Shown here: in pieces, positions 1-36,265 of the stretch | How positions within the stretch are numbered: the stretch's first letter is position 1 | Layout: the number at the start of each line of letters is the position of its first letter | From: an uncultured Clostridia bacterium | Lineage (GTDB): Bacteria; Bacillota; Clostridia; Lachnospirales; CAG-274 | Direction: 5' to 3' | Assembly: GCA_944376805.1 (NCBI GenBank) | Contig: CALWDX010000042.1 | Location: 1-36,265 of the forward strand | DNA length: 36,265 bases | Program-made: the position numbers and the translations under genes | The notes under the pieces: model-generated | What the model saw: the letters and a program-made list of their open reading frames with translations, nothing else | Told to the model about the DNA's origin: nothing | The model's database searches: none

Positions 1-282
1 AAATATGAATTAGCAGTTGTTGTTAAACCAACATTAGAAGAAGAAGCTCTTAAAGCTGAATTTGAAAGTGTTCAAGAAATTATCACTAAATTTGGTGGTA
101 CTATTGAAAAAGTTGATGATTGGGGTAAACGTAAACTTGCTTACGAAATTAAAAAATTCAATGAAGGTTTCTATAGCTTTATTACTTTTACAGCTAACAG
201 CGAAACTCCAGTTGAAATAGAACGCAGAATGAGAATTAAAGAAAACGTTCTTCGTTATTTAGTAGTTCGTCAAGAAGCATAA
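1..282 (+). CDS. rpsF: 30S ribosomal protein bS6 (3' part, start outside window)
   Basis: The frame is open from base 1 and ends at TAA 280-282, leaving 93 residues. The piece begins KYELAVVVKP and contains the bS6 signatures DDWGKRKLAYEI and the C-terminal RRMRIKENVLRYLVVR. bS6 binds the central domain of 16S rRNA as a pair with bS18 in the 30S platform. Only a few N-terminal residues appear to be missing, because the family starts with about one to five residues before this KYE block. It is followed by ssb after 18 bases and then rpsR, which is the standard bacterial rpsF-ssb-rpsR operon. The identification is firm. The true start and the promoter lie upstream of the window. Confidence 0.97.
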   Translation, partial: KYELAVVVKPTLEEEALKAEFESVQEIITKFGGTIEKVDDWGKRKLAYEIKKFNEGFYSFITFTANSETPVEIERRMRIKENVLRYLVVRQEA

Positions 283-300
283 TATATGTGAGGTGTCTTT

Positions 301-759
301 ATGAATAAAGTTATTATATCAGGTAGACTTACTAGAGACCCAGAAATGAGATACTCTCAAAGTGCAGAACCTTTAGCAGTTACACGATTTAGTATAGCAG
401 TTAATCGCCGTTTTAAAAAAGATGGTGAACCAGATGCAGATTTTATAAACTGTGTTTCTTTTGGTAAAACTGCTGAATTTATTAGCAAATATTTTACTAA
501 AGGTAAAATGATAGGTGTAGTAGGTTCGCTTAGAACAAACTCTTGGACAGACAATAACGGTCAAAAGCGTGTGTCAACAGATGTTCAAGTAGAAGAAGTA
601 GAATTTTTAGAGAGTAAATCAGCTTCTGAAAGCTATCAAGCCGAAAATATGTCAACTAGTGGACAAAATAATATGATTGACAACTCACAAAATATGCAAC
701 AAAATGAGGACTTTTATAGTATAGAACAAGATGTAGATGATGATAATCTACCATTTTAA
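301..759 (+). CDS. ssb: Single-stranded DNA-binding protein SSB
   Basis: This 152-aa protein has an N-terminal OB fold (about residues 1-105) starting MNKVIISGRLTRDPEMRYS, with the conserved block FINCVSFGKTAEFISKYF. A Gln/Asn/Ser-rich flexible linker (about 107-140) follows, and the tail DDDNLPF is the canonical acidic tip that recruits replication and repair proteins. SSB forms a homotetramer coating single-stranded DNA. Length and architecture are normal. The ATG at 301 is preceded by a GAGGTG ribosome binding site. It lies between rpsF and rpsR in one operon, the classic arrangement coupling SSB supply to ribosome synthesis. Confidence 0.97.
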   Translation: MNKVIISGRLTRDPEMRYSQSAEPLAVTRFSIAVNRRFKKDGEPDADFINCVSFGKTAEFISKYFTKGKMIGVVGSLRTNSWTDNNGQKRVSTDVQVEEVEFLESKSASESYQAENMSTSGQNNMIDNSQNMQQNEDFYSIEQDVDDDNLPF

Positions 760-794
760 TAATTTCGTATTAAGTTTAAAAGGAGGTAAAACCA

Positions 795-1025
795 ATGGTT
801 AACAAAAAACGTGGTAAAAGAAAAAAACGTGTTTGTGCTTTTTGTGCTGAAAAAGTAGATTTTGTTGATTACAAAGATACTGCTAAGCTTAAAAAATATA
901 TTTCTGAAAGAGGAAAAATATTACCTAGAAGAATAACAGGCAACTGTGCAAAACATCAAAGAGTTTTAACTTTAGCTATTAAAAGAGCTAGACATGTTGC
1001 TTTACTTGCATATACACAAGATTAA
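795..1025 (+). CDS. rpsR: 30S ribosomal protein bS18
   Basis: The 76-aa product has the bS18 core [19 protein letters not shown] followed by the RNA-binding tail. A strong AGGAGG site lies 8 bases before ATG 795. It carries CAFC near the N-terminus and GNCAKHQ later, giving the CxxC...CxxH arrangement of zinc-ribbon ('C+') bS18 forms. Zinc binding is therefore likely, inferred from the Cys/His pattern. bS18 pairs with bS6 in the 30S platform. It is the last gene of rpsF-ssb-rpsR and is followed by an intrinsic terminator at 1033-1064. Confidence 0.96.
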
Positions 1026-1030
1026 TTTTT

Positions 1031-1072
1031 TTAAGGCTAGCTTAATATATTTTAAGCTAGTCTTTATTAATT
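1031..1072 (+). terminator. Intrinsic terminator of rpsF-ssb-rpsR
   Basis: Arms 1033-1045 (AAGGCTAGCTTAA) and 1052-1064 pair over 13 positions with one G-T mismatch, enclosing a 6-base loop. T-rich sequence follows. It begins 8 bases after the rpsR stop. Confidence 0.85.
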
Positions 1073-1173
1073 TTATAAAATTAACAATAATTAAATTTAT
1101 ATTTATAAATACAAATTATCTAAAAATTTTAACAATATATATTTATAAATTAGTTTTAACTATTATATAAATA

Positions 1174-1202
1174 TTGAAAAAATAAATAATATATGTTATA
1201 AT
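1174..1202 (+). promoter_or_regulatory. SigmaA-type promoter for the comFB-aroK-efp group
   Basis: TTGAAA at 1174-1179, a 17-base spacer, then TATAAT at 1197-1202 with an extended TGT just before it. Transcription should begin near 1209, which leaves room for the AAAGGAGG site at about 1221-1228 before ATG 1236. Confidence 0.75.
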
Positions 1203-1235
1203 ATACCAAATATTATTTATAAAGGAGGTTTTCAT

Positions 1236-1511
1236 ATGGAAAGCCAAATGCAAGTTAAAAATTATATGGAAGATTTAGTAGCTAATCAATTAGAAGACAT
1301 TATGAAAAAAAATAATTGTTTTTGTTTTTGTGAAAAGTGTAAAGCAGATATTACAGCGCATGCTCTTAATCATCTTCCTACAAAATATGTAGCAACAGAA
1401 AAAGGAGTTTGCTATGCAAAGCTGAACTCATATGAAAATCAAAGTATTATATATATTACTACAGCTATTTCTAATGCTATAAAAATAGTTGAGGAGCACC
1501 CAAGACATTAA
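1236..1511 (+). CDS. ComFB-family protein
   Basis: The 91-aa protein begins with the family's N-terminal helix (YMEDLVANQLEDIM). A cysteine cluster FCFCEKCKADITAHALNHLP (about residues 29-48), then TKYV and KGVCYAKL, and a final HPRH follow. These match the late-competence ComFB family, a small helical protein with clustered Cys residues. Family knowledge: B. subtilis ComFB lies in the comF operon, and relatives have been described as zinc-binding and as cyclic-dinucleotide receptors. Here it is not near comFA/comFC but 5 bases upstream of aroK. ATG 1236 has an AAAGGAGG site. The role in this organism is unknown. Family assignment is good, function low. Confidence 0.8.
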   Translation: MESQMQVKNYMEDLVANQLEDIMKKNNCFCFCEKCKADITAHALNHLPTKYVATEKGVCYAKLNSYENQSIIYITTAISNAIKIVEEHPRH

Positions 1512-1516
1512 TTAAA

Positions 1517-2044
1517 ATGGCTAAGAAAAATATTGTATTAATAGGGTTTATGGGCTGTGGCAAAACAACAGTTGGTAAAGAACTTGCTAAAAAACTTAAT
1601 TTTTATTTTTTAGATATAGATTATATGATACAAAAAGAAGAAAATAAATCTATAGAAAAAATTTTTGAAATATTTGGTGAAGACTATTTTCGTGCTTTAG
1701 AAAAAGAAGCTTGTTATAAAGTTTCAAATTTTAAAAATTATGTTATATCTACAGGTGGAGGAGTCATTAAAGATGAAGAAAATATAATAAATCTAAAAAG
1801 AAATGGAGTTATTGTATATCTTAAAGCTACACCACAAAAAATATATGAAAATTTAAAATATGATAATAAAAGACCATTATTAAAAGATAAAGATAAATTT
1901 AAAACTATTTGTGATTTACTAAAACAACGAGAAGATTTATATATAAAATATGCAGATATTGTATTTGATATAGAAGATAACTCTCCTTTTGTTTTAGCTA
2001 AAAATATAAAAATGATATACAATGTATATTATAACAAAAAATAA
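1517..2044 (+). CDS. aroK: Shikimate kinase
   Basis: This 175-aa kinase phosphorylates shikimate at the 3-hydroxyl with ATP, the fifth step of chorismate synthesis. The P-loop GFMGCGKTT spans residues 10-18, the LDID block (32-35) supplies substrate/Mg acidic residues, R59 (in FRALE) and GGG 80-82 bind shikimate, and RPLL at 119-122 is the lid-region Arg motif. Length is typical. ATG 1517 lies 5 bases after comFB, with its GAGGAG site inside the end of comFB, so translation is probably coupled. efp follows 41 bases later. No other shikimate-pathway gene is nearby, so the gene is scattered from the pathway. Confidence 0.95.
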   Translation: MAKKNIVLIGFMGCGKTTVGKELAKKLNFYFLDIDYMIQKEENKSIEKIFEIFGEDYFRALEKEACYKVSNFKNYVISTGGGVIKDEENIINLKRNGVIVYLKATPQKIYENLKYDNKRPLLKDKDKFKTICDLLKQREDLYIKYADIVFDIEDNSPFVLAKNIKMIYNVYYNKK

Positions 2045-2085
2045 TTATAATAATAAAAACATAAGTTTAAGGAGGAAATTTTTAA

Positions 2086-2646
2086 ATGATTTCAGCTGGT
2101 GATTTTAGAAATGGTGTTACAATAGAGTATGAAGGAGATATTTTTGTTATTTTAGAATTCCAACATGTTAAACCTGGTAAAGGTGCTGCTTTTGTTAGAA
2201 CTAAAATTAAAAATCTTGTTACAGGTGCTGTTGTAGAAAAAACTTTTAGACCTTCAGAAAAAATGAGTAGAGCACATATTGATAGAAAAGATATGAGCTA
2301 TTTATATAATGATGGTGAGCTTTATCACTTTATGGATAATGAAAGTTTTGAACAAATTGCTGTTAACGCTTCAGAAGTTGGTGATACTTTAAAATTTGTT
2401 AAAGAAAATGAAATAGTAAAAGTTCTTTCTTATAATGGAAATGTTTTTGGTATTGAACCACCTTTATTTGTTGAGCTTGAAATTATTGAAACAGAACCAG
2501 GATTTAAAGGTGATACTGCAACAGGTGCTACAAAACCAGCTGTTGTAGAAACAGGTGTTTCTGTAAATGTTCCTTTATTCTTAGAACAAGGTGAAAAAAT
2601 TAAAATTGATACTCGTACTGGTGAATATTTAGGTAGAGCTAACTAA
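2086..2646 (+). CDS. efp: Translation elongation factor P
   Basis: The 186-aa protein is full-length EF-P with three beta-barrel domains: an N-terminal KOW-like domain (to about 65), an OB domain (about 67-127) and a C-terminal OB domain ending with the [11 protein letters not shown] signature. EF-P enters the E site and relieves ribosomes stalled on polyproline. The tip loop KPGKGAAF carries Lys32, the position modified in Bacillus-type EF-P. No neighbouring modification gene is visible. An AAGGAGGAAA site precedes ATG 2086. A hairpin follows the stop codon. Confidence 0.97.
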
Positions 2647-2653
2647 TATTTTA

Positions 2654-2676
2654 GGCTAAAGACATTGTCTTTAGCC
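2654..2676 (+). terminator. Hairpin after efp, probable terminator
   Basis: GGCTAAAGAC (2654-2663) pairs perfectly with GTCTTTAGCC (2667-2676) around a 3-base loop, 8 bases after the efp stop. The downstream sequence (ACTATTTATT) is only moderately T-rich, so termination may be partial. Confidence 0.7.
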
Positions 2677-2835
2677 ACTATTTATTGCACATACTTTTAA
2701 ACAGTATGTATAAAAAATGTGGATAAAAAATTTAATTTTAAAAAATATATTGTATAAAAAAGTTAATATTTTTTAATCTATAAACAGTTTTTAATATAAA
2801 ATTTAGTATTTAATATAGAAAGTTTGTTGAAAAGT

Positions 2836-3325
2836 ATGTTAATTAGTTTAAAAAATTATAATATCAAGAAATTATAAGAAATAGATATACAACAAATTTA
2901 TGATTTATGTATTAAAAATATTACTTATTACAATTATTATAAGCAAAAACCTACTTTTGAAAATATAAAATAAATTTTTAAAGAGTTACCACCAAATAAA
3001 ACAATGAAAGATAAGTTTTTTGTTGGTGTTTATAAAGATAATAATTTAGTTGCTATTTTGGACTATATAACAAATTTTCCTAAAGAAAATAGTATTTATA
3101 TAGGTTTATTTATGCTAGATAAAAGTATTCAAAATAAAGGTATAGGTAGTGAAATAATAATTTTGTAGTACATTAAAAAAAGAAAATTTCAATTATATAG
3201 AATTAGCATATATACAAGAAAATATAGAAGCTAAAAACTTTTGGTTAAAAAATAAATTTTTACATAAAAATAAAATTACAAAGTTAGATAATTTAAAAGT
3301 TGTGTCTATGTATAGAGAAATATAA
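2836..3325 (+). pseudogene. Decayed GNAT-family acetyltransferase gene
   Basis: Reading from ATG 2836 gives a GNAT-like protein broken by in-frame stops at TAA 2875-2877, TAA 2971-2973 and TAG 3166-3168. A frameshift near 3170-3185 follows, after which the rest reads on to TAA 3323-3325. Between the stops the protein is coherent: FFVGVYKDNNLVAILDYI (beta strands 2-4 of the fold), IYIGLFMLD, and SIQNKGIGSEII, which is the acetyl-CoA loop (QxxGxG). After the shift, YIELAYIQENIEAKNFWLKN matches the usual 'N..A..FW.K.GF' region. No convincing ribosome binding site remains before the first ATG. The substrate cannot be told. A terminator-like hairpin follows at 3324-3350. Confidence 0.8.
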
Positions 3326-3350
3326 AAGAGTAGCTTTAGCTACTTTTTTA
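3324..3350 (+). terminator. Intrinsic terminator after the GNAT pseudogene
   Basis: GTAGC (3330-3334) pairs with GCTAC (3339-3343) around TTTA. The flanking A-run and T-run extend the stem, and a T-rich tail follows. The terminator has survived although the gene has decayed. Confidence 0.7.
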
Positions 3351-3455
3351 TATTTCTTACCAATATTTAATATTCAAATATTAAATATTTATTAAATTAA
3401 GAAATTCCAAGTCATATTATTATTTGATTTTATGGCTTGTAATGCAAAATATAAA

Positions 3456-4781
<1,326 letters not shown>

Positions 4782-4841
4782 TTAATATAAGTTTTTGTAT
4801 TTTTGTTATTTATATACTACTAAAATAGTAAAAAATATAAA

Positions 4842-5077
4842 AAACCCGTCCCTAAAAATAAGGGACGAGTTTTACCCGCGTTGCCACCCAAATTGCTATA
4901 AAAAGCCTCTTATAAAAGCTATAAAGGGCTTACCCTTATGGCTTAATCACCATAAAGCTTTGAAAGTGGAACTCTATAATAAAATGTTAATTTACACCAA
5001 CCATTAACTCTCTAAAAATTTATTTATAGATTAGTTTTCATTCATATACAAAAGTATAAACGCTAATATATTAATTT
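4842..5077 (-). promoter_or_regulatory. T-box riboswitch of serS
   Basis: Read on the minus strand, the region holds the T-box core GGGTGGCAACGCGGG (plus positions about 4874-4889). An intrinsic terminator follows, with arms at 4861-4872 and 4842-4853 (AGGGACGAGTTT / AAACCCGTCCCT) and a T-run. Upstream lie stem I elements AGAGAGTTAATGG...GGTGTAAA and GAGTTCCACTTTC. The trinucleotide before ACTTT is UCC (plus 4968-4970), which I take as the serine specifier codon. T-boxes bind uncharged tRNA through the specifier and the NCCA end to favour antitermination. The core and terminator are certain, and the specifier is inferred by position. Confidence 0.95.
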
Positions 5078-5083
5078 TTATAT

Positions 5084-5112
5084 ATTATAACAAAAGTTTT
5101 TTATTATTTCAA
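5084..5112 (-). promoter_or_regulatory. SigmaA-type promoter of serS
   Basis: On the minus strand TTGAAA (5112-5107), a 17-base spacer and TATAAT (5089-5084) with extended TGT. The start near 5077 makes a leader of about 350 bases, which contains the whole T-box. Confidence 0.8.
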
Positions 5113-5165
5113 GTATTTTTTATAATATTATAAAAATATTTTATTAGTTAGTTGTTTAATTTTAT

Positions 5166-5615
5166 TTAATTCCATTCAACTTCACCTAAATTATCTGCAA
5201 CTCTAATAGCAATATGTCCATTTAATTTAGAACCATCACGAGAAGTAACAGACACTTCTTTAGTACCAGCTGGTACTTCTTTAGGAGACCAAATATATTT
5301 TTTTCCATTAGCTTTTACAGTAAAACTTGTACCAGAAGGAGAAATTACAATATAGTCTACATTACTATTATTTTCAACATAAATTCTATAATAACAGTAT
5401 GTTTCAGTTGTATCAAATGTAGTAGATTGAGAACCTGTACTTGAAGTTAATTCTTCATCCCTAAAAATATAACTATCTTTAGGTTCAATTATTTTATCAG
5501 AATTTTGGACAGAAACAGAGGCTTCTGTAGTATTAGCATATGCCAAAATATTTGTTGATAAAATTAAAGAACCAACCATAAATGATAACATTGAAAATTT
5601 TTTAAACCTTTTCAT
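5166..5615 (-). CDS. Small secreted protein of unknown function
   Basis: The 149-aa product begins MKRFKKFSMLSFMVGSLIL and then STNILAYA, a signal peptide (basic n-region, hydrophobic core, Ala-x-Ala-like site about residue 27). The mature part of about 120 residues is Ser/Thr-rich. Its alternating patterns (YCYYRIYVENNSNVDYIVIS, then SFTVKANGKKYIW) suggest beta strands, possibly a small beta-sandwich. I recognise no family. I prefer ATG 5615 over GTG 5624 because the AAAGG site sits too close to the GTG. It lies between serS and another exported protein, all on the minus strand but with separate promoters. Confidence 0.7.
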   Translation of the reverse strand: MKRFKKFSMLSFMVGSLILSTNILAYANTTEASVSVQNSDKIIEPKDSYIFRDEELTSSTGSQSTTFDTTETYCYYRIYVENNSNVDYIVISPSGTSFTVKANGKKYIWSPKEVPAGTKEVSVTSRDGSKLNGHIAIRVADNLGEVEWN

Positions 5616-5664
5616 AAGTAACACAACCTTTCAAATTTTTGATTTATATATTTTATATACTAAA

Positions 5665-5693
5665 AGTATAATAATTATTTTTAGAATTGTAAA
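5665..5693 (-). promoter_or_regulatory. Promoter of the 5166-5615 secreted protein
   Basis: On the minus strand TTTACA (5693-5688), 17-base spacer, TATACT (5670-5665). It lies about 50 bases upstream of the chosen ATG. Confidence 0.6.
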
Positions 5694-5842
5694 TATACAA
5701 CAATAATAAAGTTTAAAGGTTGAAATTGGTTAATATTGCTAATATATAAAATTTTTTAAAAATATGTATATAAATCTATTAAGTGGTAATAATGATATTG
5801 TACCACTCATTTCCCCCTAATTTTTTGAGTGAAATATATATA

Positions 5843-5886
5843 AATTATAGTCAATATTGCATAGATTAGTAATATTGACTATAATT
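5843..5886 (-). terminator. Terminator downstream of the 5893-7488 gene
   Basis: The 16-base arms 5843-5858 and 5871-5886 are perfect inverse complements around a 12-base loop. On the minus strand the hairpin begins just 6 bases after the stop of the long secreted protein. The stem is strong in length but AT-rich, and the tail after it is only moderately T-rich. Confidence 0.65.
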
Positions 5887-5892
5887 TTATAG

Positions 5893-7488
5893 CTAATTTA
5901 TAATAGGTAAATCTTGTCCTTCAACAACTTCTGTCATATAGCCAGTAACTTTATTTCTATCCATCCAAAGTTTTTTAGAAGCCATTAAAAATTCTATTGT
6001 ATCATTATTTGTATTAAATAATTTTTTAAGTAATATTTTAGTTTGGAAAAGGTCATTATATGTTAAATAAGGATAATCTATCATAGGATTAGTATTTTTA
6101 GTGTAGAATAAAGCATAATTTAAATTATTATCTGGTAAGACCCATTGATTTCTAGTATCTTCTATACCAAGAAGCATTTTATTAGCAGTATCTAAATATC
6201 TTTGTTCACCTGTTATATTATAAATTTCATATAGGAAATTCATTTCAGCTAATTGATGATTTAAAGAAACATGAGTTTTTTCGTGATCTCCTTTATCATA
6301 ACCATAGTCAGCTACTAAAATGCCACCATTTTGAGTAATATAGCTGTCAGTTTGTGCAAAGTTTAAGAAAAATTCAGCATATTTAACAGCTGCTTTTAAA
6401 AATTCTTTATTGTTATAATTTTGATAAGCATATATTAAACTTACAGCAAAATCTGTATTAAATCTTGTATCATAAAAACCAGCTCCAATTTTAAAATCTG
6501 TAAATAACCAATCAGATTGAGGACCTGTTTCCCAATATCCTAAATTATTTTGATTTTTCATACAAGTTTCTGTCATAACATATCCAAGATTTTTAGAAAG
6601 ATTATTCATACCATATCTTGCAAAAGATGCACCTGTATAATTTGCAGGATTTTTATATAATATATCCTTTCCACCTGGTTTATAGTTAGAAGGAGTTTGG
6701 AAATAATAACCATCATAGCTCCAACGTCTATTTTCTGAAAGGTCATGTGGTAAAAGTTGATTAAAACTTGTCATAGTAGACCAATCTACTAAACGTTGAT
6801 TAGACTCTATATACCAAAATTCACCAATTAAATTTTTATCTTGAGGAAAAGACATTTGTAAATCAAAATAACCATCTTTTTTTACAATTTTAATCATTTG
6901 TTCTTTATCTCTAGCAATAGTCAAAGTATTGTTTGTAAAAATATTTTTATAAACACCTGGTACACTAACTACATAACTATTTGTATCTGTATCAATAAAT
7001 AAAGTAGTATGTTTTAAATTTGCTAAATTAGAAGTATTTACCCATTCTTTTTTAACTGGATCTACATATCTAACAGCAATAGTATTTCCTTTTATAGGTA
7101 TAGAAATATTGTATCTTTCTTTTTTATTTTCTTTAAAAGATAATCTATTCATATAATAAGTATCATTATTTTCAAATACTGTTTTAGTGGTTTTAGTAGT
7201 AATATTTGAAAATTCATTAATAGTTTCTGTTGTTATAGGATTAAAATTAGTTGGTGTATAAACAGGTGCATTTTTTATAATATTGTATATTTTTAAATCT
7301 TCACCTGTTAAAGGATTACCATTTTCATCTTTAGGTATATCATTTATAACTTCATTAGCATTGTTAATATTACTAGTAGTATTGGTAGTAGTATTATTTG
7401 AATCATTAATATTGTTAGCATATACATTAGTTGTTATCAGACTAAAAGCCATACATAAGGCTATTATCTGTTTTTTATTTTTTTTCAA
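5893..7488 (-). CDS. Secreted protein with a C-terminal helical-toroid-like domain, possibly carbohydrate-active
   Basis: About 531 aa. From TTG 7488 the protein begins MKKNKKQIIALCMAFSLITT and then NVYA, a clear signal peptide. An Asn/Thr-rich low-complexity linker follows (to about residue 45). The middle part (about 70-230) looks beta-rich. The C-terminal half contains repeated paired-helix segments: NTDFAVSLIYAYQNYNN, FLKAAVKYAEFFLNF, LNHQLAEMNFLYEIYN and YLDTANKMLLGIED. These resemble the (alpha/alpha)6 toroid of some glycoside hydrolases, lyases and uronyl epimerases. I cannot assign catalytic residues. TTG 7488 is chosen over GTG 7497 because the AAGGGG site is 8 bases before the TTG and overlaps the GTG. 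It has its own promoter and a terminator. Confidence 0.65.
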   Translation of the reverse strand: MKKNKKQIIALCMAFSLITTNVYANNINDSNNTTTNTTSNINNANEVINDIPKDENGNPLTGEDLKIYNIIKNAPVYTPTNFNPITTETINEFSNITTKTTKTVFENNDTYYMNRLSFKENKKERYNISIPIKGNTIAVRYVDPVKKEWVNTSNLANLKHTTLFIDTDTNSYVVSVPGVYKNIFTNNTLTIARDKEQMIKIVKKDGYFDLQMSFPQDKNLIGEFWYIESNQRLVDWSTMTSFNQLLPHDLSENRRWSYDGYYFQTPSNYKPGGKDILYKNPANYTGASFARYGMNNLSKNLGYVMTETCMKNQNNLGYWETGPQSDWLFTDFKIGAGFYDTRFNTDFAVSLIYAYQNYNNKEFLKAAVKYAEFFLNFAQTDSYITQNGGILVADYGYDKGDHEKTHVSLNHQLAEMNFLYEIYNITGEQRYLDTANKMLLGIEDTRNQWVLPDNNLNYALFYTKNTNPMIDYPYLTYNDLFQTKILLKKLFNTNNDTIEFLMASKKLWMDRNKVTGYMTEVVEGQDLPIIN

Positions 7489-7526
7489 AATTAACACCCC
7501 TTAATATTTTTTGTAGTCTACAAGTT

Positions 7527-7554
7527 ATTATACCATTTATTTTGATATTTTCAA
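7527..7554 (-). promoter_or_regulatory. Promoter of the 5893-7488 secreted protein
   Basis: On the minus strand TTGAAA (7554-7549), 16-base spacer, TATAAT (7532-7527) with an extended TGG. Just downstream, at the expected start site, lies a perfect 13-base palindrome TTGTAGTCTACAA (7511-7523), a possible operator. Confidence 0.65.
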
Positions 7555-7630
7555 TTTATTTTTACATTTTTTAATTTAATTGTAATATAACAATATATTT
7601 TATATAATTTACCTTAAAATTGCATAATAA

Positions 7631-7660
7631 AATAAGGGTAAAGATTTAAATCTTTACCCC
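7631..7660 (-). terminator. Terminator overlapping the stop codon of the 7654-8289 gene
   Basis: GGGTAAAGATTT (7636-7647 on plus) pairs perfectly with AAATCTTTACCC (7648-7659). It is a 24-base palindrome followed on the minus strand by TTATTTTATT. The TAA stop of the gene (7656-7654) lies inside the upstream arm. Confidence 0.85.
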
Positions 7661-8289
7661 GCTGTTACATCATTAGGATTTAAAAATTCTATACTTTTAT
7701 TTTTTAAATCAATTTTATATGTAAGTTTATATGATTTTGTTTCACTATTATCTTTTTTATTATAGTAATCAATTAAAAAAGTAATAGTAGCATTTTCATC
7801 AATACTAAAAATAGATTTTAAAGGGTTAACGTCAGCATTAAGCATAAGTATATTTGTTTCTTTATCATAATATATAGTGTCAACAATTTTAGTATCAAAT
7901 ATATAAATATAGTTATTAGTATATATTGCATATATTTCTACTTTTGTAAAAAGATTTAAATTTTCTTCTTTGTCATTAAGTTTAAAATCTACTATATATA
8001 AAATAAATTTTTTATTTTCTAATTCTTTATTGATTGTATCTTCATCTACATTATTATAAGATAATTTTTCTTTTATATTTTCTATATCTTTTTCAATATT
8101 ATCTTTATATAAACTTTCAATAAGTTCATTATTTTCTTCATTTGATTTTAATGAAATAAAAGTAGTATATGAAACATCTGGGTCTTTATCTTCTGGTAAT
8201 AGGACATTATTTTTGTTTTGTAAAAATAAAGCAACAACTAAAATAATAATTAAAATAATATAAATTGATAAAACTTTATTTTTAGTCAT
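7654..8289 (-). CDS. Membrane-anchored protein of unknown function
   Basis: About 211 aa from ATG 8289. Residues about 5-25 (VLSIYIILIIILVVALFLQ) form one N-terminal transmembrane anchor, leaving about 180 residues outside. The external part is Lys/Glu/Asn-rich with a helical stretch (NNELIESLYKDNIEKDIENI) and then beta-like segments (FILYIVDFKLN, VEIYAIYTNNYIYIFDTKIV). I recognise no family. The anchor plus soluble domain is common in spore-formation and envelope proteins, but nothing specific supports that here. ATG 8289 is chosen because AAGGAG lies 8 bases before it. The stop codon lies within the terminator stem. It is divergent from recX. Confidence 0.65.
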   Translation of the reverse strand: MTKNKVLSIYIILIIILVVALFLQNKNNVLLPEDKDPDVSYTTFISLKSNEENNELIESLYKDNIEKDIENIKEKLSYNNVDEDTINKELENKKFILYIVDFKLNDKEENLNLFTKVEIYAIYTNNYIYIFDTKIVDTIYYDKETNILMLNADVNPLKSIFSIDENATITFLIDYYNKKDNSETKSYKLTYKIDLKNKSIEFLNPNDVTAG

Positions 8290-8317
8290 ATTAATCACTC
8301 CTTAAATTATAATTTTA

Positions 8318-8346
8318 ATTATAACATATATAAAGTATACTTTCAA
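8318..8346 (-). promoter_or_regulatory. Promoter of the 7654-8289 membrane protein
   Basis: On the minus strand TTGAAA (8346-8341), 17-base spacer, TATAAT (8323-8318) with extended TGT. The start site falls about 20 bases before the ATG. Confidence 0.75.
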
Positions 8347-8548
8347 TTTCTAAATATGTATTAAGAATATTAATATTATAATAAAAATTAAACTAATAAT
8401 TAAATATTAAAACAAAATTTTTTCTATTCATAATATATTACTTTTTATTAAGTTAATTATTATATAATATTTTAAATACTTTAACTACTTGTTTTTTAAA
8501 AATTGATTTTTTTGTTATAGTTATGTTATAATAATAAAGGTGATTATT

Positions 8549-9187
8549 TTGATAATAACAAAAATAGAAAAACAAAAAAATAATGAAAAAAGATATTCTA
8601 TATTTATAGATAATGAATTTGCCTTTGGTATAGGTGAAGTAGATTTACTATATTACAAATTAAAAGAAAATGAAATTTTAGATGAAGAAAAATATAATTA
8701 CATATTAAATAAACTTTTATTAAAAAAGGCAAAAGATACAGCATTAAAATATTTAGGTTATAAAATGCGTTCTAAAAAACAAGTTATAACTAAATTAGAA
8801 CAAAATGATTTTTCACCTAATGTTATAAATAAAGTAATAAATATTTTAGAAAAATATAACTATATAAATGATGAAGATTTTGCTAAAGCATTTATTAAAG
8901 ATAAATTAAATTTAAAGGGTTATGGTGTATTTAAAATAAGTTATGATTTAAAAATACTTGGTATAGAAGAGGAAATTTTTAAAAAATATTTATATAATGA
9001 TAAATTTATAAATGAAGAACAAAAAGCAAAAGATTTATTATTAAAAAAATTAAAAGGTAAAAATATTCAAGATTTAGATTATAAAGAAAAACAAAAAATA
9101 TATGCTTATTTAGCTAGAAGGGGATTTTCTTATGATAGTATAAATAAAGCATTTAATTATTTATTGGAGGATTTTAATTATGAGTGA
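8549..9187 (+). CDS. recX: Recombination regulator RecX
   Basis: The 212-aa protein fits the RecX family, which binds RecA filaments and limits recombinase activity. The core after about residue 65 shows three-helix repeats: ALKYLGYKMRSKKQVITKL, then YINDEDFAKAFIKDKLNLKGYG, and a last repeat with YAYLARRGFSYDSI. The N-terminal half has ITKIEKQ...RYSIFIDNEFAFGI, typical of Firmicutes RecX. Start: AAAGG at 8536-8540 is 8 bases before TTG 8549 but overlaps the in-frame GTG 8540, so TTG 8549 is chosen. The gene overlaps the next one (ATG 9180) by 8 bases, implying translational coupling. recA is not in the window. Confidence 0.88.
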   Translation: MIITKIEKQKNNEKRYSIFIDNEFAFGIGEVDLLYYKLKENEILDEEKYNYILNKLLLKKAKDTALKYLGYKMRSKKQVITKLEQNDFSPNVINKVINILEKYNYINDEDFAKAFIKDKLNLKGYGVFKISYDLKILGIEEEIFKKYLYNDKFINEEQKAKDLLLKKLKGKNIQDLDYKEKQKIYAYLARRGFSYDSINKAFNYLLEDFNYE

Positions 9188-10703
9188 TAAAAATAAAAGG
9201 TCAACTATTAGAAAAGACTTTTTAAATGATGTAGAAGAAAAAGATTATTTTTCTGCTTCTGAAAAAATAGAAAGTATTATAAAATTATATAGAGAAGAAG
9301 AAAAAGAAACTATTGAATATTGTACAGATTTGTACAATATGGCATATGTTCAACAGTTTTTAGGTAAATATAGTATATCTATAAAATATTATAAAAAATT
9401 ATTAAAAATATTAGAAAAGAAAGAATATGATATTAATAATAAAGAAGATATAGAAAAAGTTAAATTTATTATTGATATAGAAAATAGTTTAGGAATATGT
9501 TATACAAAAAGTTCAATAAAACAAAGTTTTTCTATAAATTGTTTTGAAAGAGCATTATCTTTAGGGAAAAAATATTTACCTAAAAAAGATGAAAAAATAG
9601 TTAATGTATTACATAATATAGGTTGTTCATACTATGATATAGAACAATATGAAGATGCCATATATAATTTTTTAGAAGAATTGTCACATAGAAAAGATAA
9701 AAATATAGATTTTATTGATAATTTAAACTTTTTAGGTTATAGTTATGAAAAACTTAAAAAATATGATGAAGCAATAGGATTTTTTAATCAAGCTTTAGAT
9801 ATTATAAAAGGTTTATTTGGTATAAATTCTGAAGAATATATGGCTAATATATATTATATATCTTCTGTATATTCTAAAATGGAAAAATATGATTTAGCAA
9901 TTAAAAGTTATGAAAAAGCTTGCTCACTTATTGAGCAAAAGTTAGGTGATAAGCATCCATATCTTGCAGAAACATTATCTAAACTTGCAGAAAATTATTT
10001 AAAAATAGATAAAATAGAAGAAGCTTTAAAAATTCAATTAAAATCTTTAAATATAATAAAAGAAACTGTTGGAGAAAAGCATATGTTTTATGCAAGTGCA
10101 TTAAAAAGGGTTGGTGATATATATTATATATTAGAAGACTTTGAAAAATGCTTATATTATTATGAAAATGAAAATAAAATAAAAGAAAATGTTATAGGTA
10201 TGTATAATGAAGAATATGTAAATTCATTATTAAATCTTATAAATATATTTATAAAAACTAATAATAGAGAAAAAGAAGAAGAAGCAAAAAATAAACTTAT
10301 AAAAATGGTTGATTTTGATTTATCTAAAAAATCATATGAAAAAGCAATTCTCATATTATGCAAAATATATATCCATAACGACTTACCAAATGAACTATAT
10401 AATATTTATGAAAATTATAAATATATAAATAGTATAGATAGTTTTGATGACATGGTAAAAAAAGCAAAAGATATAGATGAAGATATTATAAATAAAGATA
10501 AAAAGTTAAATGCAATATTTGGAAGTTATGAAGAAGAAGTTTATGATGATTATTTAGAAGAAGAAATAAAAGAAGATATTTTTGATGGTATAAAAAATCT
10601 TTTTGATGGATTAAAAAAAGAAATAGATAAAATTGAAAAGAAAAGCGAAAATAAAGAACCTGAAAATAATGAAGAAAAAAATGATAAAGAAGAAAATATG
10701 TAA
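9180..10703 (+). CDS. TPR-repeat protein, cytoplasmic
   Basis: 507 aa with no signal peptide or membrane segment. Several tetratricopeptide repeats are visible: YNMAYVQQFLGKYSISIKYY (about 47-66), LHNIGCSYYDIEQYEDAIYN (about 143-162), LNFLGYSYEKLKKYDEAIGF (about 182-201), YYISSVYSKMEKYDLAIKSY and LSKLAENYLKIDKIEEALKI. The repeats occur in the roughly 42-residue kinesin-light-chain style, with phrases such as LGDKHPYLAETL and VGEKHMFYASAL. The last 60 residues are very acidic and lysine-rich, probably disordered or coiled coil. TPR arrays bind partner proteins. The partner is unknown. A GGAGG site inside recX precedes ATG 9180, so it is coexpressed with recX. Confidence 0.8.
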   Translation: MSDKNKRSTIRKDFLNDVEEKDYFSASEKIESIIKLYREEEKETIEYCTDLYNMAYVQQFLGKYSISIKYYKKLLKILEKKEYDINNKEDIEKVKFIIDIENSLGICYTKSSIKQSFSINCFERALSLGKKYLPKKDEKIVNVLHNIGCSYYDIEQYEDAIYNFLEELSHRKDKNIDFIDNLNFLGYSYEKLKKYDEAIGFFNQALDIIKGLFGINSEEYMANIYYISSVYSKMEKYDLAIKSYEKACSLIEQKLGDKHPYLAETLSKLAENYLKIDKIEEALKIQLKSLNIIKETVGEKHMFYASALKRVGDIYYILEDFEKCLYYYENENKIKENVIGMYNEEYVNSLLNLINIFIKTNNREKEEEAKNKLIKMVDFDLSKKSYEKAILILCKIYIHNDLPNELYNIYENYKYINSIDSFDDMVKKAKDIDEDIINKDKKLNAIFGSYEEEVYDDYLEEEIKEDIFDGIKNLFDGLKKEIDKIEKKSENKEPENNEEKNDKEENM

Positions 10704-10734
10704 AAATTGGGATAATATTTTTTTAATTATTGAT

Positions 10735-10780
10735 AATAATAAAAGTATAGGATTTATACCTATACTTTTATTATTTTTAT
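10735..10780 (+). terminator. Terminator after the recX-TPR operon
   Basis: 17-base arms 10735-10751 and 10759-10775 pair perfectly around a 7-base loop (core AAAAGTATAGG / CCTATACTTTT). A T-rich tail follows. Confidence 0.85.
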
Positions 10781-10805
10781 ATTTTTATTAAAAGGAGGAA
10801 TAACT

Positions 10806-10970
10806 ATGAGAAAAATGACAACAGCCGGATTGATTACCACAGGTTTAGTAGGTGTTGTAGGTTTAGCTTATGCTATGACAGATAAAAGAATGAGAAATAA
10901 AATGGCTAATGATGGTAAAAAAATGTTAGATAAAGCTGGAAATATGGTATCAAAAATGGATATATTCTAA
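10806..10970 (+). CDS. 54-aa membrane-associated peptide
   Basis: AAAGGAGG at about 10791-10798 precedes ATG 10806, and the frame ends at TAA 10968-10970. The product starts MRKMTTAGLITTGLVGVVGL and continues AYAMTDKRMRNKMANDG. It has one glycine-rich hydrophobic segment (about 5-22), then a basic amphipathic helix (KKMLDKAGNMVSKMDIF). This resembles short YtxH-like or DUF-type membrane peptides of Clostridia, but no family is certain. The context argues it is real: a strong ribosome binding site, terminators on both sides (10735-10780 and 10986-11036) and normal local codon use. Confidence 0.72.
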   Translation: MRKMTTAGLITTGLVGVVGLAYAMTDKRMRNKMANDGKKMLDKAGNMVSKMDIF

Positions 10971-10985
10971 TATTTTAATATATAA

Positions 10986-11036
10986 AAAAATAGAATAAAT
11001 TTAAGTATAATTTATTCTTAAATTTATTCTATTTTT
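10986..11036. terminator. Bidirectional terminator
   Basis: 20-base arms 10986-11005 and 11017-11036 are perfect inverse complements, with A-run and T-run ends on both sides. It lies between the converging 54-aa gene (+) and the binding lipoprotein (-) and should serve both. Confidence 0.85.
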
Positions 11037-11040
11037 ATAA

Positions 11041-11907
11041 TTATTCTACCATATTATTAACTATTTCATTAGCTTCTATAACATATTTATCAATAGTACC
11101 TTCTTCTTCTAATCTTTTTATAGTAGAGTTAATTTGTTCTACAAGTTCAGAATTACCTTTTTTTACAGCAATAGCAGAACCACCAGTTTCATCTATAACT
11201 TTAGCATCAGATATAGCAAGTTCTGGATATTGTTTTACATAACCTTCAGCAACAGGTAATTCTACAATAGCTGCATCTAAATTTCCAGCTTTAAGGTCTA
11301 AAATAATATTAGGTAATTTAACTAAAGATACAATTTTAGAATCTGGTAATTGTTCTGTAGCAATTTTTTCTTGAACAGAACCTTTTTGAACACCAATTTT
11401 TTTACCAGCAAGACTTTCTAAAGTATTTAAAGTATCTTTTTTGTCAGTAGGTACAATTATACCTTGTTCTGCAAGATAATATATATCAGAAAAATCAACA
11501 GCTTTAATTCTTTCTTCATCAGGTGTCATACCAGCCATAACTATATCAGCTTTATTAGCATTTAGAGAAACTAAAAGACCATTAAAATCTAATTCTAAAA
11601 CGCGAAGATTAACACCTATATCTTTTGCAATTTCTTCAGCAATAGCTATATCAAAACCAACAATTTTTTCTTTTCCATTTTCCATTATTTTAAATTCATA
11701 AGGTGGATAGTCTGGCGAAGTAGCCATTACTAATTCACCTTTTTCTTTAATTTTAGAAATTACTCCATTATCTTTATTAGTTGTACTAGCACTTTCAGAA
11801 GAAGTTTCTTCAGTAGTATTATTAGATGAATTATTATTTGAACTACCACAAGCTACTAAAGATAAAGATAATGTAGCTGCAACTATTAAAGAAAAAATTT
11901 TTTTCAT
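11041..11907 (-). CDS. ABC-transporter amino-acid-type substrate-binding lipoprotein
   Basis: This 288-aa precursor starts MKKIFSLIVAATLSLSLVAC. The lipobox LVAC marks Cys20 as the lipidated residue, and a Ser/Asn/Thr-rich tether follows to about residue 47. The rest is a family 3 periplasmic-binding-type fold: DYPPYEF, GFDIAIAEEIAKDIGV, ADIVMAGMTPDEERIKAVDFS (20 residues shown at most) and a hinge region KKIGVQKGSVQEKIA. Family members capture polar amino acids, cystine or opines. The ligand here cannot be told. No permease or ATPase gene adjoins it, so it is an orphan that must use a transporter encoded elsewhere. AGGAGTG precedes ATG 11907. Confidence 0.9.
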   Translation of the reverse strand: MKKIFSLIVAATLSLSLVACGSSNNNSSNNTTEETSSESASTTNKDNGVISKIKEKGELVMATSPDYPPYEFKIMENGKEKIVGFDIAIAEEIAKDIGVNLRVLELDFNGLLVSLNANKADIVMAGMTPDEERIKAVDFSDIYYLAEQGIIVPTDKKDTLNTLESLAGKKIGVQKGSVQEKIATEQLPDSKIVSLVKLPNIILDLKAGNLDAAIVELPVAEGYVKQYPELAISDAKVIDETGGSAIAVKKGNSELVEQINSTIKRLEEEGTIDKYVIEANEIVNNMVE

Positions 11908-11942
11908 ATTTATTCACTCCTACTAAATGTTTTTATTATATT

Positions 11943-11970
11943 ATTATACTATAAAAAAATAAAAAATCAA
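11943..11970 (-). promoter_or_regulatory. Promoter of the binding lipoprotein
   Basis: On the minus strand TTGATT (11970-11965), 16-base spacer, TATAAT (11948-11943). The leader to the ATG is about 30 bases. Confidence 0.55.
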
Positions 11971-12255
11971 TAGTATTATTTATAAATATAAACAAAATAT
12001 GAATATTAATAAAATAAAAATAAGTAAAATTAATTGATTTTTTATTTTAAATTTATTAAAAAATACTATAAAATTATTTTATTAAATTTTTTAAACTGTA
12101 TAGTTTTTATTATTAGGATATAATTAAAATATAAAAAATATATAAATTTTAAAGTAAAAAATATATTACTTATTTTATTAAATTAACAAATATATGAAAC
12201 AAGCTAATGACCCATAGGGTGTATGGTTTTATTATATAAAAGAATTTTATATAAA
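11971..12255. other. AT-rich intergenic stretch without recognised gene
   Basis: The space between the binding lipoprotein promoter and the methyltransferase terminator is nearly pure A/T except around 12195-12225. I see no open frame with a ribosome binding site on either strand and no strong hairpin. The small GC-richer patch near 12207-12225 (CCCATAGGGTGTATGG) is too short to interpret. Confidence 0.4.
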
Positions 12256-12283
12256 TAAAGGTGTAGATTTTTATACACCTTTA
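12256..12283 (-). terminator. Terminator after the methyltransferase gene
   Basis: AAAGGTGTA (12257-12265) pairs with TACACCTTT (12274-12282) around an 8-base loop. On the minus strand it follows the stop codon at once. The tail is AT-rich rather than a clean T-run. Confidence 0.65.
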
Positions 12284-12291
12284 AAAATGAT

Positions 12292-13023
12292 TTACTTTTT
12301 GTATGCCTTAATAATAAGCATCATAGGTCTTCGCATTTCATCTAACATACCAGGAATATTTAACATATTTTCTGGTGGTTTAGGTTCTACTATATTTTGT
12401 ATTATAAAATTGTTGTTAAGTAATGTATTTAAGTAAGTTGTAATAGTTTTATGATATTTTATAATTTTTTCACCTAAAAATATAGCTTGTCTTTCACCTT
12501 CATAATAATAGTTATCTACTGGAAAATGAAGTATATTACCATTTTCATCATAAATCCAGTCTTGTGTACCATAAGAAGTAAATATGGGGTGTTCTACTGA
12601 AAATATAAAACAACCATTATTTTTTAACCATTTACTAATATTTTTTACAATAGGTTCAAAGTTTTTAATATAGTGAAAAGCAAGTGAACTAATAACTATA
12701 TCGAAAGAATTTTCATTAAATGACAAATCTTCCATAGCACATAATTTATATTCAATATGTTTACTATTATTTCTTTGTTTAGCTACATTAAGCATTTTTT
12801 GTGATATATCTATACCAATAACATAACTAGCACCATTATCTATTGCATATTTGCAATGCCAACCATAACCACAACCTAAGTCTAATACTTTTTTATTTTC
12901 AAATTTAGGTAAAAGTTTTTTAAGCTCTTTCCATTCTCCAGCACCATTTAAACCATTTTTAGAACGATTCATTTCACTATATTTTTGAAAAAATTTTTCA
13001 TTATCATATTTATTTTGTTTCAT
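12292..13023 (-). CDS. Class I SAM-dependent methyltransferase
   Basis: 243 aa from ATG 13023. Motif I is VLDLGCGYGWHCKYA (about residues 42-56), with the acidic end of strand 2 at VIGIDIS (about 64-70). An AMEDLSF block follows for adenine contact and FDIVISSLAFHYI as the motif IV region. The fold is the Methyltransf_11-type Rossmann domain seen in small-molecule methyltransferases. The C-terminal third (about 150-243) is a substrate-facing addition of unknown specificity. It lacks the NPPY motif of DNA/rRNA N6-adenine enzymes. The start is set by GGGAGG at 13036-13031, 7 bases before the ATG. Upstream lies a possible 16-codon leader peptide and a hairpin covering part of this site. Confidence 0.82.
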   Translation of the reverse strand: MKQNKYDNEKFFQKYSEMNRSKNGLNGAGEWKELKKLLPKFENKKVLDLGCGYGWHCKYAIDNGASYVIGIDISQKMLNVAKQRNNSKHIEYKLCAMEDLSFNENSFDIVISSLAFHYIKNFEPIVKNISKWLKNNGCFIFSVEHPIFTSYGTQDWIYDENGNILHFPVDNYYYEGERQAIFLGEKIIKYHKTITTYLNTLLNNNFIIQNIVEPKPPENMLNIPGMLDEMRRPMMLIIKAYKK

Positions 13024-13030
13024 TTTATTG

Positions 13031-13071
13031 CCTCCCATACAATAAATAATTAAAAATTTATATTGTATGGG
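13031..13071 (-). promoter_or_regulatory. Hairpin overlapping the methyltransferase ribosome binding site
   Basis: On the minus strand the arm at 13071-13061 (CCCATACAATA) pairs perfectly with 13044-13034 (TATTGTATGGG). The three terminal G's of the second arm are also the first bases of the GGGAGG site. Formation should reduce ribosome access. The first arm coincides with the last four sense codons of the 13058-13108 leader frame, an erm-like arrangement. Alternatively the inverted repeat could be a DNA operator. Confidence 0.55.
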
Positions 13072-13108
13072 TAATTACAATTTTTTGTGATATAATACCT
13101 TTTCTCAT
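13058..13108 (-). CDS. Possible 16-aa leader peptide of the methyltransferase gene
   Basis: On the minus strand AAAGGA stands 6 bases before ATG 13108, and the frame encodes MRKGIISQKIVITHTI then TAA. The peptide has no similarity I recognise. Support comes from position: a well-placed ribosome binding site, the end of the frame inside the 5' arm of the hairpin at 13061-13071, and a methyltransferase gene 35 bases downstream. Short frames with an RBS-like purine run are common by chance in AT-rich DNA, so this remains a hypothesis. Confidence 0.4.
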   Translation of the reverse strand: MRKGIISQKIVITHTI

Positions 13109-13126
13109 AAAATTTCCTTTAGTGTT

Positions 13127-13157
13127 TAAAAAGCTATGGAATAAATCCATAGCTTTA
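13127..13157 (-). terminator. Terminator of the atp operon
   Basis: AAAGCTATGGA (13130-13140) and TCCATAGCTTT (13146-13156) form a perfect 11-base stem with a 5-base loop. A T-run follows on the minus strand. It lies just past the atpC stop. Confidence 0.88.
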
Positions 13158-13161
13158 TTAA

Positions 13162-13566
13162 TTAATTTCTTTTACTATTAAGTCTTAAATTAGCACGTTT
13201 TAAAGCAAGTTCAGCTCTTAAAAAGTCTATATTAGCATCTTTGCTATTAAGTCTTTCTTCAGCTCTTCTTTTAGCATCTTCAGCTCTTTTAATATCAATA
13301 TCTTCTATCCATTCAGCAGAATCTGTAAGAATAGTAATAACATCTGGTTGAACATCTACAAAGCCACCAAAGAGAGTAGAAACAAGCTCTTTTTCACCGT
13401 TTTTAATTTTTAAAAGACCATAGTCAAGAGTAGTTGTAAGGGGTTGGTGTCCTTTAAGAACCCCTAAATCCCCATTAGTACCACGCATAATAACCATAGT
13501 TGCGTCATCGTTATAAAGCTCCCTAGAAGGAGTAACTATACGCAAACGTATTTTTGCATCTGCCAT
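13162..13566 (-). CDS. atpC: F-type ATP synthase epsilon subunit
   Basis: 134 aa from ATG 13566. The N-terminal beta sandwich begins with IRLRIVTPSRELYNDDATMV. GTNGDLGVLKGHQPLTTTLD is the family signature, and the two-helix C-terminal domain (RAEDAKRRAEERL...LKRANLRL) follows. Epsilon is part of the central stalk, and its C-terminal helices can inhibit ATP hydrolysis. An in-frame ATG at 13578 exists, but the AAAGGA site abuts it, so 13566 is preferred and matches the usual N-terminus. Last gene of the operon, 14-26 bases after atpD. Confidence 0.95.
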   Translation of the reverse strand: MADAKIRLRIVTPSRELYNDDATMVIMRGTNGDLGVLKGHQPLTTTLDYGLLKIKNGEKELVSTLFGGFVDVQPDVITILTDSAEWIEDIDIKRAEDAKRRAEERLNSKDANIDFLRAELALKRANLRLNSKRN

Positions 13567-13592
13567 ATTAGCAACCATTCCTTTCGCTAATA

Positions 13593-15865
<2,273 letters not shown>

Positions 15866-15877
15866 TATATCACCTCA

Positions 15878-17404
<1,527 letters not shown>

Positions 17405-17941
17405 TTAATTATTAATAAGGCTTTTTTTAATGTCTTCTAAGTTTCTTTTAATAGAATTATCTATAACTTTTCCGTCAACATTAATAAGTAAACCACCTAT
17501 AAGTTCTGGATTTACGCTAGCCTCAATAATAATTTCTTTATTTAAATTTTTAGATAAATTTTGTTTAATTTTAGTTAATTGTTCATTAGTAAGAGCAATA
17601 GCAGAGTATACATAAGCAGTAGTAATACCTTTATAATCTCTAACAAGCTCTAAAAATGTTTCAAGTATTTCTAATATTTCAGTTTCTCTATTTTTCTTAA
17701 CAACAATAGATATAAGCCCTAAAATTTCATCTGAAATATTATCTTTATAAATAGTTTGAAAAAGATTAAATTTTTCACCACCAGAAATTCTAGGGTGATT
17801 TAAAACAGCTAAAAACTCTTTATCTTCTTTAATAGAGTTATACATTAATTCTATTTGAGAATTAAATAAATCAATTTTATCTGTTTCTTTTGCTAATTCA
17901 AAAAGAGCAACTGCATATCTTTTAGAAATTAATTTTGCCAT
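17405..17941 (-). CDS. atpH: F-type ATP synthase delta subunit
   Basis: 178 aa. The protein starts MAKLISKRYAVALFELAKET, the usual delta N-terminal helical domain that clamps the top of alpha3beta3. The C-terminal half ends with VNPELIGGLLINVDGKVID, which matches the family signature. Delta links F1 to the b-subunit stator. It overlaps the end of atpF by 13 bases, and its GGGGGAAG site lies inside atpF, so translation is coupled. Confidence 0.95.
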   Translation of the reverse strand: MAKLISKRYAVALFELAKETDKIDLFNSQIELMYNSIKEDKEFLAVLNHPRISGGEKFNLFQTIYKDNISDEILGLISIVVKKNRETEILEILETFLELVRDYKGITTAYVYSAIALTNEQLTKIKQNLSKNLNKEIIIEASVNPELIGGLLINVDGKVIDNSIKRNLEDIKKSLINN

Positions 17942-18447
17942 TTAACTTCCCCCAAATCTGCAATAACTTGGTCAACAAGTTTGTTTTGTTCAGCCTCATT
18001 AATATTTTGGCTAATAAATTTACTAGCTACTAAAGAAGATACTTCAATAATTTGTAATCTAACTTCTTCTTTAGCTTTATCTTGTTCTCTTTGAATATCA
18101 AGCATAGCTCTGTTTTTAATAGCTTCTGCTTCTTTTTTAGCTTCTTCTATTATTTGAGCCTCATTTTGTTTAGCACGAGCACGAGCCTCTTCTAATATAG
18201 TAGCTTTTTCTTTTTCAATTTCACTAATTTTAAGTTCATATTCTGCTTTAAGACTATCAGCATCAGCAAGTTTTTTATTTGCCTCATTTATGTTATTTTC
18301 AATACGTTCTCTACGTTTTTGTAAAAATTGTGTAACAGGTATGTATAATAAGTAAGATAAAAGAGCACATAAAATACCTGTTGATATTAATTGTATAATA
18401 ACACCATAGAGAAGTTGCATATCTAAAGTAAGTATAAAGCTATCCAA
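17929..18447 (-). CDS. atpF: F-type ATP synthase b subunit
   Basis: 172 aa from TTG 18447. One N-terminal transmembrane helix (about residues 12-34, GVIIQLISTGILCALLSYLL) is followed by a long charged helix rich in Glu/Lys/Ala (RERIENNINEANKKLADADS...). This is the peripheral stalk that holds delta and F1. The upstream ATG 18468 lies inside the sequence AATGAAAGGAGG, before the ribosome binding site, so it cannot be the start. The site AAAGGAGG is about 10 bases before TTG 18447. A single b gene is present, with no b' copy. Confidence 0.93.
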   Translation of the reverse strand: MDSFILTLDMQLLYGVIIQLISTGILCALLSYLLYIPVTQFLQKRRERIENNINEANKKLADADSLKAEYELKISEIEKEKATILEEARARAKQNEAQIIEEAKKEAEAIKNRAMLDIQREQDKAKEEVRLQIIEVSSLVASKFISQNINEAEQNKLVDQVIADLGEVKWQN

Positions 18448-18502
18448 GAAAATTTGCCCTCCTTTCATTTTTCTAACTATGTAGAAAAATTATTAAATGT
18501 TA

Positions 18503-18772
<270 letters not shown>

Positions 18773-18843
18773 CTAAAAAATATAAAATTTTTTAAATATA
18801 AAGTTTTTAAATTTTTGCTAATGTTTAGCAATGTTTTTGGTGA

Positions 18844-19536
18844 TTATTCACCAATTTTATCTTTTATAAATGTCATACTAAGTATAACAAAGATAAACGT
18901 TTGTAAGAAACCAGCAAATACATCAAAATAAGCATGTAAAACTGGTGTGATAGCACCAAAGCCCACCACTTGTAATAAAATAGGGCCTTGAGATAAGGCA
19001 GAGTTTATAAGCCCCATAATAATTGTACCACCTAATATATTACCAAACAAACGTAGGCTAAGAGATATAGGAGTAGCTATTTCACCTATAATATTAAGTG
19101 GTAATAATACAGGCATAGGCTCTATATATCCTTTGAAATACGCCCCTCCATTCACTTTTATCCCCATAAAATGTATAAGAGTAAATGTAGACAATGAAAG
19201 AGCAAGTGTTGTTGCAAGGTCTGCTGTTGGCGACCTAAAAGATAATAACCCAATATAGTTAGAAGTTAAAATAAAACAAAAAACACCAAAAAACCAATTA
19301 CCAAAATATTTGTATTTTTCTCCCATATTTTGAATTGTAAAGTTTTCCATTGTTTCAATAATAAGTTCAACTATATTTTGTAACTTTGTTGTAGGAACAT
19401 CTGTAAACTTATTTATTTTAGACCTAAGAATTAAAGCTACAATGGTAAGAACAATAATGATAATCCAAGTATTCATCATTGTTTGTGTTATATTAACACC
19501 ACCAATTTGAGTTATAATTTTAGCACCAAAGTCCAT
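18844..19536 (-). CDS. atpB: F-type ATP synthase a subunit
   Basis: 230 aa from ATG 19536, with GGGAGG 7 bases upstream. The upstream in-frame Met at 19569 precedes the site and is rejected. Five or six transmembrane helices are visible. The essential stator arginine is Arg162 in SLRLFGNILGG, and PTADLATTLALSLSTF is the other family signature. HAYFDVFAGFLQTFIF lies in the last helices. Subunit a provides the two half-channels next to the c ring, here presumably for Na+. First structural gene after the internal promoter at 19677-19706. Confidence 0.96.
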   Translation of the reverse strand: MDFGAKIITQIGGVNITQTMMNTWIIIIVLTIVALILRSKINKFTDVPTTKLQNIVELIIETMENFTIQNMGEKYKYFGNWFFGVFCFILTSNYIGLLSFRSPTADLATTLALSLSTFTLIHFMGIKVNGGAYFKGYIEPMPVLLPLNIIGEIATPISLSLRLFGNILGGTIIMGLINSALSQGPILLQVVGFGAITPVLHAYFDVFAGFLQTFIFVILSMTFIKDKIGE

Positions 19537-19589
19537 ATGTTTACCTCCCTTCTCAAATTTTTTTTGCAACTAAAATATATATTAGTTAC

Positions 19590-19649
19590 TAGGTTATTTT
19601 ATAACCTATTTATTTAAAATAAAGTATAAAAAATACTTTATTAAATAAA
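19590..19649 (-). other. Structured leader of atpB
   Basis: Two inverted repeats lie in the 134-base leader between the internal promoter and atpB. TAGGTTAT/ATAACCTA has arms 19590-19597 and 19601-19608. A longer hairpin has inner arms 19618-19627 and 19633-19642 and outer arms 19609-19615 and 19643-19649. Neither has a T-run in the direction of transcription, so they look like mRNA-stabilising or translation-affecting structures rather than terminators. All are AT-rich. Confidence 0.45.
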
Positions 19650-19676
19650 CTAAAGGTTTTTGACTTTCAACTATAT

Positions 19677-19706
19677 ATTATACACTTTTTAATATCAAAA
19701 CGTCAA
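19677..19706 (-). promoter_or_regulatory. Internal promoter in front of atpBEFHAGDC
   Basis: On the minus strand TTGACG (19706-19701) overlaps the atpI stop codon. An 18-base spacer and TATAAT (19682-19677) follow. The start near 19670 gives a leader of about 134 bases before atpB. It would let the eight structural genes be made in excess over atpZ, the duplicated gene and atpI. Confidence 0.72.
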
Positions 19707-20074
19707 CCTTGATTTTTTTTATTTTTAAAGTTTACTATATATATAGCAGGTACTGTTAATAAAATACCTATTATAACACCTATAATATTAAAATCTCTAA
19801 AAACTGCTATTAAAAGTACAATAAATGTTAAAAAGTATCTTAATGTATAGTGTATTCTTGTATAATTTACAGCTTTTGCACCAGTCATATCCATAGCCTT
19901 GTTTAATGTTTTTTCTAAGAGTATAAGTTTTAATATGGAAAATATTGTACCAAATGCAAGTCCTATTAAAAATGATTTTACATCAGAAACTATAAATGTA
20001 GCAATACCAAAGATTATACAGAATAAAGCAATAGTAGTTACTATTATTTGTTTTGAAGTATCAGATATTTTCAT
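19703..20074 (-). CDS. atpI: ATP synthase subunit I family protein
   Basis: 123 aa, four predicted transmembrane helices. These include IIVTTIALFCIIFGIATFIV, FLIGLAFGTIFSILKLILLE and a last pair IHYTLRYFLTFIVLLIAVF and IIGVIIGILLTVPAIYIV. The LxxGxxxGxxxSxLKL pattern and the position directly before atpB match the ATP-synt_I family, which helps assemble the c ring and with AtpZ has been linked to Mg2+/Ca2+ uptake in alkaliphilic Bacillus. It overlaps the preceding two-module AtpZ-like gene by 14 bases, so the two are translationally coupled. Confidence 0.85.
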   Translation of the reverse strand: MKISDTSKQIIVTTIALFCIIFGIATFIVSDVKSFLIGLAFGTIFSILKLILLEKTLNKAMDMTGAKAVNYTRIHYTLRYFLTFIVLLIAVFRDFNIIGVIIGILLTVPAIYIVNFKNKKNQG

Positions 20075-20501
20075 TCTTTTTTCTCCTAAATATCAACTTA
20101 TAATTTATGTTAAATTTTTTAAAGAATATAAACAAATTAAAAGCAATAGAAATAATTAAAAATAAAATACAAAATATATAATTTGATTTATAATATTTAT
20201 CAATAACATTACCTATTATAAAACATATAAAAGTTAGTAAAATGCTTTCTACTATAAAATTAATAGTATAAATATATTTATTTTTATGTATAGGGTTACA
20301 ATCAAAATCTTTCATTATTTTAAAAAAGAAATTTATAAAAGAAGATACAAGGCTTAATATAATAAATATTAGTAAAAATAAAGGTGAAGTATTTAAAATT
20401 TTATTAAGTTTTTTACCAATAAATATACCTACAATAACACTAGTTATAATAATAAATCCAAATAGGCTATATATAGTATAACCTTTAAAATCATTTTTCA
20501 A
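20061..20501 (-). CDS. Two-module AtpZ-like membrane protein
   Basis: 146 aa, four predicted transmembrane helices in two similar halves. Residues about 12-64 (IVGIFIGKKLNKILNTSPLF..., then LIFIILSLVSSFINFF) align with the AtpZ neighbour's CFFIGKWLDEKIGSNFVFLP and IFIILGIGAAFRNLY. Residues about 77-130 (ICFIIGNVIDKYYKSNYIF..., then ILFLIISIAFNLFIFF) repeat the same pattern: a helix ending in IG, a short charged link with (L/I)(N/D)K, and a second helix. I read it as an internal duplication of an AtpZ hairpin. It overlaps atpZ by 11 bases and atpI by 14, so it is part of the same unit. I do not know it as a standard atp-operon gene. Confidence 0.7.
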   Translation of the reverse strand: MKNDFKGYTIYSLFGFIIITSVIVGIFIGKKLNKILNTSPLFLLIFIILSLVSSFINFFFKIMKDFDCNPIHKNKYIYTINFIVESILLTFICFIIGNVIDKYYKSNYIFCILFLIISIAFNLFIFFKKFNINYKLIFRRKKNENI

Positions 20502-20754
20502 TTTTTTTATATCCTAAAAGTTCTCTTTCTTTTTCTTCTTTTTTCTCTTCTTTTCTATATTCTAACATAACCATAACATATAAGTTTCTAAAGGCTGCAC
20601 CTATACCTAAAATAATAAATATAGGTAAAAAAACAAAATTACTACCTATTTTTTCATCAAGCCATTTACCTATAAAAAAGCACATACCAATAGTAACAAC
20701 CATAGTTATAGCTACTTGAGTTAGTTTAGATAAGGCTCTAGCAATACCATTCAT
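20491..20754 (-). CDS. atpZ: AtpZ / ATPase gene 1 family membrane protein
   Basis: 87 aa, two transmembrane helices with the AtpZ motif IGKWLDEKIGS between them (residues 28-38), then a charged tail (YRKEEKKEEKEREL). Family knowledge: small proteins encoded before atpI or atpB that assist ATP synthase assembly and, with AtpI, have been implicated in divalent cation transport. AAGGGGTG precedes ATG 20754. It begins the run of three overlapping small membrane genes ahead of the ATP synthase genes. Confidence 0.8.
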   Translation of the reverse strand: MNGIARALSKLTQVAITMVVTIGMCFFIGKWLDEKIGSNFVFLPIFIILGIGAAFRNLYVMVMLEYRKEEKKEEKERELLGYKKIEK

Positions 20755-20780
20755 ATTTACTCACCCCTTAATAATTATAT

Positions 20781-20809
20781 ATTATATACTTATTAATTAA
20801 AAAAATCTA
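20781..20809 (-). promoter_or_regulatory. Possible promoter of atpZ and the atp operon
   Basis: On the minus strand TAGATT (20809-20804), 17-base spacer, TATAAT (20786-20781), in the 58-base gap after wecB. The -35 box is weak. Read-through from wecB is also possible because no terminator is seen in the gap. Confidence 0.45.
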
Positions 20810-20812
20810 GAT

Positions 20813-21961
20813 TTAATTAAAATTTTCTGGTTTTTTATCTATTTTATTAAAGTAATATAAAATAGCATCTACAATTCTTTTAGATGCAAAACCATCACCA
20901 AAAGGATTTTTAGCATTAACCATTAAATTATAAGTGTCTTTATTATTTAAAAGTTCATTAGCTAAAGTTATAATATTATTTTGTTCTGTTCCAGCTAATT
21001 TTAAAACACCAGCACTAATACCTTCAGGACGTTCTGTAACATTTCTTAATACTAATACAGGTTTTTTTAATGAAGGTACTTCTTCTTGAAGTCCACCAGA
21101 ATCTGTCATAACCATATAAGAACGGGATATGAGGTTATGCATATCTGTCATATCAATAGGGTCTATAAGGTGTATACGAGAATTATTTCCTAATATGCGA
21201 TTAACTACTTCTCTAACAAGTGGGTTAAAATGAACAGCATAAACTACTTCTACATCTTCATTCATTTCAACTAATTTTAATATAGCATTACAAATATTTT
21301 CTAAAGGTTCACCTAAATTTTCGCGTCTATGAGCTGTCATTGTAATAACTTTTTTATTTTCATAATCAATATTATTTAAAATATCACAAGAGAATTTATA
21401 ATCTTTTACAACAGTAGTTTTAACACAGTCAACAGAAGTGTTACCAGTTATAAAAATATTTTGTTCATCTATATTTTCTTTTAAAAGATTTTCTTTAGAA
21501 AGATTAGTCGGTGCAAAATGTAAATCTGCCATAGCTCCAGTTAATTTTCTGTTCATTTCTTCAGGGAAAGGTTCATATTTGTTATATGTTCTAAGCCCTG
21601 CTTCAACATGTCCTATTTTAATTTTTTTATAAAAAGCAGCTAATGAACCTACAAAAGTAGTTGTAGTGTCTCCATGGACTAAAATAATATCAGGATTTGC
21701 TTTTTCTAAAGTTTCCTCAAGTCCTTTAAGTGCATTTATAGTAATACCAGTAAGAGTTTGATTTTGTGTCATAATATTAAGGTCATAATCTGGTTTTATA
21801 TTAAAAATATTTAAAACTTGGTCTAACATTTCTCTGTGTTGTGCTGTAACACATACTTTTTGATGAATATGTTCACATTTTTCCATTTCTTTAATAATTG
21901 GAGCCATTTTAATAGCTTCAGGTCTTGTTCCAAAAATACTTAAAACTTTAATTTTATCCAT
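20813..21961 (-). CDS. wecB: UDP-N-acetylglucosamine 2-epimerase (non-hydrolysing)
   Basis: 382 aa, GT-B fold, interconverting UDP-GlcNAc and UDP-ManNAc for teichoic acid linkage units or capsule. Visible signatures are FGTRPEAIKMAPI (10-22), VHGDTTTTFVGS, GHVEAGLRTYNKYEPFPEE, TAHRRENLGEP, and TDSGGLQEEVPSLKKPVLV with RNVTERPEG near the C-terminus. Length is typical. The name mnaA is used for the Bacillus form. Its place just upstream of the atp operon is the same as in Bacillus subtilis, so the synteny is old. AGAGGT precedes ATG 21961. Confidence 0.95.
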   Translation of the reverse strand: MDKIKVLSIFGTRPEAIKMAPIIKEMEKCEHIHQKVCVTAQHREMLDQVLNIFNIKPDYDLNIMTQNQTLTGITINALKGLEETLEKANPDIILVHGDTTTTFVGSLAAFYKKIKIGHVEAGLRTYNKYEPFPEEMNRKLTGAMADLHFAPTNLSKENLLKENIDEQNIFITGNTSVDCVKTTVVKDYKFSCDILNNIDYENKKVITMTAHRRENLGEPLENICNAILKLVEMNEDVEVVYAVHFNPLVREVVNRILGNNSRIHLIDPIDMTDMHNLISRSYMVMTDSGGLQEEVPSLKKPVLVLRNVTERPEGISAGVLKLAGTEQNNIITLANELLNNKDTYNLMVNAKNPFGDGFASKRIVDAILYYFNKIDKKPENFN

Positions 21962-21985
21962 ATTTTACCTCTTTATCATATAAAT

Positions 21986-22732
21986 TTATTTTTTGTAATT
22001 TATTATATCATTAATAACTTGACTAGCAATAATAAGCCCAGCAACAGAAGGAACAAAAGATATACTGCCTGGCGTTTCACGCCTTTTATTAGTATCCCTA
22101 AAAGGACTACTACTTTTAGCATTTTCATCTAGTTTAATAGGTGCAGGTTTAATAGGTTTTTCAGTTGAATATACAACTTTTAATTTTTTTATACCACGCT
22201 TTTTAAGTTCATAACGCATAACTTTAGCTAAAGGACACATAGAAGTTTTATATATGTCTGTTACAACAAATTTTGTAGGGTCTAATTTATTGCCAGTACC
22301 CATAGATGAAATAATAGGTATACCTAATTTTGTTGCTTCTTCTACAAGTAATATTTTAGAAGAAATAGTGTCTATTGCATCTACTATATAATCATATTTA
22401 GATAAGTCAATAATATGAGCTGTATCTTTTGTATAAAAAGTTTTAAAAGTAGTTACATTAGTATTAGGGTTTATATCTAATATACGTTGTTTTACAACTT
22501 CTATTTTATCTTTTCCAATTGTACTATGTGTAGCAATAAGTTGTCTATTAATATTAGTAATAGAAATAGTGTCATCATCTACTATGTGAATATTTGAAAC
22601 ACCACAACGAGCTATTGCTTCTACACAAAAAGAACCAACACCACCTACACCAAATATAATAACACTACTATTTTTAATTTTTTCAATATTGTCATTTCCA
22701 ATTAGTATTTCTGTTCTAGTAAGGGTATTCAT
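21986..22732 (-). CDS. tcdA: tRNA threonylcarbamoyladenosine dehydratase (TcdA, E1-like)
   Basis: 248 aa of the ThiF/MoeB/HesA superfamily. The nucleotide loop is GVGGVGS (28-34), with acidic DDD at 52-54 and NINRQ at 60-64 for ATP. Further on are the SSMGTGNKLDP motif and RDTNKRRETPGSISFVPS, which resemble TcdA/CsdL rather than ThiF. TcdA uses ATP to cyclise t6A at tRNA position 37. The CxxC pair of zinc-bearing relatives is absent. ATG 22732 has a GGAAG site. It lies 24 bases before wecB, so the two probably form one transcript. Confidence 0.9.
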   Translation of the reverse strand: MNTLTRTEILIGNDNIEKIKNSSVIIFGVGGVGSFCVEAIARCGVSNIHIVDDDTISITNINRQLIATHSTIGKDKIEVVKQRILDINPNTNVTTFKTFYTKDTAHIIDLSKYDYIVDAIDTISSKILLVEEATKLGIPIISSMGTGNKLDPTKFVVTDIYKTSMCPLAKVMRYELKKRGIKKLKVVYSTEKPIKPAPIKLDENAKSSSPFRDTNKRRETPGSISFVPSVAGLIIASQVINDIINYKK

Positions 22733-22767
22733 TTTTTATCTTCCAATCTATTTAAACTTTTTATAAT

Positions 22768-22796
22768 ATTTTAACATTTTTTAATTAATTTGTCTA
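22768..22796 (-). promoter_or_regulatory. Promoter of tcdA-wecB
   Basis: On the minus strand TAGACA (22796-22791), 17-base spacer, TAAAAT (22773-22768) with extended TGT. It lies about 35 bases before the tcdA start. Confidence 0.5.
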
Positions 22797-23113
22797 ATGT
22801 TTATTAATAATTAATTGTATATAAAAGAAATTATATTAGATTTAATATTAATATATAAGTATATTTTATAATGAAAGATTTTATATATTATGATATAATA
22901 ATAAACAAAGGAGTGAATAAAATTAATTTATTAGAATTGAAATATATTTCTAATATGTATTGTATTAGTTAACTTTATATATTAAAAATACTATTGTCAT
23001 AAATCTTAAAATTTAAATATTTTTATTATTTTAACAAGCACAATAGGTATTAAATATAACTTTTGATTTAAAAATGAAATTTTATAAATTTTTTTATAGA
23101 AAGGAACGATTTT
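22797..23113 (+). other. Divergent intergenic region ahead of the tRNA nucleotidyltransferase
   Basis: A -10 box TATAAT with extended TGA lies at 22891-22899, with a weak ATGAAA -35 at 22871-22876 (17-base spacer). It should drive the downstream cca gene with a leader of about 200 bases. Inside the leader is an AAAGGAGTG at about 22907-22915 followed by a 20-codon frame, not convincing as a gene. No strong hairpin was found. Confidence 0.45.
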
Positions 23114-24325
23114 GTGAATACTCCTAAACAGGTTATATATATAATAGAACATTTACAGAAAAATGGATTTGAAGGATTTATAGTAGGTGGTTGTGTTAGA
23201 GATTATTTGTTAGGGTTTGAGCCTAAGGACTTCGATATAACAACAGATGCTATGCCACAAGATATAAAAAATATATTTAATCATACAATAGACACAGGTA
23301 TAGAACATGGAACAGTTACAGTAGTATTAGATAGACAAAACTTTGAAGTAACAACATATCGTATAGATGGAGAATATAAAGACAATAGACGTCCAGAAAA
23401 TGTTATATTTAGTAAAAAAATAGATGAAGATTTAAGTAGGCGTGATTTTACAATGAATGCTATTGCCTATAATATAAATAAAGGTTTTATAGACCCTTTT
23501 AATGGGAGAGAAGATATAAAAAATAAACTTATAAAAGGTGTAGGTAATGCAGATATAAGATTTAAAGAAGATGCACTTAGAATGATGCGAGGTGTTCGTT
23601 TTTCAGCTCAATTGGGATTTAACATAGAAGAAAAAACATTTTTAGCAATAAAAGAAAATAATAAACTAATAGAAAATATTAGTGTAGAAAGAATAAGAGA
23701 TGAATTTTTAAAACTTATAAAATCAGATTATATAGAAAAATTAAGCCTTTTACAAGAAACAAACTTATATAAATATTTTATACCAGAAATAGAACCTATT
23801 TTTAAAAATTATAAAAAGAATATATTAATATTGAAAAAATTATCTAAAGATTTAAGACTTGCTTTTTTATTAAGTCATTTAACAGAAAAAGAAGTAGAAT
23901 TAATATTAAAAAGATTAAGGTTAGACAATAAAACTATAAAAGAAATAAAAACTATTATAACATATTTTAATTATGACTTTAAGGAAGATAGAATAGAAAC
24001 AAGAAAATTTTTATGTGAAATAGGAGAAGTAGAATTATTTAAAAAAATATTAGAAATAAAATTTTGTATAAGTCTTATAGAAAATAATTTAGTACAATGT
24101 AAAAAATATGACAATATATATGATGAAATAGAAGAAACTATTAGAAAAAATCAGTGTTTTTCTTTAAAAACTTTAGCTATCACAGGTAATGATTTAAAAG
24201 AAATAGGTATAATAAATGGTAAAGAAATAGGAGAACTTCTTAAAAAGGCTTTAAATTTAGTATTAGAACAACCAAATAAAAATAATAAAGAAATTTTATT
24301 AAACTATGTAAAGGAACAAATATGA
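23114..24325 (+). CDS. cca: tRNA nucleotidyltransferase (CCA-adding) / poly(A) polymerase family
   Basis: 403 aa. The class II nucleotidyltransferase head has GGCVRD at 25-30, which binds the NTP, and the metal-binding DFD at 39-41. RRPENVIFSKKIDEDLSRRD and FTMNAIAYN complete the neck. A helical body and tail follow, lacking an obvious HD phosphohydrolase motif. Enzymes of this family add CCA to tRNA 3' ends. Some clostridial paralogues add only part or are poly(A) polymerases, so the exact activity is inferred. GTG 23114 is the start, with AAAGGA 8-9 bases before it. It overlaps the next gene by 4 bases. Confidence 0.9.
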   Translation: MNTPKQVIYIIEHLQKNGFEGFIVGGCVRDYLLGFEPKDFDITTDAMPQDIKNIFNHTIDTGIEHGTVTVVLDRQNFEVTTYRIDGEYKDNRRPENVIFSKKIDEDLSRRDFTMNAIAYNINKGFIDPFNGREDIKNKLIKGVGNADIRFKEDALRMMRGVRFSAQLGFNIEEKTFLAIKENNKLIENISVERIRDEFLKLIKSDYIEKLSLLQETNLYKYFIPEIEPIFKNYKKNILILKKLSKDLRLAFLLSHLTEKEVELILKRLRLDNKTIKEIKTIITYFNYDFKEDRIETRKFLCEIGEVELFKKILEIKFCISLIENNLVQCKKYDNIYDEIEETIRKNQCFSLKTLAITGNDLKEIGIINGKEIGELLKKALNLVLEQPNKNNKEILLNYVKEQI

Positions 24326-25074
24326 AAACAACATTAATAACAGGGGCTAGTGATGGAATAGGAAAAGATATGGCTATTATATTATCAAATAAAGGCTATA
24401 ATATAATAGTTGTAGCTAGAAACAGGTATAAAATGGAACAAGTATTTAAAAATATAAAAAATTGTACAATTATAGATATGGATTTATCTATAATAGAAAA
24501 CTGTTATAAACTTTATAATGAAACTAAAGATAAAAATATAGATATATTAATAAATAATGCTGGTTATGGAGTTTTTGGAGAATTTTTAAATACAAACTTA
24601 AATGATGAACTTAATATGATAGACTTAAATATAAAATCTTTACATATTTTAACAAAGTTGTTTTTGAAAGATATGGTAAAAAAAGATAGTGGTTATATTT
24701 TAAATGTAGGTTCAATAGGTAGTTTTTTTGCAAGTCCATTACTTTCATCTTATTATGGTAGTAAAGCATATGTATTAAATTTAAGTCTTGCAATAAAAGA
24801 AGAACTTAAAAAGCAAAAATCTAATGTGTATATAGGTATATTTTGTCCTGCTACTATTAATACTAATTTTCATAAAAAAGCAGGTGTTAAAGGTAATGTT
24901 AAAGGTTTAAGTAGTTACAAAGCATCTTTATATGCTATTAATAAAATGTTTAAGAAAAAAACAATTATTATACCTAGTTATGCAAAAATATTACCATTTT
25001 TTATAGCTATAATACCAAGAATTTTAATAACAAAATTAGCCTATAAAATGCAAATAAAAAAACAAAAAATTTAA
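24322..25074 (+). CDS. Short-chain dehydrogenase/reductase
   Basis: 250 aa, a classical SDR with cofactor loop TGASDGIG at 7-14, NNAG at 78-81, catalytic Ser131 (NVGSIGSFF) and YxxxK as Tyr144/Lys148 in YYGSK. VVARN after strand 2 suggests NADP(H). The phrase IGIFCPATINTNFHKKAGV and the basic C-terminal KMQIKKQKI are like the DltE/YqjQ-type SDRs of Firmicutes. The substrate is unknown. ATG 24322 overlaps the cca stop (ATGA), so translation is coupled, although no functional link to tRNA repair is known. Confidence 0.88.
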   Translation: MKTTLITGASDGIGKDMAIILSNKGYNIIVVARNRYKMEQVFKNIKNCTIIDMDLSIIENCYKLYNETKDKNIDILINNAGYGVFGEFLNTNLNDELNMIDLNIKSLHILTKLFLKDMVKKDSGYILNVGSIGSFFASPLLSSYYGSKAYVLNLSLAIKEELKKQKSNVYIGIFCPATINTNFHKKAGVKGNVKGLSSYKASLYAINKMFKKKTIIIPSYAKILPFFIAIIPRILITKLAYKMQIKKQKI

Positions 25075-25217
25075 GTAAATTTTATAGAAAAAATTTAATA
25101 TTTATGTTATTATTATATTATTACTATATTTTTTTAATAATTATACAATTAAGATATGACTTCATTTTTTAATTAAAATTATATAAGTATTTTAATTAAT
25201 TTTAAAGGAGTGGTTTT

Positions 25218-25454
25218 ATGAAAAAAATATTATTATTATCTACTATAGGTGCTTTATTATTTACAACACCTGCATTTGCAAGAGGTAGAGGATATTGTGG
25301 TGGACAAAATAACTATAAGCAAAATTGCCAAAATTATAATTTACAAAGAAATTATAAAACAAACAGAAATAGTAATAACTACTTAAATAATGGGGTATGT
25401 GTAAATAATGGTTATTGCTTAAATAATAATCCTAATTGTGTTATTCCTAAGTAA
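25218..25454 (+). CDS. Small secreted Asn/Cys-rich peptide
   Basis: 78 aa. MKKILLLSTIGALLFTTPAF then ARG is a clean signal peptide with an Ala-x-Ala-type site near residue 21. The mature part of about 55 residues has five Cys (in GYCGG, QNCQN, GVCVN, GYCLN, PNCVI) and many Asn and Tyr, with repeated NNG(V/Y)C(V/L)N units. AAAGGAG precedes ATG 25218, and a strong terminator follows 5 bases after the stop. I recognise no family. The repetitive Cys/Asn pattern could serve in metal binding or as a structural surface peptide, but this is a guess. Confidence 0.75.
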   Translation: MKKILLLSTIGALLFTTPAFARGRGYCGGQNNYKQNCQNYNLQRNYKTNRNSNNYLNNGVCVNNGYCLNNNPNCVIPK

Positions 25455-25457
25455 TTT

Positions 25458-25488
25458 TTAAGCCTTTAGCTAAAAGCTAAAGGCTTAA
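25458..25488 (+). terminator. Terminator after the Asn/Cys-rich peptide gene
   Basis: 14-base arms 25458-25471 and 25475-25488 pair perfectly around AAA. The T-run after the stem is short, but the hairpin is strong and placed right after the stop. Confidence 0.75.
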
Positions 25489-25532
25489 GTACAATCACCA
25501 TAATATAATATTTTTGAAAAATCTAAGTTTTT

Positions 25533-25680
25533 TCAATCATTTTTATTTATAAAAAATTGTCTAGTTTTCCAACAAAGTTCAATATTATAATACATATTAT
25601 TTTCACCAAGTTGAAATAATAATATTTGTTCTTTATCTTCTGTTATATATTCATTACGTATTTGTAAAAAATATTTTATA
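25533..25680 (-). pseudogene. Possible gene remnant (C-terminal fragment)
   Basis: On the minus strand a frame reads KYFLQIRNEYITEDKEQIL, then LFQLGENNMYYNIELCWKTR and QFFINKND before a TGA. The composition looks like real protein, but no start codon with a ribosome binding site exists. The upstream side runs straight into the promoter of the TSCPD gene. It may be the tail of a lost gene or a chance open frame. I recognise no family. Confidence 0.3.
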
Positions 25681-25709
25681 TTGCAATTTTTTTTAGTATT
25701 TGCTATACT
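25681..25709 (+). promoter_or_regulatory. Promoter of the TSCPD gene
   Basis: TTGCAA at 25681-25686, 17-base spacer, TATACT at 25704-25709. The start would fall near 25716, before the AAGGAG at about 25726. Confidence 0.7.
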
Positions 25710-25738
25710 TTTATTAATTAAATTTAAGGAGTGATATT

Positions 25739-25987
25739 GTGAACAATTTTGATACAAAAGGAGTATGTGCCAAAAATATTGAATTTGAAGTTGATGGTGA
25801 TATAGTAAAAAGTGTAAAATTTAATGGTGGATGTAATGGTAACCTTAAAGGTATTGCTAGTCTTGTAGAAGGTTTAAAAGTAGAGGATGTTATAAAAAAA
25901 TTAGAAGGTTTAACTTGTGGTGCTAAAGATACATCTTGCCCAGACCAATTAGCAAAAGCATTAAAACAAGCAGTTATCAACAAATAA
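25739..25987 (+). CDS. TSCPD domain-containing protein
   Basis: 82 aa. The whole protein is one TSCPD domain, named for the motif near its end (KDTSCPDQLAKAL, about residues 62-74). Cysteines are at VCAKN, GGCNGN and LTCGAKDTSC. The same domain closes some class II ribonucleotide reductases, and stand-alone copies occur widely in Clostridia. Their function is not established, though the conserved Cys suggest metal or redox chemistry. The start is GTG 25739 with AAGGAG 7-8 bases upstream. Own promoter and terminator. Confidence 0.88.
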   Translation: MNNFDTKGVCAKNIEFEVDGDIVKSVKFNGGCNGNLKGIASLVEGLKVEDVIKKLEGLTCGAKDTSCPDQLAKALKQAVINK

Positions 25988-26060
25988 TACACATAAATGT
26001 TGAAAACTTTAAATAAATTGTGAAATATTTTAATATAATTAATAAAATATTACTTTGATA

Positions 26061-26118
26061 AAAAAATAACTAGTAAAAACTATGAGAAATTAAGGATTTT
26101 TTACTAGTTATTTTTTTA
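26061..26118. terminator. Bidirectional terminator between the TSCPD gene and murC
   Basis: Arms AAATAACTAGTAAAAA (within 26061-26079) and its complement (within 26097-26116) pair over about 19 bases, with A/T runs on both ends and a 17-18-base loop. It can end both converging transcripts. Confidence 0.75.
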
Positions 26119-26189
26119 TTGAAATATAAGTGATAAAATTAAGTTATACAAAATAAAATGTTAAAAACATTGTGGATAAAATGTTAAAA

Positions 26190-27581
26190 TTATTTATTTA
26201 ATAACATTTCACCTAATAAATAAACATCTCCTGCCCCCATAGTAATTAGCATATCATTTTTTTGGCAATTTTCTTCTATATATTGTTTACCTGTTTCAAA
26301 ACTATCAATATATATTGCATTTTTACCAAGCTCATTTATTTTATTTACTAAATCTTTTGCATGTATTTCTCCAGTATCTTTTTCTCTAGCTGAATATATA
26401 TCACATATTAAAATATTATCAACATCTAAAAGAGATTTCGCAAAATCATCTAAAAGGGCTTTAGTTCTAGTATAAGTATGAGGTTGAAAAACACACCATA
26501 ATTTGTTTATATTTTGACTTTTTGTAGCATTTATAGTAGCTAAAATTTCAGTTGGGTGGTGGGCATAGTCATCTATTATTTTCATATTATTAAATGTGCC
26601 TTTATATTGAAAACGTCTATTAGTACCTTTAAAGTTATTAAGCCCTATTTCTATACTATCTTTATCTAAATTATAAAAATTAGCTAAAGCACAAACAGAT
26701 AAAGAATTATATATATTATGAATACCTACAACACTTAATTTTATGTTATACATGAACTTGTTATTATAGTATGCTTTATAAGTTGCACATCCAAATTCAT
26801 CAAAAGTAATATCTTTAGCTTTCCACATACTATTTTCATTTTGTCCATAAGTTATAACATTACATTTTAAATTTTCAGTTATTTTTTCATAATCTTTAAT
26901 ATCACTATTTATAACAAGACAAGCATCTTCTTTTATTAAATTTGCAAATTTTTTAAAACTATTATATATTTGATTAATATCTTTAAAATAATCTAAATGG
27001 TCAGCATCAATATTTAATATAATAGCCGAATGAGGATTAAATTTTAAAAATGTATCACAATATTCACAAGTTTCTAAAACAAGATAATCTTTTTTACCAA
27101 CTTTAAAGTTACTATTTATTGAAGAAAGTATACCACCTATAGATATAGTAGGGTCTGTTTTAGCTTGTAAAAATACTTCAGATACCATAGAAGAAGTAGT
27201 AGTTTTGCCATGTGTACCAGCTATACATAAAGGATATTTATAGGCTTTCATAAGGTTACCTAAAAATTCTGAACGTTCAAGCATTTTTAATCCTAATTGT
27301 TTAGCTTTTATAAATTCAGGATTATCATCTTTAATAGCTGCTGTATATATAACTAAGTCTATATCACTAGTAATATTATTTTCATTTTGTCCTATATAAA
27401 CAGTAACCCCTTTTTTTATTAGATTTTGTATAAGTTCAGAGTTATTGTTGTCAGAACCTAATATGTTATAATCACCTTCAGATAGAAGTATTTCACAAAG
27501 TCCAGACATACTAATACCACCTATACCAATAAAGTATAGTTTTTTATAAGGAAAAATATTTTTTATATTTAATGTATCCAT
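26190..27581 (-). CDS. murC: UDP-N-acetylmuramate--L-alanine ligase
   Basis: 463 aa from ATG 27581. The N-terminal domain has YFIGIGGISMSGLCEIL with the UDP-binding GIGGxxMSG. The central Mur ligase domain has the P-loop GTHGKTT at 122-128 and later ETCEYCDTFL and LNIDADHLDYF. The C-terminal domain has IDDYAHHPTEILATI and FQPHTYTRTKAL. MurC adds L-Ala to UDP-MurNAc using ATP, the first peptide step in peptidoglycan synthesis. The upstream in-frame TTG 27602 is rejected because it overlaps the TAGGAG site, which fits ATG 27581. It stands alone, outside any mur/fts cluster. Confidence 0.95.
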   Translation of the reverse strand: MDTLNIKNIFPYKKLYFIGIGGISMSGLCEILLSEGDYNILGSDNNNSELIQNLIKKGVTVYIGQNENNITSDIDLVIYTAAIKDDNPEFIKAKQLGLKMLERSEFLGNLMKAYKYPLCIAGTHGKTTTSSMVSEVFLQAKTDPTISIGGILSSINSNFKVGKKDYLVLETCEYCDTFLKFNPHSAIILNIDADHLDYFKDINQIYNSFKKFANLIKEDACLVINSDIKDYEKITENLKCNVITYGQNENSMWKAKDITFDEFGCATYKAYYNNKFMYNIKLSVVGIHNIYNSLSVCALANFYNLDKDSIEIGLNNFKGTNRRFQYKGTFNNMKIIDDYAHHPTEILATINATKSQNINKLWCVFQPHTYTRTKALLDDFAKSLLDVDNILICDIYSAREKDTGEIHAKDLVNKINELGKNAIYIDSFETGKQYIEENCQKNDMLITMGAGDVYLLGEMLLNK

Positions 27582-27619
27582 AATAACTTTATCTCCTAAC
27601 AAAATTTATATTTAGGTAT

Positions 27620-27648
27620 ATTATATATATATTAGTATATTTTATCAA
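27620..27648 (-). promoter_or_regulatory. Promoter of murC
   Basis: On the minus strand TTGATA (27648-27643), 17-base spacer, TATAAT (27625-27620). Start near 27613, leader about 30 bases. Confidence 0.7.
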
Positions 27649-27822
27649 CTATTAATTATACTATAATAATTTATAAATTTATTAAAATACATTATTTTGT
27701 ATAAAATAATAAATTTTTATACAAACTGCAAAAAATAACACGCTTATTGTAATAAATAAACAACCTATAAAAAAATTATATAAAAATTTATATGTAAAAT
27801 ACAAAATAATATAAAAAAATTA

Positions 27823-27851
27823 TTGATTTTTATATTAAAAAGTAATATAAT
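27823..27851 (+). promoter_or_regulatory. Promoter of spoVG
   Basis: TTGATT at 27823-27828, 17-base spacer, TATAAT at 27846-27851. The start would fall near 27858, giving a leader of about 150 bases. No clear SigmaH-type promoter was recognised in addition. Confidence 0.6.
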
Positions 27852-27919
27852 ATTCATATCAGCATATGGTTTTACTTAAAAGTTTTTTAATACCAAAATA
27901 ATTACATAATTTTTAGAGG

Positions 27920-27991
27920 TATAAAGTAGAACCCAATCTGTGTTAAAGCTAAAAGGTATAACTTTTAGTAAACATTTAATTCTACTTTATA
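27920..27991 (+). other. Structured 5' leader element of spoVG
   Basis: A 12-base perfect outer stem TATAAAGTAGAA (27920-27931) / TTCTACTTTATA (27980-27991) encloses an inner hairpin. CTAAAAG (27949-27955) pairs with CTTTTAG (27962-27968) around a 6-base loop, and TGTTA (27941-27945) with TAAACA (27969-27974, one bulged A) extends it beyond a 3-base bulge. The outer stem ends on the first base of the AGGAGGAG ribosome binding site (27991-27998). I know of no named RNA class with this layout. Confidence 0.55.
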
Positions 27992-28006
27992 GGAGGAGAT
28001 TTGTTT

Positions 28007-28300
28007 ATGAATATTACAGACGTAAGAATTAGAAAAGTTAATCAAGAAGGTAAAATGAAAGCAGTTGTATCTATCACTTTAGATAATGAATTTGTTGTTC
28101 ATGATATTAAAGTTATAGAAGGTGAAAATGGTTTATTTATAGCTATGCCTAGTAGAAAAACTAGTACAGGTGAGTTTAGAGATATAGCACACCCTATAAA
28201 TTCTTCAGCTAGAGAAACTCTTCAAAAAGCTATTTTAGCTAAATATGAACAAACTCTTTTAGATGAAGAAACTATGCAAGAAAGTGCAATTGCACAATAA
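28007..28300 (+). CDS. spoVG: Septation/sporulation regulator SpoVG
   Basis: 97 aa from ATG 28007. The sequence [20 protein letters not shown], then [18 protein letters not shown] and [20 protein letters not shown], is the canonical SpoVG fold. SpoVG is a small, conserved, nucleic-acid-binding dimer that affects asymmetric septation in sporulating Bacillus and global gene expression in other Firmicutes. AGGAGGAG lies 8 bases before ATG 28007, so the upstream in-frame TTG 28001 is not used. A long terminator follows. Confidence 0.97.
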
Positions 28301-28301
28301 T

Positions 28302-28357
28302 AAACTAATAATAGCTAAAGATATAGATTTATCTACATCTTTAGCTATTATTAGTTT
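28302..28357 (+). terminator. Terminator of spoVG
   Basis: 21-base arms 28302-28322 and 28337-28357 pair perfectly (core ATAGCTAAAGAT / ATCTTTAGCTAT) around a 14-base loop. It starts 1 base after the stop codon. The T-rich tail is partial. Confidence 0.8.
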
Positions 28358-28420
28358 GTTCATTTATTTTGATTAATTAATATGTATAATTAAATATTTC
28401 TAGTAAAAAAATAATAAATA

Positions 28421-28429
28421 TGTTATAAT
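28421..28429 (+). promoter_or_regulatory. Extended -10 promoter of hflX
   Basis: TGT followed by TATAAT (28424-28429). No good -35 is seen 17 bases upstream, so it would be an extended -10 type. A second TATAAT stands at 28435-28440. Confidence 0.45.
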
Positions 28430-28465
28430 TAATGTATAATAATTCTAAATAAAGGTGGGATTATA

Positions 28466-29743
28466 ATGGAAAAAAATCAAACAAAAATTTATGAAACAAA
28501 AGAAATAGAAGAAAGAGTAGTTTTAATAGGTATAGATAATGAAAAAGATTTAATGAATATAGATGCTAGCTTAGATGAATTAGAAGAATTAGTAGAAACT
28601 GCTGGTGCTACTGTTATAGGGCGTATGGTTCAAAAAAGAGAAGGCATACATAAAGCACACTATTTTGGGAAAGGAAAAATAGAAGAATTAAAAGCTTATG
28701 TAGAAGAATTAGGTGCAACAGGTATTGTATGTGATGACGAGCTTACAGCTAGTCAGATGAAAAATATGTCCAGTATGTTAAAAGTTAAAATAATGAATAG
28801 AACACTTGTTATATTAGATATATTTGCAAAAAGAGCAAGTTCAGCAGAAGGTAAAGTTCAAGTAGAATTGGCACAACTTAGATATAAATTAACTCACCTT
28901 GTAGGTCAAGGTAAAGATATGAGCCGTTTAGGTGGGGGTATAGGTACAAGAGGTCCTGGTGAAAAGAAACTTGAAATAGATAGAAGAAATATATCAGATA
29001 GAATAGCAGAGCTTAACAAGGAACTTAAATATATAGAAAAACATAGACAAGTTATGAGAGAAAAAAGACTTAAAAATAAACAACCAATAGTAGCATTTGT
29101 AGGTTATACAAATGCAGGTAAGTCTACTCTTATGAATACTATTACAAAATCAGATGTTTTGGCAATGGACAAACTTTTTGCAACACTTGATACAACAACA
29201 AGAAAAATAGAATTACAATCTGGTAGAGAATATCTTTTTACAGATACAGTAGGATTTATACAAAAGTTACCACATAATCTTATAAAAGCCTTTAGGGCAA
29301 CTTTAGAAGAAACAAAATATGCAGATGTTTTAGTACATGTTGTAGATAGTTCTAATAATTCAAGAGAAGAACAAATGAATATTGTATATAAAACATTAAA
29401 AGATTTAGATTGTTTAAACAAACCTATAATTACTGCTTATAATAAAGTAGATAAAGAAGATGTAACAAGACCTTTACCAAAAGACAACTTTGCTATGTAT
29501 ACATTAGAAATATCAGCTAAAAAAGGTAATGGTATAGAAAATCTTTTAAATACTATTGAAGATGTAGTTAAAAGTTTTAAAAAATCTATAAATATTTTAA
29601 TACCTTATGAAAAGTCTAATTATGTTGGTATAATTCACGGTAGATGTGAAATTGTACAAAATGAAAATAGAGATGATGGAATGTTTTTTGAAATATATGC
29701 AGATGAAGAAATGGAAAATAGATTAAAAGATTTTATTATATAA
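28466..29743 (+). CDS. hflX: GTPase HflX
   Basis: 425 aa. The N-terminal HflX domain has ETAGATVIGRMVQKREGIHK and HYFGKGKIEEL, then a glycine-rich linker (SRLGGGIGTRGPGEKKLEID). The G domain has G1 GYTNAGKST at 213-221, the DTVGF G3 motif and NKVD as G4, then SAKKG. HflX binds the 50S subunit and splits stalled or heat-damaged 70S ribosomes. Length and motif order are normal. AAAGGTGGG precedes ATG 28466. It is followed after 23 bases by the lipoprotein-gene remnant. Confidence 0.95.
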   Translation: MEKNQTKIYETKEIEERVVLIGIDNEKDLMNIDASLDELEELVETAGATVIGRMVQKREGIHKAHYFGKGKIEELKAYVEELGATGIVCDDELTASQMKNMSSMLKVKIMNRTLVILDIFAKRASSAEGKVQVELAQLRYKLTHLVGQGKDMSRLGGGIGTRGPGEKKLEIDRRNISDRIAELNKELKYIEKHRQVMREKRLKNKQPIVAFVGYTNAGKSTLMNTITKSDVLAMDKLFATLDTTTRKIELQSGREYLFTDTVGFIQKLPHNLIKAFRATLEETKYADVLVHVVDSSNNSREEQMNIVYKTLKDLDCLNKPIITAYNKVDKEDVTRPLPKDNFAMYTLEISAKKGNGIENLLNTIEDVVKSFKKSINILIPYEKSNYVGIIHGRCEIVQNENRDDGMFFEIYADEEMENRLKDFII

Positions 29744-29758
29744 AATCAATTTAAAAAA

Positions 29759-29838
29759 GTGATTTTACGAAAAAGAAATTAATTTTAGTAATATTGGCTT
29801 TTACACTTGTTTTAATAGGTTTTTCTAATAAAAAATAA
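29759..29838 (+). pseudogene. Remnant of a duplicated lipoprotein gene start
   Basis: Bases 29759 onward repeat the start of the next gene with an 85-base offset: GTGATTTTA(C/T)GAAAAAG is shared, including the ribosome-site context. Here the start codon is ACG (29767) instead of ATG. The frame KKKLILVILAFTLVLIGFSN KK ends at TAA 29836-29838, and the lipobox Cys is replaced (GFSN for GCFN). The copy is thus a 24-codon signal-peptide relic left by a tandem duplication or by deletion within a former paralogue. Confidence 0.72.
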
Positions 29839-29851
29839 AGAAGGTGATTTT

Positions 29852-30880
29852 ATGAAAAAGAAATTAATTTTAATTGGTGTTATATTTACACTTACTTTAA
29901 CAGGTTGTTTTAATAAAAAAAATAAAGAAGAAAGTACAACAGAAATTACAAGTGATACAACAACAGTATCAGAAGAAAGTACAGAAGATACAACTATATC
30001 TGAAGAAATTGAAGATAAAAAAGATAAAACAGAATTATCTATTTTTACAAAAGATAAACAAATAGAATATATAAAAACAGTAAGTAATAATGGTAATTTT
30101 GATAATGATGAAAAAATGCAAATGATATTAAATTTTTATCGTAAAAGACAAGATGATGAATTGCCAATATTAGAAAATGAAGAAAATATTAGAATAGAAT
30201 TTCCAAGTGATTTACCAAAAGATAGTAAAGTTAATATTATTAAAACAAATGTAAAACAAGATGGTAAAGGTGGTACAGAAAATGTAGTTGAAAATATAGT
30301 TGTAGATGTAAATAAAAATGGTGATGCAGATATTAAACACACTTTTGATAAAAAAGATAAATATTTAGATTTAATTGTATATGAAGTATTAGTAAATTGG
30401 GATGATACTTTAGTTAAATATGATTTTGCATTTAAAGTAGATAATAGAAGTATACCTAGTAATAAGCCTTTTGCAATAACAGGTTATTTATCTTCAGAAG
30501 AACAAAAAATATATGATAATTATAAAAAAGATAAAAAAATAGAGGTATTCAAAAATCTTGAACCTACAAAAGTAATAAAATATTATACACAAGCTGTAAT
30601 GGAAAAAGAATATAGTATAGCATATACTTTATATAAAGATTATGATGCAGAAAATATGACTGAAGAAAAATATATACAAAATATGAAAAGTCTTAGTGAG
30701 GATATAAAAGAAGATTATATATCTAACTTAAAAGAAGCTGGTAATGGAAAATTTATTAAAGAAGGTGAAGAAAAAGGGTATATAGAATATCAACTTCAAA
30801 TTCAACAAGGTCACCCAATGGCTATGGATATGATAAAAGATAATAATGTTTGGAAAGTTCAATATATGCCTACACAATAA
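29852..30880 (+). CDS. Lipoprotein of unknown function
   Basis: 342 aa. MKKKLILIGVIFTLTLTGCF has a lipobox LTGC with Cys19. A Glu/Thr/Ser/Lys-rich tether follows (about 20-65). A middle beta-type domain (about 100-190, IRIEFPSDLPKDSKVNII and later YDFAFKVDN) and a C-terminal part (about 235-342, KVIKYYTQAVMEKEYSIAYT...NNVWKVQYM) complete the protein. The last part looks like an NTF2/DUF4878-type fold with its ending of a short Trp-containing strand. I recognise no exact family. AAGAAGGTG precedes ATG 29852. The stop codon is the base next to the IS200 end. Confidence 0.7.
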   Translation: MKKKLILIGVIFTLTLTGCFNKKNKEESTTEITSDTTTVSEESTEDTTISEEIEDKKDKTELSIFTKDKQIEYIKTVSNNGNFDNDEKMQMILNFYRKRQDDELPILENEENIRIEFPSDLPKDSKVNIIKTNVKQDGKGGTENVVENIVVDVNKNGDADIKHTFDKKDKYLDLIVYEVLVNWDDTLVKYDFAFKVDNRSIPSNKPFAITGYLSSEEQKIYDNYKKDKKIEVFKNLEPTKVIKYYTQAVMEKEYSIAYTLYKDYDAENMTEEKYIQNMKSLSEDIKEDYISNLKEAGNGKFIKEGEEKGYIEYQLQIQQGHPMAMDMIKDNNVWKVQYMPTQ

Positions 30881-30887
30881 GTCAAGA

Positions 30888-30906
30888 CCACCCGTTCAAC
30901 GGGTGG
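30888..30906. repeat. IS200-type end hairpin (downstream of tnpA)
   Basis: CCACCCGTT and AACGGGTGG are perfect inverse complements around a single C. This GC-rich hairpin stands out in the AT-rich surroundings and resembles the imperfect palindromes bound by TnpA. Confidence 0.7.
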
Positions 30907-30986
30907 ATTGCTCTAATCCTATAAGGGTATGTTACTTGCTTTGCCTAAAGTCACACTGAATAGATTTGCCAACCGCATTTTTTCTC

Positions 30987-31012
30987 AAGCAACCCCTTAA
31001 GGGGCTTTTTTA
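30987..31012 (+). terminator. Terminator inside the IS200 element
   Basis: CCCCTTAAGGGG (30993-31004) with a following T-run CTTTTTTAT on the plus strand. It can end transcripts reading in from the lipoprotein gene and so protects tnpA from antisense transcription. Confidence 0.7.
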
Positions 31013-31387
31013 TGATTTGGCATTCTTATCACCCATAAACGTGTCCATATATTCTTTTAGTGTCATTTGGGCTGTTGCTATATCTTCTTGTAACTGATTT
31101 CTTATATATTCTTCTATTACTTTTTTAGTTTTTCCTACTATATCTACATAATATCCTTTGCACCAAAAATGTCTATTCCTATACTTGTATTTTAAATTTG
31201 CATGTTTATCAAATATCATTAAACTACTTTTTACTTTTAAATATCCCATAAATTCACATAATTTTCTTAATATTTTTCCTATATCTTCTTTTATTTTTCC
31301 ATATATCACTTGTCTTCTATATTTTGGTGCAAATACTATATGATATTTGCAATTCCACTTTATATGTGCTAAACTATTATTATCCAT
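31010..31387 (-). pseudogene. tnpA: TnpA-like IS200 transposase with internal deletion of the HUH motif
   Basis: 125 aa from ATG 31387. The N-terminus MDNNSLAHIKWNCKYHIVFA and PKYRRQVIYGKIKEDIGKIL match IS200/IS605 Y1 transposases. At residue 45-46 (KLCE|FMGYLK, base about 31250) the protein jumps from the helix before the HUH motif to the segment after it. About 30-36 residues that normally include the HIH metal motif are missing, without a frameshift. The Tyr nucleophile (Y94 in EEYIRNQ) and WCKGYYVD remain. Normal TnpA is about 150-155 residues. Without the His pair, cleavage is not expected. AAAGGAG lies 10 bases before the ATG. Confidence 0.82.
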
Positions 31388-31397
31388 TTTTGTATAT

Positions 31398-31449
31398 CTC
31401 CTTTGTTTTATATATGGTTGGTAAACCCATATATATTTTTCAACAGGAG
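31398..31449 (-). promoter_or_regulatory. RNA structure masking the tnpA ribosome binding site
   Basis: On the minus strand CTCCTGTT (31449-31442) can pair with AACAAAGGAG (31407-31398) with a 2-base bulge, around an inner hairpin TATATATGG/CCATATATA (31427-31435 and 31409-31417). The paired AAAGGAG is the tnpA ribosome site. IS200 elements are known to hold tnpA translation down in this way. Confidence 0.6.
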
Positions 31450-31488
31450 GTTCTTTTTTTATACTCATCAGCTTCGCTTTTTTTGAAC

Positions 31489-31505
31489 CACATGTAGAAC
31501 ATGTG
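31489..31505. repeat. IS200-type end hairpin (upstream of tnpA)
   Basis: CACATGT and ACATGTG pair perfectly around a 3-base loop AGA. It lies on the tnpA upstream side, as left-end hairpins do. Confidence 0.6.
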
Positions 31506-31629
31506 TTATTCTATATACAATAAGTGATTTTGTGGTACTAAATCATCTATACATATCATTGTTATTTGTATTCTATTTTTATCTTGTTTTTTTGTTATCA
31601 TTTTCTTTTTTATCATTTTGATTTTTATT

Positions 31630-31676
31630 ATAACAAAAATAGACAAAGTTGTTAATACCTTTCCTACTTTGTCTAC
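31630..31676 (-). terminator. Terminator of the GNAT module
   Basis: TAGACAAAGT (31640-31649) pairs with ACTTTGTCTA (31666-31675) around a 16-base loop. On the minus strand TTTTTGTT follows. A second, smaller hairpin GCTACTAA/TTAGTAGC (31684-31704) lies just before it, next to the GNAT stop codon, with a T-run on the plus side. Confidence 0.7.
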
Positions 31677-31712
31677 AATCTGAGCTACTAATATTTTTAG
31701 TAGCTTTTTATG

Positions 31713-32318
31713 TTATAATTTTTTTAATAATTGAACTAAATATGTCCCATCTAAGCTATCAGTTTCATCTTTATCTAATGGTCTTGACCCAAAACTTACA
31801 AAGCCATTTGTTTCATAAAATTCAATAAGTTTAACTTTATCTTCACATTCTAAATATACATGTTTGCCACCAACAATATTTTGAATTTTTCTTATATTAT
31901 CACAAGCTCTTTTTAAAAGTTCATCACCTGTTATAAGTTTATTATACTTATTATTATAATTTTTACCAATTTGAGCAATAAGTGGCATAGATATGTATAG
32001 TTGTTTTGTATCTGGATTATACTGACCGAATTTTGATAATTTTTTCCATAATGTGTTACTTACATTCTTTTTATTTATAGTAACATATTTATTACTTAAG
32101 GTATAATATGCAACTAAAACTAAGTTGCCTTTATATGATGCAAATATTAAATGGGTATGTGCTATACCTTGTTTGCAAAATTCTATAGCTTTATTATGTA
32201 AAAAGCCTTCTATATCTTTATTTAGAGGGCTTTTAAAATCAAGTAATATATTTTTAATTTCTTCTTCTTTTAGTGTATTCAAAAAATTAATAAGATTTAC
32301 TTCAGAAAAGCCTATCAA
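31713..32318 (-). CDS. GNAT-family protein, candidate toxin of a two-gene module
   Basis: 201 aa. Beta strands THLIFASYKGNLVLVAYYTL (about 55-74) match the strand pair before the substrate site in GNAT toxins, where GYYTLS is typical. GDELLKRAC (131-139), VYLECED (154-160) and FYETNGFVSFGSR (167-179) complete the fold. The acetyl-CoA loop is not a clear QxxGxG; QIGKNYNNKYN stands in its place. Translation starts at TTG 32318, which overlaps the stop codon of the 58-aa gene (TTGA), so production is coupled. The pairing suggests a toxin-antitoxin-like role, but an ordinary acetyltransferase is possible. Confidence 0.68.
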   Translation of the reverse strand: MIGFSEVNLINFLNTLKEEEIKNILLDFKSPLNKDIEGFLHNKAIEFCKQGIAHTHLIFASYKGNLVLVAYYTLSNKYVTINKKNVSNTLWKKLSKFGQYNPDTKQLYISMPLIAQIGKNYNNKYNKLITGDELLKRACDNIRKIQNIVGGKHVYLECEDKVKLIEFYETNGFVSFGSRPLDKDETDSLDGTYLVQLLKKL

Positions 32319-32491
32319 TTTTTACCACCAAAATATTTAATAATATCTTCAGGGAACAATTCTGTAAAAGTTCTATCATTTTCTAACTTTTTATCTTTTT
32401 TATTTTCAGCATTTTCTAAAGCTATTAATAAACTTTTACACATATTTTTGTTTTTTATATGAACATTTTTTAATATACTTTTTGTTGCCAT
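32315..32491 (-). CDS. 58-aa protein upstream of the GNAT, candidate antitoxin
   Basis: AAGGAGGG stands 6 bases before ATG 32491. The product begins MATKSILKNVHIKNKNMCKS, then LLIALENAENKKDKK, and ends ELFPEDIIKYFGGKN. A short strand (SILKNVHI) followed by a helix (CKSLLIALENAE) resembles the N-terminal half of ribbon-helix-helix antitoxins. The C-terminal third would be the partner-binding peptide. It overlaps the GNAT gene by 4 bases. An inverted repeat lies in its promoter, as for self-repressing antitoxins. The family similarity is from memory of small proteins paired with GNATs in Firmicutes and needs a profile search. Confidence 0.65.
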   Translation of the reverse strand: MATKSILKNVHIKNKNMCKSLLIALENAENKKDKKLENDRTFTELFPEDIIKYFGGKN

Positions 32492-32515
32492 AAAAAACCC
32501 TCCTTAATACTTATA

Positions 32516-32549
32516 ATATAATATACTACATAATTATATTATATGTGCA
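32516..32549 (-). promoter_or_regulatory. Promoter and candidate operator of the GNAT module
   Basis: On the minus strand TTGCAC (32549-32544) and TATATT (32525-32520) are 18 bases apart. A perfect 10-base inverted repeat ATATAATATA (32516-32525) / TATATTATAT (32535-32544) with a 9-base centre overlaps both boxes. This suits autoregulation, but AT-only repeats are easy to get by chance here. Confidence 0.5.
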
Positions 32550-33036
32550 AAACTATTGAAATTTAAAACTAGAATGAAGACGAAAACAAATAATATAACA
32601 TTGCACACTAATAATCATTTATTAATTAAAATTAGATAAATTAAAATAATCTTTAGTAATATATTAATATATTTATTAATAAATGTCAATAGGTGCAAAA
32701 AAATATCAATTATTTTAGGTATTCTAACTTAAAACGACAAATTTATTAATTGTTATCTATTTAATTGTAAATATATATTTATTGTAATGTACAATAACAC
32801 TTATAAATATAAATAGTTAGTATAATCATACCTAATAATATAAATTTTAGGATATAAATGAAAATTTATATGTAAATTTATTATATGATATTTAAAATAT
32901 AAATGAAAGGAGATTTAATATATATTAAACTTTAAGTAATTTAAATAATACTAATGATAGTATATATTTAATAATTAGACAATAACCATTAAAAGCAATT
33001 AATGATTTTTAAATAATCTTATATAACGTATTAAAT
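32550..33036. other. AT-rich intergenic stretch without recognised gene
   Basis: I found no open frame with a ribosome binding site leading to a plausible protein. A TTATTGTA/TACAATAA inverted repeat lies at 32779-32797, and a TATAAT-like box at about 32820-32825. An isolated GAAAGGAGATTT at about 32904-32915 is followed by no start codon, which may be the trace of a lost gene. Nothing else is clear. Confidence 0.4.
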
Positions 33037-33038
33037 AA

Positions 33039-33060
33039 AGACATAGTTTAATCTATGTCT
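33039..33060 (-). terminator. Terminator of the Eis-like acetyltransferase gene
   Basis: AGACATAG (33039-33046) pairs with CTATGTCT (33053-33060) around a 6-base loop. On the minus strand TTATTTAAT follows. Confidence 0.65.
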
Positions 33061-33105
33061 ACAATCTCAACTATATATTTTAATAGATGGTTTTTATTTA
33101 TAATA

Positions 33106-34314
33106 TTAAAAATAGTCTGAAATATAAGGAGTTTTTTGTTTAATAGAATTTTCTAACATACTTATAATAGTTTTATCTGTAGTTATTCTACCTATTTTGG
33201 ATAAATAACTAGGACGTTTATAACCCATAAGCATAGTAGTCATTGTTTGTATACTTACCATATCTTTACATTGCTCATTTATTTTGAAAGCTTTAGCAGT
33301 ACCATCTTTTTCTATTTTTAATAAAAATGTACCTTGATTACAAGTCATAATAGGGTCTATAAGAGTAAATTTCCACTCTCTTTCCATACTAGATTGTTTA
33401 AAAGGATAATTTTCAATAAACTTTTCAAAATCTACAATTCTACCCATGTAATAAGGAGTTATAGTTTCTTTTATACTAGCATCTTCTAATAAAAATGCTA
33501 ATGGTTCATCTGTATATATATCACCTGTTACTTCTTCTACCATAGAAAAATGTGCAGATATAAAATTCCATAAACCAGTTCTAGCATATTCATTATTAAA
33601 AATCATATCTTTTATATGAAATATTTCATTTTCTATCCAATATATTAAATAACCATCAGGCTCATTATTTTCATTATAGTAAATAGCAGCCATTATATCA
33701 TCAGTATCCCAAAGCCAATATTCATTCCAAGCTAATTCATCTCTAAGTATTGCACCATGTGTTTGCATAGCATATATTTCATAAGTTTTTTTCAATTCTT
33801 CACTATCAGTATCTACACGCCTTACATCACCTGGAACTTGTTTATTTTTAGGTAATTGATAATCACCTATTTGATAAGTTAGTTTATTTGATATAATTTC
33901 CCAACCTTTGCGTCTATAATATGGTATAGAATAAGGATATAAATAACATATATATTGTCCTCTTTTTTGCATATTTTTTAATGCTTGTTCTAATAATTTA
34001 TGCATTAAACCAAGATTAGAATATTCAGGGTATGTTCCTACACCAGTTAAGCCACCCATTTTATAAGTTTTATCAAATATTCTTACTTTCATAGGATAAA
34101 CAGCAACTTGTGATATAAGATTATCATTATCAAACCAACCTATAACATCAGCTTTTTCCATTGTAGGAAACTTTGCACGAATAATTTCTTTTTCTTGCCA
34201 ACCAACAGAGCTTAATTCTTGTTGTGTTACTTGAAAAACATATCTAAGAAGTGAATTATATTGTTCCATATATTCACTACCTACTAGTTTCATTTTCAAA
34301 TTTTTTTTATTCAT
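33106..34314 (-). CDS. Eis-like GNAT-family N-acetyltransferase
   Basis: 402 aa, the size of Eis-type proteins: two GNAT domains and a C-terminal sterol-carrier-like domain. The first GNAT domain has VGWFDNDNLISQVAVYPMKV and GLTGVGTYPEYSNLGLMHKL, the acetyl-CoA region, followed by YLYPYSIPYYRRKGWE, a hallmark of this family. The second GNAT part (about 180-290) and the C-terminal domain with GTFLLKIEKDGTAKAF and a C-terminal stretch follow. Eis enzymes acetylate aminoglycosides or other amines. In Firmicutes the substrate is mostly unknown. GAAGGTG precedes ATG 34314. It is divergent from the antiporter gene. Confidence 0.85.
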   Translation of the reverse strand: MNKKNLKMKLVGSEYMEQYNSLLRYVFQVTQQELSSVGWQEKEIIRAKFPTMEKADVIGWFDNDNLISQVAVYPMKVRIFDKTYKMGGLTGVGTYPEYSNLGLMHKLLEQALKNMQKRGQYICYLYPYSIPYYRRKGWEIISNKLTYQIGDYQLPKNKQVPGDVRRVDTDSEELKKTYEIYAMQTHGAILRDELAWNEYWLWDTDDIMAAIYYNENNEPDGYLIYWIENEIFHIKDMIFNNEYARTGLWNFISAHFSMVEEVTGDIYTDEPLAFLLEDASIKETITPYYMGRIVDFEKFIENYPFKQSSMEREWKFTLIDPIMTCNQGTFLLKIEKDGTAKAFKINEQCKDMVSIQTMTTMLMGYKRPSYLSKIGRITTDKTIISMLENSIKQKTPYISDYF

Positions 34315-34356
34315 AAAACACCTTCTAAATTAATTTAATTATTAAAGATAACTAAA

Positions 34357-34385
34357 ATTATACCATATTATTAAAAATTTTTAAA
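34357..34385 (-). promoter_or_regulatory. Promoter of the Eis-like gene
   Basis: On the minus strand TTTAAA (34385-34380), 17-base spacer, TATAAT (34362-34357) with extended TGG. It is back-to-back with the antiporter promoter, whose -35 begins 9 bases away at 34395. Confidence 0.6.
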
Positions 34386-34394
34386 CTAAAATAA

Positions 34395-34423
34395 TTGATA
34401 AAACATATTTTTAAATATATAAT
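34395..34423 (+). promoter_or_regulatory. Promoter of the antiporter gene
   Basis: TTGATA at 34395-34400, 17-base spacer, TATAAT at 34418-34423. Start near 34430, followed by AAAAGGAGGG. The region from 34389 through the spacer is almost identical to the promoter at 36063-36091. Confidence 0.72.
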
Positions 34424-34445
34424 AAAAATAAAAAGGAGGGTTTAA

Positions 34446-36044
34446 ATGTCAAGTTATATTTTAGTTGTATCATTAGTTATTTTTATATGTTTGTTTCTAA
34501 ATAAAGTTTCTAACAAATTAGGGCTTCCAACTTTACTTTTATTTATATTTTTAGGAATGTTATTTGGTTCAGATGGAATATTTAAAATATATTTTGATAA
34601 TTATATTGTATCAGAATATATATGTTCAATAGCTTTAATATTTATTATGTTTTATGGTGGATTTGGTACTAATTGGGAAAGGGCAAAACCTATAGCAACA
34701 AAATCTATATTATTATCTACTATAGGTGTAATTTTAACATCATTAATAGTTGGTATATTTTGTTATTATATATTAAAATTTGAATTTCTTGAAAGTATGT
34801 TAATAGGAGCTGTTATAAGTTCAACAGATGCTGCTTCTGTATTTTCTATTTTAAGGTCTAAACGTTTAAATTTAAAATATAATACAGCATCATTGTTAGA
34901 AGTAGAAAGTGGGAGTAATGACCCTTGTGCTAACATACTTACAATAGTTATTTTATCTTTTATGAGTAGTCAAAGTAATGACACTAATATTTTATATATG
35001 GTATTTGCACAAGTTGTATATGGTATTGTTTTAGGTATAATAGTAGCATTATTAGCTTCAGTTATTTTAACTAAAGCTAAATTTTCAACAGAAGGTTTTG
35101 CCTCAATTTTTGTTTTTGGAGTTGCACTAATTTCTTATTCTGCTACAACTTTTATAGGTGGTAATGGATATTTGAGTACTTATATTACGGGGATAATTTT
35201 AGGAAATAAAGCAATACCTAATAAAAAACCACTTGTAAACTTTTTTAATGGTATTACAGGACTTATGCAAATATTAATATTTTTCTTATTGGGCTTATTA
35301 TCTTTTCCATCACAGTTGCCAAAAGTTTTTTTACCAGCTTTAGCTATTGCACTTTTTTTAACATTTGTAGCAAGACCTTTAGCCGTTTTTATTATATTAA
35401 AACCTTTTAAATGTCCAATAAATCAACAACTTTTAATTTCGTGGTCTGGCTTAAGGGGGGCAGCGTCAATAGTTTTTGCTATAATACCTATTGTTAGTCC
35501 AGCATACACTCAAAATGATATTTTTCATATAGTATTTTTTATTGTTTTATTTTCAATAGCAATACAAGGTTCACTTATACCATTTGTAGCTAAAAAATTA
35601 GATATGATAGATGATGAAAATGATGTAATGAAAACATTTAGTGATTATTCAGAAGAAATACCATTACAATTTATAAAGTTATTTATAGGTAATAATCACC
35701 CTTGGAAAAATAAAAGAATTAAGGAAATATCTTCTTTACCAGATATTTTAACAGTATTAATAATTAGAAAAGATAAACAAATTGTGCCTAATGGGGATAC
35801 TTTAATTTTAGAAGAAGATATTGTTATATTAACAGGACCATCATTAGATGATGAACCTTTTGGTTATTTAACAGAAGTTAAAATAGAAAAAGATAGTGAT
35901 TGGCTTAATATGTCATTATGTGATATAAAATTTAATCAAAATAAATTAATTATTTTAATAAAAAGAGATAAAGAGGCTATTATACCAACAGGAAAAACAA
36001 TAATTTTAGAAAATGATATACTTATAATTAGTAATCAATATTAA
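34446..36044 (+). CDS. K+/H+ antiporter (CPA1 type) with RCK_C tail
   Basis: 532 aa. About the first 385 residues are a CPA-type antiporter with around 12 membrane helices. Signatures include LGMLFGSDGI, GAVISSTDAASVFSILRS (the Asp-containing ion site), EVESGSNDPCANILTIVIL and the ISWSGLRGAASIVFAI segment. The remaining 130 residues are cytoplasmic and hold two RCK_C-like modules: IKEISSLPDILTVLIIRKDK with LILEEDIVILTG, then SLCDIKFNQNKLIILIKRDK with IILENDILIIS. This matches the NhaP2/CvrA family exporting K+ (or Na+) for H+. Small-molecule control through RCK_C is likely but the ligand is not shown. AAAGGAGGG precedes ATG 34446. Confidence 0.88.
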   Translation: MSSYILVVSLVIFICLFLNKVSNKLGLPTLLLFIFLGMLFGSDGIFKIYFDNYIVSEYICSIALIFIMFYGGFGTNWERAKPIATKSILLSTIGVILTSLIVGIFCYYILKFEFLESMLIGAVISSTDAASVFSILRSKRLNLKYNTASLLEVESGSNDPCANILTIVILSFMSSQSNDTNILYMVFAQVVYGIVLGIIVALLASVILTKAKFSTEGFASIFVFGVALISYSATTFIGGNGYLSTYITGIILGNKAIPNKKPLVNFFNGITGLMQILIFFLLGLLSFPSQLPKVFLPALAIALFLTFVARPLAVFIILKPFKCPINQQLLISWSGLRGAASIVFAIIPIVSPAYTQNDIFHIVFFIVLFSIAIQGSLIPFVAKKLDMIDDENDVMKTFSDYSEEIPLQFIKLFIGNNHPWKNKRIKEISSLPDILTVLIIRKDKQIVPNGDTLILEEDIVILTGPSLDDEPFGYLTEVKIEKDSDWLNMSLCDIKFNQNKLIILIKRDKEAIIPTGKTIILENDILIISNQY

Positions 36045-36062
36045 TAAAGAGAAATAAAATAA

Positions 36063-36091
36063 TTGATAAAATATATTTTTAAAGTTATAAT
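36063..36091 (+). promoter_or_regulatory. Promoter of the ArsC/Spx-family gene
   Basis: TTGATA at 36063-36068, 17-base spacer, TATAAT at 36086-36091. The preceding bases and first 14 spacer bases repeat those of the antiporter promoter with one change. Confidence 0.72.
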
Positions 36092-36132
36092 TATTATTAT
36101 AAAATAATTTTTGTATAAAGGAGGAAATAAAA

Positions 36133-36265
36133 ATGGAAAATTTATTTTTACAATATCCTAAATGTAGTACTTGTAAAAAGGCTAAAAAATGTTTAGAAGA
36201 TAATAATATAAATTTTGTAGATAGAGATATAACAATAAATAACCCTACAAAAGAAGAACTTAAAA
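36133..36265 (+). CDS. ArsC/Spx-family thioredoxin-fold protein (5' part)
   Basis: The gene runs off the window after 44 codons. The start is ATG 36133 after AAAGGAGGAAAT. The piece reads MENLFLQYPKCSTCKKAKKC and then LEDNNINFVDRDITINNPT. The first strand, the CxxC motif (C11 and C14 in KCSTCKKA) and the 'RDITINNPTKEEL' segment are standard for ArsC/YffB/Spx relatives. The visible part cannot separate arsenate-reductase-like from Spx-like members. Most clostridial homologues annotated this way are YffB/Spx-type. Confidence 0.85.
   Translation, partial: MENLFLQYPKCSTCKKAKKCLEDNNINFVDRDITINNPTKEELK

Follow-up and report, generated by a model that had tools for sequence, protein, structure and literature searches.

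Few products of bacterial atp operons are as poorly understood as AtpZ. In Bacillus pseudofirmus OF4, where it is encoded immediately upstream of atpI, it helps the cell acquire Mg2+ (PMC4453477). AtpI, in turn, assists assembly of the c-ring; the Na+ synthase of Acetobacterium woodii is a case in point and requires its own AtpI (PMC8904574, PMC4154653). PMC4154653 also places AtpQ of the N-type ATPases in the AtpZ family, reports duplications of atpI-type genes within the locus (called "I" and "sI"), and carries the proposal that AtpI-type genes themselves stem from duplication of an AtpZ-type gene.

The window analyzed here, the whole of a 36,265 nucleotide stretch from an uncultured Clostridia bacterium, adds a further gene to this picture. 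On its minus strand, the genes run in the order wecB, atpZ, an extra gene, atpI, and atpB-E-F-H-A-G-D-C. An earlier note on this DNA had described a 146 amino acid reading frame lying between atpZ and atpI and overlapping both, and had seen that three AtpZ-like hairpins and AtpI precede the genes of the ATP synthase. Gene order and coordinates bear this out. The frame is a real gene, encoding a four-helix protein with two AtpZ-type (PF09527) hairpins; it begins with a TTG codon at position 20501 and shares 11 nt with atpZ and 14 nt with atpI. The features of the locus are as follows.

20491..20754, minus strand: atpZ, 87 aa, a single AtpZ hairpin (PF09527, 4.8e-18)
20512..20515, minus strand: AGGA, 10 nt before the TTG of the extra gene and likely its ribosome-binding site (read from the sequence)
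20061..20501, minus strand: the extra gene, a fused double AtpZ-type gene (2 x AtpZ), from its open reading frame, PF09527, an ortholog in genome G007 and purifying selection
20083..20087, minus strand: AGGAG, atpI ribosome-binding site within the 3' end of the extra gene (sequence)
19703..20074, minus strand: atpI, 123 aa, four helices (PF03899, 2.7e-8)
13162..19536, minus strand: structural genes atpB-E-F-H-A-G-D-C (open reading frames and gene order)

The four helices of AtpI come from a single-sequence prediction, which is weak (pLDDT 71). Within the extra gene, at its 3' end, TTTAGGAGAAAAAAGAATG serves as the codons for F-R-R-K-K-N and also holds the atpI ribosome-binding site; relatives that lack the extra gene carry the same TTTTAGGAGAAAA motif in the gap between atpZ and atpI. 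Thus, the conservation of the C-terminal tail partly reflects the translation of atpI, not the protein itself.

The case for two AtpZ hairpins is made by profiles. As a whole, the protein scores 57.2 bits (1.7e-15) against PF09527, above the curated membership cut-off of 26.6 bits, in two stretches.

20325..20474, minus strand: first AtpZ-type hairpin, residues 10-59 (PF09527, 42.7 bits, above the cut-off)
20130..20240, minus strand: conserved core of the second AtpZ-type hairpin, residues 88-124 (PF09527, 24.3 bits)

The earlier note had drawn the two halves at about residues 12-64 and 77-130, which agrees with these stretches and with the four predicted helices. Searched separately, half 1 (residues 1-66) obtains 43.5 bits and half 2 obtains 24.6 bits (2.6e-5), slightly below the cut-off. 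In the ortholog from G007, half 2 by itself reaches 34.3 bits, above the cut-off, and the entire protein 75.4 bits. Profile-profile comparison with 76 AtpZ sequences returns probabilities of 98.7% for half 1 and 95.4% for half 2, with 60.8% for the two halves against each other. A custom model, made from 54 AtpZ proteins of relatives, gives 48.8 and 23.5 bits for the halves of the window protein and 56.8 and 29.4 bits for those of the ortholog; the best unrelated reading frame among 695 has 9.8 bits. No plain shuffle of any half, from about 4,900, attained the real score. Where shuffling kept the pattern of hydrophobic and polar residues (5,000 shuffles per half), one did so for half 2 of the window protein and none for the other three halves, which is one in 20,000. 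The proposal of two AtpZ-type halves therefore stands.

The protein shows no such kinship to AtpI. Compared with the AtpI profile, it has a probability of 0.8%, and half 2 compared with the halves of AtpI has 1.0-3.9%; AtpZ and AtpI themselves give 11%, no clear relation. An AtpI model scores either half at 2.5 bits or less, and neither PF03899 (AtpI) nor PF12966 (AtpR) is among the Pfam matches listed for the protein up to an E of 10. At the atpZ-atpI junction of another genome of the genus (G002, locus L123), the double protein has tblastn and profile matches that extend from atpZ into atpI. The tblastn match gave the idea that half 2 derives from AtpI, an origin rejected on the profile comparison, which does not support such a relation. 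Pairwise, each half is mostly nearer to AtpZ than to the other half, a similarity that fits either two fused copies of AtpZ or an old internal duplication.

Kinship does not, of course, make the extra protein a second AtpZ. The glycine at the end of helix 1 is kept in all four halves of the two proteins, and the aspartate of the link in three of the four, half 1 of the window protein having asparagine instead. Helix 2 is different. AtpZ usually, if not universally, has a glycine there (67 of 73 sequences) and an arginine (50 of 76), and both halves lack both. In half 1, the glycine has become serine or alanine and the arginine isoleucine; in half 2, there is serine or no aligned residue. The protein has thus diverged from AtpZ in one specific part of the hairpin. 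This loss in both halves indicates a diverged paralog rather than a spare AtpZ, and means that the protein need not share AtpZ's activity. Further, AtpZ is a single two-helix hairpin. Here, four helices are predicted in 146 residues, and the protein is therefore placed in the PF09527 family as a fused double paralog, not as AtpZ itself.

AlphaFold2, given the AtpZ alignment, predicts two helical hairpins (helices 4-36, 41-66, 70-103 and 109-144) with pLDDT 81.7 and pTM 0.52, the packing of one hairpin against the other being uncertain. Positive charge is highest in the C-terminal tail (seven K/R, one D/E) and in the link between the hairpins (four K/R, two D/E), which suggests that both ends and the middle link are probably cytoplasmic. 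Sequence searches found no relative of solved structure. The matches from comparison of folds were all unspecific and helical, and nothing is drawn from them: the best E in Foldseek is 2.6, and VIA-align gives YnaI with Z 7.4 and rmsd 7.5 over 132 residues.

The ortholog in G007, a different species of the genus, occupies the same position in its locus, has the same length, and is 55% identical without an indel. Between the two genes, dN is 0.29 and dS 0.65, a ratio of about 0.45, and changes fall 52/22/49 over the three codon positions. Nonsynonymous changes are in deficit relative to synonymous ones over the whole gene (Fisher p = 0.0008) and also in each half taken separately, at p = 0.004 for half 1 and p = 0.04 for half 2 once the overlap is set aside. 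When an equal number of changes was simulated under neutrality, 99.85% of 2,000 runs acquired a stop codon; the intact frame, free of indels, therefore implies that the reading frame has been maintained. Selection is laxer here than in atpZ (dN/dS 0.29) and atpI (0.33), and dN is the highest among the genes compared. The laxer ratio alone does not imply decay, because membrane proteins tolerate swaps among hydrophobic residues. In the same pair of genomes, dS falls to about 0.2 across atpE-F-H (17405-18760), versus 0.54-0.75 in atpZ, atpI, atpB, wecB and thiF; this looks like homologous recombination inside the operon, or strong codon constraint.

How widely is the gene distributed? Two of the eight genomes of the genus have it, that of the window (G000) and G007. 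In the other six, atpI follows atpZ directly at a distance of 0-32 bp, and no remnant of the gene is left. No further fused double AtpZ turned up in samples of 48 family, 392 order and 391 class genomes, nor in a PF09527 scan of 398 phylum genomes. These samples, all within the phylum, overlap and had limited candidates scored per genome, and a strongly diverged second half could escape them. The arrangement, which the earlier note did not recognize, is thus rare. Eleven other phylum genomes have two PF09527 matches, with the copies at separate places and never fused or adjacent. A contig scan with the window protein alone found no relative; the only record recovered with a two-row alignment was that of G007 (CAMMIW010000009.1, from an uncultured Eubacteriaceae MAG). 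No relative of the protein was found in phages and plasmids. The operon tree pairs the two carriers (FastTree 0.96, IQ-TREE bootstrap 55, in a set that includes a mis-assigned AtpD from G006), as does a five-gene tree (61-70%); a tree of SerRS alone does not group them. A single gain in their common ancestor is weakly favored, the alternatives being losses or recombination.

Two promoter-like sites frame the accessory genes.

20781..20786, minus strand: TATAAT box in the wecB-atpZ gap, likely promoter of atpZ, the extra gene and atpI (by eye)
19677..19706, minus strand: second promoter-like site, TTGACG-18-TATAAT, between atpI and atpB (11/12)

By eye, the first box is clear in seven of the eight genus genomes and less so in G002. 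The second has the best score in the region (11 of 12), where such sites number no more than chance would give; directly after atpI, TTGAC...GTGTATAAT is kept in all eight members of the genus, with 17-18 nt between TTGAC and TATAAT. With these putative promoters, atpZ, the extra gene (where present) and atpI may be driven separately from the structural atp genes. Just past the second site, the atpB leader (19608-19650, minus strand) contains an A/T-rich hairpin of 18 pairs, kept in 8/8 genomes. Two of its pairs have changed on both sides, and 98.6% of its cells are paired, versus 36-49% in slid controls; support from covariation is thin, most pairs being invariant. The hairpin is possibly an element for mRNA stability or translation.

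The earlier note had also called the synthase a Na+ enzyme. The closest solved relatives of its c subunit are indeed Na+ c-rings, including 4bem (F1FO ATPase c1/c2), from A. woodii, and 1yce (a sodium-ion-specific c subunit), from I. tartaricus. Gln and Glu-Thr-Thr, the residues of a Na+ site, are also present in the c subunit. "Na+-type" is therefore a fair label from the sequence. Elsewhere in the window, a large reading frame (34446-36044, plus strand) resembles by eye a cation/proton antiporter that has a regulatory part at its C-terminus. An IS200-like transposase (31010-31468, minus strand) matches PF01797 in two separate stretches, its middle part seemingly absent by eye, and is probably a decayed insertion element.

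What might the extra protein do? The reading preferred here, with a probability of roughly 0.55, is that it is an additional, diverged partner in an AtpZ-AtpI accessory module of the Na+-type F-ATP synthase, active in Fo assembly or ion handling. On this proposal, a lineage-specific paralog of atpZ, with two AtpZ hairpins joined head to tail, would give a four-helix protein of the inner membrane, both ends probably cytoplasmic. AtpZ, the extra protein and AtpI would be read together from their overlapping frames downstream of one promoter-like site, the structural subunits being served by their own. The extra protein would pair in the membrane with AtpZ, AtpI or both, and would aid assembly of the Na+-type Fo (the c-ring or the a subunit); alternatively, its role might be in handling Mg2+ or other cations. 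This reading is favored because the halves match AtpZ and not AtpI, because G007 shares the overlapping position, and because of the selection, the conserved promoter-like sites, the predicted hairpins, and the literature on AtpI and AtpZ (PMC8904574, PMC4154653, PMC4453477). The published work likewise makes plausible the suggestion in the earlier note of a dedicated complex for assembly or cation handling. However, the gene is missing from six of the eight genomes of the genus, which makes it dispensable for assembly in general and counts against the module; the loss of the helix-2 residues, the weak likeness of half 2 to AtpZ, the laxer selection and the pTM of 0.52 weaken it further. A bolder version is improbable: a pre-fused AtpZ dimer, lacking the helix-2 motif, might act as an asymmetric scaffold in an AtpZ/AtpI membrane complex of fixed stoichiometry that builds or guards the Na+ c-ring. 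If true, this would be an accessory complex undescribed for any ATP synthase.

Other explanations must be weighed against the module. Pfam names PF09527 a putative Ca2+/Mg2+ transporter, AtpZ aids Mg2+ acquisition, and there is a suggestion that ties it to mitochondrial calcium uniporters (PMC4453477). The fused hairpins might therefore be part of a larger pore, a subunit of a channel or transporter for Mg2+ or Ca2+, linked to the ATP synthase only by co-expression. However, the protein shows no new acidic pore motif; half 2 offers one link aspartate, and half 1 in the window has asparagine where AtpZ has aspartate. The absence of an outstanding fold match also speaks against a pore, although it is weak evidence either way. 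Such a subunit is judged unlikely.

It is similarly doubtful that the gene is a drifting duplicate with almost no function, kept because it is young and short and overlaps the start of atpI, where damage can harm atpI translation. Drift would suit a gene missing from most relatives, with the highest dN of those compared and a conserved tail encoded by the ribosome-binding site of its neighbor. It does not suit a frame intact without indels, which nearly all neutral simulations destroyed, or the nonsynonymous deficit seen in half 1 and in half 2 outside the overlap. By far the least credible explanation is that shared hydrophobicity alone makes an unrelated four-helix membrane protein look like AtpZ. 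The protein is rich in Ile and Phe, half 2 in the window sits just under the Pfam cut-off, and the NCBIfam model TIGR02230 gives 20.4 bits, below its cut-off of 46.7. Yet TIGR02230 also misses the undoubted AtpZ of the window (13.9 bits), half 2 of the ortholog clears the Pfam cut-off, profile-profile probabilities are 95-99%, and shuffles that preserve the hydrophobic/polar pattern hardly ever attain the real scores.

The natural two-hairpin fusion suggests that AtpZ hairpins act at least pairwise, beside AtpI, and provides a ready construct to probe whether AtpZ, in assembly or ion handling, functions as a dimer or oligomer. It also touches the idea that AtpI arose by AtpZ duplication: a doubling of the hairpin did occur here, yet the product shows no relation to AtpI in sequence. 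The reach of these remarks is limited to a gene known from two genomes.

Among described proteins, the nearest is AtpZ (PF09527; B. pseudofirmus OF4). The extra protein shares with it a helix 1 with a near-invariant terminal Gly, a charged link with Asp or Asn, and a helix 2, as well as a locus immediately upstream of atpI in the atp operon. It differs in having two hairpins per chain, in lacking the helix-2 Gly and Arg, and in being present in addition to a normal AtpZ. AtpI/UncI (PF03899) is likewise a four-helix membrane protein of similar size from the same operon, and a possible partner, but is unrelated by sequence or profile. AtpQ (PF09527) and AtpR (PF12966) of the N-type ATPases offer a parallel: they too are small membrane proteins added to an atp operon. 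There, however, the order is beta-epsilon-Q-R-a-c-b-alpha-gamma, while the operon here is an ordinary F-type one, and no fused double hairpin is described for them in the text consulted. The "I" and "sI" duplications in PMC4154653 also double an AtpZ/AtpI-type gene within the atp locus, but as separate PF09527 or PF03899 genes, whereas in the present locus a third gene joins two PF09527 hairpins. To the extent of the literature and genome samples covered, a fused double AtpZ beside a normal AtpZ is new.
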